Part shown: piece by piece, positions 1 through 64,000 of the stretch
How the letters are laid out: each line of letters starts with the position of its first letter
Position numbering within the stretch: the first letter of the stretch is position 1
Assembly (NCBI RefSeq): GCF_002797395.1
Contig: NZ_KZ454943.1
Span: 3,509,966-3,573,965 of the forward strand
Direction: 5' to 3'
Length of the DNA: 64,000 nucleotides
Source: Bacillus solitudinis
Lineage (GTDB): Bacteria > Bacillota > Bacilli > Bacillales > Bacillaceae_D
Notes under the pieces: model-generated
What the model saw: the letters and a program-made list of their open reading frames with translations, nothing else
What the model was told of the DNA's origin: nothing
Database searches by the model: none
Translations under genes and position numbers: made by a program

Positions 1-484
1 TAGCTTATATTATTATTTACTTGCAGAGGGCGACTATATACCAATGATTCGCGTATATAGTCATTCAATACAACAAATAAATGAGTTAAAAATGAATGTG
101 TATGAAAAAAGTAGCTTGAGTTATGATGAAACTCAGGAACATGTTACGACGATTGAATCGATATTGATGCAAAACATTGCAGAGCACTACAAGTTGCCAG
201 TTTGGAAAGAAGTGTTGAAGGACTTCTTTTATTTGAAACGTCTCCTTTTTGAAAAAAATGAATGGATTGAAGGTCGTAAGCTACCGATTATTCATTCAAT
301 CATTCGTGAGACAAGTCATGTGGATGATGTACTCGAATACTGTGAAGAGAAAATCGAGCATGTAAAGGACCGTCTTTTAAAAACAGGAAGAGATCTTAAC
401 ATCTTTGAAGGTTTTCTCATTGAGCACGTTGACAGACTAATTGGTTCATCAGCCTACAAAGAAAAAGTTGCCGAAGAAGGGTGA
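1..484 (+). CDS. hepS: Heptaprenyl diphosphate synthase component I (3' part)
   Basis: The reading frame is open from base 2 of the window, so the start lies upstream and only the last 160 codons are present; the ATG at 44 is internal. HepS is the small non-catalytic subunit that pairs with HepT to make the C35 side chain of menaquinone-7. The visible part carries the motif [14 protein letters not shown], which I associate with this family, and a helical C-terminus. It is followed directly by menG, as in B. subtilis. In B. subtilis mtrB (TRAP) lies just upstream, so it may sit just outside this window. The identification rests on sequence resemblance plus gene order. Confidence 0.9.
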
Positions 485-489
485 ATCCT

Positions 490-1194
490 ATGAGTCAATC
501 TAAAGAAGAACGAGTTCATCAGGTGTTTGAATCAATTTATAAAAAATATGATCTCATGAATTCAGTTATTAGTTTCCAAAGACATAAAGCATGGCGTAAA
601 AATACGATGAAGCGTATGAACGTCGAAAAGGGTAGTAGGGCGTTAGATGTCTGTTGTGGCACGGCAGATTGGACGATTGCTCTAGCTGAAGCTACAGGAC
701 CAACAGGAAAGATAGATGGTCTAGACTTTAGTCAAAATATGCTCTCTATTGGCCAAGAGAAAGTAGAAGAAAAGCAATTAAACCATGTGACTTTAACGCA
801 TGGTAATGCGATGGACTTGCCTTACCAAGATAATTCATTTGATTTTGTCACGATTGGCTTTGGTCTTCGGAATGTTCCTGACTATATGCAGGCTTTGAAC
901 GAAATGTATCGCGTGGTTAAACCTGGAGGCATGGTTGTTTGTCTTGAAACTTCACAACCGACAATCCCTGTCTTTAAACAATTGTACTTCTTTTATTTTC
1001 GTCGAGTGATGCCTGTATTTGGAAAACTATTTGCGAAGAGTTATGATGAATATTCGTGGTTACAAGAATCAACGATGTCATTTCCAAATCGTGAAAAACT
1101 AGCAGAGATGTTTAAGAAAACTGGCTTTTCAAATGTCGAGGTAAAGACGTATTCTGGCGGTGTTGCTGCGATGCATTTAGGGATTAAACCTTAA
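490..1194 (+). CDS. menG: Demethylmenaquinone methyltransferase MenG (UbiE family)
   Basis: This is the SAM-dependent C-methyltransferase that converts demethylmenaquinone to menaquinone, 234 aa. The SAM-binding motif [11 protein letters not shown] lies near residue 54, and GFGLRNVPD and PGGMVVCLE are further family motifs. The ATG at 490 follows a GAAGAAGGG ribosome site overlapping the hepS stop codon; an upstream in-frame GTG at 481 lies inside that site and is less likely. The spacing to hepS suggests translational coupling. The enzyme serves both the classical Men and the futalosine pathways, which fits the three genes that follow. Confidence 0.96.
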
Positions 1195-1225
1195 AAATAG
1201 GAGTAGTAGAATTGGAGCAGATATT

Positions 1226-2089
1226 GTGATTAGGAAGATTAGCATTATTCTAGAAATGATTAAATTTGAGCATACGGTTTTTGCACTACCCTTTGCTTAT
1301 TTTGGTGCTGTCATTGGCTCATTTGTTGTCGATGGTACATGGCCATCCTTAATGCAATGGATATGGATTACAGTTGCGATGGTTGGTGCAAGAAGTGCGG
1401 CGATGTCGTTAAATCGAGTAATTGATGAACAAATTGATAAAAAGAACCCAAGAACAGAAAAGCGGGCTATTCCTGCAGGTTTAGTTTCGAAGCTAGAGGT
1501 ACTCATCTTTATTATTATTTCCTTTTTCCTTTTGTTTTTTGCAGCGTTTCAACTGAATATGCTTGCTGTGTATTTGTTGCCCTTAGCTGTGTTCTTTCTT
1601 GTCATCTATTCCTATACAAAACGATTTACGTGGTTTTGTCATCTTATTTTAGGTGTGACAATTGGTATTGCTCCTTTGGGTGGTTTTGTGGGGGCTACAG
1701 GAACATTAACATGGGAAGCAGTATTACTATTTCTAGCTGTTGCATTATGGACAGCTGGTTTTGATGTGATTTATGCGACCCAGGATGCGGAGTACGACCG
1801 AGCACATAAATTGTTCTCCATTCCAAGTCGATTTGGGGTTGCACATGCATTAGTGTTGGCGAAGATTTTTCATATTATCAGCTTTTTATTATTTGTGTCC
1901 TTATTTTTTGTCTCTCCTTTAGGATGGCTATACTTAATCGGGGTCTTGATTGCTGGTGGTATTATGGTGTACGAACACTCGATTGTTTCAAAAGAAGATT
2001 TGTCAAAAGTGAATGTCGCTTTTTTTACAATGAATGGTATTCTTAGTCTTGTTATGTTTATCTTTGCGATTGGAGATGTTCTTTTATGA
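1226..2089 (+). CDS. mqnP: UbiA-family prenyltransferase, probably futalosine-pathway MqnP
   Basis: A 287-aa integral membrane protein of the UbiA superfamily with about eight to nine hydrophobic segments. The first Asp-rich motif is NRVIDEQIDKKNPRT and the second is YATQDAEYDRAHKLFSIP; both bind Mg-prenyl diphosphate. In the futalosine pathway this enzyme would attach the heptaprenyl chain to 1,4-dihydroxy-6-naphthoate. Classical MenA also belongs to this superfamily, but the neighbours UbiX and MqnA favour the MqnP role. GTG start at 1226 with GGAG upstream. The stop overlaps the ubiX start by four bases (ATGA). The role is inferred from context. Confidence 0.85.
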   Translation: MIRKISIILEMIKFEHTVFALPFAYFGAVIGSFVVDGTWPSLMQWIWITVAMVGARSAAMSLNRVIDEQIDKKNPRTEKRAIPAGLVSKLEVLIFIIISFFLLFFAAFQLNMLAVYLLPLAVFFLVIYSYTKRFTWFCHLILGVTIGIAPLGGFVGATGTLTWEAVLLFLAVALWTAGFDVIYATQDAEYDRAHKLFSIPSRFGVAHALVLAKIFHIISFLLFVSLFFVSPLGWLYLIGVLIAGGIMVYEHSIVSKEDLSKVNVAFFTMNGILSLVMFIFAIGDVLL

Positions 2090-2694
2090 AGCCGCGTCAA
2101 AACGGTACCTTTACAGTTGGGATTACAGGTGCAAGTGGAGCCATCTATGGTGTTCGCCTCGTTCAAGAACTATTAAAACAGTCCTATAAAGTTCATCTCG
2201 TACTAACAGAAGCGGCATGGCAAGTCTTTAAAGAAGAATTACGTTTAGATACATCAGACCGAGAACGTACACTGAATGAGCTATTTAACACTCTTTCTGG
2301 TGAATTACATACACATCATCTCCATGACTATTCCGCACCTATTGCTAGCGGGTCATATCAAAATGATGGGATGGTTATTATTCCATGCTCGATGGGGACG
2401 CTTTCTGGAATTGCGCATGGTGCGTCTGGGAATCTCTTGGAACGTACAGCAGATGTGATGTTAAAAGAACGTCGAAAGCTAGTAATTGTTCCAAGAGAAA
2501 CGCCATTAAACGAGATTCACCTTGAAAATATGCTTAAGGCTTCAAAGGTAGGAGCAACGATTTTACCTGCGATGCCTGGCTTTTATCATCTTCCAGAAAC
2601 ATTAGATGATTTGGTTCACTTTTTAGTTGGAAAAGTATTAGATGCCATCGAAGTTGACCATGATTTATTTACCCGATGGGGGGAAGAAAAATGA
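2086..2694 (+). CDS. ubiX: UbiX-type flavin prenyltransferase
   Basis: A 202-aa flavoprotein of the UbiX/Pad1 family that makes prenylated FMN, the cofactor of UbiD-type decarboxylases. The N-terminal motif GITGASGAIYGVRL is the flavin phosphate loop, and VIIPCSMGTLSGIAHG and RRKLVIVPRETP are typical later motifs. It overlaps the preceding and following genes by ATGA junctions, so it is likely translated in concert with them. In the futalosine route the partner decarboxylase (UbiD-like MqnL) would be encoded outside this window. It could also serve another UbiD-like enzyme. Confidence 0.93.
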   Translation: MKPRQNGTFTVGITGASGAIYGVRLVQELLKQSYKVHLVLTEAAWQVFKEELRLDTSDRERTLNELFNTLSGELHTHHLHDYSAPIASGSYQNDGMVIIPCSMGTLSGIAHGASGNLLERTADVMLKERRKLVIVPRETPLNEIHLENMLKASKVGATILPAMPGFYHLPETLDDLVHFLVGKVLDAIEVDHDLFTRWGEEK

Positions 2695-3536
2695 CGATTG
2701 TAATCGGAGAGATTTCCTATACGAACATCTTGCCGTTTTTCTTTCACTTAAATCATAAGGTGCTAGAGGAACAGCAATATCGTTTCGTTCCCCAAGTACC
2801 ATCGCAATTAAATGCCGAAATGGCTGCTGGAAGAGTCGATGTTGGAGGGATATCCTCGTTTGCTTATGCAGAAAACCCTGAGAAGTATACACTTCTTCCT
2901 AATTTATCCGTTTCTTCTCAAGGGAAAGTAGGCTCGATTTTCTTATTTTCACGTTATCCACTAGCTGAGCTCTCGGGAAAAAGAATAGCCTTAACATCGA
3001 GCTCGGCAACATCTATTCATTTATTGAAAATTATTTTACAACATTTTTTGAAATATGAGAATGATTATTCGACAATGAATCCCAATATAGATGTTATGCT
3101 TGAGAGTCATGATGCTTGTTTGTTAATCGGGGATGATGCGATTCGAGCAAGTTGGACGAAAGGACCGTTTCTCTATCAATATGACTTAGGAGCTCTTTGG
3201 TATGAACATACAGGACTTTCGATGACCTATGCAGTATTTGCAGTGAGAAACGAAAAAATGATAGATGAACCTATAAAAATAGCAGGACTCCAACAAGCCT
3301 TTCTAAATAGTAAAAATGAGAGCATTCGGCTTGAACATGCTCCCATGATTCAAGAAATAATGGCAGTAATTGGTGGAGGGAAACAGTTCTGGGAAACTTA
3401 TTTTTCAGGATTACGTTATGATTTTGGTGTAAAAGAACAAGAGGGGTTACGCTATTATTATCAACTCGCTCATCAATGTGGGTTCTTAAGAAAAAGCGTT
3501 GAGACAATTCACGTTTGGGATTCAGTTCATCAATGA
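2691..3536 (+). CDS. mqnA: Chorismate dehydratase MqnA (futalosine pathway)
   Basis: A 281-aa protein of the MqnA/MqnD periplasmic-binding-protein-like family, which dehydrates chorismate to 3-enolpyruvyl-benzoate, the first step of the futalosine menaquinone pathway. Visible motifs are IGEISYTNILPFF at the N-terminus, DVGGISSFAYAENP, SSATSIHLLK and LLIGDDAIRA. The ATG at 2691 overlaps the ubiX stop and follows a strong GGGGGAAG site; an upstream ATG at 2676 lies before that site and is rejected. Its presence argues that this organism makes menaquinone from chorismate by the futalosine route, unlike B. subtilis. Confidence 0.9.
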   Translation: MTIVIGEISYTNILPFFFHLNHKVLEEQQYRFVPQVPSQLNAEMAAGRVDVGGISSFAYAENPEKYTLLPNLSVSSQGKVGSIFLFSRYPLAELSGKRIALTSSSATSIHLLKIILQHFLKYENDYSTMNPNIDVMLESHDACLLIGDDAIRASWTKGPFLYQYDLGALWYEHTGLSMTYAVFAVRNEKMIDEPIKIAGLQQAFLNSKNESIRLEHAPMIQEIMAVIGGGKQFWETYFSGLRYDFGVKEQEGLRYYYQLAHQCGFLRKSVETIHVWDSVHQ

Positions 3537-3564
3537 GTGAACCTGAACTAGTAAGGTGGACGAC

Positions 3565-4536
3565 ATGAAACTAGCAGATATTTATATGCATTTTGAATCT
3601 GACATAACGGTGATTGAACAAGAACTTGAGGCAACTGTTCAAGCGGAAAATGAGGTGCTTCGTGATGCGTCTGTGCATTTGCTACGAGCGGGTGGCAAGC
3701 GCATTCGCCCAGTTTTTGTTCTGCTCGCGGCGAAGTTTGGTCAATATGACATAAACGTATTAAAACATATTGCCGTTCCTCTCGAATTAATCCATATGGC
3801 CTCTCTCGTTCATGACGATGTGATAGACGATGCGGAATTACGTAGAGGAAAAAAGACGATAAAATCACAATGGGATAATCGCGTTGCTATGTATACAGGC
3901 GATTATATTTTTGGCAAGGCTGTAGAATGTGCAGCGTTTTTTAATAATCCTAAAATTCATCAAACGTTGTCTAATACAATGGTTGAGATGTGTATTGGAG
4001 AGGTCGAACAAATTCGCGACCAGTATAATTGGGGTCAAAATTTACGTGTTTATTTGCGAAGAATTAAACGAAAAACGGCTTTACTTATTGCTGTAAGTTG
4101 TGAATTAGGAGCTTTAGCGGCTAATGCGGATCCCGTTGTTCAAAAGAAACTGTATCAGTTTGGTTACAATGTGGGAATGTCCTTTCAAATCACCGATGAT
4201 ATTCTAGATTTTGTCGGGACCGAGGATCAGCTTGGTAAGCCAGCTGGAGGTGATTTGCGCCAAGGCAATGTAACACTCCCAGCTTTATATGTCATGCATG
4301 AGCAACCAAAAGTGAAGAAGCAAATTATGGATTTGCTAGCGGATGAATATCCTGACGAAGTGGATATCAATCCCATTCTAACTTCCATTAAAGAATCGGA
4401 GGGAATTAAATTTTCTCTTAAGATTAGTGATATGTATTTACAAAAGGGATACGAGGCACTAAAAACCCTTCCAAACACAGATGCAAAAATTTATTTTCAT
4501 GAAATTGCTAAGTACATAGGTACCCGAAAATTTTAA
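3565..4536 (+). CDS. hepT: Heptaprenyl diphosphate synthase component II
   Basis: A 323-aa trans-isoprenyl diphosphate synthase, the catalytic subunit that condenses farnesyl diphosphate with four isopentenyl diphosphates. The first Asp-rich motif HDDVIDDAELRRG lies near residue 80 and the second, DDILDF, near residue 212; GGKRIRP near residue 42 is the substrate-binding motif. The ATG at 3565 has AAGGTGG in front; the GTG at 3556 falls inside that site. It is the last gene of the menaquinone operon and ends in a terminator. Confidence 0.95.
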   Translation: MKLADIYMHFESDITVIEQELEATVQAENEVLRDASVHLLRAGGKRIRPVFVLLAAKFGQYDINVLKHIAVPLELIHMASLVHDDVIDDAELRRGKKTIKSQWDNRVAMYTGDYIFGKAVECAAFFNNPKIHQTLSNTMVEMCIGEVEQIRDQYNWGQNLRVYLRRIKRKTALLIAVSCELGALAANADPVVQKKLYQFGYNVGMSFQITDDILDFVGTEDQLGKPAGGDLRQGNVTLPALYVMHEQPKVKKQIMDLLADEYPDEVDINPILTSIKESEGIKFSLKISDMYLQKGYEALKTLPNTDAKIYFHEIAKYIGTRKF

Positions 4537-4561
4537 ACTTGCCGATAAGGTGAGTTTTTTT
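4536..4561 (+). terminator. Terminator after hepT
   Basis: AACTTGCC pairs with GGTGAGTT (eight pairs, two of them G-U) around a GATAA loop and is followed by a run of T. It ends the hepS-hepT operon. Confidence 0.75.
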
Positions 4562-4569
4562 GGTAATGA

Positions 4570-4598
4570 TTGTGAAAAATCATCTACTGTGTTATACT
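4570..4598 (+). promoter_or_regulatory. Sigma-A promoter of ndk
   Basis: TTGTGA (4570-4575), 17-bp spacer, then TATACT (4593-4598) preceded by an extended -10 TG. It lies between the hepT terminator and ndk. Confidence 0.7.
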
Positions 4599-4648
4599 AT
4601 ATGTTGAATATTGTGTCATAATAGATAATGAGGGAGAGGTAATGTAAG

Positions 4649-5092
4649 ATGGAACGTACATACTTAATGATCAAACCTGACGGGGTTCAACGTAACTTAA
4701 TCGGAGAGATTGTTTCACGCTTTGAAAAGAAAGGGTTTACATTGGTTGGAGCTAAGCTAATGACCATATCTAAAGAGATGGCTGAAGAACATTATGTTGA
4801 GCATAAAGAGCGTCCTTTTTTTGGGAAACTTGTATCTTTTATTACATCTGGTCCTGTCTTTGCAATGGTGTGGGAAGGTGAAAATGTCATTAGCGTAGCT
4901 CGTAAAATGATGGGTGGAACAAATCCTGTTGATGCAGTACCTGGAACGATTCGATCAGATTTTGCCGTTAACATGGATAAAAACATTATTCATGGTTCAG
5001 ATTCACCAGAAAGTGCACAGAGGGAAATCGGCATTTTCTTTCAAGCTAATGAATTAAACGAATATGATAAAACAATCCGTACATGGATTTAA
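4649..5092 (+). CDS. ndk: Nucleoside diphosphate kinase
   Basis: A 147-aa enzyme that moves the gamma phosphate of ATP to other nucleoside diphosphates. The signature [12 protein letters not shown] holds the phospho-accepting histidine (His115), and the N-terminal [17 protein letters not shown] is typical. Length is usual for bacterial Ndk. It has its own promoter and is flanked by terminators, so it is probably monocistronic. Its place between hepT and cheR is the same as in B. subtilis. Confidence 0.97.
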
Positions 5093-5108
5093 TTTTTACA
5101 TAGAACGA

Positions 5109-5140
5109 AGACCTGTTCATCATGAACGGGTCTTTTTTTC
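5109..5140 (+). terminator. Terminator after ndk
   Basis: AGACCTGTTCA pairs with TGAACGGGTCT (11 pairs, one G-U) around a three-base loop and is followed by seven T. Confidence 0.9.
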
Positions 5141-5184
5141 TTGAATAGACGATAACTTGGGTTTTTTGGCGATTTGTTGGCAGT

Positions 5185-5211
5185 GAAAAACTCGTTGATT
5201 GTGGTCGATAT
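5185..5211 (+). promoter_or_regulatory. Possible sigma-D promoter of cheR
   Basis: GAAA (5185-5188), 15-bp spacer, then GTCGATAT (5204-5211). The flagellar sigma-D consensus is TAAA-N15-GCCGATAT, so one base differs in each element. It sits 75 bp upstream of the chemotaxis gene cheR, which makes biological sense. It is a sequence match only. Confidence 0.5.
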
Positions 5212-5285
5212 GAAGAGAGGATAGCAATTTGAATTAATTAATCGTATGATATCTCTAAAAGATGCAATCAAAGGGGAACCTAGTC

Positions 5286-6059
5286 ATGAGTCAGGATTAT
5301 ACACAATTTGTCGAACGGGTTAAGAAGAAAACAGGTATCGATCTCGCGTCTTACAAAGAAGCCCAAATGAAGCGACGGTTAGAGTCATTGCGCGATAAAA
5401 GAGGGTATCAGGATTTCGTTTCCTATTATCAAGCGATGTCTAGCGAGGAACTTCTGTTCAATGAGTTTCTTGAGAGGATGACAATTAATGTTTCAGAGTT
5501 TTATAGAAATTACAAAAGGTGGGAAGTATTAGAAGCTAAAATCTTACCACGACTCTATAAAGAAAACTCACATTTGAAAATTTGGAGTGCTGCTTGTTCA
5601 ACTGGTGAAGAGCCATATACACTCGCTATGATTTTATCGAAATTCATGCCACTGTCAAAAATTTCAATTTTAGCGACTGATTTAGATCGCGAAATTTTAG
5701 AGAGAGCGAAAATCGGGCTTTATACTGATCGGTCTTTAAAAGAGATACCAAAACCAGCTTTAACAAAGTTTTTTGATAAAGATCCAATGGGTTATAAGGT
5801 AAAAGAAGAAATTAAGAAAACAGTTCAATTCAAACACCAAAATTTATTAGCGGACCGCTTTGAAGAGCAATTTGATTTAATTGTTTGTCGCAATGTAATG
5901 ATTTATTTTACTGAAGAGGCTAAAAATCAGCTCTATCATAAATTTAGTCGTTCTCTACGAAAAGGTGGAGTTTTGTTTGTTGGAAGCACCGAACAAATTT
6001 TCAACTCGTCAACCTATCAATTAGAAACAGAAGATACATTTTTTTATAAAAAGTTATAG
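5286..6059 (+). CDS. cheR: Chemoreceptor methyltransferase CheR
   Basis: A 257-aa SAM-dependent glutamate O-methyltransferase that methylates chemoreceptors during adaptation. An N-terminal helical CheR domain ([15 protein letters not shown] near residue 22) precedes the Rossmann methyltransferase domain with [16 protein letters not shown] as SAM-binding motif and [11 protein letters not shown] further on. The ATG at 5286 has AAGGGG nine bases upstream; an ATG at 5262 lacks a good site. It is a lone chemotaxis gene away from the main fla/che cluster, as in B. subtilis. Confidence 0.95.
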
Positions 6060-6159
6060 TTACGGTATTATCCTAAGCATCCTTATTCGAGGATTATTAG
6101 ACGATGCATGTGCTTTTTGATAAAATGATGAAGGAGATAAGAATTGTTCTGATTTTATC

Positions 6160-6188
6160 AAGACAGAAAAGATAAACCATGTTATAAT
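6160..6188 (+). promoter_or_regulatory. Promoter of the aroC operon
   Basis: AAGACA (6160-6165), 17-bp spacer and a perfect TATAAT (6183-6188) with extended -10 TG. It lies 51 bp upstream of the aroC start codon. Confidence 0.65.
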
Positions 6189-6238
6189 TTAACGCATAAA
6201 AGCGATAAAGAGAACGATTGGTTGGAGGAGGAAGTAAG

Positions 6239-7411
6239 ATGAGATATTTAACAGCTGGTGAATCACACGGACCGCAACTTACAACGATTATTGAAGGGGT
6301 TCCGGCGCAGCTTGAGTTGGTGGCTGAAGACATTAATGGTGATTTAGCACGTCGTCAAGGTGGGTATGGTCGTGGGCGCCGAATGCAAATTGAAAAGGAC
6401 CGTGTACAAATATTAAGTGGAGTAAGACATGGAAAAACAACCGGGGCTCCAATTGCACTTGTGGTTGAAAATAAAGACTGGACTCATTGGACAAAAATCA
6501 TGGGTGCAGAACCGTTATCTGAAGAAGAAGAAGCTGACGTAAAACGAAAGCTAACTCGTCCGCGTCCTGGACATGCTGATTTAAACGGTGCGATTAAGTA
6601 TGGTCACAGAGATATGAGAAATGTTCTGGAGCGTTCATCTGCTCGTGAGACGACTGTGCGTGTCGCTGCTGGTGCTGTTGCAAAGAAAATTCTACATACA
6701 TTTGGCATTAAAGTTGGTGGACATGTTTTAGAAATCGGTGGTGTTAAAGCTGAAAATACCTCTTACTCATCAATAGAGGATTTACAGGAACGCTCAGAAG
6801 CATCTCAAGTTCGTTGTTTGGATGAACAGGCAAGTGAGAGAATGATTGCCGCGATTGACCAAGCGAAAAGCGACGGGGATTCTATTGGGGGCGTGGTTGA
6901 AGTCGTTGTTGAAGGTGTTCCGATCGGACTTGGAAGCCACGTTCAATACGACCGCAAATTAGATGCGAAAATTGCCGCGGCAGTTATGAGCATTAACGCG
7001 TTTAAAGGTGTAGAAATTGGAATCGGATTTGAAGCTGCTAGTAAACCAGGAAGCCAAGTTCACGATGAAATTATTTGGGACGAAGAAAAGGGATACACAA
7101 GAAGAACAAATAATCTTGGTGGATTTGAAGGCGGTATGACAAATGGTATGCCAATAGTTGTCCGTGGTGTGATGAAACCCATCCCAACACTGTATAAGCC
7201 ACTTCAAAGTGTAGATATCGAGACAAAAGAAGTGTTTGCTGCAAGCATTGAAAGATCTGATAGCTGTGCAGTGCCAGCTGCAGCAGTTGTTGCAGAAGCG
7301 GTTGTTGCATGGGAAGTTGCGAATGTTCTTTTAGAAACATTTGGCCAGGATCGTGTTGAAGCCATTCAAGCAACAATTGATCGTCACAACGAAGATGCGA
7401 GGTCTTTCTAA
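6239..7411 (+). CDS. aroC: Chorismate synthase
   Basis: A 390-aa FMN-dependent enzyme that turns 5-enolpyruvylshikimate-3-phosphate into chorismate, called AroF in B. subtilis nomenclature. Family motifs are GESHGPQLT at the N-terminus, [20 protein letters not shown] and [15 protein letters not shown], and [16 protein letters not shown] further on. The ATG at 6239 follows GGAGGAG; an ATG at 6218 lies upstream of that site. The stop overlaps the aroB start (TAATG). It opens the aromatic supraoperon. Confidence 0.97.
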
Positions 7412-8496
7412 TGAAAGAAGTAACTGTTCCAACAGCTTCAAAAAAATACACTGTTTTTATTGAATCTGGCTTACGGCATCGTGTCGGTCGTTTTTTACAA
7501 GACACTTTAGTGAAGGCACCTTCTTCGGTGTTTATTATTTCTGATTCCAATGTAGCCCAACGTTATTTAACCGATGTCATCAATAGCTTTGAATCAAGCA
7601 TTCAAATTTATGAGGCGGTTATTCCGAGTGGAGAAGCATCGAAATCGTTCTCGGTTTATGAACAGTTATTAACAAAGGCATTAGAATCTGGATTAGACAG
7701 ACAATCTGTCATCATTGCGCTCGGTGGTGGCGTCGTAGGGGATATTGCCGGATTTGTTGCAGCAACATATATGCGAGGAGTTCGTTTTATTCAAGTTCCA
7801 ACGACTCTCCTTGCTCATGACAGCAGTGTCGGTGGGAAAGTTGCTATCAACCACGCTCTTGGAAAAAACATGGTAGGAGCGTTTCATCAGCCAGAAGCGG
7901 TGCTATATGATACGGAAACGCTATTTTCACTTCCAAATCATGAGTGGCGATCTGGGTTCGCTGAAGTCATGAAACACGGTCTAATTCGTCGTTCTGACTT
8001 TTATCAATGGCTTGTTAATGAAGTGACTTCGTTTGATGGGCTTAGTACTGAGCTTGTAAATGAAATGCTTGAACGATCGATTGCTGTCAAAGCAGAGATC
8101 GTAACAGAGGATGAAAAGGAGCTTGGGATTCGTGCATATCTAAATTTCGGTCATACGCTTGGTCATGCGATTGAAACGAAGCTTGGCTATGGGCGAATAA
8201 CGCACGGGGAAGCTGTTGTGATTGGAATGGTTTTTGCGATGAAGTTAAGTGAAGTGGTTATGCAAACAACCTTACCGGTGGAACAGTTCAAAGCTTGGCT
8301 CCATTCGCTTCAGTATCAGACGGACATACCTAAAGAGCTTTCTGCAGGGGATCTTCTTACTGTAATGAAGAAGGATAAGAAGGTTGAAGCAGGAGCGATA
8401 CGGATGGTGTTGCTGAGATGTGTAGGGGAAGCTGTTGTAAAAGAAGTCGATGATTCAACTCTTCTCCAAGCTATAGAAAAGGCATTGGAGGGATGA
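7411..8496 (+). CDS. aroB: 3-Dehydroquinate synthase
   Basis: A 361-aa NAD- and metal-dependent enzyme closing the first ring of the shikimate pathway. Motifs are ALGGGVVGDIAGFVAATYMRG (NAD binding) with PTTLLAHDSSVGGKVAIN near residue 130, and FGHTLGHAIE with the metal-binding histidine near residue 250. It overlaps the aroC stop by one base and leads directly into aroH, implying coupled translation. Confidence 0.97.
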   Translation: MKEVTVPTASKKYTVFIESGLRHRVGRFLQDTLVKAPSSVFIISDSNVAQRYLTDVINSFESSIQIYEAVIPSGEASKSFSVYEQLLTKALESGLDRQSVIIALGGGVVGDIAGFVAATYMRGVRFIQVPTTLLAHDSSVGGKVAINHALGKNMVGAFHQPEAVLYDTETLFSLPNHEWRSGFAEVMKHGLIRRSDFYQWLVNEVTSFDGLSTELVNEMLERSIAVKAEIVTEDEKELGIRAYLNFGHTLGHAIETKLGYGRITHGEAVVIGMVFAMKLSEVVMQTTLPVEQFKAWLHSLQYQTDIPKELSAGDLLTVMKKDKKVEAGAIRMVLLRCVGEAVVKEVDDSTLLQAIEKALEG

Positions 8497-8500
8497 TATC

Positions 8501-8884
8501 ATGATTCGTGGAATCCGCGGAGCAATTACAGTTACGTCAGATAGTGAACACGAGATACTAGACGCAACAGAAGAGCTATTAATCGAAATCATTAAAGAAA
8601 ATCAGCTTGATGCAGAACAAGTAGCCCAAGCATTAATTACAGTGACAAATGATATTACATCCACTTTTCCGGCCGTTGCTTTAAGACGATTTCCGGGTTG
8701 GTCATATGTACCTGTTACATGTGCCCAGGAAATTCCTGTTGCGGGAAGTTTACCACTTTGTATTCGATTCTTATTAACCGTAAATAGTGATAAAAAACAG
8801 GCTGACATTAAACATATTTATTTACGTGAAGCTAAAAAACTTAGACCGGATTTATCCTTGACTAGAGAAAGCCAATCAAGTTAA
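8501..8884 (+). CDS. aroH: Chorismate mutase AroH
   Basis: A 127-aa monofunctional chorismate mutase of the trimeric AroH type, converting chorismate to prephenate for phenylalanine and tyrosine. IRGIRGAITV at the N-terminus and ALRRFPGWSYVPV are family motifs; length equals B. subtilis AroH. It begins four bases after the aroB stop. Its last codons overlap the promoter of the trp operon. Confidence 0.95.
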   Translation: MIRGIRGAITVTSDSEHEILDATEELLIEIIKENQLDAEQVAQALITVTNDITSTFPAVALRRFPGWSYVPVTCAQEIPVAGSLPLCIRFLLTVNSDKKQADIKHIYLREAKKLRPDLSLTRESQSS

Positions 8885-8887
8885 ACT
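8858..8887 (+). promoter_or_regulatory. Promoter of the trp operon
   Basis: TTGACT (8858-8863), 18-bp spacer and TAAACT (8882-8887), inside the 3' end of aroH. Transcription would start near 8893, just ahead of the TRAP triplets, which is the arrangement known from B. subtilis. Confidence 0.65.
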
Positions 8888-8899
8888 AAAGTGGAATAT

Positions 8900-8982
8900 T
8901 AGTTGAGTGATAGCCTAGAGTTTAGAGAGTTTTTAGCCGAGTAGAGAATGAGTTTGAGTTGAGGAGAGCCGAGCAAAGCTAG
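8900..8982 (+). promoter_or_regulatory. TRAP-binding leader of the trp operon
   Basis: The stretch holds a dense series of GAG and TAG triplets, mostly five to six bases apart: about 15 usable ones at 8900, 8905, 8911, 8916, 8923, 8927, 8934, 8939, 8944, 8950, 8956, 8961, 8966, 8971 and 8980. This is the signature of RNA wrapped around the tryptophan-bound TRAP ring (MtrB). The last triplets overlap GCTAGGGAT (8978-8986), which can pair with ATACCCTAAGC (9001-9011) as antiterminator. Bound TRAP would block this pairing and let the terminator form. B. subtilis has 11 triplets; the count here is higher. Confidence 0.92.
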
Positions 8983-9000
8983 GGATACGTGTATTGATTC

Positions 9001-9034
9001 ATACCCTAAGCCCTGTGGGTCTTAGGGTATTTCT
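9001..9034 (+). terminator. trp attenuator terminator
   Basis: ATACCCTAAG pairs perfectly with CTTAGGGTAT (ten pairs), and an inner CCC/GGG pairing extends the stem; a short T-rich tail follows. It lies 65 bp before trpE and competes with the antiterminator at 8978-9011. Confidence 0.9.
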
Positions 9035-9098
9035 ATACCATTAAACGAATATTGCCTCCTCATTTCATTCATTCCCATTATTAAAGGAGTGATTGTAA

Positions 9099-10625
9099 AT
9101 GAAAGAAACCTCTTTTGCTGCCTTCCAAGCTGCAGCCAAAACGTACAAAACAATTCCTGTTGTCCAACGCTTTTTTGCAGATGGGTTAACACCGATTCAA
9201 ATCGTTCATCAGTTAGGAGATCAAGTCTCTTTTCTTCTTGAAAGTAATGATGATCAATCCGCGTGGTCTCGCTTTTCTTTTATTGGTTTAAATCCAATGT
9301 ATGAATTAGTCGAGGAAAGTGGACGTTATCGCACGTATTCAAGTGAGCGTGAGACAATCGTTGATTCATCTTCTTTCCAAGAAACGTTTAATAAAACGAT
9401 GACGTATCTAGATGTCCAACCAACAGATGCACCGATTCCTTTTAAAGGAGGAGCGGTTGGTTATATGAGCTACGATGCGATCGAATCAATTGAACCTACT
9501 CTTGCTGAAATGGGAGAACGAACGGAACCCCTCTATCAATTCCTATTTTGTCAAACGCTCATTGCCTATAATCATTTAAATAAAGAGTTGACGGTTGTTG
9601 TTCATACTACGATTGATAAGAAGGTTTCGATTGAGGAACAATATAAGGCTGCTGTAACTACGGTTGAATGTGTGACGAGGCTTCTAGAAACACCAACTAA
9701 AGGACTGTTATTAAAGGAGTCTCCGGCTCTCGATGAAGAGGTTTCCTTTGAACATGTCAAATCAAATTACGATAAGCAATCGTTTCTAGACGATGTCTAT
9801 AAAATAAAAGAATATATTAAAGCAGGAGATGTTTTCCAAACTGTCCTTTCTCAACGGTTTGAAATGCCTGTTTCGGCTTCGGCCCTCGAAGTTTATCGGA
9901 TTTTACGAATGGTAAATCCATCCCCTTATCTATTTTATTTGAAATATGACAAGATGGAGGTCGTTGGAAGCTCTCCAGAAAGACTAGTACAAGTACAGGA
10001 CGGCCATGTTGAAATTCATCCAATTGCGGGAACGAGACCACGTGGCAAAAATGAACAAGAGGACCAGCGATTAGCAGATGATTTACTATCAGATGAAAAA
10101 GAACGCGCTGAACATTATATGCTTGTAGACTTAGCAAGGAATGATGTTGGACGAATTGCTGAATACGGTTCTGTAGAAACGCCAACCCTACTATCTATTG
10201 GCTACTTTTCTCACGTCATGCACATCGTTTCAAAAGTAACTGGTCGTTTACGTAAAGGAACGGATCCGTTAGAAGCATTAATGGCATCATTCCCCGCTGG
10301 AACAGTTTCTGGAGCTCCTAAAATTAGAGCGATGGAAATATTACAAGAATTAGAGCCAACAAAGCGTGGTTTATATGCAGGTGGAATAGGCTACTTGGGC
10401 TATGATGGCAATATTGACTCGTGTATTGCGATACGGACAATGACTATTAAAAATAATACAGCCTATATTCAAGCTGGGGCAGGAGTCGTTGCAGATTCAG
10501 TTCCAGAAAATGAATATGAAGAAACGAGAAACAAGGCAAAGGCTTTAATCCGTGCCGTTCAAGTGGCGGAAAAGATGTTTGGTGAAAAGGAGGAAAAGTC
10601 CGATGCTGAAGCAACAATTAATTGA
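9099..10625 (+). CDS. trpE: Anthranilate synthase component I
   Basis: A 508-aa enzyme converting chorismate and ammonia to anthranilate. The chorismate-binding half carries IKAGDVFQTVLSQRF, IHPIAGTRPRG, DEKERAEHYMLVDLARND and FPAGTVSGAPKIRAMEI. The ATG at 9099 has AAAGGAGTG upstream. Translation and transcription should be set by the TRAP leader in front. No trpG follows; the glutamine amidotransferase is presumably shared with folate synthesis (PabA) and encoded elsewhere, as in B. subtilis. Confidence 0.97.
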   Translation: MKETSFAAFQAAAKTYKTIPVVQRFFADGLTPIQIVHQLGDQVSFLLESNDDQSAWSRFSFIGLNPMYELVEESGRYRTYSSERETIVDSSSFQETFNKTMTYLDVQPTDAPIPFKGGAVGYMSYDAIESIEPTLAEMGERTEPLYQFLFCQTLIAYNHLNKELTVVVHTTIDKKVSIEEQYKAAVTTVECVTRLLETPTKGLLLKESPALDEEVSFEHVKSNYDKQSFLDDVYKIKEYIKAGDVFQTVLSQRFEMPVSASALEVYRILRMVNPSPYLFYLKYDKMEVVGSSPERLVQVQDGHVEIHPIAGTRPRGKNEQEDQRLADDLLSDEKERAEHYMLVDLARNDVGRIAEYGSVETPTLLSIGYFSHVMHIVSKVTGRLRKGTDPLEALMASFPAGTVSGAPKIRAMEILQELEPTKRGLYAGGIGYLGYDGNIDSCIAIRTMTIKNNTAYIQAGAGVVADSVPENEYEETRNKAKALIRAVQVAEKMFGEKEEKSDAEATIN

Positions 10626-11619
10626 GTGCATTGAAGGGAAGACCTTATCCGAAAGCGAAGCAGAGCAAGTTATGAATGAAATCATGATTGGCCAAGCAAC
10701 GCCTAGTCAGATTGCTAGTTTGTTAACAATGATGCGATTACGTGGGGAAACGGTTGACGAAATCACTGGCTTTGCAAAAGCTATGCGACAGCACTCTATT
10801 AGTATTCCTCATCAATTGGAAGGGGTCGTTGATACGTGCGGAACTGGCGGAGACGACCTCCGTACATTTAATATTTCGACGACTGTGGCAATTACATTAT
10901 CTGCAATCGGAGTAAAAGTAGCAAAGCATGGAAACCGGGCAGTATCTTCAAAAAGTGGAAGCGCTGATGCGTTGGAGAAACTTAGAATTGAGATTCAAAG
11001 CTCTCCTGAAGAGGCAGCCGAAGTGTTATTAGAAAAGAATCTTTGTTTTCTATTTGCACCGCTTTATCATCAATCTATGAAACATGCGGTTGTGCCACGG
11101 AAAGAAATAGGTTTTCGTACCATTTTCAATTTACTAGGGCCTCTCACAAATCCTGCAAGAGCGAGTCACCAAGTTATTGGTGTGTACAATAAAGAGCATG
11201 CAGGGAAAATGGCAGAATCTCTTGCACGTCTTGGTACTTTGCATACGTTGTTTGTAACAGGTGGAGAAGGACTGGATGAATGTTCGATTACTTCACCGAC
11301 GAACGTCGTTGAGGTGAGAGGAAAAGACATTACTCAGTACACAATTAATCCTTTGGATGTTGGGTTGCGTTACGGTTCATTAGAAGATATTCAAGTTGAT
11401 ACACCTGAGGAGAGTGCTGAATTAATTCAACTCGTCCTTCAAGGTAAGGCAAATGAGTCAGCGCAGTCTATTGTGGCGTTTAATGCTGGTGCTACTCTTT
11501 ATGCAGCGGATAAAGTAACATCGATTAAGGAAGGTGTGTCACAAGTAGTGGCTGCCCTTAAAAGTGGAATAGTATACGAACATTTTCTATCATTGCAAAC
11601 GAGTAAGGAGGTTAGGTAA
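10603..11619 (+). CDS. trpD: Anthranilate phosphoribosyltransferase
   Basis: A 338-aa enzyme joining anthranilate to phosphoribosyl pyrophosphate. The PRPP-binding loop is VDTCGTGGDDLRTFNIST near residue 76, and KHGNRAVSSKSGSADALE follows. The ATG at 10603 lies inside the end of trpE (23-base overlap) after GGAGGAAAAG. The length matches B. subtilis TrpD. The overlap indicates translational coupling. Confidence 0.97.
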   Translation: MLKQQLIECIEGKTLSESEAEQVMNEIMIGQATPSQIASLLTMMRLRGETVDEITGFAKAMRQHSISIPHQLEGVVDTCGTGGDDLRTFNISTTVAITLSAIGVKVAKHGNRAVSSKSGSADALEKLRIEIQSSPEEAAEVLLEKNLCFLFAPLYHQSMKHAVVPRKEIGFRTIFNLLGPLTNPARASHQVIGVYNKEHAGKMAESLARLGTLHTLFVTGGEGLDECSITSPTNVVEVRGKDITQYTINPLDVGLRYGSLEDIQVDTPEESAELIQLVLQGKANESAQSIVAFNAGATLYAADKVTSIKEGVSQVVAALKSGIVYEHFLSLQTSKEVR

Positions 11620-12393
11620 ATGTTAAATAAAATCCTTGAGACAAAAAGAAAAGAAATTGAAGCATTACAGCTCCCAGAGGCAATTGAGGCTACTCATTAT
11701 TCATTGTATGAGGCTCTTAAGCATAGTAAGCGTTCAGTTGGTTTAATAGCAGAAGTGAAAAAAGCTTCCCCTTCCAAAGGAGTGATTTGCGAAGACTTTC
11801 ATCCAACGGAAATTGCAAAAGGTTATGAGCAAGGCGGAGCTGATGCGATTTCTGTCTTAACCGATGTTGATTATTTCCAAGGACATCGGGAGTATCTAAT
11901 GGCAGTGAAGCAAACTGTGAGTATTCCAATTTTACGTAAAGACTTTATTATTGATGAACAGCAAATTGAGGAAAGTGTTCGTATTGGTGCTGATGCGATT
12001 TTGTTAATCGTCGGGACAGTGCCTATAACACGTTTAAAGAAACTTTATGAAATTGCTTACGCAAAAGGATTAGAGTGTTTAGTAGAAGTTCATGCGATTG
12101 AAGAATTACGAGAATTACTAGATACGTTCACGCCGAAAATAATCGGTGTAAACAACCGGAATTTAAAAACATTTGAAACCTCGCTTGAACAAACTAAGAT
12201 CATGAGTAAGCTTATCCCTGAGGGAAGTTTGTTTGTAAGTGAAAGTGGAATTCATAACCGGTCAGATATTGATTATGTTAAGGATCAAGGCGCTGCTGGA
12301 ATTCTTGTTGGAGAAGCATTAATGAGGGCGGAATCTCCGCAAATTGGGATTGATAGTCTGTTTGGAGGAGAGAATGTTGCGACCACTTCTTAA
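11620..12393 (+). CDS. trpC: Indole-3-glycerol phosphate synthase
   Basis: A 257-aa TIM-barrel enzyme closing the indole ring. Motifs are IAEVKKASPSKGVI (catalytic Lys in AEVKKASPSKG), LRKDFIIDEQQI, and GVNNRNLKTFE and FVSESGI near the end. The ATG at 11620 follows the trpD stop without a gap. It overlaps trpF by 20 bases. Confidence 0.97.
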   Translation: MLNKILETKRKEIEALQLPEAIEATHYSLYEALKHSKRSVGLIAEVKKASPSKGVICEDFHPTEIAKGYEQGGADAISVLTDVDYFQGHREYLMAVKQTVSIPILRKDFIIDEQQIEESVRIGADAILLIVGTVPITRLKKLYEIAYAKGLECLVEVHAIEELRELLDTFTPKIIGVNNRNLKTFETSLEQTKIMSKLIPEGSLFVSESGIHNRSDIDYVKDQGAAGILVGEALMRAESPQIGIDSLFGGENVATTS

Positions 12394-13030
12394 ACTTTGT
12401 GGCAATCATTCTGAGGGTGACGTCCACGTTTCTTCAGCTAGTGGTGCAGAGTATCTTGGGTTCGTGTTTGCCAAGAGTAAGCGCCAAGTGAACAACGAGC
12501 AGTTGAGAAATTGGCTTGAGAAAGCTGATACACATGGTAAAAAAATCGTCGCTCTTTTTGTGAACGCTGATGAAGAAACAATAAAAAATGAGATTAAAGG
12601 TCTACCAATAGATATCATTCAATGTCATGGAACGGAATCAGTAGAGCTCGTTCAATCAATCAAAGAGAATACAAAGCTTCCCGTTTGGAAAGTTATTCAC
12701 CATCAGGAAAATGCACTCGAAACGATGCGTACCTTTCAACATACCGCAGACGGTTACGTTGTTGACTGTAAAGCGGATGGCAAATGGGGAGGGACCGGAA
12801 AAGCTTTTGATTGGTCCTACGTTCCTGTTTACGTTGAGGAAGGGAAACGCCAACAAGTACCAGTCTTCATTGCTGGTGGCGTGAAGCCTGAGAACGTGAG
12901 TGAACTGTTGGCTTTTAAACCAGATGGCATTGATCTATCAAGTGGTATTGAACTAAAAGGTTACAAGTCGGCAAGTTTAATTAGAAACCTAGAGGAAAGG
13001 ATGATGGAGAGTGGCAGCAACTTATCCTGA
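12374..13030 (+). CDS. trpF: Phosphoribosylanthranilate isomerase
   Basis: A 218-aa TIM-barrel isomerase, the step between TrpD and Trp[14 protein letters not shown] at the N-terminus has the catalytic Cys, [21 protein letters not shown] contains the catalytic Asp, and [11 protein letters not shown] binds phosphate. The ATG at 12374 follows GGAGGAG; a TTG 30 bases upstream lies before this site. Overlaps on both sides (trpC and trpB) point to coupled translation. Confidence 0.95.
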
Positions 13031-14213
13031 TAAAAGAGGACGCTTTGGAGAATTTGGTGGAAAATACATCCCAGAGACGTTAATGAGTGTGATTGAAGAA
13101 CTTGAACAAGCGTTAGATGAAGCGATGGCTGACGAAGCATTTATTGCAGAATACCATGAACATTTACGTGAATATGCAGGGCGCCCAACAGCGTTAACCT
13201 ATGCTAAAAACATCTCTGAAAAAATAGGCGGGGCTAAGATTTATTTAAAACGTGAGGATCTTCTCCATACTGGGGCGCATAAGCTTAATAATGCAATGGG
13301 TCAGGCTTTACTTGCAAAGAGAATGGGAAAAAATAAAATTATTGCTGAAACTGGTGCAGGACAGCATGGGGTTGCATCTGCTACGATTGCTGCTCGTTTT
13401 GGATTAGAGTGTAAAGTGTTTATGGGTGTGGAAGATATGGAGCGTCAAGCTTTAAACGTCTATCGAATGGAACTATTGGGAGCAGAGGTCGTTCCTGCTG
13501 AATCAGGCAGTAGAACATTAAAAGATGCGACGAACGAGGCGATCCGTTATTGGGTAGCAAATGCAGAAGATACGTTTTATTTGATCGGTTCCGTTGTGGG
13601 GATGCATCCTTACCCAAAAATGGTTCGTGATTTCCAACGAATTATCGGTGATGAATCGAGAAGACAGCTTTTAGAAGTTGAAGGAAAGCTACCAGATGAA
13701 GTTATTGCTTGTGTAGGTGGTGGCAGTAACGCAATTGGAACGTTCTATCCGTTTTTGAATGATGATGTTCGAATGATTGGTGTTGAGGCGGGGGGACTTG
13801 GTATAGATACCGAGAAACATGCTGCGACGATAACCAAAGGGAGAAAAGGTGTCATTCATGGTTCATTAACGTATTTAATTCAAGACGAGGCAGGGCAAAT
13901 TATCGAGCCTTACTCAATTTCGGCAGGACTTGACTACCCGGGTGTTGGTCCGGAGCATGCTTATCTTGCAAGCAGTGGACGTGTTCAATACGAATCTGTA
14001 ACCGACAAGGAAGCACTTGATGCACTTAAGCTTCTCTCTGTAACAGAAGGTATTATCCCAGCAATTGAATCAGCCCATGCGTTAGCTAAGGCGTTCGAGC
14101 GTGCGGAGCAGCTAACACCGAGTGAGACCCTCCTTGTTTGCTTGTCAGGAAGAGGAGATAAAGATATGCATACACTTATGAAACATTTTAGAGGTGAAGC
14201 CAATGGGGATTAA
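13011..14213 (+). CDS. trpB: Tryptophan synthase beta chain
   Basis: A 400-aa PLP enzyme joining indole and serine. The PLP lysine is in [16 protein letters not shown] near residue 90, [15 protein letters not shown] follows, and the phosphate loop is [11 protein letters not shown] start at 13011 inside the trpF end; GAGGAAAGG ten bases upstream serves as ribosome site and the sequence after it ([17 protein letters not shown]) is the expected N-terminus. It acts in complex with TrpA. Confidence 0.97.
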
Positions 14214-15006
14214 TCGAATGAAGGAAGCAACGTCAAAAGGAGAATCTTTGTTTATACCATTTATCACGGCAGGGGACCCAACTGCAGACGTGACCGTTGA
14301 TATTGCTCTAACACTTCAAGAAGCTGGGGCAAGTATTTTAGAGCTAGGAATCCCGTATTCTGACCCTCTTGCAGATGGACCAACAATACAAGCCGCCTCT
14401 AAACGAGCACTCTCGAAAGGGATGACACTTGAACGAGCACTTCATCTCGTACCGAAAATGCGTGAGCGTGGATTAACAATTCCGGTAGTCATTTTCACTT
14501 ATTATAATCCGTTATTGCAATATGGCGAAGAACGTTTTACGGCACAGGCAGAAGAGCTTGGGATTGATGGTATTCTTGTGCCAGACTTACCGTTTGAGGA
14601 AAGTGAAGAATTGTCTGCATTATGTGCAAGACATCAATTATCATTAATTTCTCTTGTAGCACCAACATCAAAGCAGCGCATTATTAAAATTGCTGAAAAA
14701 GCGCAAGGATTTCTTTATTGTGTTTCTTCTTTAGGTGTAACGGGGGCGCGTTCTCAGCTCGATCCTCGTGTCTATGATTTCTTGAAAACAGTTCGAGAAG
14801 CTAGTCATGTTCCAATTGCCGTTGGATTTGGAATATCGTCGAATGACCAAGTGCAAGTGATGAAGGAACATGCCGATGGAGTGGTTGTTGGAAGTGCTCT
14901 TGTCTCGACAATTGGAAGCTTACAAGAGAAATTAACAAAGGAAGAAACGAAGGAAGAAGCGTTAGGACAAATAAAAACATTTGTCAGCTCGTTGATTTCA
15001 TCGTAA
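14203..15006 (+). CDS. trpA: Tryptophan synthase alpha chain
   Basis: A 267-aa TIM-barrel lyase releasing indole from indole-3-glycerol phosphate and channelling it to TrpB. Motifs are [29 protein letters not shown] (catalytic Glu and Asp), [11 protein letters not shown] and [10 protein letters not shown]. The ATG at 14203 has GAGGTGAAG upstream and overlaps the trpB end by 11 bases; the GTG at 14194 falls inside that site. Confidence 0.96.
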
Positions 15007-15045
15007 CATAGAAGCAGGATACTTTCACAAGATGAGGTGCTAAAG

Positions 15046-16149
15046 ATGCAAGCAAAGCCACAATTAAAAGGTCTTCCTTCCTATAAACCGGGAAAGCCAA
15101 TTGAAGAAGTAAAGAAAGAATTTGGTTTAACGAAGGTTGTGAAGCTCGCTTCAAATGAAAACCCATTCGGAGCGTCGCCAAAAGTTGCAGAAGCGATTCG
15201 AAAGGCAGCTAGTCATACAGCCGTTTATCCGGATGGTTATGCTGCAGTATTGCGTGAAAAAGTAGCTGGGAAATTCGGTGTTGCTGAAAATCAACTAGTT
15301 TTTGGGAACGGATCAGACGAAGTCATTCAATTCTTATGTCGTGCTTTTCTATCACCAGATACTAATACCGTTACAGCCGACCCGACTTTTTCTCAATATA
15401 AATTAAATGCTACGATTGAAGGTGCAGAAGTTCGAGAGGTTCCCTCCAAGGACGGGGTGCATGATTTGGAGGCCATGTTAGAGGCGATCGACGAAAACAC
15501 ACGAATTATTTGGGTGTGTAATCCAAATAATCCCTCAGGTACATATGTGAGCGAAGAGGCTTTTCTTCGTTTTATAGAAAGGGTACCTAAACATGTCCTA
15601 GTTGTCTCGGATGAAGCATATCTAGAATATGTAACAGCCGAGGATTATCCTAAGACATTACCATTACTAAAAAAATATGATAATTTAATGATTTTACGTA
15701 CATTTTCAAAAGCTTATGGATTAGCTGCTCTTCGCGTTGGATTTGGAATAGCGAATCCGAGATTGATATCCATTCTTGATCCAGTGCGTCCACCTTTCAA
15801 TAACACAACCTTTGCTCATCTTGGGGCCATTGCTGCTTTGGAAGATGATGCGTTTATTGAAGAGTGTGTTGAAAAGAACAATAGTGGTATGAAGCAATTT
15901 GAAGCATTTTGTAAAAAGAATGACTTATATTTTTATCCATCACAAACAAACTTTGTGTTAATTGATTTCAAACGTTCCGGAAATGAAGTTTTTGACTACT
16001 TATTAGAGCGTGGATTTATTATCCGTTCAGGTGAAGCATTAGGATTTCCAACATGTGCGCGAATCACAATTGGAAGTGAGGAGCAAAACGATGAGCTCTT
16101 TGGCATACTAGAAAAGTTCCTAGCTGCAAAGCCGGTTCAGCAAGGATAA
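15046..16149 (+). CDS. hisC: Histidinol-phosphate aminotransferase
   Basis: A 367-aa class II PLP aminotransferase. LASNENPFGASPKV at the N-terminus, CNPNNPSGTYVS, and the PLP lysine in RTFSKAYGLAALRVG near residue 225 identify it. In B. subtilis the gene in this position serves histidine synthesis and also transaminates prephenate-derived aromatic precursors, which explains its place in the trp cluster. The ATG at 15046 follows GAGGTG. It ends in a strong terminator. Confidence 0.94.
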   Translation: MQAKPQLKGLPSYKPGKPIEEVKKEFGLTKVVKLASNENPFGASPKVAEAIRKAASHTAVYPDGYAAVLREKVAGKFGVAENQLVFGNGSDEVIQFLCRAFLSPDTNTVTADPTFSQYKLNATIEGAEVREVPSKDGVHDLEAMLEAIDENTRIIWVCNPNNPSGTYVSEEAFLRFIERVPKHVLVVSDEAYLEYVTAEDYPKTLPLLKKYDNLMILRTFSKAYGLAALRVGFGIANPRLISILDPVRPPFNNTTFAHLGAIAALEDDAFIEECVEKNNSGMKQFEAFCKKNDLYFYPSQTNFVLIDFKRSGNEVFDYLLERGFIIRSGEALGFPTCARITIGSEEQNDELFGILEKFLAAKPVQQG

Positions 16150-16156
16150 GCTGTTG

Positions 16157-16191
16157 AAACCGTCTTTCATCTAAGTGAAGGACGGTTTTTA
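16157..16191 (+). terminator. Terminator after hisC
   Basis: AAACCGTCTTTCA pairs with TGAAGGACGGTTT (13 pairs, one G-U) around a six-base loop, followed by T. It may partly separate trp-hisC from tyrA-aroA. Confidence 0.85.
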
Positions 16192-16216
16192 AGATATGAG
16201 AGGGAAGGAGAACAGC

Positions 16217-17314
16217 ATGAAGCGGACCGCATTTATAATTGGTCTCGGATTAATTGGTGGCTCGATTGCTTTGGCAATCAAAAGAGAGCATGATGTTACG
16301 ATTCGGGGTTATGATATTCAAGTCGAACAAGTGAAAATTGCACAATCTTTAAAGGTTATTGATGAAGTGGCTGTCTCGATTGAAGAAGGAGTGCGAGATG
16401 CTGATCTAATCATTTTGGCAACTCCAGTAACAAAAACAGAGCAATTGCTTTATGAAATTTCCACCTTTAAATTGAAACTCGGCGCAATTATTACTGATGT
16501 CGGCAGTACGAAGCAACGAATCTTTGAACAGTCCCGATTTTTAAAAGAAAAAGGGGTCACGTTTATTGGTGGTCACCCGATGGCGGGCTCACATAAAAGT
16601 GGAGTACAAGCTGCAAGAGCCCATTTATTTGAAAATGCCTTCTATATTTTGACGCCAGAAGGAGACGCTGATGCACGTTCAGTTATCCAGTTGCAAAATT
16701 GGTTGAAAGGCACAAAAGCTACGTTTATTGAATTAAAGCCAGAAGAACATGATCAAATAGCAGGTGCAATTAGTCATTTCCCTCATATAATTGCGGCTAG
16801 TCTCGTTCATCAGGTTTCTAAAATGGAAAAAACAAATCCGTTAGTTTCACGCTTAGCAGCAGGGGGATTCCGCGATATAACAAGGATTGCTTCAAGTAGT
16901 CCAATGATGTGGCGTGATATCTTAATTCATAACAAGGATAGTTTATTAAGCCTTCTGGAAGCATGGACGTCTGAGATGGATAAAATCAAAATGATGATTG
17001 AAGAAGAGAACGCAGACAATATATATACATATTTTAAGGAAGCAAAAACGTTCCGTGACCGTTTACCTACGCGTGAAAAAGGAGCCATTCCTGCTTTTTA
17101 TGATTTATTTGTGGATGTTCCTGACCACCCCGGTGTCATTTCAGATGTGACGAGTATTTTAGCAGATAATCAAATTAGTTTAACGAATATTCGAATTCTT
17201 GAAACACGGGAAGATATTATGGGAGTGTTAAGGCTAAGTTTTCGTTCAGAGGAAGACCGCGAGCAAGCAAAGCTACAATTGCAATCAAATATGTATGAAA
17301 CCCATATAATGTAG
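16217..17314 (+). CDS. tyrA: Prephenate dehydrogenase
   Basis: A 365-aa NAD-dependent enzyme turning prephenate into 4-hydroxyphenylpyruvate for tyrosine. The Rossmann motif GLGLIGGSIALAIK is at the N-terminus; GGHPMAGSHKSG is the conserved prephenate-binding region. Residues from about 295 to the end form an ACT domain (DVPDHPGVISDVTSIL), the usual site of feedback control. ATG 16217 follows AAGGAG. Confidence 0.95.
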   Translation: MKRTAFIIGLGLIGGSIALAIKREHDVTIRGYDIQVEQVKIAQSLKVIDEVAVSIEEGVRDADLIILATPVTKTEQLLYEISTFKLKLGAIITDVGSTKQRIFEQSRFLKEKGVTFIGGHPMAGSHKSGVQAARAHLFENAFYILTPEGDADARSVIQLQNWLKGTKATFIELKPEEHDQIAGAISHFPHIIAASLVHQVSKMEKTNPLVSRLAAGGFRDITRIASSSPMMWRDILIHNKDSLLSLLEAWTSEMDKIKMMIEEENADNIYTYFKEAKTFRDRLPTREKGAIPAFYDLFVDVPDHPGVISDVTSILADNQISLTNIRILETREDIMGVLRLSFRSEEDREQAKLQLQSNMYETHIM

Positions 17315-17323
17315 GAGGAGCCC

Positions 17324-18613
17324 ATGACAGTAAATAGTGTAAAAAAAGTAAAAAGTTTAAATGGTACGATTCGAGTACCAGGCGATAAATCCATTTCTCA
17401 TCGTGCGGTAATGTTTGGAGCGATTGCTGAAGGTACAACGACAGTAGAAGGTTTCTTACCTGGAGAAGACTGCCTTAGTACAATAGCTTGTTTTCAAAAA
17501 TTAGGCGTTAACATCGAGCAAGACGGGGAACGTGTTACCATTGAAGGTAAAGGGTGGGAAGGACTTGAGGAACCTAGCGACATTCTAGATGTGGGGAATT
17601 CTGGTACGACAACAAGATTGATGCTGGGAATTTTAGCGACAAGACCGTTTCATTCGGTTGTTATCGGAGACGATTCAATCGCAAAACGTCCAATGGCACG
17701 AGTGACCAATCCCCTGCGTAAAATGGGTGCTGAAATTGATGGACGAAATGAAGGGAATTTTACCCCACTTTCTATTCGTGGTGGTCAAACGAAGGGAATA
17801 ACCTATCAGTCCAAGGTTGCTAGTGCGCAAGTGAAGTCATGTTTGCTTTTAGCTGGGCTTCAAAGCGAAGGCACAACCTCGGTAACGGAACCTGCTTTAT
17901 CAAGAGATCATACAGAGAGAATGCTTGAGGCATATGGTGTTACGGTTACACGTGAGGGTCTAACCGTATCAGTCGAAGGTGGGCAAGCATTAAAGGCACA
18001 GCATATCGTTGTCCCAGGTGACGTATCATCTGCCGCATTTTTCCTAGTTGCGGGAGCAATTGTTCCAAATAGCGAAATTACATTACAAGGAGTTGGATTA
18101 AACCCAACCCGTTCCGGCATAATTGATGTACTAAAGTTAATGGGGGCATCTCTTAAATTAACAAATGAAACAATGGTTGGTGGGGAACCGATTGCCGATG
18201 TGACGATAAAGACATCTGAGCTTCACGGAATTGAAATAAGTGGTGATTTGATTCCTAGATTAATTGATGAAATTCCAGTCATAGCCGTATTAGCTTCTCA
18301 AGCAAACGGAACGACAATCATTAAAGATGCAGAAGAGCTTAAAGTTAAAGAGACAAACCGCATTGATACCGTTGTAAGTGAATTAACAAAATTAGGTGTC
18401 TCCATTCAGGCAACGGAGGATGGTATGATTATTAATGGCGGTGCTTTGTTAAAAGGAGCAACAGTTAATAGTTACGGAGACCATCGGATCGGGATGGCTA
18501 TGGCAATAGCTGGCCTCATTGCAGAAGGGGATGTGACAATTGAGCGAAGTGATGCTATTGCAGTCTCCTACCCGAGCTTTTTTGAACATATCTCTTTACT
18601 AGAAGAAAAATAA
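17324..18613 (+). CDS. aroA: 5-Enolpyruvylshikimate-3-phosphate synthase
   Basis: A 429-aa enzyme adding enolpyruvate to shikimate-3-phosphate (called AroE in B. subtilis). Motifs are [35 protein letters not shown] and [14 protein letters not shown]. The glycine in GNSGTTTR is the common form of the glyphosate-sensitive loop region. The ATG at 17324 follows TAGGAGGAG. It is the last gene of the aromatic supraoperon. Confidence 0.96.
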
Positions 18614-18619
18614 ATATTG

Positions 18620-18670
18620 AAAAGGTTGTCTCAAAAGGTGGAAATAACCCTTTAAAGGCAACCTTTTTTG
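18620..18670 (+). terminator. Terminator after aroA
   Basis: AAAAGGTTG pairs with CAACCTTTT around a branched interior (AAAGG/CCTTT), followed by further T. It faces the reverse-strand RNA candidate at 18692. Confidence 0.75.
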
Positions 18671-18691
18671 GTGAGAATATGTGGATAGTGC

Positions 18692-18793
18692 AAAAAAAAG
18701 ACCTCAAATCAAAAACGAAAGCGTTTTCAATCTGAGGTTTAGCTAAATAGCTACATGTAGTATGGATAGGAGTGGAGAGAAACCATACGCTAC
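18692..18793 (-). ncRNA. Candidate small RNA with anti-SD loop
   Basis: Reading the reverse strand: a promoter TTGACT-N16-TATAAT (18825 to 18798) is followed from about 18793 by a hairpin whose arms are GTAG..TATGG and CCATA..CTAC on the forward strand. Its 17-nt loop (18782-18766) reads as pyrimidine-rich RNA with CUCUCC and ACUCCU. A second hairpin (18738-18701) ends in eight U (18699-18692). Promoter, structured body and terminator give a free-standing RNA of about 100 nt without an open reading frame. The loop could pair with Shine-Dalgarno sites. I do not recognise the family; relations to FsrA, RoxS or CsfG were not testable. Confidence 0.7.
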
Positions 18794-18797
18794 TTTT

Positions 18798-18825
18798 ATT
18801 ATAGCCAAACTATTAAAAAAGTCAA
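18798..18825 (-). promoter_or_regulatory. Promoter of the small RNA
   Basis: On the reverse strand TTGACT (18825-18820), 16-bp spacer, TATAAT (18803-18798). No protein gene lies downstream in this direction before the terminator. Confidence 0.7.
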
Positions 18826-18922
18826 TAAATTAGCGAAAGAAAATGAATGAATTTTCAGAAGTTTGTTCTCTTTTTCTTATAGTGGTCATAGCTTGTCTAT
18901 AAAGACTGAAGGAGGATAAGCC

Positions 18923-19864
18923 ATGTACTTACTAGACCGAGTGAAAAAAATTGAAAAAGGTAAGCTTATTCCACGCTCCTATTTAATATCTAATCAGAAA
19001 ATAAATTATGTAAATGAATCTCTTAATAAGTGGAAAGAGCAAAGATTAAATGCAGAAGGATTTATGTTAGATAGTGGGAATATTATGATAGATAATGAAT
19101 TACTCTCAATGGATTTTAGTGCTTTTCAACAACAACAACGACAGCTTCTTAAAAAGGGTTGTACAACAGTGGCAGTGTTTAATCAAGTAAACTATGAAAA
19201 GCAGCTTCTCACACAACTTAAAAATGCAAAACATCGCATGACAAATAGCTCCCTTGATTTTGTCATTGGATTATCAATGTCTCTACATCTCCTTCGTCCA
19301 ACGGTCATTCGTAGTTGTCAGAAGTACAAAATTCCTGTCTTGAAAATTCAAGTTAGTACTGGAGACAATCTACAGGATGTACCTTGGACTCATATAGCAC
19401 AAGCATTACTCTCTTATCAAGTCGTTCTTCTTCTTGATATAATAGGTGGGAACAAAAGAGAGCGTCAAGCGATCGCACATAGCTGGTACTGGTTTTGTCA
19501 AAAGTATCGAATTCCAACGGGAGAAGTTCCGGATCCTCATAGAAATTGGCCAAAATCCCTTCTTCAGAAAACAGGACTTTACCCGATAAAAGGAGAATTG
19601 TTAATAGGAAGTGATGTTGATTATCTTTTGTATTTAGATTATGCAAAAACAAATCTTGATTCTCAAGCACTTTCGGTTGAAGAAGACTCTCTTCTTGATT
19701 ATGATAAAGAGGAGCCAAATATTGTTGTGCTCCGCGGAAGAAATTTAAAAATAAATGATGAATACTTTCTCAAACCAGGTTTTGGATATCATATTCAGGT
19801 AAAAAAGCCAGGACGTTTTGTACCAATAACCGAAGCCCATGATTATAATTCATCAGGCTTATAA
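18923..19864 (+). CDS. Degenerate amidohydrolase-like protein, function unknown
   Basis: A 313-aa protein with no counterpart in the B. subtilis locus that I know. Its plan recalls NagA-type amidohydrolases: an N-terminal LIPRSYLISNQKI strand, the segment AEGFMLDSGNIMID where the metal-binding HxH would be expected, LLKKGCTTVAVF, and a C-terminal GLYPIKGELLIGSDVDYLL like the family's GSDADL closing strand. The HxH ligands are replaced, so it is probably not a metal hydrolase; a structural or ligand-binding role is possible. ATG 18923 follows GAAGGAGGAT. It sits between the aromatic cluster and ypiA. Confidence 0.75.
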   Translation: MYLLDRVKKIEKGKLIPRSYLISNQKINYVNESLNKWKEQRLNAEGFMLDSGNIMIDNELLSMDFSAFQQQQRQLLKKGCTTVAVFNQVNYEKQLLTQLKNAKHRMTNSSLDFVIGLSMSLHLLRPTVIRSCQKYKIPVLKIQVSTGDNLQDVPWTHIAQALLSYQVVLLLDIIGGNKRERQAIAHSWYWFCQKYRIPTGEVPDPHRNWPKSLLQKTGLYPIKGELLIGSDVDYLLYLDYAKTNLDSQALSVEEDSLLDYDKEEPNIVVLRGRNLKINDEYFLKPGFGYHIQVKKPGRFVPITEAHDYNSSGL

Positions 19865-19949
19865 AGCGAAAGACCGTCATCTCTAGGAGTGATGGTTTCT
19901 TCATTTATCATATTTTTGAAGAAAAAGCCTATTAGGAGGCACTTAGAAT

Positions 19950-21212
19950 ATGAATCAAATCGAAAAAGCTATAGAGGCTATAGAAGCTGGCAATGTTGAT
20001 AAAGGGCTTGCAGCCTTAGAACAAGCAGAGAAAAGTGCAAGTCATGAAACGAAATATACACTCGCAGAAACGTATTATGAGCTTGGCCATATTGAAAAGG
20101 CAAAAAAAATCATTGAAGAGTTAATGATGCTTTATCCTGACGAAGGTAGCTTATACGCGTTTTTAGCAGAGTTAATGATTGATTTAGATCAAGAGGATGA
20201 AGCGATTGATCTTTTGCTTGAGATTAGTGAAGCTGATCCTGCTTTTCTACAGGCTCAATTACTTTTAGCTGATTTATATCAAATGCAATCATTAGACGAA
20301 GTTGCAGAGCAGAAGCTGTTACAGGCTGCCCAAAAGGCTCCAGATGAAGTGATTATTTCCTACGGTCTTGGGGAATTTTACTTAGAAAGAGGAGATTATC
20401 TTAAAAGTATTCCTCATCTAAAAAAAGCGTTGCATGGCAAAGGTGAACTTCCAAATATTCCTGTTGAATTAAAGCTTGCAGAAGCTTACAGTACAAGCGG
20501 GCAATTTGAGGAGGCGTTACGTTATTATAAAGAAGGATTGAATGAACATTTAAACCCACATGCGATTTTTGGATATGGATTTACGGCATATCAAGTCAGA
20601 GACATGGTTCTAGCAATTGAACAATTTGAGGCATTAAAGGCCCTCGACCCAGATTTTACAAGTGTGTATCCGTATTTGGCAAATGCATATGAAGCAGAAA
20701 ATCGAATAGAGGAAGCAATGGAGACATTAAATGAAGGAATGGCTGTTGATGAATACAATGAGCAACTCTATATTCAAGCTGGGAAGTTAAGTTTTAAGCA
20801 ACAGCAACCTCAAGAAGGCGAACAATTTTTACGGAAAGTTATTGCTTTAAATCCATCAAATATGGAAGCAGTTCAAACCCTTGCCGCGTATTTGAAGCAT
20901 GATGACCAATTTGTTGAGTTACTTGAGCTCATCACTCATACGAAATCTTACGGCGAAGAAGATCCATTATTAACTTGGTTTGAGGCAGTGGCACTTAAGG
21001 AAACCGACTCCTATGAAGAAGCATATATCCGCTTTCAAGAAGTAGAAGATGCTTTTTCAAGTGATTTTGACTTTTTAGAGGAATATGGTTATTTTCTATT
21101 AGAATTTGGACAACGTAAAAAAGCTTTAGAGTGTTTTCAGAAACTAGCACACCTCAACCCAGAACGTGGGGATATTCAAGAATTAATAGTTGATTTATCT
21201 TCTGGGATATAA
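19950..21212 (+). CDS. ypiA: TPR-repeat protein YpiA
   Basis: A 420-aa protein made almost entirely of tetratricopeptide repeats (for example LAETYYELGHIEKAKKIIEE and YGLGEFYLERGDYLKSIPHL), predicted soluble and acidic. It follows the aro/trp cluster and precedes ypiB, as YpiA does in B. subtilis. TPR proteins bind partner proteins; no specific partner is visible. RBS TAGGAGG is upstream of the ATG at 19950. Confidence 0.9.
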   Translation: MNQIEKAIEAIEAGNVDKGLAALEQAEKSASHETKYTLAETYYELGHIEKAKKIIEELMMLYPDEGSLYAFLAELMIDLDQEDEAIDLLLEISEADPAFLQAQLLLADLYQMQSLDEVAEQKLLQAAQKAPDEVIISYGLGEFYLERGDYLKSIPHLKKALHGKGELPNIPVELKLAEAYSTSGQFEEALRYYKEGLNEHLNPHAIFGYGFTAYQVRDMVLAIEQFEALKALDPDFTSVYPYLANAYEAENRIEEAMETLNEGMAVDEYNEQLYIQAGKLSFKQQQPQEGEQFLRKVIALNPSNMEAVQTLAAYLKHDDQFVELLELITHTKSYGEEDPLLTWFEAVALKETDSYEEAYIRFQEVEDAFSSDFDFLEEYGYFLLEFGQRKKALECFQKLAHLNPERGDIQELIVDLSSGI

Positions 21213-21312
21213 AATAGTTCCGGGAAAATAAAGGGAAAACACAAAATGAACCGAAACATTATAGTATGAATGTAAGAGATGGTTTTGGACTATCACGAGG
21301 GAGGGATGACGT

Positions 21313-21864
21313 ATGAGTAACATCATTCCAATAGTGGAGAAAAAGGATTTTCTTCGAGGGTTTTTAAAGCAGTATGAATTGAAAAGAAGAGAATGTGCAT
21401 GGTTGTTAAATTATTTGATGAGTGATGATGAGTTAATGGAACGAGTCCACTTTGTGGAGTATGCAGAGTGCGCACCTAAAGCAATTATAATTTCTGCGCA
21501 GGGTGTTGAGAATTTACCTTTCTCATTTCATAAAGCTCATCATGTTACAACAGATGCGGAGAAGGCTTTTCATGATATTCGTTTAAATGACACAGAAGAC
21601 ATTTACATTGAATTGCATTTTCTCGGCTCCAAAGCTTATCCACCTTACTTAGCAGTTTTAGAAAACAATCCTTATTTACCAGAGAACGAAGAAATCACCA
21701 AAGCAAACGAACGAATGGCAGAAAAATTTCTTAATGTGTCACTTTCAATATTTAGACGTAAACAGCTATTGGCTGAGATTGACAAGGTGTTAGATGAAGG
21801 AAATGCGGAAAAATTTTCGCAACTTGTAACAGAGCTGAAGAAACTTGATGGAGACTCTCGGTAA
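21313..21864 (+). CDS. ypiB: YpiB family protein with IDEAL domain
   Basis: A 183-aa protein of the UPF0302 family: an N-terminal globular part (GFLKQYELKRRECAWLLNYLMSDD) followed by a short C-terminal IDEAL motif region (LLAEIDKVLDEGNAEKFSQL). The function is poorly known. The B. subtilis homologue lies in the same place before ypiF and qcrA. ATG 21313 follows GAGGGAGG. Its stop codon falls in the loop of the terminator. Confidence 0.9.
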   Translation: MSNIIPIVEKKDFLRGFLKQYELKRRECAWLLNYLMSDDELMERVHFVEYAECAPKAIIISAQGVENLPFSFHKAHHVTTDAEKAFHDIRLNDTEDIYIELHFLGSKAYPPYLAVLENNPYLPENEEITKANERMAEKFLNVSLSIFRRKQLLAEIDKVLDEGNAEKFSQLVTELKKLDGDSR

Positions 21865-21879
21865 TTCGAGGGTTTTTTT
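21854..21879 (+). terminator. Terminator overlapping the ypiB stop
   Basis: ACTCTCG pairs with CGAGGGT and seven T follow; the ypiB TAA lies in the loop. Confidence 0.75.
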
Positions 21880-21892
21880 CGTGGGCCAGTAC

Positions 21893-21921
21893 TTGGATTC
21901 TAGTCCTATTTTGTATAAAAT
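21893..21921 (+). promoter_or_regulatory. Promoter of ypiF
   Basis: TTGGAT (21893-21898), 17-bp spacer, TAAAAT (21916-21921), directly after the ypiB terminator. Confidence 0.6.
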
Positions 21922-21953
21922 GAAAGAATGCAGAAGTTAAGGGAGGGTTTTAT

Positions 21954-22415
21954 GTGAGATGGCAAGCCGCGGAGATGGATACCTATTTGAAAGAAAAAGA
22001 GTATGTTGATACAGCTATTATTCCATTAATCCCAATTTCATGGAAAGAACAAGTGAAATCAACGGTGGCGATGGGGGAATTTATATCGATTATCGCTTCA
22101 GAATTGGAGCGTCAGTTTCAGGGAAGAGCCGTTTTGTTTCCGGCATTTACTTATTTAAAGTCGGAATCCAATGAGACTCGGTTAGAACGACTTCAAAGCT
22201 GGACTAAGGAATTGACTGATGGGGGAGTGCAACATCTGGTTTTTATGACATCAGACGGAGAGTGGAAGTTGATTGAATCACAGGTTAATGAACTCCTTAT
22301 TTGGCTACCTACTCTCCCACTAGAGCATATGGATGCGAGTCATAAACGTGAAGTGATGAATGAACAATTAAAGCAACTTGTACCGATTTTGACAAACAAG
22401 TGGCAATATCGTTAA
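21954..22415 (+). CDS. ypiF: YpiF family protein (DUF2487)
   Basis: A 153-aa soluble protein beginning RWQAAEMDTYLKEKEYVDTA, matching the YpiF family. GTG start at 21954 preceded by GGGAGGG; an ATG two bases earlier is followed at once by TGA. It lies just upstream of qcrA as in B. subtilis, but a separate promoter precedes qcrA. No catalytic motif is visible and the function is unknown. Confidence 0.88.
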   Translation: MRWQAAEMDTYLKEKEYVDTAIIPLIPISWKEQVKSTVAMGEFISIIASELERQFQGRAVLFPAFTYLKSESNETRLERLQSWTKELTDGGVQHLVFMTSDGEWKLIESQVNELLIWLPTLPLEHMDASHKREVMNEQLKQLVPILTNKWQYR

Positions 22416-22452
22416 TAGCCGCTAAATGAACCGGATTTAGCTTCTGAAACAA

Positions 22453-22481
22453 TTGACACTGTATGTCCATTAAAGTATCAT
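22453..22481 (+). promoter_or_regulatory. Promoter of qcrABC
   Basis: Perfect TTGACA (22453-22458), 17-bp spacer and TATCAT (22476-22481), 79 bp before the qcrA start codon. Confidence 0.75.
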
Positions 22482-22559
22482 AGGAATGTCCTAGTATATT
22501 ATGTGTTCATCTATGCCCACATTAATGGGCAAACCTTATTGTGTAAGGGGGGAAATATA

Positions 22560-23060
22560 GTGAGCGAAAGAGACCACAAAGTTTCGCGACGTCAATTTTT
22601 AACGTACACGCTTACAGGTGTAGGTGGTTTTATGGCTGCGGGAATGCTGATGCCGATGGCACGCTTTGCTCTGGATCCAGCTTTAAAAGCAGGTGCAGAA
22701 TCAGATTTTATTTATGTATGTGAAAAGTCTGATTTAACGGAAGAGCCTCAAAAATTCTCTTTCAAATTTGATCAAATTGATGCTTGGTACGAATCAGAAG
22801 TTCAACATGATGCGTATATTTTTATTAAAGATGGCGAAGTAACTGCGTTATCACCAAAATGTACACATCTTGGCTGTACGGTTGCGTTTGGAACAAACGC
22901 CGAACATCCAGATCGATTCTTCTGTCCATGTCACTTTGGTCAGTTTACAAAGGATGGAATTAACATTGAGGGAACACCTCCACAACGTCCACTTGACGTG
23001 TATGATGTAATGGAAGAAGATGGGAAAATTTATGTAGGTCAAATTAATCAACGAACTTAA
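22560..23060 (+). CDS. qcrA: Menaquinol:cytochrome c reductase Rieske subunit
   Basis: A 166-aa Rieske iron-sulfur protein of the cytochrome bc complex. The N-terminal SRRQFL followed by a hydrophobic stretch is a Tat-type uncleaved anchor. The 2Fe-2S ligands are in CTHLGC (Cys101) and CPCHFG (Cys122, Cys124, His125). GTG start at 22560 follows TAAGGGGGG; the length fits B. subtilis QcrA. It passes electrons from menaquinol to the cytochrome c domain of QcrC. Confidence 0.96.
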   Translation: MSERDHKVSRRQFLTYTLTGVGGFMAAGMLMPMARFALDPALKAGAESDFIYVCEKSDLTEEPQKFSFKFDQIDAWYESEVQHDAYIFIKDGEVTALSPKCTHLGCTVAFGTNAEHPDRFFCPCHFGQFTKDGINIEGTPPQRPLDVYDVMEEDGKIYVGQINQRT

Positions 23061-23075
23061 GGAGGGGCGTAATCG

Positions 23076-23747
23076 ATGCTTCAAAAAATTTATGATTATG
23101 TTGATGAGCGTCTTGATATAACGCCTATGTGGCGGGATATTGCCGACCACGAAGTTCCTGAGCACGTGAACCCTGCTCACCACTTCTCTGCGTTCGTGTA
23201 TTGTTTTGGAGGACTTACGTTCTTCGTAACAGTTATTCAAATTTTATCTGGAATGTTTCTAACAATGTACTACGCACCAGATATTATCAACGCTTATCAA
23301 TCAGTTGCTTATTTGCAAAATGAAGTAGCTTTCGGTGTCATTGTACGTGGGATGCATCACTGGGGAGCTAGTTTGGTTATCGTAATGATGTTCTTACATA
23401 CATTGCGTGTGTTTTTTACGGGTTCTTATAAAAAGCCACGTGAATTAAACTGGGTGGTCGGAGTACTTATTTTCTTCGTTATGCTTGGTTTAGGTTTCAC
23501 AGGCTATCTATTACCTTGGGATATGAAAGCATATTTTGCAACAGTAGTAGGGCTGCAAATTGCTGAGAGTGTTCCGATTATTGGTGGCTTTGCGAAAACA
23601 TTGCTTGCTGGTGGGGAAATTATTGGTGCAACGACACTTACTCGTTTCTTTGCAATTCACGTTTTCTTCTTACCTGCAGCATTACTCGGATTATTAGGAG
23701 CTCACTTCTATATGATTCGTAAGCAAGGTATCTCTGGTCCACTTTAA
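23076..23747 (+). CDS. qcrB: Menaquinol:cytochrome c reductase cytochrome b subunit
   Basis: A 223-aa cytochrome b6-type subunit with four transmembrane helices. Haem-binding histidines lie in GMHHWGASLVIVMMFLHTLRV and in the AIHVFFLPAALLGLLGAHF region; FTGYLLPWDMKAY is the quinol-site motif. RBS AAGGAGGGG is just after the qcrA stop. It is the shorter b6 form, the rest of cytochrome b being supplied by QcrC. Confidence 0.97.
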   Translation: MLQKIYDYVDERLDITPMWRDIADHEVPEHVNPAHHFSAFVYCFGGLTFFVTVIQILSGMFLTMYYAPDIINAYQSVAYLQNEVAFGVIVRGMHHWGASLVIVMMFLHTLRVFFTGSYKKPRELNWVVGVLIFFVMLGLGFTGYLLPWDMKAYFATVVGLQIAESVPIIGGFAKTLLAGGEIIGATTLTRFFAIHVFFLPAALLGLLGAHFYMIRKQGISGPL

Positions 23748-23793
23748 AAAAACGTAACTGTCGATAAGAGAAAATCGAAAAGGAGGGAACGAG

Positions 23794-24576
23794 ATGGAAC
23801 GTGGTAAAGGGATGCAGTTTGTCGGTGACTCTCGTGTCAAGGCAAACAAGCGAAAACCCAATATCCCCAAAGACTATTCTGAGTATCCAGGAAAAACAGA
23901 AGCGTTCTGGCCAAACTTCCTCTTGAAAGAATGGATGGTTGGAGCTGTATTCTTAATGGGTTACCTTTGTTTAACGGTTGCACATCCAGCCCCGTTAGAA
24001 CGTATGGCAGATCCGACAGACTCTGGTTATATTCCATTGCCTGACTGGTACTTCTTGTTTTTGTATCAATTATTAAAGTATTCGTATGCCTCGGGTGACT
24101 TTAATGTTATTGGTGCTGTTGTTATTCCAGGTTTGGCATTTGGTGCATTGTTACTTGCACCATTCTTAGATACTGGTAAAGAACGTCGACCATTAAAGCG
24201 TCCAATTGCAACCGGATTGATGATGCTTGCATTTATCGCTACGATTTATCTAACTTGGGAATCTGTGGACCAGCATGATTGGGAAGCAGCTGCCCAGCAA
24301 GGAGCGATTGTCGAAGAAGCAGATATTAATACAGAGGCAGAGGGGTATGAGATTTTCTCAGCCCAAACGTCTTGTATTGGCTGTCATGGTGATACTATGA
24401 CAGGTGTTGCTGGAGTGGGTCCTTCACTTCTAGAAACAGAAAAAACGCCTGACGAAGTAATTGAAATTGTTACGAATGGTCAAGGTGCAATGCCTCCAGG
24501 GATGTTTGAAGGAACAGAAGAAGAACTTCAAATTCTAGCTGAGTACATTGCCGCTCACGGACAACCTGAAGAATAA
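23794..24576 (+). CDS. qcrC: Menaquinol:cytochrome c reductase subunit IV-cytochrome c fusion
   Basis: A 260-aa fusion protein. The first part is like subunit IV of the b6f complex (PDWYFLFLYQLLKYS, three membrane segments); the C-terminal domain is a cytochrome c with the haem motif CIGCH near residue 194 and a distal ligand Met in GAMPPGMF. This split b / fused c layout is typical of bacilli. RBS AAAGGAGGG before the ATG at 23794. Two terminators follow. Confidence 0.96.
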   Translation: MERGKGMQFVGDSRVKANKRKPNIPKDYSEYPGKTEAFWPNFLLKEWMVGAVFLMGYLCLTVAHPAPLERMADPTDSGYIPLPDWYFLFLYQLLKYSYASGDFNVIGAVVIPGLAFGALLLAPFLDTGKERRPLKRPIATGLMMLAFIATIYLTWESVDQHDWEAAAQQGAIVEEADINTEAEGYEIFSAQTSCIGCHGDTMTGVAGVGPSLLETEKTPDEVIEIVTNGQGAMPPGMFEGTEEELQILAEYIAAHGQPEE

Positions 24577-24610
24577 GCTATTAAACAGGTGATGGGTTTG
24601 CATGCTACTG

Positions 24611-24641
24611 GCCCACTATGATTGTCATCATAGTGGGCTTT
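24611..24641 (+). terminator. First terminator after qcrC
   Basis: GCCCACTATGAT and ATCATAGTGGGC pair perfectly (12 pairs) around TGTC, with a short T tail. Confidence 0.8.
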
Positions 24642-24672
24642 CATAGATGTAGCGGTAACGCTCATTACAAAG

Positions 24673-24716
24673 GTATCCCAAAAGGTCAATAATTAACCTT
24701 TTGGGATACTTTTTTT
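24673..24716 (+). terminator. Second terminator after qcrC
   Basis: GTATCCCAAAAGGT pairs perfectly with ACCTTTTGGGATAC (14 pairs) and is followed by seven T. Confidence 0.9.
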
Positions 24717-24778
24717 AAAACCTACGTATACCTGCTCCGGCAGATTATTCTAGGATAAAGAAGTGAAGGAGTGGCAGC

Positions 24779-25381
24779 TTGGGTACGAAAATTTTATCTA
24801 TTTTTGGATCAAGATTGATGATTATGATTATGCTACTTATTAACATTCCTGGCACAATATACGGGTACATATGGTATAAGTCACAACTTCTAGATACACC
24901 GAGTGTTTTTCTCGTTTTCGTACCTGATAGCCCGACAGCAAGTTTGTTTTTTGTATTTGTTTTACTAGCGTTCTATTATGGTAAAAGTTGGCCTTTAATG
25001 GAAGCGCTAGCTGCTGTTACGCTTATAAAATATGGGATATGGGCAGTTGTCATGAATCTCGCCTCAGGTTGGACTGGAGTTACTTTACAATGGCAACATT
25101 ATATGTTAATTGCTTCCCACGCTGGAATGGCCATTCAAGCAGTTATCTATGCACCGTACTTTAAAATTCGTCCAATTCATCTAGTTTTGGTATCATTGTG
25201 GACGGTCCACAATGATATTATTGACTATGTCTATATGATGCACCCAAGCCTTTCCCGGACGTTGATGCCTTATATTAGTGAGGTTGGTTATTTTACTTTC
25301 TGGTTGAGTGTGTTTTCGGTTTTTGTTGTGTATCTTTTAGTGATAAAAAATAAATCTTATAAGTTAGAAATTCACGGGTAA
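24779..25381 (+). CDS. ypjA: YpjA family membrane protein (DUF1405)
   Basis: A 200-aa integral membrane protein with about six hydrophobic helices and the conserved-looking segment VSLWTVHNDIIDYVYMMHP. The TTG at 24779 is the only start with a well placed site (GAAGGAG, seven bases upstream). The function is unknown; in B. subtilis it follows qcrC and precedes ypjB, as here. Confidence 0.87.
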   Translation: MGTKILSIFGSRLMIMIMLLINIPGTIYGYIWYKSQLLDTPSVFLVFVPDSPTASLFFVFVLLAFYYGKSWPLMEALAAVTLIKYGIWAVVMNLASGWTGVTLQWQHYMLIASHAGMAIQAVIYAPYFKIRPIHLVLVSLWTVHNDIIDYVYMMHPSLSRTLMPYISEVGYFTFWLSVFSVFVVYLLVIKNKSYKLEIHG

Positions 25382-25451
25382 TTCTTGTCCTTTTTAGGTC
25401 TACTCTTGTCCACACATTCATAGGATGAGAGTAGTAGAAGGAGGGACAAAC

Positions 25452-26243
25452 ATGCGTTATTTTGTCATCGTCATCGTCGGTGTATTTTTATTATGCTTTC
25501 CGTCAAATAGTTATGCGGACCATCATGAAACAATGAATCATACATGGAAAGAGTTAAATCACAGGTCAGATCAAATACTTCAGCTTGTTAAACAGGAAAA
25601 ATATGAAGAAGCGAAGCAACTTCTTGAATTTTTTTCAAAATCCTTTATGGAAATGGATTTTCAACAGCAAGGGATTACGATGACTGCGCTTCGTACGGTC
25701 ACACTTGCCTTTGAACAAGCTGAGGCGGCGGTCACGTCCGCAGATGAATCCACAAACGAGCGTATCTATAAAGTCACTTCTTTTCGGTTAGCTGTTGATG
25801 CTCTTTCAAGCGAACATCATCCATTATGGTTACATTCTGAGAAATCAATTAATCAAACGTTTACCACGATGAAAGCTGCCGTTCAGGATAACGATAGGCA
25901 GGCTTTTGCACATCGATTAAATGAATTTCTCCGACATTATCAAGTGATTCGACCTGCCTTACTAATTGATATTGAACCCCAACAGCTTCAAAGGATTGAG
26001 TCTCAAGTTACTTACTTAGAAAGATTAAGTAAGGAGAATAACGCTAATGAGAAGGTAACGATGCATCTAGACTTGATGGTAAGCGAATTTGCAGACCTTT
26101 ATGAACGTGTAAAGGAGGATAGTGCAGATCCTTCCTTATTGTGGGTCATGTTTACAATTGGTGGAATGATTGTGTTTTCACTGTCCTATGTTGGCTATAG
26201 AAAGTATAAAGCGGAAAAGGGTAAAGTTCGTTTAAAGGAGTAA
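25452..26243 (+). CDS. ypjB: Sporulation-linked protein YpjB
   Basis: A 263-aa protein with an N-terminal signal peptide (RYFVIVIVGVFLLCF, cleavage likely after SYA), a helical extracytoplasmic part and one C-terminal membrane segment (LLWVMFTIGGMIVFSLSYVG) followed by a basic tail. This suits a protein anchored with its bulk outside the cytoplasm. B. subtilis YpjB has been annotated as a sporulation protein. ATG 25452 follows GGAGGG; an upstream ATG at 25425 precedes this site. Confidence 0.85.
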   Translation: MRYFVIVIVGVFLLCFPSNSYADHHETMNHTWKELNHRSDQILQLVKQEKYEEAKQLLEFFSKSFMEMDFQQQGITMTALRTVTLAFEQAEAAVTSADESTNERIYKVTSFRLAVDALSSEHHPLWLHSEKSINQTFTTMKAAVQDNDRQAFAHRLNEFLRHYQVIRPALLIDIEPQQLQRIESQVTYLERLSKENNANEKVTMHLDLMVSEFADLYERVKEDSADPSLLWVMFTIGGMIVFSLSYVGYRKYKAEKGKVRLKE

Positions 26244-26297
26244 TGTGTCTAATTTGTGAAAGTTCTTTAATCTGACTCCTAGAGTATAATTGACAGT

Positions 26298-26326
26298 TTG
26301 ACTTTCCTTAATGTATTTTTTAAAAT
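26298..26326 (+). promoter_or_regulatory. Promoter of the yugP-like gene
   Basis: TTGACT (26298-26303), 17-bp spacer and TAAAAT (26321-26326). A 10-bp inverted repeat straddles the -10 box (see the next entry). Confidence 0.65.
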
Positions 26327-26344
26327 AATTAAGTAAATACATTA
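26309..26344. promoter_or_regulatory. Operator-like inverted repeat over the promoter
   Basis: TAATGTATTT (26309-26318) and AAATACATTA (26335-26344) are perfect inverted copies 16 bp apart and flank the -10 box at 26321-26326. There is no following T run, so a terminator is unlikely. A dimeric repressor site is the natural reading, but no regulator is known. Confidence 0.5.
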
Positions 26345-26376
26345 GTTGTTTGCTTTACTACAGGAGGAGTTCCGTT

Positions 26377-27054
26377 ATGTATATTCTCGTTTATTTCGCT
26401 TTAATTATCGCAGTTCCAATTTTTATTCAGATGTATTTGAAGAAAACGTATGCGAAGTATCTAAAAGTTGGTGCATCCTCAGGAATGACTGGGGCACAAG
26501 CTGCTCGGAAAGTGCTAGACGAAAATGGATTGTATAATATTAATATTGAAGCTGTTAAAGGGAAATTATCTGACCATTATGATCCGAGAGCCAAAGCTGT
26601 ACGTTTGTCTGAGGATAATTATTATGGGACATCGATTTCATCTATATCGGTTGCAACCCATGAAGTTGGCCATGCGATACAAGATGCTGAAGAATATGCT
26701 TTTCTACGCTTTCGTCATGCTTTAGTACCTGTGGCGAGTTTTGGGTCAAACTTCTCGTTTATTTTCATTATTGCAGGGATGCTCATGCAATGGTCAGGTG
26801 CACTACTTTTAGGGATTATCTTAATGGGTGGTGCGGTAGCCTTTCAATTTATTACACTTCCCGTCGAGTTTGATGCTTCTAACCGTGCCCGTGCTGCAAT
26901 GGTCAGTTCAGGGTTGATTCGTAACGATGAAGAATCAGGTGTAAAAAGAGTATTGAATGCTGCAGCATTAACATATGTAGCAGCAACAGTTGTTGCTGTA
27001 CTTGAATTGCTTCGCTTTGTGCTTATGTATCTTGGTATGAATAGCGACGATTAA
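26377..27054 (+). CDS. YugP-type membrane zinc metalloprotease
   Basis: A 225-aa membrane protein of the neutral zinc metallopeptidase family (Zn_peptidase_2, YugP). The HEVGH motif (residues 95-99) gives the zinc-binding HExxH; three to four membrane segments surround it, and LPVEFDASNRARAAM carries the probable third ligand Glu. The ATG at 26377 follows GGAGGAG; an earlier ATG at 26350 lies before that site. Its substrate is unknown. In B. subtilis yugP lies elsewhere, so it has been inserted in this locus or lost from it. Confidence 0.88.
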   Translation: MYILVYFALIIAVPIFIQMYLKKTYAKYLKVGASSGMTGAQAARKVLDENGLYNINIEAVKGKLSDHYDPRAKAVRLSEDNYYGTSISSISVATHEVGHAIQDAEEYAFLRFRHALVPVASFGSNFSFIFIIAGMLMQWSGALLLGIILMGGAVAFQFITLPVEFDASNRARAAMVSSGLIRNDEESGVKRVLNAAALTYVAATVVAVLELLRFVLMYLGMNSDD

Positions 27055-27057
27055 TTT

Positions 27058-27096
27058 GAAGAAGGACTAGTTCGGTTTCCGATCTAGTCCTTCTTC
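27058..27096. terminator. Bidirectional terminator between yugP-like gene and ypjC
   Basis: GAAGAAGGACTAG pairs perfectly with CTAGTCCTTCTTC (13 pairs) and an inner TCGG/CCGA extends the stem. It serves two converging genes. Confidence 0.85.
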
Positions 27097-27123
27097 TTTC
27101 ATGTTTAATGAAATTTAAAACGC

Positions 27124-27993
27124 CTATATGCGTATCGGTTTTTTGTTTTCATCAAGTGTAAAGCCTTCACCTATTACATCATGTACATCATTGACTGTGA
27201 CAAAAGCGTGCGGATCAATTCTTTCAACCAAGTTTTTTAAACGAATTAATTCATTTCGTCCGACAACACAATATAGAATTTCCTTATCTGAACCGCTAAA
27301 GCTTCCTTGACCTTTTAAGAGGGTTGCTCCCCTGTCCATTTCCGATAAAATTGTTTTTGCTATCTCAGACACATGGTCAGAAATTATAAAAGCCGCTTTG
27401 GCCGAGTATGCACCTTGTTGAATAAAGTCAATCACTCTGGTCGCAATAAATACAGCAAGTAATGTATACATTGCCTCTCGGTAATTAAGATAGATAAGAG
27501 AAGAAGCGATAACAAGAGCATCGAAAAGGAACATCGTTTTTCCCATACTCCAACCTAAATAACGAAAGCCGAGCTTCGCGATAATGTCGACGCCACCAGT
27601 TGTTCCTCCGTACCGGAAGACAATCCCAAGACCAACACCAATAAAAACTCCTGCAAAAAGAGCAGCTAAGGTCATATCATCTCGTAAGGGAATTTCTAAA
27701 AAACGATAGGATTGAAAGAGTTCAAGAAATACGGAAACGCTGATGGTTCCGATTAGGGTATAAAGAAATGTCGTACGGCCAAGAATTTTCCAACCGATGA
27801 AAAACATCGGTATATTTAAAATCAAATTGGAGATCGCCGGATTTATGGAGAAAACAAAATATAAAATTAAGGTTATTCCAGTAAATCCACCATCCGCTAA
27901 GTTGTTTTCCATGTTAAAATAAACCAACCCAAACGATAGAATCGCAGACCCAAGTATAATAAATAAAATACTTTTAACTTTAAGTATTCTCAT
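27124..27993 (-). CDS. ypjC: YitT-family membrane protein YpjC
   Basis: A 289-aa protein with five to six membrane helices at the N-terminal two thirds (YitT membrane domain, with FRYGGTTGGVDIIAK as a recognisable motif) and a C-terminal DUF2179 domain (GATLLKGQGSFSGSDKEILYCVV) that resembles a small regulatory or ligand-binding domain. The start codon at 27993 has AAAGGAG upstream; an in-frame TTG further up is less likely. It is reversed relative to all its neighbours. Function unknown. Confidence 0.85.
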   Translation of the reverse strand: MRILKVKSILFIILGSAILSFGLVYFNMENNLADGGFTGITLILYFVFSINPAISNLILNIPMFFIGWKILGRTTFLYTLIGTISVSVFLELFQSYRFLEIPLRDDMTLAALFAGVFIGVGLGIVFRYGGTTGGVDIIAKLGFRYLGWSMGKTMFLFDALVIASSLIYLNYREAMYTLLAVFIATRVIDFIQQGAYSAKAAFIISDHVSEIAKTILSEMDRGATLLKGQGSFSGSDKEILYCVVGRNELIRLKNLVERIDPHAFVTVNDVHDVIGEGFTLDENKKPIRI

Positions 27994-28131
27994 AAAAAGT
28001 CTCCTTTCTATAATTGGATGCAAGATTTATTATATAGAAGCCAGCTTTTTTCAGCAAACAGCTCTTTTAGAATTTGTCAAAATCACAAACATTCGCTAAC
28101 ATGGAAGAGAAGATGTTAGTGAGGTGGAAAA

Positions 28132-28476
28132 ATGAACGAGAAAACCATGAAGAATATGCAAATAGAAGTTGACCAGTATATTGGTCAATTTAAGGTAGGC
28201 TATTTTAGTCCGCTTGCGATGTTAGCACGAATGACAGAGGAAGTGGGAGAGCTTGCTAGAGAAGTTAATCATTATTATGGAGAGAAACCCAAAAAATCGA
28301 ACGAGGAAGCACAAACAATGGAGCAAGAAATGGGTGATATTTTATTTGTACTCATTTGTTTTGCAAACTCACTAGATATTGATTTAGAGGAAGCATTTAA
28401 TTTAGTTATGCATAAATTTGAAACGCGCGATAAAAATCGTTGGACAAGAATAGAAGAGGGTGTAGAGCATGAGTAA
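28132..28476 (+). CDS. ypjD: MazG-type nucleotide pyrophosphohydrolase YpjD
   Basis: A 114-aa all-alpha NTP pyrophosphatase. The metal-binding residues are in [10 protein letters not shown] and in [12 protein letters not shown] (the EExxE...ExxD pattern). It likely removes non-canonical nucleotides; the substrate is not defined. ATG 28132 follows GTGAGGTGG. It overlaps dapB by eight bases and opens the ypjD-birA operon. Confidence 0.92.
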
Positions 28477-29269
28477 TATCAACATTGTTGTGGCTGGACC
28501 AAGAGGGAATATGGGGAAAGAAGCAGTAAAAATGGTAGCAGCCACCGAAAACTTTACATTAATAGCTGTGATTGATTCAAAAAATGACGGAAATCTATTA
28601 GCAGATTTAGCTGATATGCCAAATTTACAAGTTCCTGTTTATACAGATATGGATCGGTGTTTTTCGGAGCATGATGTGGATGTCTTAATTGATTTAACAG
28701 CACCAGCATTTGGAAAGAAACACATGGAAATTGCCTTTATGCATGGCGTGCGTCCAGTTGTTGGTACAACGGGTTTTTCTGAACAGGATATTAAGGAATT
28801 AAGAAACAAAGCTGAGGAAAAAGGATTAGGGGCTATTATCGCACCAAATTTTGCGGTTGGAGCGATTCTAATGATGAAGTTTTCGCAAATGGCAGCAAAA
28901 TATATGCCTGATGTGGAAATTATCGAACGACATCACGATAGAAAGCTTGATGCCCCTTCAGGTACAGCAATAAAGACAGCACAGCTTATAGCCGAAGTGA
29001 GAGAAGCAAAGCAGCAAGGACACCCAAATGAAAAAGAGGAACTTATTGGGGCGCGTGGAGCTGATTTTGAAGGTATGAAAATACATAGTGTCCGCCTACC
29101 TGGACTTGTGGCTCATCAAGAAGTCATTTTTGGTGGGGAGGGGCAAACATTAACGATTCGTCACGATTCCATAAATCGGGCATCATTTATGCCGGGAGTT
29201 CGGCTTGCAGTGGAAACTGTTTTAAAAATCGATACGTTAGTATATGGATTAGAAAACATCATTGATTAG
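28469..29269 (+). CDS. dapB: 4-Hydroxy-tetrahydrodipicolinate reductase
   Basis: A 266-aa NAD(P)H-dependent reductase of lysine and diaminopimelate synthesis, which also feeds dipicolinate for spores. The Rossmann motif is [31 protein letters not shown] and [17 protein letters not shown] (catalytic His and Lys) follow. It overlaps the ypjD end. Confidence 0.96.
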
Positions 29270-29281
29270 GGGGAACTTCAA

Positions 29282-29689
29282 TTGAAAATCGCATTAATTG
29301 CTCATGATAAGAAAAAAGATTTAATGGTGGAATTTGTCGTTGCGTATGAACACATTCTTGCTAAGCACGAACTTTACGGAACGGGCACAACGGGTACTAG
29401 AATTATGGAATCAACAAAGTTATCTGTCGTTCGTTTTAAATCCGGCCCTCTCGGGGGAGACCAGCAAATTGGTGCACTTGTTGCGGAGAATCAATTTGAT
29501 TTAATTGTCTTTTTCCGTGATCCGTTAACAGCCCAGCCTCATGAACCGGATGTCTCGGCACTTGTACGCTTATGTGATGTTCAAAACGTTCCATTAGCAA
29601 CTAATATGGGTACAGCTGAAATCTTAATAAAGGGATTAGACCGTGGCGATTTCTTATGGCGGGAAATAATTCATGATGACCAAGCTTGA
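29282..29689 (+). CDS. mgsA: Methylglyoxal synthase
   Basis: A 135-aa enzyme releasing phosphate from dihydroxyacetone phosphate to give methylglyoxal, relieving sugar-phosphate excess. LIAHDKKKD at the N-terminus, [11 protein letters not shown] and [14 protein letters not shown], then [15 protein letters not shown] are family motifs. TTG start at 29282 with AGGGGGAA upstream. It overlaps bshB1 by 17 bases. The methylglyoxal made here is detoxified in bacilli with help of bacillithiol, whose genes follow directly. Confidence 0.94.
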
Positions 29690-30377
29690 TATACTCGCAT
29701 TTGGGGCCCATCCTGATGATGTTGAAATCGGGATGGGGGGAACCCTTGCTAAATATAGTGAGATGGGTTATAAAGTAGGTATTTGTGATTTAACGTTTGC
29801 AGAACTCTCTTCAAATGGAACGGTTGCGATAAGACAGGAAGAAGCTAAAAAAGCAGGAGCCATTCTTGGTATAAAGGAACGCATACAATTAGACTTTCCT
29901 GATCGAGGGTTAAAATATCTCTCAAAAGAAGACTTACGTAAGATTGTGGCAGTTATCCGGAAATTCAGACCTAAGCTTGTGTTTTCTCCTTATGGGGGAG
30001 ACCGGCATCCTGATCATGGCGAATGTAGCAAAATTGTGAAAGAAGCTGTCTTTAATGCAGGGATTCGCAACTATCAGTGCACGGAGAATCTTGATAATCA
30101 CCGCGTAAAGGATACATTTCATTTCTTTATTAATGGGTATGAACGGCCAGATTTTTTCATAGATATAAGCGAGCATTTTACGAAGAAGGAACGAGCTTTA
30201 CAAGCCTATGAAAGTCAGTTTGTATTAAAAGATGATTCCGTAGTAACTCCATTAACAACTGGATATCTTGATATGGTAGAGGCAAGAGAGCGACTGTTTG
30301 CAAAAGAAGCAGGAGTTCATTATGCGGAAGGATTTAAAGTGACTAAACCTTTGTTATTAAAATCTCTAATGGAATAG
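29673..30377 (+). CDS. bshB1: Bacillithiol deacetylase BshB1
   Basis: A 234-aa zinc deacetylase of the LmbE/PIG-L family that removes acetyl from GlcNAc-malate. The metal motif [13 protein letters not shown] lies near residue 11, and [12 protein letters not shown] supplies further ligands. Start is one of two adjacent ATG codons at 29673 or 29676. Followed by bshA, giving two of the bacillithiol pathway steps in a row. Confidence 0.93.
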
Positions 30378-30389
30378 GAAGTAAAAGCA

Positions 30390-31550
30390 ATGAAATTACG
30401 AATAGGTATTAGCTGTTATCCCACAGTCGGAGGGTCAGGCGTCATTGCAACGGAGCTTGGTAAGCTTCTTGCTGAAAGAGGGCATGAGGTTCATTTTATA
30501 ACTTCGAGTGTGCCATTTCGACTTGATCGCGTCTATCCAAATATTTTTTATCATGAAGTCGAAATCAATCAATACTCTGTGTTTCAATACCCCCCGTATG
30601 ATTTAACTTTAGCTAGTAAAATGGCCGAGGTGGCAAAACGACAAAAGCTTGATATTCTTCATGTTCACTATGCCCTTCCTCACGCTATTTGTGCCATTTT
30701 AGCTAGACAAATGTCTGAACATGATTTTAAGATTGTCACGACCCTTCATGGCACAGATATAACGGTTTTAAGTAATGATCCGTCATTGCGTCAATTAATT
30801 AAATATGGGATTGAACAATCGGATATGGTCACAGCGGTGTCGGATGACCTCGTCAATCAAACGAAGGAATTAGTCCAAACTGAAAAAAGAATAGAAACTA
30901 TTTATAACTTTATTGACGAGAGAGTATATGTAAAAAATGACATTGGTTGTTTGAAAAGCCACTACGGGATCGAAAAAGGTGAAAGCGTAGTCATTCACAT
31001 TTCCAACTTCCGTCCTGTTAAGCGGGTTCCCGATGTTGTGAAGAGTTTTCACTTGATGTCAAAGCAAGTAAAAGCCAAACTTTTATTGATTGGAAGCGGA
31101 CCAGAGCTAACAATTGCTAGACAACTTGTTAAAGAATTTGACCTTGAAGATCGTGTCGTTATGCTTGGAAACCAAAAGCATATAGCGGAGTTACTTTCAA
31201 TGAGTGATTTAATGCTACTCCTAAGCGAAAAAGAGAGCTTTGGTTTGGTTGCTCTTGAAGCTATGGCATGTAAAGTACCTGTGATTGCTTCTAATATTGG
31301 CGGTCTGCCTGAAGTTATAGAAGATGGAGTGACAGGCTATTTATGTGATGTTGGTGATATTGAATGTGTTGCTGAGCGTGCGGTCGCCCTACTGAAAAAT
31401 GATGAGCTTCGCCAATCATTCGCGGCTAAAGGGCTTGAAACAGTAACATCAAAGTTTTATTCAGAGTCTATCGTTAAACAGTATGAAGAACTCTACTTAC
31501 GTTTAGTGGATCACAAATCAAATCTGGTTAAGGTTAATGAGTTGAAATGA
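30390..31550 (+). CDS. bshA: GlcNAc-malate synthase BshA
   Basis: A 386-aa GT-B glycosyltransferase (family 4) joining UDP-GlcNAc and L-malate, the first step of bacillithiol. [16 protein letters not shown] is the N-terminal donor loop, [11 protein letters not shown] follows, and the EX7E region [20 protein letters not shown] binds the nucleotide sugar. It ends in an ATGA overlap with cca. Confidence 0.95.
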
Positions 31551-32689
31551 GGCAAAAGGCATTTAAGCAAGCAAATCCTATCCTTAAGCTATTATCGGAG
31601 CGAGGCTTCAGAGCCTATGTCGTAGGAGGAGCAGTCCGTGATTACATTCTCGGACGCCCTATTGCTGACGTTGATATTGTGACATCTGCTTCACCTGAAG
31701 ATGTCACAGAGCTGTTTACTCAAACGTACCGGTTAAGTAATCAACATCAGACGATTATCGTAAAATGGAAGGGTCTTTTATTTGAGCTGACTTCTGAAAG
31801 AGGAATAGGAATAGAGGAAGATTTAAAAAAGCGTGATTTTACAATTAATAGCTTGGCAATAAACGAGACGGGACAAATAATTGACAAAATTGGTGGACAA
31901 GTTGATTTAAAAGAAGGGATTCTCCGTTCAGTCGACCCATTGGAAAGAATGACGGAGGATCCGCTAAGGATGCTAAGAGCTTTGCGCTTCGTTAGTGAAC
32001 TTGGATTTCATATCGAAGAGAATTTAATGAATGTATTAATCATGAAACACTCCTTATTGGAAGGTGTTGCTGTTGAACGAATCGTCAAAGAGTTCGAAAA
32101 GTTAATAGCAGGTCACTACCGAAATAAGGCACTCCAAATCTTACTTAATACGGAGATGTATCGGTCACTCATTAAACTAGAACTCACTACTCAAAACATT
32201 CATGATCTTCAATCTACCGGTAGTGTGAACAGTAAGTCATCTGTACTCCGATGGTCGATGATAAGTTATTGCTTGGGATGGATGGATGCCAGTCCGTTAA
32301 AGAGATTATCGTTATCAAACCAATTAACGCATGATGTTCGGGAACGTTTACGATTTTTTCGAATTCGCCAGACAAAGGATTGGAATTCTTGGTTACTTTA
32401 CCAAGCGGGCTTAGAAACAGCATTTGATGTTGAGTCACTTCGCGTTCTTTTCCACCAAAGCGAAGAATCGATCGAGAAGATTCTTCAATTATGGGAGGAA
32501 CTACCGATGAAGAGTAAATCAGACCTTGCTATTACAGGAAGAGATCTTCTTTCAACACTAAAAAAATCACCGGGTCCTTGGTTAAAGGATGAACTAGAAT
32601 GGGCAGAACGAAAGGTAATTGAAGGAGAATGTTTAAATGAGAAGGCAACTCTCCTTGACATGCTAGCAAAAAGGAGAGAGATGTTGTGA
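31547..32689 (+). CDS. cca: CCA-adding enzyme
   Basis: A 380-aa class II tRNA nucleotidyltransferase. [19 protein letters not shown] holds the catalytic Asp pair; [12 protein letters not shown] and [12 protein letters not shown] are later family motifs. Length is a little under B. subtilis Cca. It overlaps bshA by four bases and birA by a GTGA junction. Confidence 0.95.
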
Positions 32690-33663
32690 GGGAAAAGCTA
32701 TTAAAAATTTTATTACAACATAAGGATGGCTTCGTCTCAGGTGAAAAAATTAGCCTTGAGTTGGGGTGCTCGAGAACAGCTGTTTGGAAGCATATAGAGG
32801 AGCTTCGCAAGGATGGATATGAGGTAGATTCTGCACCTAGGAAGGGATACCGAATCATTAAAAAGGCAAATGGTATTCAATCACACGAAGTTAATATTCA
32901 TCTTGAAACTGAGAGAATCGGTCGTTCGATTTCTTATTATGATGCGATTGACTCTACACAGATAATTGCACATAAACTCGCACAAGAAGGTATGGAAGAA
33001 GGACATATTGTTATTGCAAATGAGCAAACTTCGGGGAGAGGGAGATTGGGTCGTTCTTGGTATTCTAAGGGTGGGACAAGCATCTCAATGAGTTTGATTT
33101 TACGTCCTAAGCTTTCCCCTCAGCAAACACCACAATTAACCCTACTCTCTGCAGTAGCAGTTATTCGAGGTGTGAAGAAAATAACGGGTATTGATTGTGA
33201 GATTAAATGGCCAAATGATGTTTTAATTAATGGGAAAAAAATCGTCGGGATATTAACAGAAATGCAGTCAGACCCGGACTACGTTCATTCGGTTATTATT
33301 GGTATCGGGCTAAATGTTAATCAACAAACGACCGATTTCGAACCGGATATACAAAGGCTTGCAACATCACTTTCAATTGAAACAGGTCAACAAATTGAAC
33401 GTTCAAGACTAATTGCTGCTATTTTAGGAGAGTTCGAATGGCTCTATGACGAGTATTTGGAAAATGGATTTTCAATGATTCGAGGATTATGGGAAGCTCA
33501 TGCAGTAAGCGTAGGAACTTATATTTATGCAAGGACCCCAAAACAAGTTATTTATGGGTATGCTCAAGGAATAACCGATGAAGGGGTCCTACTAGTTCAG
33601 GATGAACAAGGAACAATTCATCATATTTATTCTGCCGATATTGAAATTGCTAAGCAAACGTAA
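32686..33663 (+). CDS. birA: Biotin protein ligase / biotin repressor
   Basis: A 325-aa bifunctional BirA. An N-terminal winged helix (SLELGCSRTAVWKHIEELRKDGY) is the DNA-binding domain, then the ligase domain with the biotinyl-AMP loop TSGRGRLGRSW, KWPNDVLINGKKIVGILTE, and a C-terminal SH3-like part. GTG start at 32686 overlaps the cca stop, with AAAGGAGAGAG upstream. It attaches biotin to carboxylases and represses biotin genes. Confidence 0.95.
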   Translation: MREKLLKILLQHKDGFVSGEKISLELGCSRTAVWKHIEELRKDGYEVDSAPRKGYRIIKKANGIQSHEVNIHLETERIGRSISYYDAIDSTQIIAHKLAQEGMEEGHIVIANEQTSGRGRLGRSWYSKGGTSISMSLILRPKLSPQQTPQLTLLSAVAVIRGVKKITGIDCEIKWPNDVLINGKKIVGILTEMQSDPDYVHSVIIGIGLNVNQQTTDFEPDIQRLATSLSIETGQQIERSRLIAAILGEFEWLYDEYLENGFSMIRGLWEAHAVSVGTYIYARTPKQVIYGYAQGITDEGVLLVQDEQGTIHHIYSADIEIAKQT

Positions 33664-33671
33664 TGAAAATC

Positions 33672-33830
33672 TGTTATACTCATCATATATAGGGCGGTAT
33701 CCCACTCGGAACTGCACCAACAGTATAGTGTAAATAAACGGATCTGCCTTGATCCCAAAGAAGGACTAGGACAGAGGGATTCATAAAAGAACGTAAAACA
33801 AGTCATATGAAGATGATTTGTTGTTTTAGT
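33672..33830 (+). promoter_or_regulatory. Structured leader RNA of panBCD
   Basis: An extended -10 (TGTTATACT, 33673-33680) is followed by a structured leader. GGCGGTATCC (33693-33702) pairs with GGATCTGCC (33740-33748) with one bulge, enclosing a hairpin CACT..ACTG / CAGT..AGTG (33703-33730) with loop CACCAA. AAAGAAGGA (33757-33765) is exactly complementary to TCCTTCTTT (33839-33847) in the terminator and can act as antiterminator. A conserved 'pan' RNA motif has been reported upstream of pantothenate genes in bacilli; this may be one, but I could not align it. Confidence 0.6.
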
Positions 33831-33834
33831 ACGC

Positions 33835-33873
33835 AAAATCCTTCTTTCTTTTAATAGAACGAGGGGTTTTTTT
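33835..33873 (+). terminator. Attenuator terminator before panB
   Basis: AAAATCCTTC pairs with GAGGGGTTTT (two G-U), continued by TTCT/AGAA, and followed by a T run. It stands 40 bp ahead of panB inside the leader. Confidence 0.75.
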
Positions 33874-33912
33874 ATACGTTCAAACATGAACCCTCCGAAA
33901 TGGAGGTATGTT

Positions 33913-34752
33913 ATGAAAACGACAGCAAGCTTTTTAAGAATGAAGCAAAAATGTGAAAAAATAGCGATGATGACAGCCTATGATGCACCTGCTGCAAAAA
34001 TTGTAGAAGAAGCCGGTGTGGATATGATCCTTGTCGGTGATTCGCTTGGAATGGTCGTACTCGGATATGATTCAACGATTCCAGTCACCATTGATGATAT
34101 GGTTCTCCATACAAGAGCGGTCAAACGAGGTGCCACGTCAACGTTTATTGTGACGGATATGCCGTATTTAACCTATCATGGTAGCTTTGATGAGACGCTT
34201 GTTCAGGCTAGAAAGCTTATGCAGGAGGCAGGAGCTCATGCAGTCAAGCTTGAAGGAGCTAAAGCTGTTATTCAGACGATTGAGCAGCTGAGGGAAGCTG
34301 GTGTACCTGTAATGGGGCATCTAGGCTTAACCCCGCAATCAGTGGGTGTTTTAGGTGGTTACCATGTACAAGGTAAGGAATTAACTGAAGCGAAACAACT
34401 AATTGAAGATGCTTTAGCGATTGAAGCTGCAGGAGCATTCGCTCTTGTCCTTGAGTGTGTGCCCGAGCAATTAAGTACATTAATTGCCGGTCGTTTAGCA
34501 ATCCCCGTTATTGGAATTGGTGCTGGGATGCACACTGATGGTCAAGTTCTTGTTTACCACGATGTTATTGGGTATGGGAATGTCCATGTACCAAAGTTTG
34601 TTAAGGCGTACACGAATGTAACAGACCCCATTCGTAATGCAATGAAAAGCTATGTGACTGAAGTAAAAGAAAAACGTTTCCCAGAAGCCGAGCATTCTTT
34701 TAGTCTAAGTGAAGATGTTATCGATGGTCTCTATGGGGGAAAAAACGAATGA
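33913..34752 (+). CDS. panB: 3-Methyl-2-oxobutanoate hydroxymethyltransferase
   Basis: A 279-aa TIM-barrel enzyme making ketopantoate from ketoisovalerate and methylene-tetrahydrofolate. Motifs are [34 protein letters not shown] (metal-binding Asp), GAHAVKLEG and GHLGLTPQ. The ATG at 33913 follows GGAGGT; an earlier ATG at 33886 lies just after the terminator without a proper site. It overlaps panC by ATGA. Confidence 0.96.
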
Positions 34753-35609
34753 ACATTGTTAAAACGATTAACGAACTAAGAGAACGAATCGACGATTGTA
34801 AAAAAAAGAATAAATCAGTAGGTTTTGTTCCGACGATGGGGTTCTTGCATGAAGGTCATCTTCGTTTGATAAAACAAGCTAGAGAAGCAAATGATATCGT
34901 GGTGCTTAGTATATTTGTGAACCCACTCCAGTTTGGGCCGAATGAAGATTTCGAACGTTATCCTCGGGACTTCAAACGGGATGAGCGTTTGGCTCGTGAG
35001 GCAGGAGTTGATGTCCTGTTTTATCCAACGGTCACAGAAATGTACCCAAAAGAGCCGATGATGACAATTCATGTCACGCAGGGGGTTGATGTTCTTTGTG
35101 GAGCAAGCCGCCCCGGTCACTTCGACGGAGTAACAACTGTCGTCATGAAACTTTTTCAAATTGTCCTTCCAGATAGAGCCTATTTTGGGTTAAAGGATGC
35201 CCAACAAGTGGCGATTATTATGAATATGGTTGAGACTTTTAATGTGCCAATTGATGTGGTCGCATGTGAGACAGTGCGAGAAGATGATGGATTAGCTAAA
35301 AGCTCACGAAACGTCTATCTATCAGTAGATGAACGCCAAGCTGCGCCTTTATTGTATCAAGCTTTACAAAAAACAAAAGCATATATTGAAAATCACTTTT
35401 GTACACGTACAGAGGGGATGACATTCCTTTACGAACAACTAAGTGAACAACCGATCGGAGCGATAGATTATATTGATATACTGAGTTACCCACGTTTAGA
35501 ACGTGTGAATGAACTAACAGGGACAATCATTATTGCATTAGCTTATCGATATGAACACGCACGTCTCATTGATAATTTATTATTGAATGTGCAAAAGAAA
35601 GGAGTTTAA
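34749..35609 (+). CDS. panC: Pantothenate synthetase
   Basis: A 286-aa ATP-dependent ligase joining pantoate and beta-alanine. [20 protein letters not shown] contains the HxGH-type nucleotide motif; [27 protein letters not shown]-like [10 protein letters not shown] and [11 protein letters not shown] (KMSKS-like) follow. It is placed between panB and panD with an ATGA overlap on its left. Confidence 0.96.
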
Positions 35610-35612
35610 CGG

Positions 35613-35996
35613 ATGTTTCGAACGATGATGAAAGCGAAAATTCACCGTGCACGAGTAACTGAAGCAAATTTGAACTATGTTGGTAGTATAACCATTGATG
35701 AAGATATTATGGATGCTGTTGATATACTCGAGAATGAAAAAGTTCAAATTGTAAATAATAACAATGGTGCAAGACTTGAAACGTATGTCATTAAAGGCCC
35801 CCGTGGAAGTAAAGTCTTTTGTTTAAATGGCGCTGCTGCAAGACTTGTGCAAGAGGGCGACGTAATTATTGTGATATCCTATGCCCTTGTTGCACAAGAG
35901 AAAGCAAAGGACCATAAACCAAGGGTGGCAATTATGGATGAAACTAATCAAATCGTTGAAATGTTAGCGGCAGAACCAGCTTCTACCGTTTTGTAA
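35613..35996 (+). CDS. panD: Aspartate 1-decarboxylase
   Basis: A 127-aa pyruvoyl enzyme making beta-alanine. The self-cleavage site is Gly24-Ser25 in YVGSITID, which yields the pyruvoyl group on the alpha chain. [14 protein letters not shown] and [19 protein letters not shown] are typical. RBS AAAGGAG is at the panC end. Confidence 0.96.
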
Positions 35997-36008
35997 ACTG
36001 TATATTCA

Positions 36009-36047
36009 CCTTCTATTCGATAAACACTTCGAACAGGGGGTTTTTTT
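36009..36047 (+). terminator. Weak hairpin with T run before the TPR gene
   Basis: ATTCGA / TTCGAA pairs within a wider, weaker ACCTTC/GGGGGT stem, followed by seven T that run into the ATG at 36048. The same GGGGG would be the ribosome site of the next gene. Confidence 0.4.
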
Positions 36048-37034
36048 ATGGATAAATGGCTTCAATCATGGGATTCTTTATTTGAGTATACCGAGCAAAC
36101 GTGGAACATGCTCTCAGATACTGAACAACAAGAACAACTTTTACAACTAGAGAGTGCAGCAGAATTGTTGTTAGACGCATGGACTGATATGGATGAGAAG
36201 CTTGCTTTATTAAAGACCAAACTTGCTGAGCGCACCTTCCAAGTATCTTACCATTCCATCGGCACGACGTACTATCAATTAGAAATGTTTGAACATGCAG
36301 CGGCAATTTTAGCAAAGGAGCATGAAAGTGGAGAGAAGGAAGAGCTACGATTGTTATACCTCGCCTATTCATATTTATTCATGGGAAAAAATGAACAGGC
36401 TCGCGAATTATTCTTGTACCTTATTCAAGCCACAAAAGCAGTGATGATAAAGCACTTTAGTTATATTGGTTTAGGATGTTTTCATGTCCAAGCGGAAAAG
36501 TTTGATGAGGCTATCGATTCGTTTGAACATGCAAACCTTCTTACAACAAGCCAAGATGTTGTGTATAATTTAGGAATCTGTCATTATTTAAATAAATCAA
36601 TTCATCTGGCCAAGGCTTTTTTTAAAGAAGCGATTGATTTATTTCCTGATGATGGAGAAGCTTATTTCTTTCTAGGCTGTTGTCAATGGAAGCTTGGTGA
36701 AGAAGAACATGCTTTTTTAACGTGGATGGAATGTCTTCAGCTGTTAACAGCCCCATACGCTTTACAGGCGTTAGCTTACGTATGTGAATGGCATGGGCAT
36801 CATTATGCAGCGATTCATTGTTATAAGCGTATTCAAGCATTAGGTTTTTCAAATATCGAAACGCTCCACGGATTAGCTTGGAACTTAGCATTACTTGACC
36901 AACGTAGCGAAGCGCTTGCAATATTTAATAAATTAATCAAAATGGAACCAAAAAATGAGAACGTAAAAAAATCAATTAGTTGGCTAGAATCGGTATGGAA
37001 TGAATCCTTTGCTCTAATAGAGGATGAGAGATAA
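36048..37034 (+). CDS. TPR-repeat protein, function unknown
   Basis: A 328-aa soluble protein with tetratricopeptide repeats over most of its length (for example YIGLGCFHVQAEKFDEAIDSFEHA and YFFLGCCQWKLGEEEHA). No catalytic domain is seen. The ATG at 36048 follows AGGGGG and seven T. It stands between panD and dinG, where B. subtilis has nothing comparable that I recall. A scaffold role is the most one can infer. Confidence 0.85.
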   Translation: MDKWLQSWDSLFEYTEQTWNMLSDTEQQEQLLQLESAAELLLDAWTDMDEKLALLKTKLAERTFQVSYHSIGTTYYQLEMFEHAAAILAKEHESGEKEELRLLYLAYSYLFMGKNEQARELFLYLIQATKAVMIKHFSYIGLGCFHVQAEKFDEAIDSFEHANLLTTSQDVVYNLGICHYLNKSIHLAKAFFKEAIDLFPDDGEAYFFLGCCQWKLGEEEHAFLTWMECLQLLTAPYALQALAYVCEWHGHHYAAIHCYKRIQALGFSNIETLHGLAWNLALLDQRSEALAIFNKLIKMEPKNENVKKSISWLESVWNESFALIEDER

Positions 37035-37048
37035 ATTGAGGTGGACGT

Positions 37049-39868
37049 ATGAAATATGTCGTTATCGACTTAGAAACAACCGGTCATTCTGCTGCTCAGG
37101 GTGACCGCATTATTCAGGTAGGCGCAATCATTATAGAAGAAGGTGAAATTGTTGAACGTTTTTCTTCTTTCATTAATCCAGAAGTACCGATCCCCCCTTT
37201 TATTGAGGAACTAACTGGGATTACAGATGAAATGGTGACTCAAGCTCCAACGTTCCATGATATTATCCCGATGCTCATCCCAATGATAGATGGGGCTAAT
37301 TTTGTCGCACATAATGTTCAATTTGACTTAACCTTTTTACAAAGACAGCTTGAGATAGAGGGCTATGATACGGTGTCTGTTTCGTCTTTTGATACAGTAG
37401 AACTGGCTCGGTTGTTGTTGCCGGAACAAGAGAGCTATAAACTTACGCATTTAGCTGATTTTTTAGGATTCTCTCATGATCGCCCTCATCAAGCTGATAG
37501 TGATGCAGAAGTAACAGCACATCTATTTTTAATGCTTTTACATAAATTATCAAATCTCCCATTATTGACGTTGCAGCAACTTATTCCGTTTGCGAGGCGG
37601 CTGAGAAGTCAATTAGAAATACTTATAGAGCAGTTTATTCATGATAAGCTTGTTAAGGGAATAAAAGACGACGATGCATTTGATTGTTATCGGCAATTGG
37701 CCTTAAAAAAGATAGAGGACTCCGGAACGAAAGAAGCAATCTCATCATCTTTCAAACCTTTTTCCCAGTCTCAACAAGAATTATTTACGGAGGATGGAAA
37801 GTTGTCTCATGCGTTTTCTGACTATGAGGCCAGGTCTGGTCAAATTGAAATGATGAATCACGTGGATGATGCCTTCCATCAATTCCAGCATATGATGATT
37901 GAGGCGGGAACAGGGACAGGTAAATCACTTGCTTATTTTATTCCAGCTGCCTATTATGCCGTAGAGGAAAAGAAACCCGTTGTCATCAGTACACAGACCA
38001 TACCTTTACAAGAACAACTACTGAACCGAGACTTACCACTCCTAAAAAAAATCCTTCCGTTTAACGTGCGGGTTGCTCTTTTAAAAGGAAGAAGTCATTA
38101 TTTATGTTTACGGAAATTTGAGACATCAATTAAAAACATTGAGACAGATACATACGATATTTTGTTAACGAAAGCTCAAATATTAATTTGGTTAACTGAA
38201 ACGGAACATGGTGATGTAGAAGAGCTTAACCTGGCCTCAGGAGGGAAAAGTTTTTGGTTTGAAGTCCAAAGTGATGCATCTTCTGATTTAGGGAAATATA
38301 GTCCTTGGTTTTCGAGATGCTTCTATCATCGTGCGAGAAGACGAGCGCAGGCTGCACATATTATTATTACAAATCATGCTCTACTTTTTACAGATCTCGT
38401 GCACGATCAGCGACTATTGCCAAATTATACTCATGCGATCATAGATGAAGCTCATCATTTAGAAGAAACAGCGAGTGAACATTTAGGAATGAAAGCCGAT
38501 TATTTAACCTTTTCATATTTATTACAGCGCCTGGGTACCTCGTGGGAGGAAGGAATGCTCGAGCATGTTCATCAACTATTACATGATAAAAAGCTATTAG
38601 GGCGATTAAAGCTTACTAAAGTTGAGCAGAGGCTAAGCGAGCTAAAGGAAGAGCTTGATGAATTGTTTCGAATGGTCCACCGCTATGTTATCCAAAAACG
38701 CAAAACAGATGCTTCAGATACAGGACGTATTAGATACCGGTACGAAAGCTTCTCTGAAAAAGGCACGTATTGGCAAGCGATTTTAGAGTGTACAATGCGT
38801 GTGCATATGGGGATGAAAGAAAGTTATTACCATATAAAAGAAATAAGTAAATTATTTTCTGATATTGATGACAATTTAACCTTTAAAGAACGAGGGTTTC
38901 TTGCGGATGTGGACAGTGTAATTGAAGCTTTAGTAGAAGAAGAACAGCATGTTTATGAGCTATTATTAGAAGCTGATCCGAACTATGTGTATTGGATAGA
39001 AATTGAGCCAAGAGGGGCAAAGAATGCAACGTTTCTCTACAGTAAACCGATTGAAGTAGCTGAACGCCTTGCCGATCATTTTTTCGCAAAAAAGAAAAGC
39101 GTTGTCCTTACCTCCGCTACGTTATCGATAAATGGTTCGTTTGAATATCAAAAGAAAAAGCTCGGTTTAGAAGACTTCGGTGCTTCGACCTATACGATTC
39201 CGTCGCCTTTTTGCTACAAAAAGCAAGCGCGATTATTAATTCCGACGGATATTCCAGCCATAAAAGATGTAACAGAAGCCGAATTTGCTGCAGATGTAGC
39301 GATAAAAATTTGGCGAATAGCTGAAGTAACCCAAGAAAAGATGCTTGTCCTTTTCACATCCTACGAAATGCTAAAACTGGTGTACCAACATGTGAAGGAC
39401 TTAAATGATACAGATACTTTACAGCTTATCGGTCAAGGGATGACTAGTGGGAGCAGAGCAAAGCTGATGAAGATGTTTAAGCAAGCAGAGTTTGCAATTT
39501 TGTTTGGAACGAGTAGTTTTTGGGAGGGAGTCGACTTACCTGGGGCGGAGCTCCGCCATTTGGTTATAGTGAGGTTACCTTTTTCACCACCAGACCAACC
39601 ACTATTGCAAGCACAACTTGAGCGTGCAAAGGAGGAAGGACGGAACCCATTTATGGATGTTTCACTTCCTCAAGCAATCATCAGATTCAAGCAAGGATTT
39701 GGGCGATTAATTCGAACAACGCACGACAAAGGATGCGTGTACGTTTTCGACCGGAGGATCACGACAACACGTTATGGAAAGCAATTCATTCGTTCATTAC
39801 CAGACGTTCCTCTTCATGAAGGAAAGCTAGAAACTCTTTTAGAACGATATGTTGATTTCAATGCTTAG
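37049..39868 (+). CDS. dinG: DinG-like helicase with N-terminal 3'-5' exonuclease
   Basis: A 939-aa fusion typical of Firmicute DinG. The first 180 residues are a DEDD exonuclease domain (VIDLETTGHSAAQGDRI, then HNVQFDLTFL and HQADSDAEVT). The helicase part has Walker A EAGTGTGKSLAYFIP near residue 286, DEAHHLEE near residue 465 and the late motif FWEGVDLPG and GRLIRT. The Cys ligands of the E. coli iron-sulfur cluster are not evident. ATG 37049 follows GAGGTGG. Confidence 0.95.
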   Translation: MKYVVIDLETTGHSAAQGDRIIQVGAIIIEEGEIVERFSSFINPEVPIPPFIEELTGITDEMVTQAPTFHDIIPMLIPMIDGANFVAHNVQFDLTFLQRQLEIEGYDTVSVSSFDTVELARLLLPEQESYKLTHLADFLGFSHDRPHQADSDAEVTAHLFLMLLHKLSNLPLLTLQQLIPFARRLRSQLEILIEQFIHDKLVKGIKDDDAFDCYRQLALKKIEDSGTKEAISSSFKPFSQSQQELFTEDGKLSHAFSDYEARSGQIEMMNHVDDAFHQFQHMMIEAGTGTGKSLAYFIPAAYYAVEEKKPVVISTQTIPLQEQLLNRDLPLLKKILPFNVRVALLKGRSHYLCLRKFETSIKNIETDTYDILLTKAQILIWLTETEHGDVEELNLASGGKSFWFEVQSDASSDLGKYSPWFSRCFYHRARRRAQAAHIIITNHALLFTDLVHDQRLLPNYTHAIIDEAHHLEETASEHLGMKADYLTFSYLLQRLGTSWEEGMLEHVHQLLHDKKLLGRLKLTKVEQRLSELKEELDELFRMVHRYVIQKRKTDASDTGRIRYRYESFSEKGTYWQAILECTMRVHMGMKESYYHIKEISKLFSDIDDNLTFKERGFLADVDSVIEALVEEEQHVYELLLEADPNYVYWIEIEPRGAKNATFLYSKPIEVAERLADHFFAKKKSVVLTSATLSINGSFEYQKKKLGLEDFGASTYTIPSPFCYKKQARLLIPTDIPAIKDVTEAEFAADVAIKIWRIAEVTQEKMLVLFTSYEMLKLVYQHVKDLNDTDTLQLIGQGMTSGSRAKLMKMFKQAEFAILFGTSSFWEGVDLPGAELRHLVIVRLPFSPPDQPLLQAQLERAKEEGRNPFMDVSLPQAIIRFKQGFGRLIRTTHDKGCVYVFDRRITTTRYGKQFIRSLPDVPLHEGKLETLLERYVDFNA

Positions 39869-39945
39869 ATTTCTCTTTCTATACTCGTTATAGCCAGGTT
39901 AAAAAAGGCGTAAACTAACTTAAGTATAGGAGAGGAGGGATAAGT

Positions 39946-40785
39946 GTGCGGACGATTCTTCTTGGATGCATATGCTTGTTTAGCTTGCCATTCATGCTTG
40001 CATTTGAAGCTATAGAAAGTGAACCTAATGAACAGGCTGAATTGAATTTGCAGCTAAAAGATGAAGAAATTGCTTTTCTATTTTTTGATATACCAAATGG
40101 TGAGGCGACACTTATCAAAACAACCGAACACTCAATTTTAGTCGGGACAGGTTCAAACGATTCGATTCAAGCATTACAAAAGCGTTTAACGAAATTTCAT
40201 ATTAATCATATTGATACGATTATTCTTCCAAGATTTGAAGATGAATACGCAGGAAATACTCATGCTCTTATCGAAAGGTTTCATGTTCGAAATGTTATTG
40301 TACCAGCAGAAGGGAAGGAAATGGCATTAAAAGAATTTGATAAAGAAGGGGTGGAAATCAGTGGATGGGAAGAAGGAGGGCATGATAATCTTATACCAAA
40401 TTTGCTCGTTGAAGTATTACCCGGCATTCAAACATTAACGCCAAATCTATCGATGGATATAAACTTCAAAGGTCATCATGTTTTGATTGCTTCTGAAGCG
40501 AATGAACATCTTGAAAAAAAGTGGCTTCCATCTCTAAATAAAATAAATGTTTTAAAAGTTGCCGAGTTCGGTTTATCTAAAGAAATGTCACAATCATTTC
40601 TTGATATTATTGATCCACAGGTGGCAATTCTGTTTGCGAAGGAGAATAGTCAACCAAATCCCCAAATTCTTGAGAGAATGCAGGAGACTTGGATTGACAC
40701 GTATCAAACAAGGCAGAATGGGACGATATTAATTAAAGCAAATGCAAATGACTATAAATTAATAACGATTCATTTTAAGGACTGA
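39946..40785 (+). CDS. Secreted metallo-beta-lactamase-like protein lacking metal ligands
   Basis: A 279-aa protein with an N-terminal signal peptide (RTILLGCICLFSLPFMLAFEA). The rest resembles the C-terminal domain of ComEC: FFDIPNGEATLIKT for VDVGQGDA, SILVGTGSND for the DTG strand, IDTIILPRFEDEYAGN for the ILTHxHxDHxGG metal site, and RNVIVPAEG. The HxHxDH ligands are missing, so zinc catalysis is unlikely. GTG start at 39946 with GAGGAGGG upstream. It sits between dinG and a deaminase gene. Function unknown. Confidence 0.7.
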   Translation: MRTILLGCICLFSLPFMLAFEAIESEPNEQAELNLQLKDEEIAFLFFDIPNGEATLIKTTEHSILVGTGSNDSIQALQKRLTKFHINHIDTIILPRFEDEYAGNTHALIERFHVRNVIVPAEGKEMALKEFDKEGVEISGWEEGGHDNLIPNLLVEVLPGIQTLTPNLSMDINFKGHHVLIASEANEHLEKKWLPSLNKINVLKVAEFGLSKEMSQSFLDIIDPQVAILFAKENSQPNPQILERMQETWIDTYQTRQNGTILIKANANDYKLITIHFKD

Positions 40786-40811
40786 CATCTAAGGGGAGAG
40801 GAGTGAAAAGG

Positions 40812-42128
40812 ATGTCTTTATTGTGTGAGGATGTTACGATTGTAACAATGGATGAAAATAGGCCATTGATAAAAAAAGGATATGCCTATATTGAAAAGGG
40901 TCATTTTTCTAAAGTGGAAGAAGGTGACCCCCCTTCAAAGTTACGTATTGAAGCGGAAATATCAATTAATGCAAAAGGGAAGTGGATGCTTCCTGGACTG
41001 ATTAATACTCATGGTCATGCAGGGATGACATTATTACGCGGTCATGCAGATGATTTACCCCTTCATCAGTGGCTTCAAGAAAAAATTTGGCCTTTTGAAA
41101 TGAAACTAGATCGCGAAGCAGTTCGAGCAGGTCGAAATCTCGCTCTTCTAGAAATGATTAAATCAGGAACAACAACATTTCTAGAAATGTATCACTTGTT
41201 TATGGATGACTTAGCTGAAACCATTGAAGAAGTCGGGATTAGGGCGACACTAATGCGGTCGATGATCGGTCTTTGCCCCGTGGAGGAACAGAAAGAAAAA
41301 TTGAGAGAAGCGGCCACATTCACTAAAACTTGGCACAAGCAAGCAAATGGAAGAATTCAGTCGATGCTTGCCCCGCATGCTCCCTATACATGCCCAATTC
41401 GTTTTATTGAAATGATAGTCGAGGAAGCGATTCATTTAAATGTACCAGTACATATGCACTTGGCCGAAACAAAAAAAGAAGTCGATGACCATATACTTCA
41501 TCATGGCCTCCATCCACTTGATCATTTGGACCAAGCTAATCTTTTACACAGCGTTTCGTGGTTGTTTGCACATGGCGTCCATCTCAACGATTCTCATCTT
41601 TCTAAAATAAAAGAAGCGAAAGCAATGATTAGTCATAATCCAAAAAGTAATTTAAAATTAGGCTCAGGTATAGCTCCTGTCAGTCAAATGCTTGACAAAG
41701 AAATTACAGTTTCTCTCGGTACGGACAGTTCCGCATCAAATAATAGTTTAGATATGTTTGAAGAAATGAGGGTAGCTGCATTAATTCATAAAGGTGTCGA
41801 GCAGAGTCCAACAACACTCCCTGCGAAAATGGCGCTTGAGCTGGCAATGACAAACGGGGCAAAAGCTTTGCATTTTGAAAAAGTCGGTAAAATAAAAGAA
41901 GGTTATCAAGCAGACTTTCTATTCATAGAATCCACAGAGGGACACCTGCAGCCAGTAGAGCATGTAGAGTCTCATCTTGTCTATGCCTGCAAATCAAATG
42001 ATGTGACTGATGTCTACGTTCAAGGAAATGCGTTAATGAAAAATCGACAGGTATTAACACTTGATGAAGAGCGAATTATTTCTGAAGCAAATGCACACTA
42101 CCAGCGAATAAAGGCTTTGAATTCTTAA
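40812..42128 (+). CDS. Amidohydrolase, probable adenosine-derivative deaminase
   Basis: A 438-aa metal-dependent hydrolase of the TrzN/MtaD group (S-adenosylhomocysteine or methylthioadenosine deaminase type). The metal site starts with LPGLINTHGHAGMTLLRG; HMHLAETKKEVDD gives further His and Glu ligands, HGVHL the next, and SLGTDSSASNNSLDMFEEM the Asp. The ATG at 40812 lies nine bases after GGAGAGGAG; a GTG at 40803 touches that site. The exact substrate cannot be read from sequence. Confidence 0.88.
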   Translation: MSLLCEDVTIVTMDENRPLIKKGYAYIEKGHFSKVEEGDPPSKLRIEAEISINAKGKWMLPGLINTHGHAGMTLLRGHADDLPLHQWLQEKIWPFEMKLDREAVRAGRNLALLEMIKSGTTTFLEMYHLFMDDLAETIEEVGIRATLMRSMIGLCPVEEQKEKLREAATFTKTWHKQANGRIQSMLAPHAPYTCPIRFIEMIVEEAIHLNVPVHMHLAETKKEVDDHILHHGLHPLDHLDQANLLHSVSWLFAHGVHLNDSHLSKIKEAKAMISHNPKSNLKLGSGIAPVSQMLDKEITVSLGTDSSASNNSLDMFEEMRVAALIHKGVEQSPTTLPAKMALELAMTNGAKALHFEKVGKIKEGYQADFLFIESTEGHLQPVEHVESHLVYACKSNDVTDVYVQGNALMKNRQVLTLDEERIISEANAHYQRIKALNS

Positions 42129-42132
42129 GTAA

Positions 42133-42158
42133 ATCCTGCACTAGGCAGAGTGCAGGAT
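42133..42158. terminator. Hairpin between converging genes
   Basis: ATCCTGCACT pairs perfectly with AGTGCAGGAT (ten pairs) around six bases. In the reverse direction a TTTACTT tail follows, so it probably ends the small reverse gene, and it may also serve the deaminase gene. Confidence 0.65.
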
Positions 42159-42201
42159 AAGAGGTGTGGGTTGGAATGTAGTTTGTTAAGCCATGCGTGT
42201 T

Positions 42202-42357
42202 TCATTGCTTCTCAAAATAACTAGGGAACTGGGTTTGACGTACTGATAACGGAAATAATTGGTCCCAATCTTGTCCGTTACGTTTCAACAAGGCGATATG
42301 GTGCTTATCCTGTTGAAAGGATGATGCTGTCGTTTTTTCGGGACGATAGCTTTTCAT
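42202..42357 (-). CDS. Small 51-aa protein, unknown
   Basis: On the reverse strand an ATG at 42357 follows AAAGGGGG at ideal spacing and opens 51 codons to a TGA at 42202. The peptide starts MKSYRPEKTTASSFQQDKHH, is rich in Gln, Lys and aromatic residues, has no membrane segment, and is followed by a hairpin at 42158-42133. The strong ribosome site and the terminator are the support; I do not recognise the family. It lies opposite ypmA and shares its upstream region. Confidence 0.6.
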   Translation of the reverse strand: MKSYRPEKTTASSFQQDKHHIALLKRNGQDWDQLFPLSVRQTQFPSYFEKQ

Positions 42358-42450
42358 CTTGACGCCCCCTTTCCGGCGTACTTATAGTATAGCCAGAATG
42401 AGGTCAACTATAATTAACAATACTTGTGAGTAATTATTGGAGGAGAGACA

Positions 42451-42621
42451 ATGGAATCAAAAGTGGAAGTTTTATCAACTGTTCGAATTGAAAAATCGCA
42501 TGATTTGTATAAGATAGTCGATTCATTAAACCGAACATTAAAAGAAAAAGATTTAATGTTCGGTTTGGCGCTTGATCAAAAGGACGACGAAAAAATGGTA
42601 TTTACTATATATAGAACATAA
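42451..42621 (+). CDS. ypmA: YpmA (DUF4264), 56-aa protein
   Basis: ATG at 42451 after TTGGAGGAGAG, 56 codons. The sequence (VEVLSTVRIEKSHDLYKIVD, then LMFGLALDQKDDEKMVFTIYRT) matches YpmA of B. subtilis, which stands in the same place before ypmB. Small soluble protein of unknown function. The stop codon overlaps the ribosome-site region of ypmB, so the two are probably co-transcribed. Confidence 0.85.
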   Translation: MESKVEVLSTVRIEKSHDLYKIVDSLNRTLKEKDLMFGLALDQKDDEKMVFTIYRT

Positions 42622-42633
42622 TTGAGGGGTCCT

Positions 42634-43122
42634 ATGAAAAAATGGATAATTATTAGCTGTATCATGTTTTTTTTACTTAGTATTGGTTTAGGCACACTTG
42701 CTTATTATGTGATGAGGGAACCCTTGGAAAAAGGCTATGAGCAAGCTCAGCAATATGTGTTTGATCAAAACCTGCTAAACGACATTCATTCAATCACTTA
42801 TTACCATGGAACAGAATCGTATTATGTTCTACATGGTTTTAATGAAGAAAACGTAGAAACCATTGTTTGGTTAAATCAAAACTTTGAAGAAGTGGTTTCA
42901 AGAAAAGCGAGTGAGGGAATAACGCCAGAAGAAGCACGGGAAATCGTGAAAAACGATGTGAATTTGAATTCAATCCAAACGGTTCGTTTAGGAGTAGAAC
43001 GGAACTTGCCCATCTATGAAGTGCTCTTTGTCGATGAAGCCAATCGGCAAGGTTATTATTACATAACATTTGATGATGGAACGTTCATGAAGCGCTATAG
43101 TCTTAAAAGGGATGATGTTTAA
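42634..43122 (+). CDS. ypmB: YpmB / TseB-type membrane protein (DUF5590)
   Basis: A 162-aa protein with one N-terminal membrane anchor (WIIISCIMFFLLSIGLGTLAYY) and an extracytoplasmic part with two PepSY-like units (YYVLHGFNEENVETIVWLNQ and GITPEEAREIVKN). The B. subtilis homologue has been linked to cell-wall synthesis via PBP2A. ATG 42634 follows AGGGGT. It lies between ypmA and aspB as expected. Confidence 0.88.
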   Translation: MKKWIIISCIMFFLLSIGLGTLAYYVMREPLEKGYEQAQQYVFDQNLLNDIHSITYYHGTESYYVLHGFNEENVETIVWLNQNFEEVVSRKASEGITPEEAREIVKNDVNLNSIQTVRLGVERNLPIYEVLFVDEANRQGYYYITFDDGTFMKRYSLKRDDV

Positions 43123-43181
43123 TTTTTTTTAAAAGACTTATAAGATTCCTTAAGGAAAAATTAATTATACACAAATGGTAC

Positions 43182-43210
43182 TTGAATGATGAACGTGGAC
43201 AAACTATAGT
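43182..43210 (+). promoter_or_regulatory. Promoter of aspB
   Basis: TTGAAT (43182-43187), 17-bp spacer, TATAGT (43205-43210), 35 bp before the aspB start. Confidence 0.65.
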
Positions 43211-43244
43211 AAAAGGTATGAAAGAAAGGGAGGAAGAATACATA

Positions 43245-44429
43245 ATGAATTTAGCGAAGCGAGTATTGACTTTAACACCTTCAACAACATTAGCGATCAC
43301 GGCAAAGGCGAAAGAGTTAAAAGAGCAAGGACATGATGTAATCGGATTAGGAGCAGGAGAACCCGACTTTAATACTCCACAATACATTATTGATGCGGCA
43401 ATCCGGTCTATGGAAGAAGGACATACGAAATACACTCCATCGGGTGGTTTACCGAAACTAAAAGAAGCGATAATCGAGAAATTTAAAAAGGATCAAGGAA
43501 TTACCTATAAACCTAATGAGGTTATGGTTGGTACTGGAGCAAAGCATGTTCTCTATACATTATTCCAAGCTCTACTTGATGACGGGGATGAAGTGATTAT
43601 CCCAACTCCATACTGGGTTAGTTATCCAGAACAAGTTAAACTAGCTGGTGGCGAACCTGTTTATGTAGAAGGGCTTGAAAGTAATGAGTTTAAAGTAACA
43701 GCAGAGCAATTAGAGTCTGTGATCACAAATAAAACAAAAGCATTTATTTTAAATTCCCCGAGTAACCCAACAGGTTCAATGTATTCGAATGAAGAATTAG
43801 CGCAACTAGGTGAAGTTTGTATAAAGCATGATGTACTAATTGTCTCCGATGAAATTTATGAGAAGCTTGTTTATGATGGTGCGAGTCATACGTCCATTGC
43901 TGAGCTTTCAGAAGCGTTAAAACTACAAACCATTATCGTTAATGGTGTTTCGAAATCTCATTCTATGACAGGTTGGAGAATTGGTTATGCAGCTGGAGAT
44001 GCGAAGGTTATTAATGCAATGACTAATCTTGCAAGCCATAGTACATCAAATCCAACAACAAATGCTCAATATGGAACGATTGCTGCCTATACTGAGGATG
44101 ACGGGTCTGTAGAAACGATGCGCCAAGCGTTTGAAGAAAGGCTGAATAAAGTATATGAAAAGCTAATTGCTATACCTGGTGTATCTTGCGTAAAGCCTAA
44201 AGGTGCATTCTATTTGTTCCCAAATGTAAGTGAAGCTGCACGTATCACGGGATTTAATGATGTGGATGAATGGGTAGCTGCGATTCTAGAGGAAGAAAAA
44301 GTTGCCCTTGTTCCAGGTTCTGGTTTTGGAGCACCTGAAAATGTCCGACTCTCTTATGCTACATCACTCGACTTGCTTGAATCAGCATTAGAAAGAATTG
44401 AACGTTTTATCCGAAGCAAAACCAAATAA
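43245..44429 (+). CDS. aspB: Aspartate aminotransferase
   Basis: A 394-aa class I PLP aminotransferase. LGAGEPDFNTPQYI, NSPSNPTGSMYS, SDEIYEKLVYDG and the PLP lysine in VNGVSKSHSMTGWRIGYAAG identify it. The ATG at 43245 follows GGGAGGAAG; a longer frame to 43182 would run through the promoter and is rejected. It makes aspartate from oxaloacetate and is followed by a terminator. Confidence 0.95.
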   Translation: MNLAKRVLTLTPSTTLAITAKAKELKEQGHDVIGLGAGEPDFNTPQYIIDAAIRSMEEGHTKYTPSGGLPKLKEAIIEKFKKDQGITYKPNEVMVGTGAKHVLYTLFQALLDDGDEVIIPTPYWVSYPEQVKLAGGEPVYVEGLESNEFKVTAEQLESVITNKTKAFILNSPSNPTGSMYSNEELAQLGEVCIKHDVLIVSDEIYEKLVYDGASHTSIAELSEALKLQTIIVNGVSKSHSMTGWRIGYAAGDAKVINAMTNLASHSTSNPTTNAQYGTIAAYTEDDGSVETMRQAFEERLNKVYEKLIAIPGVSCVKPKGAFYLFPNVSEAARITGFNDVDEWVAAILEEEKVALVPGSGFGAPENVRLSYATSLDLLESALERIERFIRSKTK

Positions 44430-44441
44430 TCCCTAGACTGG

Positions 44442-44473
44442 AGTATCTGTTCTTAACAGATACTCTTTTTTTG
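44442..44473 (+). terminator. Terminator after aspB
   Basis: GAGTATCTGTT pairs with AACAGATACTC (11 pairs) around CTT and is followed by seven T. Confidence 0.9.
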
Positions 44474-44557
44474 GGGCAAAATGAGTAAGAATCGGGGAAG
44501 AAAAGGAAGGAACAAAGAAGGTCACACGTGTTATAATAGCGGTTAGAGGTGTTATAA

Positions 44558-45265
44558 ATGAAGCAAAAATCATTAGTCAGATGGATGGCCCAAGGACATG
44601 TGTCTGTTCCAAGATTATTATTAGAGCATTATGCAAAAATTGGTTTAAAAGAAGATGAATTAGTAGCTCTTCTTCAAGTTCAAGCCTTTATCGAACAAGG
44701 AAATCAATTTCCAACACCTGAACGATTAAGTGAACGGATGACGCATTCTATGTCTGAATGTGCTGAGTTACTAGGAAAACTTGTTAAAAAAGGATACATG
44801 ACGCTTGAGAAAAAGTGGGATGAAGATGGGATCCTTTTTGAATTTTATACGCTTGAACCGCTTTGGTCGAAACTGCTGCAGCTCTTAGAAGAGGAAAAAC
44901 AGGAATCTGAAGAAACAGATAAAATCGATTTAGAGGGTCAATTATATAGCCGATTTGAACAAGAGTTTTGTCGACCTTTATCACCAATAGAAAGTGAAAC
45001 ATTGTCGATGTGGATTGACCAAGACCATCATTCTATAGAATTAATTCTTGGCGCTCTACGTGAAGCCGTGGTCTCAGGCAAATTAAATTTCCGCTATATC
45101 GATCGAATTTTGTTTGAATGGAAGCGTAATGGTGTTAAAACACTTGTACAAGCAAAAACACATGGGGAGAAATTCCGGAAATATAATCAACAAAGAAAGC
45201 CAGACACTGAACGCAAACGAGATGATTCCTTTCCTAGTTTTAGTTGGCTTGAGCAATCTAAATAG
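44558..45265 (+). CDS. dnaD: DNA replication initiation protein DnaD
   Basis: A 235-aa primosomal protein. The N-terminal winged helix (LLEHYAKIGLKEDELVALL) forms the oligomer domain, and the C-terminal DnaD/DnaB2 domain ends in the YxxxI-type segment LNFRYIDRILFEWKRNGV before a basic tail. It acts with DnaA, DnaB and DnaI in helicase loading. A TGTTATAAT extended -10 lies at 44529-44537. It precedes nth as in B. subtilis. Confidence 0.94.
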   Translation: MKQKSLVRWMAQGHVSVPRLLLEHYAKIGLKEDELVALLQVQAFIEQGNQFPTPERLSERMTHSMSECAELLGKLVKKGYMTLEKKWDEDGILFEFYTLEPLWSKLLQLLEEEKQESEETDKIDLEGQLYSRFEQEFCRPLSPIESETLSMWIDQDHHSIELILGALREAVVSGKLNFRYIDRILFEWKRNGVKTLVQAKTHGEKFRKYNQQRKPDTERKRDDSFPSFSWLEQSK

Positions 45266-45278
45266 GAGGTGTACCTAA

Positions 45279-45926
45279 ATGCTTACGAAAAAGCAAACAA
45301 ATGAAGCACTAGCTATTATCGCGGAAATGTATCCGGAGGCGGAATGCGAATTAATACATTCTAACCCCTTTGAATTAACCATTGCTGTTTTACTTTCTGC
45401 ACAATGTACGGATGCACTTGTTAACAAAGTGACACCCATTCTATTTGAAAAGTATAAAAAGCCTGAAGACTTTTTAGTTGTACCACTTGAAGAATTAGAA
45501 CAAGATATCCGTTCCATAGGATTATTTAGAAGTAAAGCAAAAAACATTAAAAAACTTTGTCAGGCGCTGATTGAGAATTATCAAGGTGAAATTCCTAAAG
45601 AACGGGATGAGCTTGTAAAACTTGCAGGTGTAGGTCGGAAAACGGCTAATGTTGTGACATCGGTTGCCTTTGGTGTTCCAGCTATTGCTGTAGATACCCA
45701 CGTTGAAAGGGTAAGTAAGCGTCTTGGTATTTGTCGTTGGAAGGATAATGTGAAAGAGGTAGAAGAAACCTTGATGAGACGAATTCCTGAAGAACTTTGG
45801 TCAGCTTCTCATCATCGACTAATCTTTTTTGGGCGGTATCATTGTAAGGCTCAATCTCCGCAATGCGGGGCATGTCCATTACTGCCAATGTGTCGCGAAG
45901 GGAAAAAGAGATTGAAGGTAAGTTAA
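45279..45926 (+). CDS. nth: Endonuclease III
   Basis: A 215-aa DNA glycosylase/AP lyase for oxidised pyrimidines. The helix-hairpin-helix LAGVGRKTANVV carries the catalytic Lys, AVDTHVERVSKRLG the catalytic Asp, and CKAQSPQCGACPLLPMC the 4Fe-4S cysteines (C-x6-C-x2-C-x5-C). RBS TAGGAGGTG before the ATG at 45279. ypoC follows within a few bases. Confidence 0.96.
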   Translation: MLTKKQTNEALAIIAEMYPEAECELIHSNPFELTIAVLLSAQCTDALVNKVTPILFEKYKKPEDFLVVPLEELEQDIRSIGLFRSKAKNIKKLCQALIENYQGEIPKERDELVKLAGVGRKTANVVTSVAFGVPAIAVDTHVERVSKRLGICRWKDNVKEVEETLMRRIPEELWSASHHRLIFFGRYHCKAQSPQCGACPLLPMCREGKKRLKVS

Positions 45927-45931
45927 ATTCT

Positions 45932-46429
45932 ATGAAAGTCCAAATTCCACCTTCATTTCAATGCCCACCTTTTTATCAGCAGTCATTCCTTGAAGATAAT
46001 GAAGAGAACTCATTTTCGGAGAATATTAGAAAGTATTTATTTTATTATGAGTTAACGAATAACCTACAGCCGTGGCAAAACAAAGAATATTATGTGCCGA
46101 TTTTGTTTGAACTTTGGAAACAGCAAGAAATGTTTCTTAGTATATATTTCAGAGCACGGAATTTACAAGCCACCAAGAAGCCAATGCTTCATATGATTGC
46201 ATTATTAATGAATGTTTTATTCTGGACGAATAATCAGCCTGTACCTTCCCTATATCATGTTGCCAAAGAAGCGAGTCGTTTACATTTTAAACCAGTAAAT
46301 ATACAAGATCGGCTGTCGTTTCTTTTGTCGGGACCCAATCGTTACCAAAGCTTTATCCAATTAAAAGCATTACTGGGTGAAGCAGAAAAGATTTTTGCTA
46401 AGGCAATAATACTAGAAAAAAATAAATAA
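45932..46429 (+). CDS. ypoC: YpoC family protein
   Basis: A 165-aa soluble protein with aromatic-rich segments (WQNKEYYVPILFELWKQQE, MLHMIALLMNVLFWTNNQ) that fits YpoC of B. subtilis, located after nth in both. The ATG at 45932 has GAAGGTAAG upstream, inside the nth end; an ATG at 45863 would overlap nth by 60 bases. Function unknown. Confidence 0.85.
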   Translation: MKVQIPPSFQCPPFYQQSFLEDNEENSFSENIRKYLFYYELTNNLQPWQNKEYYVPILFELWKQQEMFLSIYFRARNLQATKKPMLHMIALLMNVLFWTNNQPVPSLYHVAKEASRLHFKPVNIQDRLSFLLSGPNRYQSFIQLKALLGEAEKIFAKAIILEKNK

Positions 46430-46431
46430 TA

Positions 46432-46486
46432 AGGAGCCTTAGCTCCCTTGTTAAAAAGAAAGACTGGTCTTTCTTTTTAACAAGGG
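46432..46486. terminator. Long perfect inverted repeat after ypoC
   Basis: Arms 46445-46464 (CCCTTGTTAAAAAGAAAGAC) and 46467-46486 are perfect inverted copies of 20 bp with only two bases between. A smaller hairpin GGAGC/GCTCC (46433-46446) overlaps the left arm and could compete with it. There is no T run after it, so termination strength is uncertain. Confidence 0.6.
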
Positions 46487-46537
46487 TGAAATCGCTTCGA
46501 AGGTTAAATAGAGATAAAAATAAGGGGTGGACATTAA

Positions 46538-49500
46538 GTGAGTACGTTAGTAGATGAGGTAGTGGAGAAAGGTATAGGAACGTTAACTGAAAGTGAGCAG
46601 AGTAGACTTTCAGTTGTAAAAGAAAAGCAACAGGAACAAGTGTTTCAAGTTGCGTTTTGTGGACATTTTTCTGCTGGTAAATCAACGATATTAAACCGTT
46701 TACTTGGTGCAGAAGTATTACCAACTAGTCCTATTCCGACTAGTGCGAATATTATCGGAATTAAAAATGGTGAATTGGGATTATCAGTTGTCAGTCAAGA
46801 TGGTGACACAAACGAATGGACAGGAGAAATTCCCTGGGAACGTGTGAGAGAATGGGGAATGAATGGAACAGATATTTCTGATATGACCATCTATGCCCCA
46901 CTTCCTTTTCTAGGGGAGCAAAGTGTCATTTATGATACCCCTGGTGTAGATTCAACAGATCCTACCCATCAAGCTGTCACCCTGGAAGCATTATATGGTA
47001 CAGACTTAATTGTCTATGTGATGGATTATAACCATGTTCAATCTGAAACAAATTTACATTTTTTGAAGCAATTATCTGATGAGAAAAAACCATTGTATAT
47101 TGTCATTAATCAAATCGATAAACATGATGAGAGTGAGCTTTCATTCGAGGCATTTGATGAATCTGTTCGCCAAGGTTTATCAAGATGGGGTATTGATGTG
47201 ATGAAATTATATTATACAAGTATGAAATCCAAATCTCATCAATTAAACAAGTTCTCAGTTTTTGAAAAGGAAATGAAGGCGATTTTCTTTCATGGCGCTC
47301 AGCTTTCTCCGTTTTCAAAACAAAGGTTACAGCAAAGCTTTTATTTAAGTGTTATCGCAAGGCTTGAGGAAGAGAAGGATGAAGAGATTGAGACAATTGT
47401 TGAAAAGTTGCAGAAAAGTGGATTTGATCAAGCGCAACTTGAAAAAAGAACCATTGTTCAAGAAGCCTATCAAAAGAATAAACAAGCAAAGTACCATTTA
47501 GAAGCAACGTTTCAAAAAGAATGGAATAATATTGTTCAGAACGTGACTATTTTTCCATACACGACAACCGAACTGGTCCGAAACTGGCTCGAGAGTGTTC
47601 AACCTGGGTTTAAAGTTGGCTTATTATTTACAAAAAAGAAAACCGAAGAAGAGCAGGCAAGACGTCTTGAAAAGCTTGTAAAAGAGACTGAGGACAAAGT
47701 GAAAAGTCAACTAGCTTTCCATTTTCAGCGGACTTTCCAAAAAGTTGATCGTGAACATTTAACAAACTCAATGGAAGTTGATGAAGCGATTGCTCAGGTT
47801 GAAGTAAACATAACAGAAAAATTTTTTAAAGAAGCGGTCGTATCAGGTCATATGAGCCGAGATTATGTTTTTACGTTTACAAAGGATCGCACTGCTGAAA
47901 TCGTGAAACAATTAAAGCAGAAAGCAACCTCAGCACTTGAAGTTATTTCTCGTGGTATGGAGACTCATTGGTCTGTAGAACAAGACCGTTTACAAAAACA
48001 ACTTGAAGAGCTTCAACAGATCAGTGAGTTTGTCGAGGAGATAGAAAAAGTTAACGTGAATTATAATGAAGCCATTCATGATTATGAGAACTTAGCTGAA
48101 CGTTTTAAAGACCAAGGAGCCTTTGAGCGAAAGCTATCTGAGACCTCTAAAAAAACTTATCCAACAACAGAACAACAAAATCAACTTTTAAAAGTTCAGC
48201 TACCTCAAGAAAGTGTGATTGATACAAATTGGGAACTTAAAGAGGAAGTTCGTTCAAGTAATTACGATGAAAAAACGGCTGATGAATGGTTAGAGAAGTG
48301 CGATGAAATCCTCCAGACATATCAGCACGAGCCTTGGCTTCATTTAGAACGTCAACAATTTATGAAACGTGTTCAGAGAAACAAAGAACAATCGTTTATG
48401 ATTTCGTTGTTTGGTGCTTTCAGTGCCGGAAAATCAAGTTTTGCAAATGCCTTACTAGGTGAGGCTGTATTGCCGGTATCACCACACCCTACGACAGCTA
48501 CAGTGAATACTGTAAAGAAGTCCGAACTAAAGCATGCTCATAATACGGCGATTGTTGAAGTGAAGACGAGAGAGATGCTAATAAATGAAATTCGCTCTGT
48601 TGCCAAACAATTAGATGTAGATGTAACATTTGAAACATTACCTCGTTGGAAGCCGACGATGAAGCAGTATGTATCAAGCTGGCAAAAGACATACGCTGAA
48701 TACTTACTTACATTAAAAGATAGTTTGTCTAACACTACGTGGGATTTAGGAGCCAAACGGGAGATTAATCGTGAGGAGTTAACAGAGTTAGTAGCAAATG
48801 AGTCGTATGCTTGCTTAATTAATCACATTACTCTATATTATGATTGTCCTTTAACAAAACAAGGAATTGTTCTCGTTGATACACCAGGTGTTAATTCAAT
48901 TCATGGGCGTCATACAAATGTTGCATTTAAACAACTGAGAGAGTCTGATGCGATTTTTTATGTGACTTACTACAATCACGCTTTTTCTAGAGCAGATCAA
49001 CATTTTTTACAGCAAATGGCGAGAGTGAACGAAGGCTACCGTCATGACAAGCTTTATTTTATTTTAAACGCTGCAGATTTAGCAGGAAGTGAACAAGAGT
49101 TGAATGGAGTTAGAAAACATATCTATGACCAATTGCTTACAAATGGAATAGAGCAACCACGGATTTATCATCTATCAAGTAAACAAGGTCTGCTGGAAAA
49201 ACAAACGGGTAAACGACAAACGAATTGGTTCTCATCGTTTGAGCAAGCCTTCTACGAACGAACAATACATGAATTAAAGCAGCTTAGTTTTGATTTACTG
49301 AAGCAAGAGTCAAAACGATATATATCAAAGTTAGCAGAAGCGATTCAATTTATTTCAAGTGAGGAAAGTGAAAAGGAAGAAAAACGTCAACAACTTAAAG
49401 AATTAGTAATAAAGTGGAGTGATTTCATAAACGAATCGGAATCCAAATCTATCCGAAACCATAGTGTTCAAGAAGTAAGTCAGCTTTTCCTTTATCTTCG

Positions 49501-50116
49501 TGAGCGAATTCGGTTTGTATTAAATGATGGATTTATTGATGCAATCAATGTAACAACGATAAAAGGTGCTAGTAAAAAGGCACAGCAGCAATCGCTTGGG
49601 GCTGCAATTAAAGAATGGCGTGCAGAAGGGGAGCATTTCTTGGAACAAGAGCTTCATGCGACGATAATTCGAGTGGAGCAGGCGATTAAGGATGCAACTG
49701 AGATGTGGATTCATGAAATGGAGCGGTCTGTTCAACGAGATCTTCCAGCTTACTCAGCAAACTTTGAAGCTGAAACAACGACGTTAGAAAAGCCTAGCTT
49801 TGACCGATTCATTGCTTTGAATAATCAAGAATATGTAGGATTCTTTAAATCCTTAAAATCATTTTTTGAAGAGGGCGATGTAAAACGGTTAAAGGAAGCC
49901 TTGGTTGAAGATGCAACAGAACAGACAAGGGATGTTCTCCTCATCCTTGAGCAGCAATTGAAAGACCATATTTATAAAGTTATCGAAAACCTTGAGATAC
50001 GGGGGAAAGAACAGCTTATTCACTTATTACAGAGAGAAATTGAACGATTTGATGCAGTGGATTCGAAAGACCAGCAACAAATGGAAATTGAAAAAAAGAA
50101 GATTCAACAGCTGTGA
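46538..50116 (+). CDS. dynA: Double dynamin-like GTPase DynA
   Basis: A 1192-aa protein made of two fused dynamin modules, the size of B. subtilis DynA (YpbR). The first P-loop is GHFSAGKSTILNRLLG near residue 42 with YDTPGVDSTD as G3; the second is GAFSAGKSSFANALLG near residue 625 with LVDTPGVNSIHGRH. Long coiled-coil stretches lie in the helical stalks. DynA tethers and fuses membranes and helps survive membrane stress. GTG start at 46538 after AAGGGGTGG. Here it stands between ypoC and ponA; in B. subtilis it lies elsewhere. Confidence 0.93.
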   Translation: MSTLVDEVVEKGIGTLTESEQSRLSVVKEKQQEQVFQVAFCGHFSAGKSTILNRLLGAEVLPTSPIPTSANIIGIKNGELGLSVVSQDGDTNEWTGEIPWERVREWGMNGTDISDMTIYAPLPFLGEQSVIYDTPGVDSTDPTHQAVTLEALYGTDLIVYVMDYNHVQSETNLHFLKQLSDEKKPLYIVINQIDKHDESELSFEAFDESVRQGLSRWGIDVMKLYYTSMKSKSHQLNKFSVFEKEMKAIFFHGAQLSPFSKQRLQQSFYLSVIARLEEEKDEEIETIVEKLQKSGFDQAQLEKRTIVQEAYQKNKQAKYHLEATFQKEWNNIVQNVTIFPYTTTELVRNWLESVQPGFKVGLLFTKKKTEEEQARRLEKLVKETEDKVKSQLAFHFQRTFQKVDREHLTNSMEVDEAIAQVEVNITEKFFKEAVVSGHMSRDYVFTFTKDRTAEIVKQLKQKATSALEVISRGMETHWSVEQDRLQKQLEELQQISEFVEEIEKVNVNYNEAIHDYENLAERFKDQGAFERKLSETSKKTYPTTEQQNQLLKVQLPQESVIDTNWELKEEVRSSNYDEKTADEWLEKCDEILQTYQHEPWLHLERQQFMKRVQRNKEQSFMISLFGAFSAGKSSFANALLGEAVLPVSPHPTTATVNTVKKSELKHAHNTAIVEVKTREMLINEIRSVAKQLDVDVTFETLPRWKPTMKQYVSSWQKTYAEYLLTLKDSLSNTTWDLGAKREINREELTELVANESYACLINHITLYYDCPLTKQGIVLVDTPGVNSIHGRHTNVAFKQLRESDAIFYVTYYNHAFSRADQHFLQQMARVNEGYRHDKLYFILNAADLAGSEQELNGVRKHIYDQLLTNGIEQPRIYHLSSKQGLLEKQTGKRQTNWFSSFEQAFYERTIHELKQLSFDLLKQESKRYISKLAEAIQFISSEESEKEEKRQQLKELVIKWSDFINESESKSIRNHSVQEVSQLFLYLRERIRFVLNDGFIDAINVTTIKGASKKAQQQSLGAAIKEWRAEGEHFLEQELHATIIRVEQAIKDATEMWIHEMERSVQRDLPAYSANFEAETTTLEKPSFDRFIALNNQEYVGFFKSLKSFFEEGDVKRLKEALVEDATEQTRDVLLILEQQLKDHIYKVIENLEIRGKEQLIHLLQREIERFDAVDSKDQQQMEIEKKKIQQL

Positions 50117-50122
50117 ATGCAA

Positions 50123-50161
50123 AAAAAAGGTAGGTGCCAAGTTATATGGCACCTACCTTTT
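50123..50161. terminator. Bidirectional terminator between dynA and ponA
   Basis: AAAAAGGTAGGTGCCA pairs perfectly with TGGCACCTACCTTTTT (16 pairs) between converging genes. Confidence 0.9.
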
Positions 50162-50204
50162 TAAGTAGATAAGAATCTTGATTGGAAAGCTGCATACAGC
50201 TTTC

Positions 50205-52859
50205 TTATTCATCGTCTCTAAAAAGATTTAAACTTCGTTGTTCAAGAGTTGCATCGTTGTTTGGTTCTTGGTCTTCTTCTTGAGGTTTCCCGTTTCCATT
50301 TCCATTTCCAGGTGTATCCTCAGACCCTGGTTGCTGTTCTTCTTCATCGTCATCAGGGGTTGGTTCATCTTCCTCAGGGATAATTTCCTCAAGCGGGTCA
50401 GGAATCTCATTATCATCCCCATCCTGCTCCCTATCCTGTTCTTGTTCTAACTCCTCCTCCTCCTCTTCGGCTATTACAACTTCAACTGATACAGGGTCAC
50501 TTGTTACGTTCGAATTGTCATCAGAAATAGCCAATACTTCAAATCGATAAGTTGAACCTAGTTCAGGTGTTGGGTAGACATATTGCATATTCTTCGAGCG
50601 GTCAAGAGTTTGTGAATTTTCACCATTCGTTGTTAGGCGAATCTCGAATGTAGTATTATTACGATACTCCTCAGGATAATTCCAGCTCACAACAATTTGG
50701 TTTCGATCTTCGTCAAAACCAGCAGTGAGATCAGTAGGAGACGGAATTTCCATAAACTCTTCTGAGACTTTTGTCGGTTCATTTCCACGTACAAATAACT
50801 CATAGACAATCTCACTTTGTGGAGTAAAATCACTTGGAAGCAACCCTGTTGAGCGTTCTACCCCAACTCGAACAACAGAATTAGGCATCGTGAAATCCTG
50901 ATTCTCAGCATCCTTTGAAACCTCTTGCATGACGGCTTTAAATATATGCTGTGCTAAGACATTATTTCCACTTAGATAATTGTCAGGGGCGTTTTTGGTA
51001 TAACCGGTCCAAACCGCAGCTGTATAATTGGTTGTATAACCAGCAAACCACTTATCCGGTACACCTCCGCTAGGAATATTATGACTTTTACTGATGTTTT
51101 CATCAAAATTTGTTGTTCCTGTTTTTCCAGCAAGTTGTAATCCAGGGATATTTGCATTTGTTCCTGTACCGCCTGGATTCACAACCGATTTTAACATGTC
51201 TGTAATCATATAAGCAGTATAATCACTCATTGCCATCGTTGATTGTGGTGTAGTATTTATAACACGTCCATCAGGAAATTCAATTTTACGAACGGTATAA
51301 GGTTTTGTGTATGTCCCGTTATTACCGAATGCAGCATACGCACCTGCTAGATGTAAGGTTGAGATACCCGTTTCAAAACCACCTAAGCCATAAGCTTCTG
51401 GCATAGCAGATTGTCCCTCTGGTAACTCAATTGGAACTCCTAACCCTTCAGCAAAGCTTTGGGCTTTGGCTACCCCCACTTCTTGAAGTGCTTTAATCGC
51501 AGTTACATTTCGTGAACGAGCCAAAGCTCGTCTCATTGAAATGGCACCTTCGTGTCTACGATCAAAGTTCCGAATGGTATCGCCAGTATTGTACGTATGT
51601 GGTTCATCTTTAATCACATGTCCGGTTGACCACTGAAGGTACTCAATCGCTGGTCCGTAGTCTAAAATCGGTTTAATTGTTGAACCTGGTTGTTTTCGGA
51701 TATCTGTGGCGTAATTAAAACCACGTTGAACACCTGTATCTTTTCGTCCGCTTCCGATTGCTTTAATCTGTCCCGTTTTGGTGTCCATTAATGTGACACC
51801 AGCTTGGAAATCCTCATTTTCAGGAAATCCACTTACATATTCATCTGTATGAAGAACATTTTCGGTATGTTCCTGTGCATCAACGTCAAGTGTGGTATAC
51901 ACTTTTAAGCCAGCATTGTATAAATCATTTACCGTAATTCCTTCCATTTCTTCAAGTTCACGAAGTACTTGATTATAAAAAGCCTCATATGGATAAGATT
52001 CTCGCTCTGTTTGATTTAATTGGTCTTCAAGTGGAACACTCTTTGCATTTTCCGCTTCTTCTTGTGTGATTTTCCCATGCTGAGCCATTAACGATATAAC
52101 AAGGTTCCGACGGCTTTCTGCTGCTTCGGGATTTTTGGTAGGGTCATAGAAACTAGGTCTTCTAGGAATACCAGCTAAAAGAGCTGCGTCTTCAATCGTC
52201 AATTCTTCAACAGGCTTACTGAAGTAGGTTTGAGATGCAAGCTCTACACCATATGCGCCAGAACCGAGATAAATTTGATTTAAATACATTTCTAAAATTT
52301 GGTCCTTTGAATACCTCTGCTCTAACTTCACTGCTAAATATTGCTCTTGTACTTTTCGTGTTAATTTCTTTTGATCATTCAGGAACAAGTTTTTTACGAG
52401 TTGCTGTGTAATTGTACTGGCACCTTCTGCCCCGAAACCGTCAGTAATATTTGCTGCTATAGCACCAAATAATCGTTTAATATCAATACCAAAATGGTTT
52501 CGAAAGCGTACATCCTCCACCGCAATAAATGCATCCTCAACGACTTGAGGAATGTCTTGAATGCTTTTATTAACGCGTCTTTCTGTTGCATCTAATTGAG
52601 AAACAAATTGATCGTCATCCGCGTATATTTGTGCCGCTTGTGAAAGTGTGAGTTTTTCTTCATCGAGGTCTGGAACACCTTGTATCATTGAAAATACAGT
52701 GATTCCCCCACCAATTACAAGGATAATAACTAAAGCCGTAAAAATAAGGGCAAGTTTCTTAAACAATCCCGTTTTGGAAGGAGATTTACCTTTTCGCACG
52801 TTTTGTTGTTTTTCTCCCCGCGCTTTGCGACGTCCTTGTCTTGTATTTGTATCTGACAT
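50205..52859 (-). CDS. ponA: Class A penicillin-binding protein 1A
   Basis: An 884-aa bifunctional wall synthase. A short basic cytoplasmic tail and one membrane anchor (ALIFTALVIILVIGGGITVF) precede the glycosyltransferase domain (EDVRFRNHFGIDIKR, GASTITQQLVKN). The transpeptidase has STIK near residue 391, SRN and KTGTTNFDE near residue 581. A fibronectin-III-like domain follows, then about 90 residues of Asp/Glu-rich low complexity. RBS GAAAGGAAG. It follows recU in one operon, as in B. subtilis. Confidence 0.95.
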   Translation of the reverse strand: MSDTNTRQGRRKARGEKQQNVRKGKSPSKTGLFKKLALIFTALVIILVIGGGITVFSMIQGVPDLDEEKLTLSQAAQIYADDDQFVSQLDATERRVNKSIQDIPQVVEDAFIAVEDVRFRNHFGIDIKRLFGAIAANITDGFGAEGASTITQQLVKNLFLNDQKKLTRKVQEQYLAVKLEQRYSKDQILEMYLNQIYLGSGAYGVELASQTYFSKPVEELTIEDAALLAGIPRRPSFYDPTKNPEAAESRRNLVISLMAQHGKITQEEAENAKSVPLEDQLNQTERESYPYEAFYNQVLRELEEMEGITVNDLYNAGLKVYTTLDVDAQEHTENVLHTDEYVSGFPENEDFQAGVTLMDTKTGQIKAIGSGRKDTGVQRGFNYATDIRKQPGSTIKPILDYGPAIEYLQWSTGHVIKDEPHTYNTGDTIRNFDRRHEGAISMRRALARSRNVTAIKALQEVGVAKAQSFAEGLGVPIELPEGQSAMPEAYGLGGFETGISTLHLAGAYAAFGNNGTYTKPYTVRKIEFPDGRVINTTPQSTMAMSDYTAYMITDMLKSVVNPGGTGTNANIPGLQLAGKTGTTNFDENISKSHNIPSGGVPDKWFAGYTTNYTAAVWTGYTKNAPDNYLSGNNVLAQHIFKAVMQEVSKDAENQDFTMPNSVVRVGVERSTGLLPSDFTPQSEIVYELFVRGNEPTKVSEEFMEIPSPTDLTAGFDEDRNQIVVSWNYPEEYRNNTTFEIRLTTNGENSQTLDRSKNMQYVYPTPELGSTYRFEVLAISDDNSNVTSDPVSVEVVIAEEEEEELEQEQDREQDGDDNEIPDPLEEIIPEEDEPTPDDDEEEQQPGSEDTPGNGNGNGKPQEEDQEPNNDATLEQRSLNLFRDDE

Positions 52860-52878
52860 CCTATATCTTCCTTTCTAA

Positions 52879-53490
52879 TCATCTCTGTTTGTTTAAATAA
52901 ACATCGATAACAACAGACAAATAATCTATTCGTGGATGGTAGCCTATTTTAATCAGATGTCCAAGTTCTGCAATATCTGATTTACGAATAGATTTTCTAT
53001 TTTTATCTTGGTTTTCATAATAATTGACTAAGTGGGTCGCGTCTAAAAGAAAAATTTCATCTGTTAAAGAAAATCTTAGTAAAACAAAGCAAATGCCTTG
53101 TTGATGTAAAACTTGTTTCATATGAATAATTTGGTGCTCATGAAAGTTTTTTAACGGGAATGATTGCTTATTTCTAGTTTCCTTTGCTTCAAAGTCGATG
53201 TAACGACCTTGAATGATTCCGTTATAGTCAGTGGTTGAAGCAAGTTTAAAATAGGCTTCTTTTATTACAGCGGCACTTCGTGTTGGGTAATCTACTTGTA
53301 CAATTTGTACTGGTGTTGGTTTTTTGTGAATAACCGCTTTGCCATGATGAAGATAATATTCGTTCGTTTGGTTAATATCTTCCTCAAATGTCATACCCCG
53401 ATTACTATACGTCAGTTGTTTTGCGCTTTTTTTGGGAGCGGAAGGCTGAGTAGATGTATAGCGTTTTCCATTCGGATATCGAATCGTCAT
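52879..53490 (-). CDS. recU: Holliday junction resolvase RecU
   Basis: A 203-aa endonuclease of the RecU family. [19 protein letters not shown] lies at the start of the fold, and [20 protein letters not shown] holds the metal-binding acidic residues and Lys of the nuclease site. The start at 53490 gives the expected MTIRYPNG N-terminus after GGTGAGG; earlier in-frame ATGs are less well placed. It lies 20 bases upstream of ponA. Confidence 0.95.
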
Positions 53491-53657
53491 AGTCCTCACC
53501 ATCCTTTCCAAATTAAATCGTATGCACGAACGAACTAATATAGAACCTTCATATATAGGGATAGATTCCATCACATTATCTTATCATAAAGAAGGAAGAG
53601 TTGGGTAATGTGATTTTTGTTAAAATCGTGTAGATTCTTGTGAAAGGTGGGGCAGTT

Positions 53658-54632
53658 GTGGTAGAACAAAAGCAAAATCTAATAAATCATTTACTAAAGC
53701 AAACAAAAAAAGGTAATGTGGACAATATTTCACGTACCATATTTTATGAGAATTTCTATACTGAACATCCAGAAATTAGATGGGCACTTTTAGCTGGAAT
53801 GGTCTCAAGAAATGCTGGATGGAATATGACGGATTTAGAGAGTAAATGGTTTCAACAATTAGTCGAAAAAACAGAAAGAGCCGTAATTTTTTCAACATAT
53901 GAACGTGCAAATTGGTTAATTTTCGCCGATGCCTATCCACAGCTTGTTCTGTATGAGTATTCAAAAAAAAGGGGAAAACCCTATTTTCATTTATTGTCAG
54001 AAATAGGAGTTTCTAAATTTATGGAATATGAATGGAGAATGTTTTGGGAGAAAAGAGATGAAATTCGGCTTTGTACAGCTCAAATTATAAATGAACAATA
54101 TGTTATTCAAAAACCGGTTATTGAAAATACGTTTTATCAAACGAAAGTGTTTAACACAGTTGGTTACTTTCTAGAAGAACACGCTCATTTTAGTTATGTT
54201 TTGTTTCCAACTAGAAGGGGAGAGCTATACGGATATTATGTTCGTAAATTTCGCGATGTGTCAAAGAGAATCTGGTTAGGCAAAAAGTTAGCCGCTTTGC
54301 TGTTTAATCCGACTCTATTTGAACAATTCATTGACTTTCATAAAAAGGTTGAACCCACAGGATCGCGAAACGATTATGCCCGATTTTTAAATTGGAAAAC
54401 GAAAAATACAAGTCCGATGCTCAGATTAACACTTCCGATATTTGAGCATGATCACTATTTATCGGAGGATTGGTTAATACATGCTAAAGGCAATCTCAAG
54501 CATTTATTTAATCCAATCGAATGCGACATTCCTAATGAAAGAACTGAGTGGTTACGTTTAAAACAATTAGAATTGTACTATTCAGTTAAAGTAAAAGCTT
54601 GGCTTAGTATGAAGAAAACCACTTCAAAGTGA
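53658..54632 (+). CDS. yppC: YppC family protein (DUF2515)
   Basis: A 324-aa protein, mostly alpha-helical and rich in aromatic and basic residues (NAGWNMTDLESKWFQQLV, FPTRRGELYGYYVRKFRDV). It matches YppC in place, diverging from recU. GTG at 53658 has AAAGGTGGGG upstream; a GTG at 53640 lies before this site. No known catalytic motif. Function unknown. Confidence 0.82.
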   Translation: MVEQKQNLINHLLKQTKKGNVDNISRTIFYENFYTEHPEIRWALLAGMVSRNAGWNMTDLESKWFQQLVEKTERAVIFSTYERANWLIFADAYPQLVLYEYSKKRGKPYFHLLSEIGVSKFMEYEWRMFWEKRDEIRLCTAQIINEQYVIQKPVIENTFYQTKVFNTVGYFLEEHAHFSYVLFPTRRGELYGYYVRKFRDVSKRIWLGKKLAALLFNPTLFEQFIDFHKKVEPTGSRNDYARFLNWKTKNTSPMLRLTLPIFEHDHYLSEDWLIHAKGNLKHLFNPIECDIPNERTEWLRLKQLELYYSVKVKAWLSMKKTTSK

Positions 54633-54643
54633 AGTGGTTTTCT
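54613..54643. terminator. Terminator at the end of yppC
   Basis: AGAAAACCACTTCA pairs perfectly with TGAAGTGGTTTTCT (14 pairs) around AAG; it overlaps the yppC stop and faces the small reverse gene. Confidence 0.85.
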
Positions 54644-54649
54644 TATTTA

Positions 54650-54778
54650 TCACTCAGCGGGGCGGTTTGGACCAGCGTTCTTTTTATCACCAACATAGCC
54701 ATCGACCAATGTCTTTTCATTGTTTATTTCTTCTTTTTGAGCTGGAGTTGGTTGATTATTCTTCCGTTTTTTATTCAA
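54650..54778 (-). CDS. Small 42-aa hydrophilic protein, unknown
   Basis: On the reverse strand a TTG at 54778 follows AAGGAGGGAAC and opens 42 codons to a TGA at 54650. The peptide is hydrophilic, Lys/Asn-rich at its start (NKKRKNNQPTPAQKE) and ends VDGYVGDKKNAGPNRPAE. Size and composition recall minor small acid-soluble spore proteins, but I cannot assign it to a known Ssp family. The strong ribosome site and the adjoining terminator support a real gene. Confidence 0.6.
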   Translation of the reverse strand: MNKKRKNNQPTPAQKEEINNEKTLVDGYVGDKKNAGPNRPAE

Positions 54779-54975
54779 AATCTGTTCCCTCCTTCATGAC
54801 TTTTCAAACATAGTATGTCTATAGATGTGTGTTTACATGTGATGATTCGAAAAATAAAAATGAGCAAAATAGGACTTTCTTTGACGAAACCCTTCTAGTT
54901 TTGTCAAACGTGGAGGGACTTAATGTTACAAATCGAATTAAAGATTTATAAGAAAAATTATTGGAGGGATGAATG

Positions 54976-55500
54976 ATGAAATCTTCACAAAATTCAAATG
55001 AACTTGGCATAAATCCAACGACAATTAAAAGATGGACGACTTATTTCGGTATACAATGTCAAGTGGATGAATATGGCTATCAATATTTTTCTCAACAACA
55101 AATTAAAGCTTTACTTTCTATTCAAAAGCAATTGCAAGAAGGGAAAAGAATGAGAGAAGTTGATCTTACAGAATTTCAGGGGATAGCAAATCAAGCTGAT
55201 CCTACGATGGTGGATACAAGAAAGTATGACCAAAAATTAGGAGAAGTCATCACCAGGGTAACCGATCTTGAACATCAATTATCACGTAAAGCAGATGAGG
55301 TCGTAAGCTATCAACTACTTAAACATCGCGCCGAGTTAGAAGAAATGTATCAAAACCTACAGAAATTGGAAAAACGCTTAGGAAATATTGAAAACAAAGT
55401 ACCTCAGTCAACATTTAATCTTAGTGACCATTTGCCTCTCGTTGCAGGCGGTGAGGTCAAGAAAAAACGTCGTTCGCTTATGCAAATGTTTTCATTTTAA
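54976..55500 (+). CDS. RacA-like chromosome-anchoring protein
   Basis: A 174-aa protein with an N-terminal MerR-like helix-turn-helix (NELGINPTTIKRWTTYFGI, then YGYQYFSQQQIKALLSIQ), a coiled coil (about residues 85-140, with KADEVVSYQLLKHRAELEE) and a basic tail KKKRRSLMQMFSF. This is the plan of RacA, which binds centromere-like sites and anchors the chromosome at the pole in sporulation. Start is 54973 or 54976; the latter is better spaced to GGAGGG. The assignment rests on layout and partial motif memory. Confidence 0.65.
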   Translation: MKSSQNSNELGINPTTIKRWTTYFGIQCQVDEYGYQYFSQQQIKALLSIQKQLQEGKRMREVDLTEFQGIANQADPTMVDTRKYDQKLGEVITRVTDLEHQLSRKADEVVSYQLLKHRAELEEMYQNLQKLEKRLGNIENKVPQSTFNLSDHLPLVAGGEVKKKRRSLMQMFSF

Positions 55501-55506
55501 ATAGAT

Positions 55507-55535
55507 AGCGCACTCGAATATAGGGTGCGCTTTTG
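55507..55535 (+). terminator. Terminator after the RacA-like gene
   Basis: AGCGCACTC pairs with GGGTGCGCT (nine pairs, one G-U) around seven bases, followed by T. Confidence 0.8.
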
Positions 55536-55574
55536 TGATTGCTTAAAAGCCTACTAAGAAAGGTGAATACCACA

Positions 55575-55776
55575 GGCCACTGAAAAAAGGTACGATTTTC
55601 GAGGTCGCTGAAAAAACCTTTGAACGCATTTCGAGGAAGCAGTAAGGGCTTCACTCGTTGCGCGCCTTGCTATAAGAAAACCACTCATAGCAAGGCTTTT
55701 CAAAACCGGACAATGGATCGGCGCATTACTAAGAGGGCCCTGAGATAGGAAAAGCACCCTTTTTCAGGGCCCTTTT
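55575..55776. repeat. MITE-like repeat element
   Basis: About 200 bp without a convincing gene. GGCCACTGAAAAAAGGTA at the left end (55575-55592) is nearly the inverted copy of the right end GCACCCTTTTTCAGGGCC (55754-55771), as in terminal inverted repeats. Inside lie a hairpin CCTTGCTAT/ATAGCAAGG (55665-55694) and a copy-like CGCTGAAAAAACC segment. The right end also forms a strong terminator-like hairpin (AGGGCCCTGA/TCAGGGCCCT). Higher GC than the flanks. Copies elsewhere in the genome cannot be checked here. Confidence 0.5.
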
Positions 55777-55826
55777 AATCGACCGTATCAAAAGGTTTTG
55801 GTAAGATGGAAATGGAGGTTGATGAG

Positions 55827-56201
55827 ATGAATCAAATGGAGTATGAAAAATTAAAAGTTTTAACAGAACAGTTGTTAGACTTAAACCAAGAAGCAGAACA
55901 CTATTATATAAATTTCGTCAAAAAAGAAGGCTATGAGGTCGATTTTTACGGAAGGGTTAAGCCGTTTGTCGATAAGGTGACACATATCAAAACAGAATGG
56001 CTTCCTTTAGCGATTCGGTTTGTTCAGGAGAACAGACCTCTTCACCTTCATCCTATTCAATTAAATCAAACCGAAGAAAATTTAGAAATTGTTGCAATAA
56101 AGTCGTTTTACGCTGATACAGGTTTGAAGCGTCAACATGAAACGTTTAAATCGGTCGAATATGTATTGCAGCAGGTACTAAACGCATTGAATACGAAATA
56201 G
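55827..56201 (+). CDS. yppE: YppE family protein (DUF1798)
   Basis: A 124-aa helical protein (EQLLDLNQEAEHYYINFVKK, then VKPFVDKVTHIKTEWLPLAI) fitting YppE, a small helical-bundle protein of unknown function. ATG 55827 lies ten bases after GGAGG; an ATG at 55806 lies before this site. It follows the repeat element, and lies in the yppC-yppE region as in B. subtilis. Confidence 0.82.
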   Translation: MNQMEYEKLKVLTEQLLDLNQEAEHYYINFVKKEGYEVDFYGRVKPFVDKVTHIKTEWLPLAIRFVQENRPLHLHPIQLNQTEENLEIVAIKSFYADTGLKRQHETFKSVEYVLQQVLNALNTK

Positions 56202-56226
56202 ATGTTAAGAACAGGAGAGGTAAAAA

Positions 56227-57057
56227 ATGAATTCAATTGTAGACATTGATTGGCTTGGGAGAAATATAGACAACCAACAGGTACGAATTATCGACTGTCG
56301 TTTCTCTCTGGGAGATCCTGAGAACGGCGAACTTCGTTATGAGCAGGCTCATATACCCGGAGCAGTCTATCTAGATTTAGAAAAAGATTTATCCGGTCCT
56401 GTGATGGAGCACGGAGGTCGTCATCCATTACCAAGTATAGAAACCTTATCAGTGAAATTAGGTCAATATGGAATTGATAATAAAGTCACAGTTGTTGCTT
56501 ATGATGATGAAGGCGGTCCATTTGCTTCAAGGCTATGGTGGCTTCTACAATATATGGGTCATGACAATGTTTATGTACTAAATGGTGGTTTTTCGTCTTG
56601 GGTTGAGAAAAATTCAAATGTTACACCTGTCATCCCTTCATTTGATAAGAAAATATTTAAGGCTAATATTTGTGAAGAGTTACTCGCAACTCGAGAAATG
56701 GTACTTGAACGTACAGATACATCCATCCTTATTGATTCTAGAGAGCCGGCACGATATGCAGGAGAAATTGAACCAATCGATCGCATAGCTGGGCATATCC
56801 CAGGTGCTAAAAACATTTTTTGGAAAGAAGTACTAATGGAAAATGGACGTTGGAAAGCAGTTGAAAATATGCAACAATTTGCTACTTTCTCACCTAAAGA
56901 TGAACTAATTGTTTACTGTGGGTCGGGTGTAACAGCTTGTCCTAATATCTTAGCCTTAAAAAATTTAGGGTTTGAACGAGTGAGATTGTATAGCGGTAGT
57001 TGGAGTGATTGGATTAGCTATGAGGACTCCGAGATTGAATGTGTAAAGGATAAGTGA
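56227..57057 (+). CDS. Two-domain sulfurtransferase (rhodanese / mercaptopyruvate type)
   Basis: A 276-aa protein with two rhodanese domains: an N-terminal inactive one (RIIDCRFSLGDPE, HIPGAVYLDLEKDLSG) and a C-terminal catalytic one (LIDSREPARYAGEIEP, HIPGAKNIFW). The active Cys231 is in YCGSGVTACPN; the CGSGVTA loop is typical of 3-mercaptopyruvate sulfurtransferases. RBS GGAGAGG precedes the ATG at 56227. The substrate is inferred from the loop only. Confidence 0.9.
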   Translation: MNSIVDIDWLGRNIDNQQVRIIDCRFSLGDPENGELRYEQAHIPGAVYLDLEKDLSGPVMEHGGRHPLPSIETLSVKLGQYGIDNKVTVVAYDDEGGPFASRLWWLLQYMGHDNVYVLNGGFSSWVEKNSNVTPVIPSFDKKIFKANICEELLATREMVLERTDTSILIDSREPARYAGEIEPIDRIAGHIPGAKNIFWKEVLMENGRWKAVENMQQFATFSPKDELIVYCGSGVTACPNILALKNLGFERVRLYSGSWSDWISYEDSEIECVKDK

Positions 57058-57062
57058 ATCTA

Positions 57063-57110
57063 AATACAAAAAAACACGGACTGAATAAATAATCCGTGCT
57101 TTTTTGTATT
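57063..57110. terminator. Bidirectional terminator
   Basis: AATACAAAAAA-CACGGA and TCCGTG-TTTTTTGTATT form a long stem between converging genes, with a T run on either strand. Confidence 0.85.
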
Positions 57111-57114
57111 GTAG

Positions 57115-57318
57115 CTAGCCATTATCGCGGAAAGAATAAAAAATCATAACAATAAGCGTACCGAATGACATAATTGTTAGAAGTGTGACTAGTAGAGTTG
57201 ATGGTTCTGCATGAGCAGCCTCTTCAGCAGCACCCCCGGCAGCAGCAAGAGCTACCTGAAATGGTACTACGAAAAATGTAAGCAGACAAGCCGCTAGAAC
57301 AGATAACTTTTTAAGCAT
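57115..57318 (-). CDS. Small membrane protein with signal peptide, unknown
   Basis: A 67-aa protein. LKKLSVLAACLLTFFVVPF followed by QVALA is a signal peptide or first membrane segment; an Ala/Glu-rich linker (GGAAEEAAHAEPS) and a second hydrophobic helix (LVTLLTIMSFGTLIVMIFYS) ending in RDNG follow. RBS GAGGAGGG before the ATG at 57318. A good promoter lies upstream (57410 to 57382). Such two-helix small proteins often attach to membrane complexes; no partner is visible. Family not recognised. Confidence 0.72.
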   Translation of the reverse strand: MLKKLSVLAACLLTFFVVPFQVALAAAGGAAEEAAHAEPSTLLVTLLTIMSFGTLIVMIFYSFRDNG

Positions 57319-57381
57319 TTTCGACCCTCCTCGTAACGTAAAAACAAACCTTTTAGTTTTACACAGTTTTCTATCCTTTTC

Positions 57382-57410
57382 ATTATAGAGTTCGTCCTAT
57401 AAATAATCAA
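57382..57410 (-). promoter_or_regulatory. Promoter of the small membrane protein gene
   Basis: On the reverse strand TTGATT (57410-57405), 17-bp spacer, TATAAT (57387-57382). The rest of the gap up to ilvA (57411-57632) shows no further structure that I can support. Confidence 0.65.
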
Positions 57411-57632
57411 TAAAGGAAACAAATATGCCACAAAATGAGCATATTTAATTTAATCTGCTTGCTAATATAATAGGTGATGGAATCCTAGGCATGTTAAGCA
57501 AGGTAGAGTGTTTGTTTGAAACGTTGAACGTGTAGGGTCAGGGGTTCGCAAAAGGTGTGCAATATGATAAGATAAATCTATTGTTCAGTACGTTAGAAAA
57601 GCATGATTTTCATGATGAAAGGATTAAGTACA

Positions 57633-58880
57633 ATGGCACAAATACATTTAGAAGATATTATCATTGCTAATCAACGGTTAAAAGACGTTGTTACGCATAC
57701 ACCTCTACAAAGAAATCAAGCATTATCGGAGCGTTATGAATGCAATGTTTATTTAAAAAGAGAAGACCTTCAAGTTGTACGTTCATTTAAAATTCGCGGT
57801 GCATATCACCAGATAGCAAGTTTACCATCAGAAGAAATTAAAAATGGGGTGGTATGTGCGAGTGCAGGAAACCATGCTCAAGGGGTAGCTTATTCCTGTC
57901 AAGCTTTGAAATTACCCGGAAAAATATTTATGCCATCCACTACACCTCGTCAAAAAGTTGACCAAGTGAGGTTTTTTGGTAAAGAATATGCAGAAGTCAT
58001 TCTCTCAGGTGATACATTCGACGACTCGTTTAGAGAAGCGATGAAATATTGTAATGAGCATCAAATGGCGTTTATTCATCCGTTTGACCAAGAGAAAATT
58101 ATTGCTGGGCAGGGAACCGTTGGACTTGAAATTATGAATGATATCGATGAAAGTATTGATTACCTTTTCTCTTCAATTGGTGGGGGAGGTTTAATAAGTG
58201 GAGTTGGTACGTACATAAAGAGTATTAGTCCAAAAACAAAGCTTATTGGTTGTGAACCTGCAGGAGCTCCTGCAATGAAGGAATCTTTAAATCAAGGGAG
58301 AGTTATTGAGCTTGAAACCATTGATAAATTTGTTGATGGAGCCGCAGTCAAGAAAGTTGGAGAATTGACTTTTGAGATATGTCAAAATCTTCTTGATGAT
58401 GTCGTTCTAGTACCTGAAGGGAAAATTTGTACAACGATATTAGAACTCTACAATAAAAATGCCATTGTCGCTGAGCCTGCGGGGGCTATGCCAATCTCAG
58501 CATTAGACTTCTATAAAGAGGAAATCAAAGGAAAGACGGTTGTTTGTATTGTTAGCGGAGGAAATAACGATATTGGTCGAATGCAGGAAATGCAGGACCG
58601 GTCGTTAATTTATGAAGGATTGCAGCATTACTTCATTATTCAATTTCCTCAACGTGCTGGAGCATTACGAGAATTTATCTCTGACGTATTAGGTCCAGAC
58701 GACGATATAAATCGATTTGAATATACGAAGAAGAATAATAAAGGAAATGGACCAGTTTTAATTGGAATTGAATTAAAATGCGATCAAGATTATCATCAAT
58801 TAATTGATCGACTCAATAAAAAAGGTTTTGGGTATCATGAAATTAATAAAAATGAAAGTCTATTTAATTTATTAATTTAA
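57633..58880 (+). CDS. ilvA: Threonine ammonia-lyase (isoleucine synthesis)
   Basis: A 415-aa PLP enzyme deaminating threonine to 2-oxobutanoate. The PLP lysine is in VRSFKIRGAYHQ; ASAGNHAQGVAYSC and SSIGGGGLISGVG are further motifs. The last 90 residues form an ACT-like regulatory domain (HYFIIQFPQRAGALREFI), the shorter single-domain kind. ATG 57633 is preceded by GAAAGGA; ATGs at 57603 and 57615 are possible alternatives. No T-box leader is visible upstream. Confidence 0.93.
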   Translation: MAQIHLEDIIIANQRLKDVVTHTPLQRNQALSERYECNVYLKREDLQVVRSFKIRGAYHQIASLPSEEIKNGVVCASAGNHAQGVAYSCQALKLPGKIFMPSTTPRQKVDQVRFFGKEYAEVILSGDTFDDSFREAMKYCNEHQMAFIHPFDQEKIIAGQGTVGLEIMNDIDESIDYLFSSIGGGGLISGVGTYIKSISPKTKLIGCEPAGAPAMKESLNQGRVIELETIDKFVDGAAVKKVGELTFEICQNLLDDVVLVPEGKICTTILELYNKNAIVAEPAGAMPISALDFYKEEIKGKTVVCIVSGGNNDIGRMQEMQDRSLIYEGLQHYFIIQFPQRAGALREFISDVLGPDDDINRFEYTKKNNKGNGPVLIGIELKCDQDYHQLIDRLNKKGFGYHEINKNESLFNLLI

Positions 58881-58887
58881 ATTTATT

Positions 58888-58915
58888 GCTCGTTCAGGTT
58901 GAACGAGCTTTTTTT
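58888..58915 (+). terminator. Terminator after ilvA
   Basis: GCTCGTTCA pairs perfectly with TGAACGAGC around GGT, followed by seven T. Confidence 0.9.
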
Positions 58916-58986
58916 AGGATAGCAAAGCGGGTTAGCGAAGAAAGAATATAGAGACGGCCTATTGCCGATTAGAGGAGGACCATAGG

Positions 58987-59889
58987 GTGAGTGAGGATAA
59001 AAAAGGAATTTTACTCGAAAGCGGTACGAACGAGTTAGAGGTTATCGTTTTTGTGATTGGTTCAGGGCTTTTTGGGATAAATGTTATGAAAGTCCGTGAA
59101 ATCATTCAATCTCCTCCAATGGTTGAAATGCCAAACAGTCATGATCATGTGGAAGGAATCATTCGACTTCGTGATGAAATTTTGACTGTCGTAAATTTAA
59201 GTAAAGTATTAGGTTTTCCGCCTTCGAGTACTCTTGTTGAGGATAAATTGATTGTTTCAGAGCTCAATCAGATGAAAGTTGCATTTCGCGTAAATTCTGT
59301 TTCAAGAATTCACAGAATTTCATGGGAGCAGATTGAAAAGCCGTCTGATTTAGCACAAGGTCTCCAGTCTGTAACAACGGGTGTCGTTAAATTGGACGAG
59401 CAAATGATTCTTCTGTTGGATTTCGAGAAGATTATTTACGATATTAGTCCTGAAAAAGGGATGAACATCAATCAAGTTAAGGCACTTGGGAAAAGAGAAC
59501 GAAGCAACAAACGAATTGTGATCGCCGAGGATTCAAGTATGCTGAGGAAGCTTCTACACGATACATTATCTGAAGCTGGTTATAATCATCTTACGTTTTT
59601 TGAAAACGGAAAAGAAGCGTGGGAATATCTTGAATTTCTTAAGCAGGGAGATAAAGTAAAAGAAGAGGTTCAACTCATTATAACGGATTTAGAAATGCCA
59701 AAGATGGATGGGCACCATTTAACAAAGCGAATAAAACTAGATGAGGAGTTACAAAGTATTCCAGTTGTAATTTTTTCTTCACTTATATCAGATGATTTGT
59801 TTTATAAAGGAAAAAATGTCGGGGCTGATGCGCAAGTAAGTAAGCCTGAAATTGTCAAGTTAATTGAAATTATTGATAAATTATCGTAA
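58987..59889 (+). CDS. cheV: Chemotaxis adaptor-response regulator CheV
   Basis: A 300-aa fusion of a CheW-like coupling domain (residues about 10-165, with FGINVMKVREIIQ and GIIRLRDEILTVVNL) and a receiver domain (VIAEDSSMLRKLL, phospho-acceptor Asp in ITDLEMPKMDG near residue 235, FSSLISDD and SKPE with the conserved Lys). It couples receptors to CheA and aids adaptation. GTG start at 58987 after GAGGAGG. A second chemotaxis gene in this window besides cheR, far from it. Confidence 0.94.
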   Translation: MSEDKKGILLESGTNELEVIVFVIGSGLFGINVMKVREIIQSPPMVEMPNSHDHVEGIIRLRDEILTVVNLSKVLGFPPSSTLVEDKLIVSELNQMKVAFRVNSVSRIHRISWEQIEKPSDLAQGLQSVTTGVVKLDEQMILLLDFEKIIYDISPEKGMNINQVKALGKRERSNKRIVIAEDSSMLRKLLHDTLSEAGYNHLTFFENGKEAWEYLEFLKQGDKVKEEVQLIITDLEMPKMDGHHLTKRIKLDEELQSIPVVIFSSLISDDLFYKGKNVGADAQVSKPEIVKLIEIIDKLS

Positions 59890-59895
59890 TAAGTG

Positions 59896-59934
59896 AAAGG
59901 GACAATGAGAGGATCGCTCTCATTGTCCCTTTCC
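59896..59934 (+). terminator. Terminator after cheV
   Basis: AAAGGGACAATGAGAG pairs perfectly with CTCTCATTGTCCCTTT (16 pairs) around five bases; the T tail is short. Confidence 0.8.
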
Positions 59935-60032
59935 TCTAACCTTCTAGTGCTTATACAACTGCGTCATTTTCTCAAAATGAGTGGACATGGTATACTAAAT
60001 AGCAGAAATGGCTTATAGAGGAGGAATTTGAG

Positions 60033-60557
60033 ATGAGATTGAAGGATAAGAAAATCATTGCAATTATTGACCATGAATTCGAAGATTTGGAGCTTTGGTA
60101 TCCTATTTTACGTTTGCGCGAAGAGGGGGCTGCGGTTCATTTGGTCGGGGAGAAAGCAAATGAAGTGTATAAAGGCAAATATGGTGTACCTGCTACATCA
60201 GAATATGCGTACGCCGATATTAGCGTAGAAGATTATGATGCTCTCCTTGTTCCAGGTGGTTGGGCTCCAGATAAATTAAGAAGATATCCTGAAGTGATCG
60301 CGTTCGTTAAACATATGGATGAACATAAAAAACCAATTGGTCAAATTTGTCATGCGGGATGGGTTTTAATCTCTGCCAAAATTTTAAATGGACGAAAAGT
60401 AACAAGTACACCTGGTATTCGTGATGACATGGAGAACGCTGGTGCAACATGGGTTGATGAAGCCGTTGTTGTAGATGGTCATCTTATTTCGAGCAGACGG
60501 CCACCGGATTTACCTCCTTATGTAAAAACATTTGCAGATATATTAGCAAATAGCTAG
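60033..60557 (+). CDS. PfpI/DJ-1 family protein
   Basis: A 174-aa class I amidotransferase-like protein. IIAIIDHEFEDLELWYPI at the N-terminus contains the conserved Glu, ALLVPGGWAPDKLRRY and the nucleophile elbow GQICHAGWVLISA with Cys followed by His are typical of PfpI-type proteins, which include YfkM and glyoxalase/deglycase-like members. An extended -10 TGGTATACT lies at 59988-59996. Its substrate is unknown; general stress protection is a guess from the family. Confidence 0.88.
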   Translation: MRLKDKKIIAIIDHEFEDLELWYPILRLREEGAAVHLVGEKANEVYKGKYGVPATSEYAYADISVEDYDALLVPGGWAPDKLRRYPEVIAFVKHMDEHKKPIGQICHAGWVLISAKILNGRKVTSTPGIRDDMENAGATWVDEAVVVDGHLISSRRPPDLPPYVKTFADILANS

Positions 60558-60572
60558 GTAGAAGGAGCAATC

Positions 60573-61484
60573 ATGGAATTTCATTTTTTAGGAACAGGAT
60601 CAGGTGTGCCGGCTCTACAGCGGAATGTTAGTGCTCTTGCGATTCGCTTTCTGCAGCAAAAAGGCATGCAATGGCTCTTCGACTGTGGAGAAGCAACACA
60701 GCATCAGTTATTACATTCTCCGATAACATTAGCAAAAATCGAACGAATTTTTATAAGTCACCTTCATGGAGATCATATTTTTGGATTACCAGGGGTGCTA
60801 GGGAGTAGGTCGTTTCAAGGTTCCGAGACCCCACTTATCCTCTACGGTCCAAAGGGCTTAGAAGCGTTTGTTTATTCATCCCTTCAAGTTTCAAATACCC
60901 ACCTTCGTTTTCCGCTACAAATTATTGAAATTGAGGAGGGATTTCGGTTTCAAACGGATGAATTAGAGGTGGAAGTAATTGAATTGGATCACGGAATGCC
61001 AAGTTACGCTTTTAAAATTAGGGAATTGGATAAACCTGGCACTTTAAATGTTGAGGCCTTAAAAAAAATGGGTGTTATGCCAGGTCCAATTTATCAACAG
61101 CTAAAAGAGGGTAAGGTTCTTACTTTAGATGATGGTCAAGTGGTAGAGGGTAAGGACTTCGTAGGGCCAGCGAAATTAGGCCGAACTATCATTGTTGGAG
61201 GAGATACTCGTCCGCTTGAGAAAATGATTGATTTTGCCAAAGGAGCTGACGTGCTTATCCACGAAGCAACCTTTCGACATGAGAAAGCAAGTCACGCTAG
61301 GCAGTATGGGCACTCTACAGTAAGACAAGCAGCTGAAATCGCTAATAAGGCAGAGGTTGAATTACTTATTTTAACTCATATTAGTTCAAGATACGCGGGT
61401 CAAGAACAGGAAATTGAGGAAGAAGCTCGTCGTACTTTTACAAATACAATTATTGCTTACGATCAGATGATTTATTCCATTTGA
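60573..61484 (+). CDS. rnz: Ribonuclease Z
   Basis: A 303-aa zinc endonuclease maturing tRNA 3' ends. FLGTGSGVPALQRN at the start, the zinc motif HLHGDH at residues 63-68 in FISHLHGDHIFGLPG, LDHGMPSYAF (the tRNA-arm side), GGDTRP and HEATF and GHSTV are all in place. It fits with cca, also in this window, which adds CCA to the ends it trims. Confidence 0.96.
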   Translation: MEFHFLGTGSGVPALQRNVSALAIRFLQQKGMQWLFDCGEATQHQLLHSPITLAKIERIFISHLHGDHIFGLPGVLGSRSFQGSETPLILYGPKGLEAFVYSSLQVSNTHLRFPLQIIEIEEGFRFQTDELEVEVIELDHGMPSYAFKIRELDKPGTLNVEALKKMGVMPGPIYQQLKEGKVLTLDDGQVVEGKDFVGPAKLGRTIIVGGDTRPLEKMIDFAKGADVLIHEATFRHEKASHARQYGHSTVRQAAEIANKAEVELLILTHISSRYAGQEQEIEEEARRTFTNTIIAYDQMIYSI

Positions 61485-61544
61485 TTTGTATAAAATGATG
61501 GATGACTACGCAAAGTAAGACCATTCTTATGAGGGGGAATGGTG

Positions 61545-61805
61545 ATGACTGAACGCACGCAATTAAAGGAGTTTTTACAAAAAGCGGAAGAAACATTGGA
61601 GGTTGCTCAGAAAGCATTGGATGACGCGCATCGTGTCCAACCTGGTGATCCTTCTGAATATTCACATGCACAGCTTCAGCTTGAGGAGATTAGCGATGAA
61701 CTAGACGCGCTTATTCATGCGGCAACTCCAGAACAACGATATGAGCTTACCCGAACCCAACAACAGATTCGCCAGCTTCAAAATCATATGATCCTGAAAC
61801 AATAG
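61545..61805 (+). CDS. ytzC: YtzC-like protein (DUF2524)
   Basis: An 86-aa fully helical soluble protein (LQKAEETLEVAQKALDDAH and AQLQLEEISDELDALIHAA, ending LQNHMILKQ) that matches the YtzC family. ATG 61545 is seven bases after GAGGGGG; an ATG at 61539 lies too near. Function unknown. Confidence 0.83.
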   Translation: MTERTQLKEFLQKAEETLEVAQKALDDAHRVQPGDPSEYSHAQLQLEEISDELDALIHAATPEQRYELTRTQQQIRQLQNHMILKQ

Positions 61806-61811
61806 TTGATT

Positions 61812-61846
61812 AAGCGATGGTTCGACGTTGAACCTTCGCTTTTTTA
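61812..61846 (+). terminator. Terminator after ytzC
   Basis: AAGCGA/TCGCTT and GGTTC/GAACC form a stem with one mismatch, followed by T. Confidence 0.85.
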
Positions 61847-61934
61847 CATTTAAATAGATAAAGCTCTTTTAGATGCGAAGTCCACTCTTTTTTGCTACAA
61901 TAAGGAAGAAGAAAGAATAAGTGAGGGACGTATC

Positions 61935-62279
61935 ATGAATGAGGTTAATAGTATAATTTTGCAAGAAAAATTGGACAAAAGAGAAGCACTAACGGTTCTT
62001 TTTGTATATTCACCGCTTTGTGGGACATGTAGATTAGCTGGAAATATGCTTGAAGTCATCGAAGCGTCCTATCCTTCTTTGCCTATATACAAGCTAAACA
62101 TTAATCATGCACCTTCGTTTGCGCAAGACTGGAGAATAAAAAGTGTACCTTGCTTGCTCGTTTTTCAAAAGGGTTTAGGAGTGGAAAGGCGCTATGCATT
62201 TCATTCCATTGGTCATCTTCACGAGATGATGAAACCTTATGCTGCACTTGCTAATCTTCACATGAATCGCTCTATTTGA
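61935..62279 (+). CDS. ytpP: Thioredoxin-like protein YtpP
   Basis: A 114-aa thioredoxin-fold protein. The active site is CGTC in FVYSPLCGTCRLAGNML and the cis-proline is in KSVPCLLVF, which also has an extra Cys. The fold length is near that of thioredoxin. It matches the YtpP family. It is followed seven bases later by a bacilliredoxin gene, so both likely handle cytoplasmic thiols. Confidence 0.87.
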   Translation: MNEVNSIILQEKLDKREALTVLFVYSPLCGTCRLAGNMLEVIEASYPSLPIYKLNINHAPSFAQDWRIKSVPCLLVFQKGLGVERRYAFHSIGHLHEMMKPYAALANLHMNRSI

Positions 62280-62295
62280 AAGGGGAATGTATAGT

Positions 62296-62733
62296 ATGTC
62301 AATGCATTACGAAGAATACATGCGTCAAGTTGTGTTACCAATGAGATCGGAATTAACAGAGGCCGGATTTCAAGAATTAACGACAGCTGAAGAAGTAGAT
62401 CACTATATGGAACAAGCCGAGGGGACTACGCTAGTTATGATTAACTCTGTCTGTGGATGTGCAGCTGGTATTGCCCGTCCTGCTGCAGTGACATCCCTTG
62501 TCCATACGAATACACCTGACCATATTGTGACGGTGTTTGCAGGTCAAGATAAAGAAGCAACGGCTCAAATGCGTTCTTATTTTCCTGAGTACCCACCGTC
62601 ATCACCATCTATGGTGTTATTTAAAGGAAAAGAGGTTATCCACTTTATTCCTCGTGAACAAATAGAGGGCCAAACACCTGAATCAATTATTCGAAATTTA
62701 GCGCATGCTTATAATGAGCATTGTGCAAATTAA
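62296..62733 (+). CDS. brxA: Bacilliredoxin (BrxA/BrxB family)
   Basis: A 145-aa protein of the DUF1094 family (YphP/YqiW) with the CGC active site in INSVCGCAAGIARPA. Bacilliredoxins remove bacillithiol from protein cysteines. FAGQDKEATAQMRSYF and SSPSMVLFKGKEVIHFIPR are family motifs and the N-terminus SMHYEEYMRQ fits BrxA. ATG 62296 chosen to give this N-terminus; an ATG at 62287 is too near AAAGGGG. Its cofactor genes bshA and bshB1 lie in the same window. Confidence 0.9.
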   Translation: MSMHYEEYMRQVVLPMRSELTEAGFQELTTAEEVDHYMEQAEGTTLVMINSVCGCAAGIARPAAVTSLVHTNTPDHIVTVFAGQDKEATAQMRSYFPEYPPSSPSMVLFKGKEVIHFIPREQIEGQTPESIIRNLAHAYNEHCAN

Positions 62734-62735
62734 CA

Positions 62736-62764
62736 AGAAAGGCCCCTCCGAGAGGGGCCTTTCT
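62736..62764 (+). terminator. Terminator after the bacilliredoxin gene
   Basis: AGAAAGGCCCCTC pairs perfectly with GAGGGGCCTTTCT (13 pairs) around CGA. Confidence 0.85.
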
Positions 62765-62786
62765 ACTTCAGAAAGGAGTGTTTTAA

Positions 62787-63200
62787 TTGAAGGCACCAAC
62801 TTTTACGTTACCCGAACTTCAATCAAATCAACGTTGGTCTTTAGAGAGCTTTGAAAATAAGAAGGTAATGATTACATTTTGGACTTCTTGGTGTCCAGAC
62901 TCTCAAAAAGACCTCTTACAAAAACAAGCACTTTTTGAAACGGCTACAACTGACGAAATCAAGATGATTACGATTAATGTCACCGGTCGCGAACGAGATG
63001 GTGACATTAAAGAATTTGTTAGAGAGCATCAGTTCACCTTTCCAATATTATGTGATGAAGGAACGAAAACCTATGATTCTTATCGTTGTATGGGTGTTCC
63101 AACAACAGTTCTTTTGAATGAACACCATGAAATTGTCGCTACATTTCATGATAAATCATCCTTTATGGATATTATGAAGGGTTTGTCCACGATACTTTAA
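62787..63200 (+). CDS. TlpA/ResA-like thioredoxin-fold protein with CPDS site
   Basis: A 137-aa protein with the AhpC-TSA/TlpA layout: FTLPELQSNQRWSLESF, then MITFWTSWCPDSQKDLL and the cis-proline loop YRCMGVPTTVLLNE. The usual CxxC is CPDS, so the resolving Cys is absent, though another Cys precedes the cis-Pro loop. No signal peptide, so it is cytoplasmic. TTG start at 62787 after GAAAGGAGTG. Its stop codon overlaps that of the converging gene. The role is probably thiol redox but unproven. Confidence 0.82.
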   Translation: MKAPTFTLPELQSNQRWSLESFENKKVMITFWTSWCPDSQKDLLQKQALFETATTDEIKMITINVTGRERDGDIKEFVREHQFTFPILCDEGTKTYDSYRCMGVPTTVLLNEHHEIVATFHDKSSFMDIMKGLSTIL

Positions 63201-63919
63201 GGACGTACGCCGTAAAAGACAATGGTTCCCATCATTTCAAAATTAGGATAGCCGCTTTGCTTATAAAGTTCTACTACATGCTCTCGGTTGTATGGCACTC
63301 GGTTAAGGTGCAGACGATGACTACCTTCTTCAATTTCAACGATGAGATAAGACGCTAAAGGATGTCCATCAAACGGTAAACCCACACTGCCTGTGTTTGC
63401 AACATTTTTCCCATGGAGTGAGCGAATAAATGGTAGATGTGTATGACCAGAAATATAAAGATCCGCGTCGTCCTTTTGCATAATAACGTCTTCAATTTTT
63501 TTCGTGTCATCTGGTAAGACAATATCAAAAAGGCTATCTGGTGTGGCGTGGAACGCATGAATGACTAAATCTAAACCGTCTTCAATCACTAGTTCACTTG
63601 GTAGGTTTTCTAAATACTCAATGTCATCTTGTGTGAGACGTTTATATGTCCACTCTCTTTCAAGATTCATCATTTCCAAAGCTTTTTCAGGTACTTCGCC
63701 TGGTTGAATACCGCGAACCACCCATTCATCCGCATTACCTTTAATGACTTTTGCATTAAGATTACGAACTAAATCTAATGTACGTTTAGGCTCTGGACCA
63801 CGGAAACAAAGGTCCCCAAGTACATAAATTTTATCGACTTTTTGCTTGGTAATGTCGTGTAAAACGGCTTCAAGTGCTGTTGCATTTCCATGGATATCAG
63901 ATAAAAAAGCAAATCGCAT
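63197..63919 (-). CDS. Calcineurin-type metallophosphoesterase
   Basis: A 240-aa phosphoesterase. The metal-binding motifs are FLSDIHGNATALEAVL, VLGDLCFRGP, IKGNADEW (for GNHD/E) and ISGHTHLPFI followed by NTGSVGLPFDG. This layout resembles YfcE/diadenosine-tetraphosphatase-like enzymes, so the substrate may be a nucleotide or phosphodiester. RBS AAAAGGAGG before the ATG at 63919. The remaining bases up to 64000 are upstream region with a TATAAT-like box on the reverse strand. Confidence 0.9.
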   Translation of the reverse strand: MRFAFLSDIHGNATALEAVLHDITKQKVDKIYVLGDLCFRGPEPKRTLDLVRNLNAKVIKGNADEWVVRGIQPGEVPEKALEMMNLEREWTYKRLTQDDIEYLENLPSELVIEDGLDLVIHAFHATPDSLFDIVLPDDTKKIEDVIMQKDDADLYISGHTHLPFIRSLHGKNVANTGSVGLPFDGHPLASYLIVEIEEGSHRLHLNRVPYNREHVVELYKQSGYPNFEMMGTIVFYGVRP

Positions 63920-64000
63920 GTAGAAATACCTCCTTTTAGGTCTATGTTTATATTATATAGGAAAATCATCAAACAAGAAAACGTGAAGACCGGATTTTTT

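Follow-up and report, generated by a model that had tools for sequence, protein, structure and literature searches.

A predicted sRNA gene at the end of the aromatic operon

The window analyzed here is a 64,000-nucleotide stretch of the Bacillus solitudinis genome. Within it, aroA, which encodes EPSP synthase and is the last gene of its operon, lies on the plus strand (17324 to 18613) and is followed by a probable operon terminator (AAAAGGTTG...CAACCTTTTTT; 18620 to 18669, read from the sequence). Convergent with aroA, on the minus strand, is a predicted small RNA (sRNA) gene of ~100 nt (18692 to 18791), identified by promoter and terminator scans, fold stability, and class-wide conservation. 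A preliminary description had placed this gene between aroA and ypiA, but its far-side neighbor is in fact a 313-amino-acid open reading frame (ORF; 18923 to 19864), and the ypiA-like gene for a TPR protein comes next (19950 to 21212). The 313-amino-acid ORF has no Pfam match, and its best NCBIfam match, to dihydropyrimidinase, is far below the cut-off (E = 0.011); the ORF may encode a degenerate amidohydrolase, and it is kept beside the sRNA gene in relatives at ~27 to 65% identity.

The minus-strand sigma-A promoter TTGACT-N16-TATAAT (18825 to 18798), already read in the preliminary description, matches 11 of 12 consensus positions and ranks best among 17 promoter-like sites in a 2.5-kb scan. 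Its -35 hexamer occupies 18820 to 18825 and its -10 hexamer 18798 to 18803, which puts the expected start site at ~18791, 7 nt 3' of the -10. Most relatives keep TTGAC of the former, and the latter is likewise kept. In the predicted fold, the RNA begins with a hairpin (18760 to 18788) whose 6-bp stem, GUAUGG/CCAUAC, presents a 17-nt CU-rich loop, UUUCUCUCCACUCCUAU (18782 to 18766), which is identical in nearly all homologues and which we predict to be the mRNA-pairing seed. The 17-nt pyrimidine-rich loop had been recognized earlier; the 9-bp arms proposed to flank it would need a 2-nt bulge and would have to draw on the expected start site or on bases that precede it, and the stem is 6 bp long. 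A small second hairpin follows (UAGCU/AGCUA; 18740 to 18753), differing in length and sequence among species, and then a terminator, found by both scan and fold, with a 17-bp stem (18738 to 18701) that runs into CUUUUUUUU, the tract of eight U (18692 to 18699) noted at the outset.

The predicted folding energy of the 100-nt RNA is -29.6 kcal/mol (z = -5.9), a stability equaled by 0 of 200 shuffled sequences, and across predicted folds of 238 homologues the loop has a mean unpaired probability of 0.85. As to coding capacity, the view that the unit lacks a reading frame holds in that no ORF is present, and needs amending in that a single 11-codon ATG-to-TAG frame can be read inside it. The locus thus has its own promoter, its own terminator, no ORF, and a conserved unpaired seed, as expected of a trans-acting base-pairing sRNA. 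The unit is not a chance arrangement of motifs, for the whole promoter-loop-terminator set is found again at the corresponding place in relatives; we infer that it is transcribed.

A nearly invariant loop across the Bacilli

Almost every one of the 40 same-family genomes examined by DNA search carries the unit in the same position, as do genomes of many other families, several of which belong to the order and came from this search. Of 399 sampled genomes of the class, 107 are hit by a covariance model of the sRNA and 194, representing 83 of 146 genera, contain the 15-nt loop core by exact search. The core is nearly always present in a single copy per genome; a few of the additional sites are ribosome sites of targets or chance matches, and the reversed pattern, used as a control, is seldom found. 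When named genomes were scanned for exact matches, at least 117 stretches emerged, with carriers that include Paenibacillus, Cohnella, Brevibacillus, Aneurinibacillus, Thermoactinomyces, Melghirimyces, and Shouchella, as well as Halalkalibacter, Pseudalkalibacillus, Fictibacillus, Alteribacillus, Marinococcus, Geomicrobium, and Caldalkalibacillus.

A lack of conserved loop and stems in close relatives had been named as grounds to reject the candidate, and the candidate stands: the loop is near-invariant class-wide, and both promoter and terminator persist despite drift in their sequences. In aligned homologues, a 26-nt block, AUGGUUUCUCUCCACUCCUAUCCAUA, is almost unchanged and the promoter hexamers are kept; the flanks, stem, linker, second hairpin, and terminator drift, with folding retained around a constant loop. 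Some other families have different flanks that still pair; in the most distant family inspected (f53), UCUG...CAGA replaces UAUGG...CCAUA as the flanks of an almost identical loop, and these flanks can still close a hairpin in many members. In genomes of family f73 (loci L549 and L581 to L585), the sRNA gene is present as a pair of paralogues that share the loop and differ in their 5' parts; several of these paralogues bear CcpA-like sites.

The sRNA gene also keeps largely to one genomic place. At 188 of 215 loci it lies no more than 700 nt from the end of hisC, tyrA, or aroA, whichever of the trp-his-tyr-aro supraoperon genes comes last there. Its strand is that of the operon at 141 of the loci numbered L001 to L229 and the opposite at 58; most lineages have the same-strand arrangement, and the lineage of the window is among those with the opposite one. 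Since the place is kept and both strands are used, we suggest that one ancestral gene was inverted in place more than once.

CcpA operators in promoters and terminators

A perfect CcpA operator, TGNAANCGNWNNCA, is present in 91 of 192 distinct sRNA promoters, where dinucleotide shuffles lead one to expect 0.2; these operators sit between the -35 and -10 hexamers or near them. If terminator stems are counted too, 121 of the 192 have a perfect site in one or the other location, and terminators with a perfect or one-mismatch site number 88 of 192 (~7 expected). The window's own sRNA gene has no perfect CcpA site: it has a cre-like sequence inside the terminator, TGAAAACGCTTTCG (18716 to 18729), with one mismatch to TGNAANCGNWNNCA. 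Because this one-mismatch terminator site is all that the operator scan finds there, CcpA control in B. solitudinis itself is a weaker inference than in the family at large.

Predicted pairing with ribosome-binding sites

We searched 40 genomes for the exact 11-nt loop complement, GGAGTGGAGAG, and read most of the sites, naming target genes from their N-terminal sequences and by protein similarity searches. Besides its occurrences at the sRNA itself, GGAGTGGAGAG was found as a ribosome-binding site (RBS), starting 11 to 18 nt 5' of the start codon, in front of the genes for DAHP synthase/chorismate mutase (6 genomes), serC (6), hom (3), pheA (2), serA (1), and gltA (1), and also of folD and cobU. 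The five main candidates (DAHP synthase, serC, hom, pheA, and serA) were then fetched from other genomes according to the presence of the sRNA and not of a match; three of the fetched genomes overlap with the discovery step, one for pheA (G007) and two for hom (G018 and G054).

The clearest case is DAHP synthase, whose RBS forms a predicted duplex with the loop of -19.9 kcal/mol on average in 53 sRNA-positive genomes. The corresponding value is -12.9 kcal/mol for 419 other genes (p ~1e-20, from related genomes and with no correction for phylogeny) and -15.3 kcal/mol for DAHP synthase in 14 core-less genomes (p = 4e-4; p = 4e-5 for the longest exact run); these p-values overstate independence because the genomes are related. 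Runs of at least nine exact pairs occur at 30% of the DAHP synthase sites, against 1.7% for other genes and 0% in core-less genomes. There are fewer data for serC (-18.3 in sRNA-positive genomes against -11.8 in the comparison set) and for hom (-19.2 against -15.4, marginal by duplex energy at p = 0.06). DAHP synthase and serC show an excess over core-less genomes, as does hom by two of three measures; pheA has strong complementarity in a small sample, and for serA core-bearing and core-less genomes show no contrast. In sRNA-bearing genomes, complementarity to the loop is unusually high for DAHP synthase, serC, and hom and less so for pheA and serA. The suggestion in the preliminary description that the loop acts as an anti-Shine-Dalgarno sequence gains from this concentration on the RBS of the first three genes, and its regulatory-RNA interpretation is supported in kind. 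Class-wide distribution, synteny at the operon end, CcpA operators, and target genes had not been seen at that stage.

Carriers and non-carriers of the RNA contrasted strongly in a first comparison and not in a second genome set, until several of the "negatives" proved to be core carriers. In the final test, presence and absence were settled by exact core search, strict filters having missed the RNA in several genomes, and G178, an ambiguous genome in which pairing is strong, was omitted. Where the loop itself is altered (the G355 clade and G026), no compensatory change was found in the targets. A class-wide pattern, AGGAGTGGAGA before ATG, was also tried as a target finder and set aside, the Shine-Dalgarno background being too high for it to be informative alone.

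In the genome of the window, the predicted RBS duplexes are -22.8 kcal/mol for DAHP synthase, -21.0 for serC, -18.7 for hom, and -16.8 for serA. The motif GGAGTG[GT]AG precedes ATG at 13 sites there, hom, serC, and serA among them, and a search for it in three genomes returned these same three genes in the two same-family genomes; the trio is found again in a related genus. Several Bacillales targets pair with one mismatch (GGAGUGUAGAG), and targets differ among lineages. Perfect loop complements of 16 to 17 nt cover the RBS of an acyl-CoA dehydrogenase gene in family f58 and of a HAD-type hydrolase gene in family f68. In f58 (L294, L295, L298, L592, and L593), exact complements of 11 to 17 nt lie on the RBS of hydroxybutyryl-CoA dehydrogenase-like and acyl-CoA dehydrogenase-like genes, which suggests lineage-specific targets in fatty-acid degradation.

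Relation to described sRNAs

As a rule, conserved trans-acting sRNAs of Gram-positive bacteria do not extend beyond one genus or family. A scan of the window with 4,227 Rfam families, among them those for RoxS/RsaE, FsrA, CsfG, and 6S as far as represented, was the check that had been advised, and it gave none above the gathering score at the sRNA locus, and a scan of 16 homologous loci gave no family either. The sole Rfam match in the window is a pan motif (RF01749; 33691 to 33778; 58.8 bits). SdsR/RyeB (RF00111) reached 24.3 bits, below its gathering score of 38, and the best whole-genome match of the RsaOG/RsaI model (RF01775) lies elsewhere in the genome, at 19.9 bits against a gathering score of 50. 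A literature search for the core strings returned no relevant paper, its sole match being an unrelated human lncRNA study. The sRNA is apparently undescribed, as the preliminary description had supposed, and by these comparisons it is a new family whose distribution is unusually wide and whose seed is almost frozen.

The sRNA nearest to it by function is GcvB, which is a user of Hfq. The two nearest by control are RsaI and RosA. In Escherichia coli and relatives, GcvB represses aroG (DAHP synthase), serC-aroA, and pheA, and pairs with aroG at the translation initiation region (PMC11878033). The targets predicted here overlap those of GcvB, a trans-acting repressor of amino-acid metabolism, but GcvB pairs through its seeds R1 and R3, whereas the family described here combines a CU-rich hairpin loop with CcpA operators, and the Rfam scans of the window and the 16 homologous loci gave no homology to GcvB in sequence or structure. 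RsaI (RsaOG) of Staphylococcus aureus is a stand-alone, CcpA-repressed RNA that pairs with the Shine-Dalgarno sequences of glcU_2 and fn3K and represses their translation (PMC9266662); it is reported to be conserved in Staphylococcus and not in Bacilli (PMC8216469), its targets are different, and its model is unmatched at the sRNA locus. RosA of Bacillus subtilis, of ~229 nt, is likewise stand-alone and CcpA-repressed and is a sponge whose G-rich regions bind RoxS and FsrA (PMC8216469); it has no CU-rich seed, whereas our sRNA has no G-rich sponge regions and a CU-rich unpaired region. RoxS/RsaE and FsrA resemble the sRNA in that their C-rich regions pair with mRNA targets in Bacillota (PMC8216469), but they have other seeds and gave no Rfam match at the sRNA locus. 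The control of the sRNA promoter and its genomic place set it apart from RoxS/RsaE and FsrA.

A proposed mechanism and its alternatives

In total, the gene anatomy, its conservation and synteny, the family-wide CcpA operators, and the gene-specific RBS complementarity are computed observations, and they are consistent with a mechanism that we consider probable: a CcpA-controlled trans-acting sRNA that blocks the translation of amino-acid biosynthesis genes and is thereby a Gram-positive functional counterpart of GcvB. In this model, a stand-alone RNA would be transcribed by sigma-A, and its CU-rich hairpin loop would base-pair with extended Shine-Dalgarno sequences of the type GGAGUGGAGAG on the mRNAs of DAHP synthase/chorismate mutase, serC, and hom, probably on those of pheA and serA, and on those of lineage-specific genes. 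Pairing would cover the RBS and so block translation; we posit repression as its outcome. In many lineages, CcpA would act through operators in the promoter spacer or the terminator. Given CcpA control, we propose that the RNA is made once the preferred carbon source is exhausted, and that amino-acid synthesis is then shut down. As the loop matches the RBS of amino-acid biosynthesis genes, the sRNA probably switches off amino-acid production when a preferred sugar runs out.

Could the complementarity reflect a general selection for strong, purine-rich ribosome sites, with the RNA acting elsewhere? Sites of the type GGAGTGGAG do occur in core-less genomes too, but Shine-Dalgarno strength is equal in the targets of both genome groups, and the loop pairs better with the targets than do shuffled loops of equal composition and better than it pairs with other genes, so that we regard this explanation as unlikely. 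We also find improbable a sponge or decoy whose CU-rich loop would sequester an RNA-binding protein or G-rich sRNAs and leave mRNAs alone: there is precedent in RosA and RsaI, which are stand-alone CcpA-repressed RNAs that bind other sRNAs (PMC8216469), but both act via G-rich stretches that are absent here, and a sponge or decoy does not predict complementarity to the RBS of particular genes.

About as improbable, in our judgment, is a reading that takes the invariant core to be chiefly the DNA operator of some regulator, with the short transcript incidental. Its appeal is that 15 to 17 bp just 3' of the promoter are near-perfectly invariant, that Caldalkalibacillus and related genomes (L066/L104, L077, and L076) carry a GGAGTGGAGAG-like copy of the loop complement between -35 and -10, and that one further locus (L211) has CTCTCCACTC between the -35 and -10 of the sRNA promoter. 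These copies in the sRNA's own promoter (L066, L077, L076, and L211) possibly represent a DNA operator or autoregulation. Yet most promoters have no second copy, the core is inside a predicted transcription unit with a strong terminator and is unpaired in the folds, and its complements are found at the RBS of specific genes, oriented as RNA pairing would require. Finally, an ATG ~5 nt from the predicted 5' end could open a leaderless micro-peptide gene (MVSLHSYPYYM-like), but its third codon positions vary no more than the other two, no stop is fixed across species, some homologues lack the ATG (TCTGATTTCTC...), and there is no ribosome-binding site; we rejected this reading, which has hardly any likelihood left, on the invariance of third positions and the lack of conservation of the ATG.

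Implications

The preferred reading, that of a translational repressor under CcpA, can be carried further, to a broader proposal to which we give even chances. We speculate that the sRNA is an ancient, class-wide master regulator of the Bacilli that couples carbon status, via CcpA, to amino-acid biosynthesis. Its place after the aromatic operon and its nearly frozen seed of 15 to 17 nt would date back to the ancestor shared by Paenibacillus, Brevibacillus, Thermoactinomyces, and the alkaliphilic Bacillus lineages. It would be convergent with GcvB, and loss would account for the lack of the core in most lineages of the window's order and in several other families. If the sRNA is absent from the model lineages, this absence would explain why it was missed. 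The model would be testable in industrial genera such as Paenibacillus, Brevibacillus, and Shouchella and would bear on the production of aromatic amino acids. If it is true, the sRNA would be a missing global layer that links carbon catabolite control to amino-acid synthesis.

Follow-up and report, generated by a model that had tools for sequence, protein, structure and literature searches.

A pan-motif leader upstream of panBCD in Bacillus solitudinis: a conserved tail as candidate antiterminator strand and translational switch

In the trp operon under TRAP control, the RNA that results from read-through can hide the Shine-Dalgarno sequence. In the B. subtilis trp leader, as a passage of PMC3913778 presents it, RNA bound by TRAP prevents formation of the antiterminator and the terminator forms. 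The pan motif was described by Weinberg et al. in 2010; the passage devoted to it locates the motif before pan genes and suspects the involvement of a dimeric protein (PMC2864571). The relevant part of a Paenibacillus RNA-seq paper lists pan before panB (PMC5670726). A literature search, with most subscription journals and all supplements outside its scope, found no paper on a pan ligand, an antiterminator, a mechanism or kinase genes, and a term search of PMC2965389 and PMC13273304 found no panB or pantothenate text.

The window, that is the whole stretch of 64,000 nucleotides of Bacillus solitudinis DNA that was analysed, contains a leader of about 225 nt which separates birA (end at 33663) from panB. 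A first-pass annotation, made from the sequence alone, had placed panB, panC and panD behind this leader, which was confirmed by Pfam, and had considered that the leader could be the 'pan' RNA motif. This identification was right: the scan with the Rfam pan model (cmscan) gave a match to RF01749 at 33691-33778 with 58.8 bits for a gathering cut-off of 36.2, spanning the full model (positions 1-92 of 92). With a score above the gathering cut-off, two hairpins with two bulged A each and a position upstream of panB, panC and panD, the element is an ordinary member of the known pan family. It is the sole Rfam match found by cmscan within the whole window, and a whole-genome scan revealed no second pan copy in this genome. 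The fold of the leader beats 200 of 200 dinucleotide shuffles (z -3.58). The PyrR binding site RF00515 was also tried on the same stretch and was rejected as a chance-level match (22.8 bits against a cut-off of 54, E 0.49). The leader and the operon have the following features:

33672 to 33680, + strand: probable promoter with an extended -10 TGTTATACT (-10 hexamer 33675-33680), read from the sequence
33691 to 33778, + strand: pan motif RF01749 with its two hairpins and its conserved tail (cmscan)
33913 to 34752, + strand: panB (Pfam PF02548, 366 bits)
34749 to 35609, + strand: panC (PF02569, 346.7 bits)
35613 to 35996, + strand: panD (PF02261, 177.6 bits)

Judged by the spacing from the Shine-Dalgarno sequence, the true start of panB is most likely the ATG at 33913 and not the upstream ATG at 33886. 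As the extended -10 TGTTATACT ends at 33680, the transcript would start at about 33687, just before the pan motif. A consensus promoter scanner picked another, weak site in its place. Of 108 CTGCC-type leaders, 104 have a TANANT-type hexamer within the preceding 30 nt, the pattern being loose and counted without a shuffle control.

Among 40 relatives, pan was detected in 34 and panB in 39; the sole relative devoid of panB (G036) is also devoid of pan. The motif was detected in the B. subtilis control genome as well. In one relative (G017:C1:297390-298155), the panB match is split in two pieces with an internal stop codon and the pan leader is retained. A PanB scan of viral contigs gave no match. 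In total, 165 leaders were read in the motif sense, and a terminator was found in 153 of them. The terminators were picked automatically; some picks are wrong (e.g. L008, L016, L018, L019 and L076) and none of these was removed from the counts given below.

The two hairpins of the motif were positioned as follows:

33691 to 33718, + strand: pan hairpin 1, with two bulged A (Rfam alignment; covariation in relatives)
33744 to 33774, + strand: pan hairpin 2, with two bulged A (Rfam alignment; pair counts in relatives)

In 30 aligned motifs, 98.8% of the cells of these hairpins were paired, 11 of the 19 pairs had changed on both sides, and none of 500 shuffles did as well. Changes on both sides affected 8 of the 9 pairs of hairpin 1 and 3 of the 10 pairs of hairpin 2, in which 98% of the cells were paired. 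The first-pass annotation had drawn a different structure, a bulged stem between 33693-33702 and 33740-33748, which joins the 5' strands of hairpins 1 and 2 to each other. This stem had to be abandoned: in the same 30 motifs, 74.8% of its cells were paired against 73.5% after shuffling, a level reached by 63 of 500 shuffles.

Downstream of the hairpins, the predicted terminator hairpin with its T run about 40 bases ahead of panB was indeed found, and a fixed-rule terminator scan did not list it. The elements which would compose the transcriptional switch are given below:

33769 to 33781, + strand: switch strand GGACAGAGGGATT, made of the end of the hairpin 2 3' strand and the conserved tail; it would form the 5' side of the antiterminator
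33797 to 33822, + strand: linker hairpin between the switch strand and the terminator (predicted fold)
33835 to 33870, + strand: intrinsic terminator (-13.2 kcal/mol), T run 33867-33873
33837 to 33849, + strand: left arm of the terminator, pairing with the switch strand in the proposed antiterminator

The proposed antiterminator pairs 33773-33781 with 33837-33845 and 33769-33771 with 33847-33849. The Rfam consensus ends with a purine-rich tail (GACAGAGGG, GACGGAAGG and similar) and, in the 165 leaders, the left arms of most downstream terminators carry CCTTCTG, CCTTCTT, CCTTCCG or CCTTTCGG. In the 153 leaders with a terminator, the matched tail and arm gave a mean of -12.37 kcal/mol against -11.03 kcal/mol for permuted pairs, and 0 of 2000 swaps between leaders was as good. 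The same result (0 of 5000) was obtained with 75 representatives, one leader being kept per 70% identity group so that all share less than 70% identity. For the 37 representatives that are not of Bacillales type, 3 of 5000 swaps were as good, against 52 of 5000 for the 38 that are. Within Bacillales, the antiterminator columns were paired at 83.8% in 26 leaders, a level reached by 284 of 500 shuffles; both antiterminator strands are nearly fixed there, which explains the lack of column covariation. Support for the proposed antiterminator thus comes mainly from the comparison between lineages. In 132 of the 153 leaders the tail/arm duplex reaches -8 kcal/mol; among the 21 others, some lack a strong duplex because the automatic terminator pick is wrong, and the rest truly lack it. 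This duplex takes at least 2 bases of the hairpin 2 3' strand in 130 of the 132 leaders and at least 4 in 100 of them, so hairpin 2 and the antiterminator would be mutually exclusive. The antiterminator and the terminator also exclude each other. The leader therefore presents the two attributes of a transcription attenuator, an intrinsic terminator before the first gene and a competing antiterminator which, according to the swap tests, has been kept in evolution.

The region could also be read as a constitutive terminator spacer between birA and panB, the complementarities being side effects of purine-rich and pyrimidine-rich sequence. Tail and arm are both of low complexity, and dinucleotide shuffles of the arm gave p ≤ 0.05 in 64 of the 153 leaders only. 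That test is weak, owing to the low complexity of the arm, and it was replaced by the swaps between leaders. We consider a simple spacer very improbable, because the matched pairs beat swaps made among leaders of similar composition and because three other strands of the motif, used as controls, reached p ≤ 0.05 in only 4-5% of the leaders.

The antiterminator strand named in the first-pass annotation was another one, the loop of hairpin 2 AAAGAAGGA (33757-33765), facing TCCTTCTTT (33839). Both sequences are at these positions and are exactly complementary over 9 bases. At 33848, the loop pairing is predicted to be the transient minimum (-40.9), with a stability similar to that of the tail pairing in this species, and a leader of the same genus (L024) retains, by eye, 8 of the 9 pairs. 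In this leader alone, comparison with shuffles gave a borderline value of 0.06. Among relatives the loop varies freely: 1272 of 2000 swaps were as good in the 153 leaders and 1712 of 5000 in the 75 representatives, and the column count for AAAGAAGGA/TCCTTCTTT was no better than shuffles. The complement exists in this genome and is not kept elsewhere, so that the loop is an improbable antiterminator strand. The general idea of a terminator/antiterminator plan for pantothenate synthesis was sound, since a terminator-competing strand is conserved; the strand had been misnamed, the tail being the conserved one. Likewise, the comparison of related leaders that had been recommended to look for covariation sustains the Rfam hairpins, which covary, and the tail, for which the swaps are significant, and leaves the drawn stem and the loop pairing at shuffle level.

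The tail and the bases which follow it are also complementary to a segment preceding the Shine-Dalgarno sequence (pre-SD), a pairing designated P3:

33774 to 33784, + strand: 5' strand of P3, GAGGG-A-UUCAU
33886 to 33895, + strand: 3' strand of P3, AUGAACCCUC, overlapping the anti-Shine-Dalgarno sequence
33892 to 33906, + strand: Shine-Dalgarno hairpin CCUCC/GGAGG, the Shine-Dalgarno sequence being 33902-33906

In the window, 33774-33778 pair with 33891-33895 and 33780-33784 with 33886-33890, leaving one bulged A. P3 uses most of the CCUCC which otherwise covers the Shine-Dalgarno GGAGG. Among relatives, the tail and the next dozen bases complement the pre-SD segment in the same manner, for instance GGGTCGAAAC with GTTTCGTCTCC and GGGATTCAGC with GCTGAAGCTCTCC. 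This was evaluated on a cleaner set in which a protein signature defined the panB starts; 137 of 188 leaders were retained, a further 2 were discarded for insufficient length, and 52 representatives were used. A first representative set had contained several misplaced Shine-Dalgarno sites. The matched mean was -13.9 against -10.52 for permuted pairs, and 0 of 5000 swaps was as good; restricting the test to the 12 bases that the Rfam model does not cover gave the same 0 of 5000. As controls, the hairpin 2 loop against the pre-SD segment gave 2375 of 5000 (45 CTGCC-type representatives) and a window situated 36 nt further upstream gave 379 of 2000 (98 leaders). The motif, the terminator and both complementarities of the tail are conserved across lineages.

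P3 was assessed via duplex energies and fixed registers, as whole-leader MAFFT failed to align the pre-SD strand. In fixed registers, the distal part exceeded shuffles in registers 0 and 2 and the proximal part did not (38 of 45 leaders, 7 skipped), and 24 of the 126 panB leaders of CTGCC type have a weak P3. For the Shine-Dalgarno hairpin, no clear covariation was detected, with 8 of 5000 in the set containing the misplaced sites and 716 of 5000 in the cleaner one. Since P3 lies behind the terminator, it could operate only on read-through RNA, most likely at the level of translation, and would constitute a second, translational layer which was absent from the earlier reading. The overlap of P3 with hairpin 2 is limited to 1-3 bases, so that control of translation by the sensor is putative. 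In the window, hairpin 2 with terminator and Shine-Dalgarno hairpin, and full P3 with terminator, differ by less than 1 kcal/mol, these energies being rough because the forced terminator is out of register.

The model that we regard as probable is that of a pan-motif regulator in which hairpin 2 and the antiterminator would compete for GGACAGAGGGATT, with control of transcription and then of translation. The ON state, the order of events and the translational effect are what we infer from the complementarities. A candidate sensor, metabolite or protein, would hold both hairpins folded, GGACAGAGGGATT would stay in hairpin 2, and the terminator 33835-33870 would then form and stop transcription before panB. 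With hairpin 2 open, GGACAGAGGGATT would pair with the left arm of the terminator (33837-33849) and RNA polymerase would pass. After this passage, GGACAGAGGGATT and the following bases would pair with 33886-33895, freeing the Shine-Dalgarno sequence 33902-33906 and opening translation. Hairpin 2 held closed would accordingly be OFF at both levels. Before the right arm of the terminator is made, the antiterminator is predicted at -41.7 kcal/mol in the window against -36.2 kcal/mol with hairpin 2 kept; as judged from these model energies, the difference of 5.5 kcal/mol suggests that read-through would be the default and the closing of hairpin 2 the regulated act.

The same tail appears in other contexts among relatives. 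In three other genomes (L093, L106 and L148), the tail itself is the Shine-Dalgarno sequence of panB and no leader of the kind described above follows, and in L162 the tail serves a transporter gene of ECF type in the same way. In these cases also, closing hairpin 2 would mean OFF. Leaders L077 and L118 are without a terminator and retain the arrangement between tail and pre-SD segment. All these forms would share one prediction, hairpin 2 closed being OFF. The conserved tail would provide a concrete expression platform of predicted sign.

Other leaders diverge from this organisation. L120 and L121, from the family of the window, have pan copies that have diverged: the tail is changed, no complement between tail and terminator is evident and another hairpin surrounds the panB Shine-Dalgarno sequence; the switch may have been lost or rebuilt. 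L148 is the second pan copy of its genome (G029); this diverged motif, whose tail is the Shine-Dalgarno sequence, belongs to a second panB-like gene (283.5 bits). In one Bacillales group (L039, L042, L045, L054, L056, L057, L089, L173, L174, L176 and L177), a branched structure of about 100 nt replaces the terminator; its inner part, GCGGCAAGTCT...AGACTGAT...ACCCCTGTC, is conserved and is flanked by the terminator arms CCTCC/GGAGG. In these leaders ACCCCTGTC could pair with the tail, one A being bulged, and the branched structure may hold a second sensor.

The first recognisable gene behind pan was determined for the 165 loci by short sequence signatures, which left 11 of them unlabelled: panB (119 loci), a Rossmann protein (24), panC (6), an ECF-type membrane protein (4) and a type II kinase (1). 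Outside Bacillales, such a Rossmann-like gene (L068, L069, L070, L082, L083, L085, L087 and others, 24 of 165 loci) often lies directly after pan, upstream of panB or panC. Of two 75-residue pieces tested, one weakly matches ketopantoate reductase (ApbA); the gene may be the ketopantoate reductase that these operons otherwise lack.

Kinase and transporter genes were also found behind pan. In L156, a type II pantothenate kinase stands behind an OPT-like transporter (271.3 bits for an NCBIfam cut-off of 234). In L162 and L160, a type III pantothenate kinase stands behind ECF-type proteins (441.5 and 418.5 bits for a cut-off of 381, NCBIfam), and L151 associates ECF-type proteins with a type III pantothenate kinase, the gene order having been read by eye. 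The ECF proteins fall short of the NCBIfam cut-off; the L072 protein exceeds that of Pfam. The pan copies themselves obtained 61.0 (L072), 53.6 (L160), 47.9 (L156), 45.6 (L162) and 39.3 bits (L151) with cmscan. As uptake, synthesis and phosphorylation genes share pan, the signal is suggested to be the supply or status of CoA rather than pantothenate itself.

Two kinds of sensor were considered. In G670, G316 and G657, another pan copy precedes synthesis genes; copies located apart in the same genome would require a diffusible signal, protein or metabolite. The chances appear evenly balanced that the pan hairpins bind a dimeric protein sensing CoA or pantothenate status and holding hairpin 2 closed in a TRAP-like manner. 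The two hairpins of one plan, with two bulged A each, are consistent with such a protein, which the discoverers proposed in their passage on the motif (PMC2864571); this putative protein would alter the sensor and not the anatomy of the switch. That pan is a direct metabolite riboswitch, with CoA or a compound of its pathway as ligand, is a serious possibility which we place somewhat below even. Synthesis, uptake and kinase genes would then obey one signal, as the type II kinase with the OPT transporter (L156) and the ECF-type proteins with type III kinases (L151, L160 and L162) suggest, and these copies narrow the ligand question towards CoA. However, the hairpins are small, their loops are variable and binding is putative only, and the L151 copy is close to the cut-off, with a degenerate first hairpin. 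We hold as doubtful the broader proposal that the pan strand is a universal output handle, acting by lineage as antiterminator, as Shine-Dalgarno opener or as Shine-Dalgarno sequence, with CoA sufficiency as signal. If true, pan would control CoA supply in Firmicutes at the RNA level and would act twice on one transcript. The synthesis of pantothenate and CoA is relevant to vitamin B5 production and to antibiotics.

In comparison with known systems, the leader shares with the pan motif of Weinberg et al. the tandem hairpins with two bulged A each, the position upstream of panBCD and the presence in B. subtilis, whereas the passage on that motif describes no antiterminator, Shine-Dalgarno layer, kinase or transporter genes (PMC2864571). 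The computed conservation of a putative expression platform and the wider gene set are what is new here. Like the PyrR binding site RF00515, the pan leader would belong to an attenuation system, but it lies far below the cut-off of that family. The proposed model is also close in logic to trp/TRAP, where a leader bound by its sensor blocks the antiterminator and the Shine-Dalgarno sequence can be hidden in the read-through RNA, although the RNA and the sensor of that system are not those of pan.
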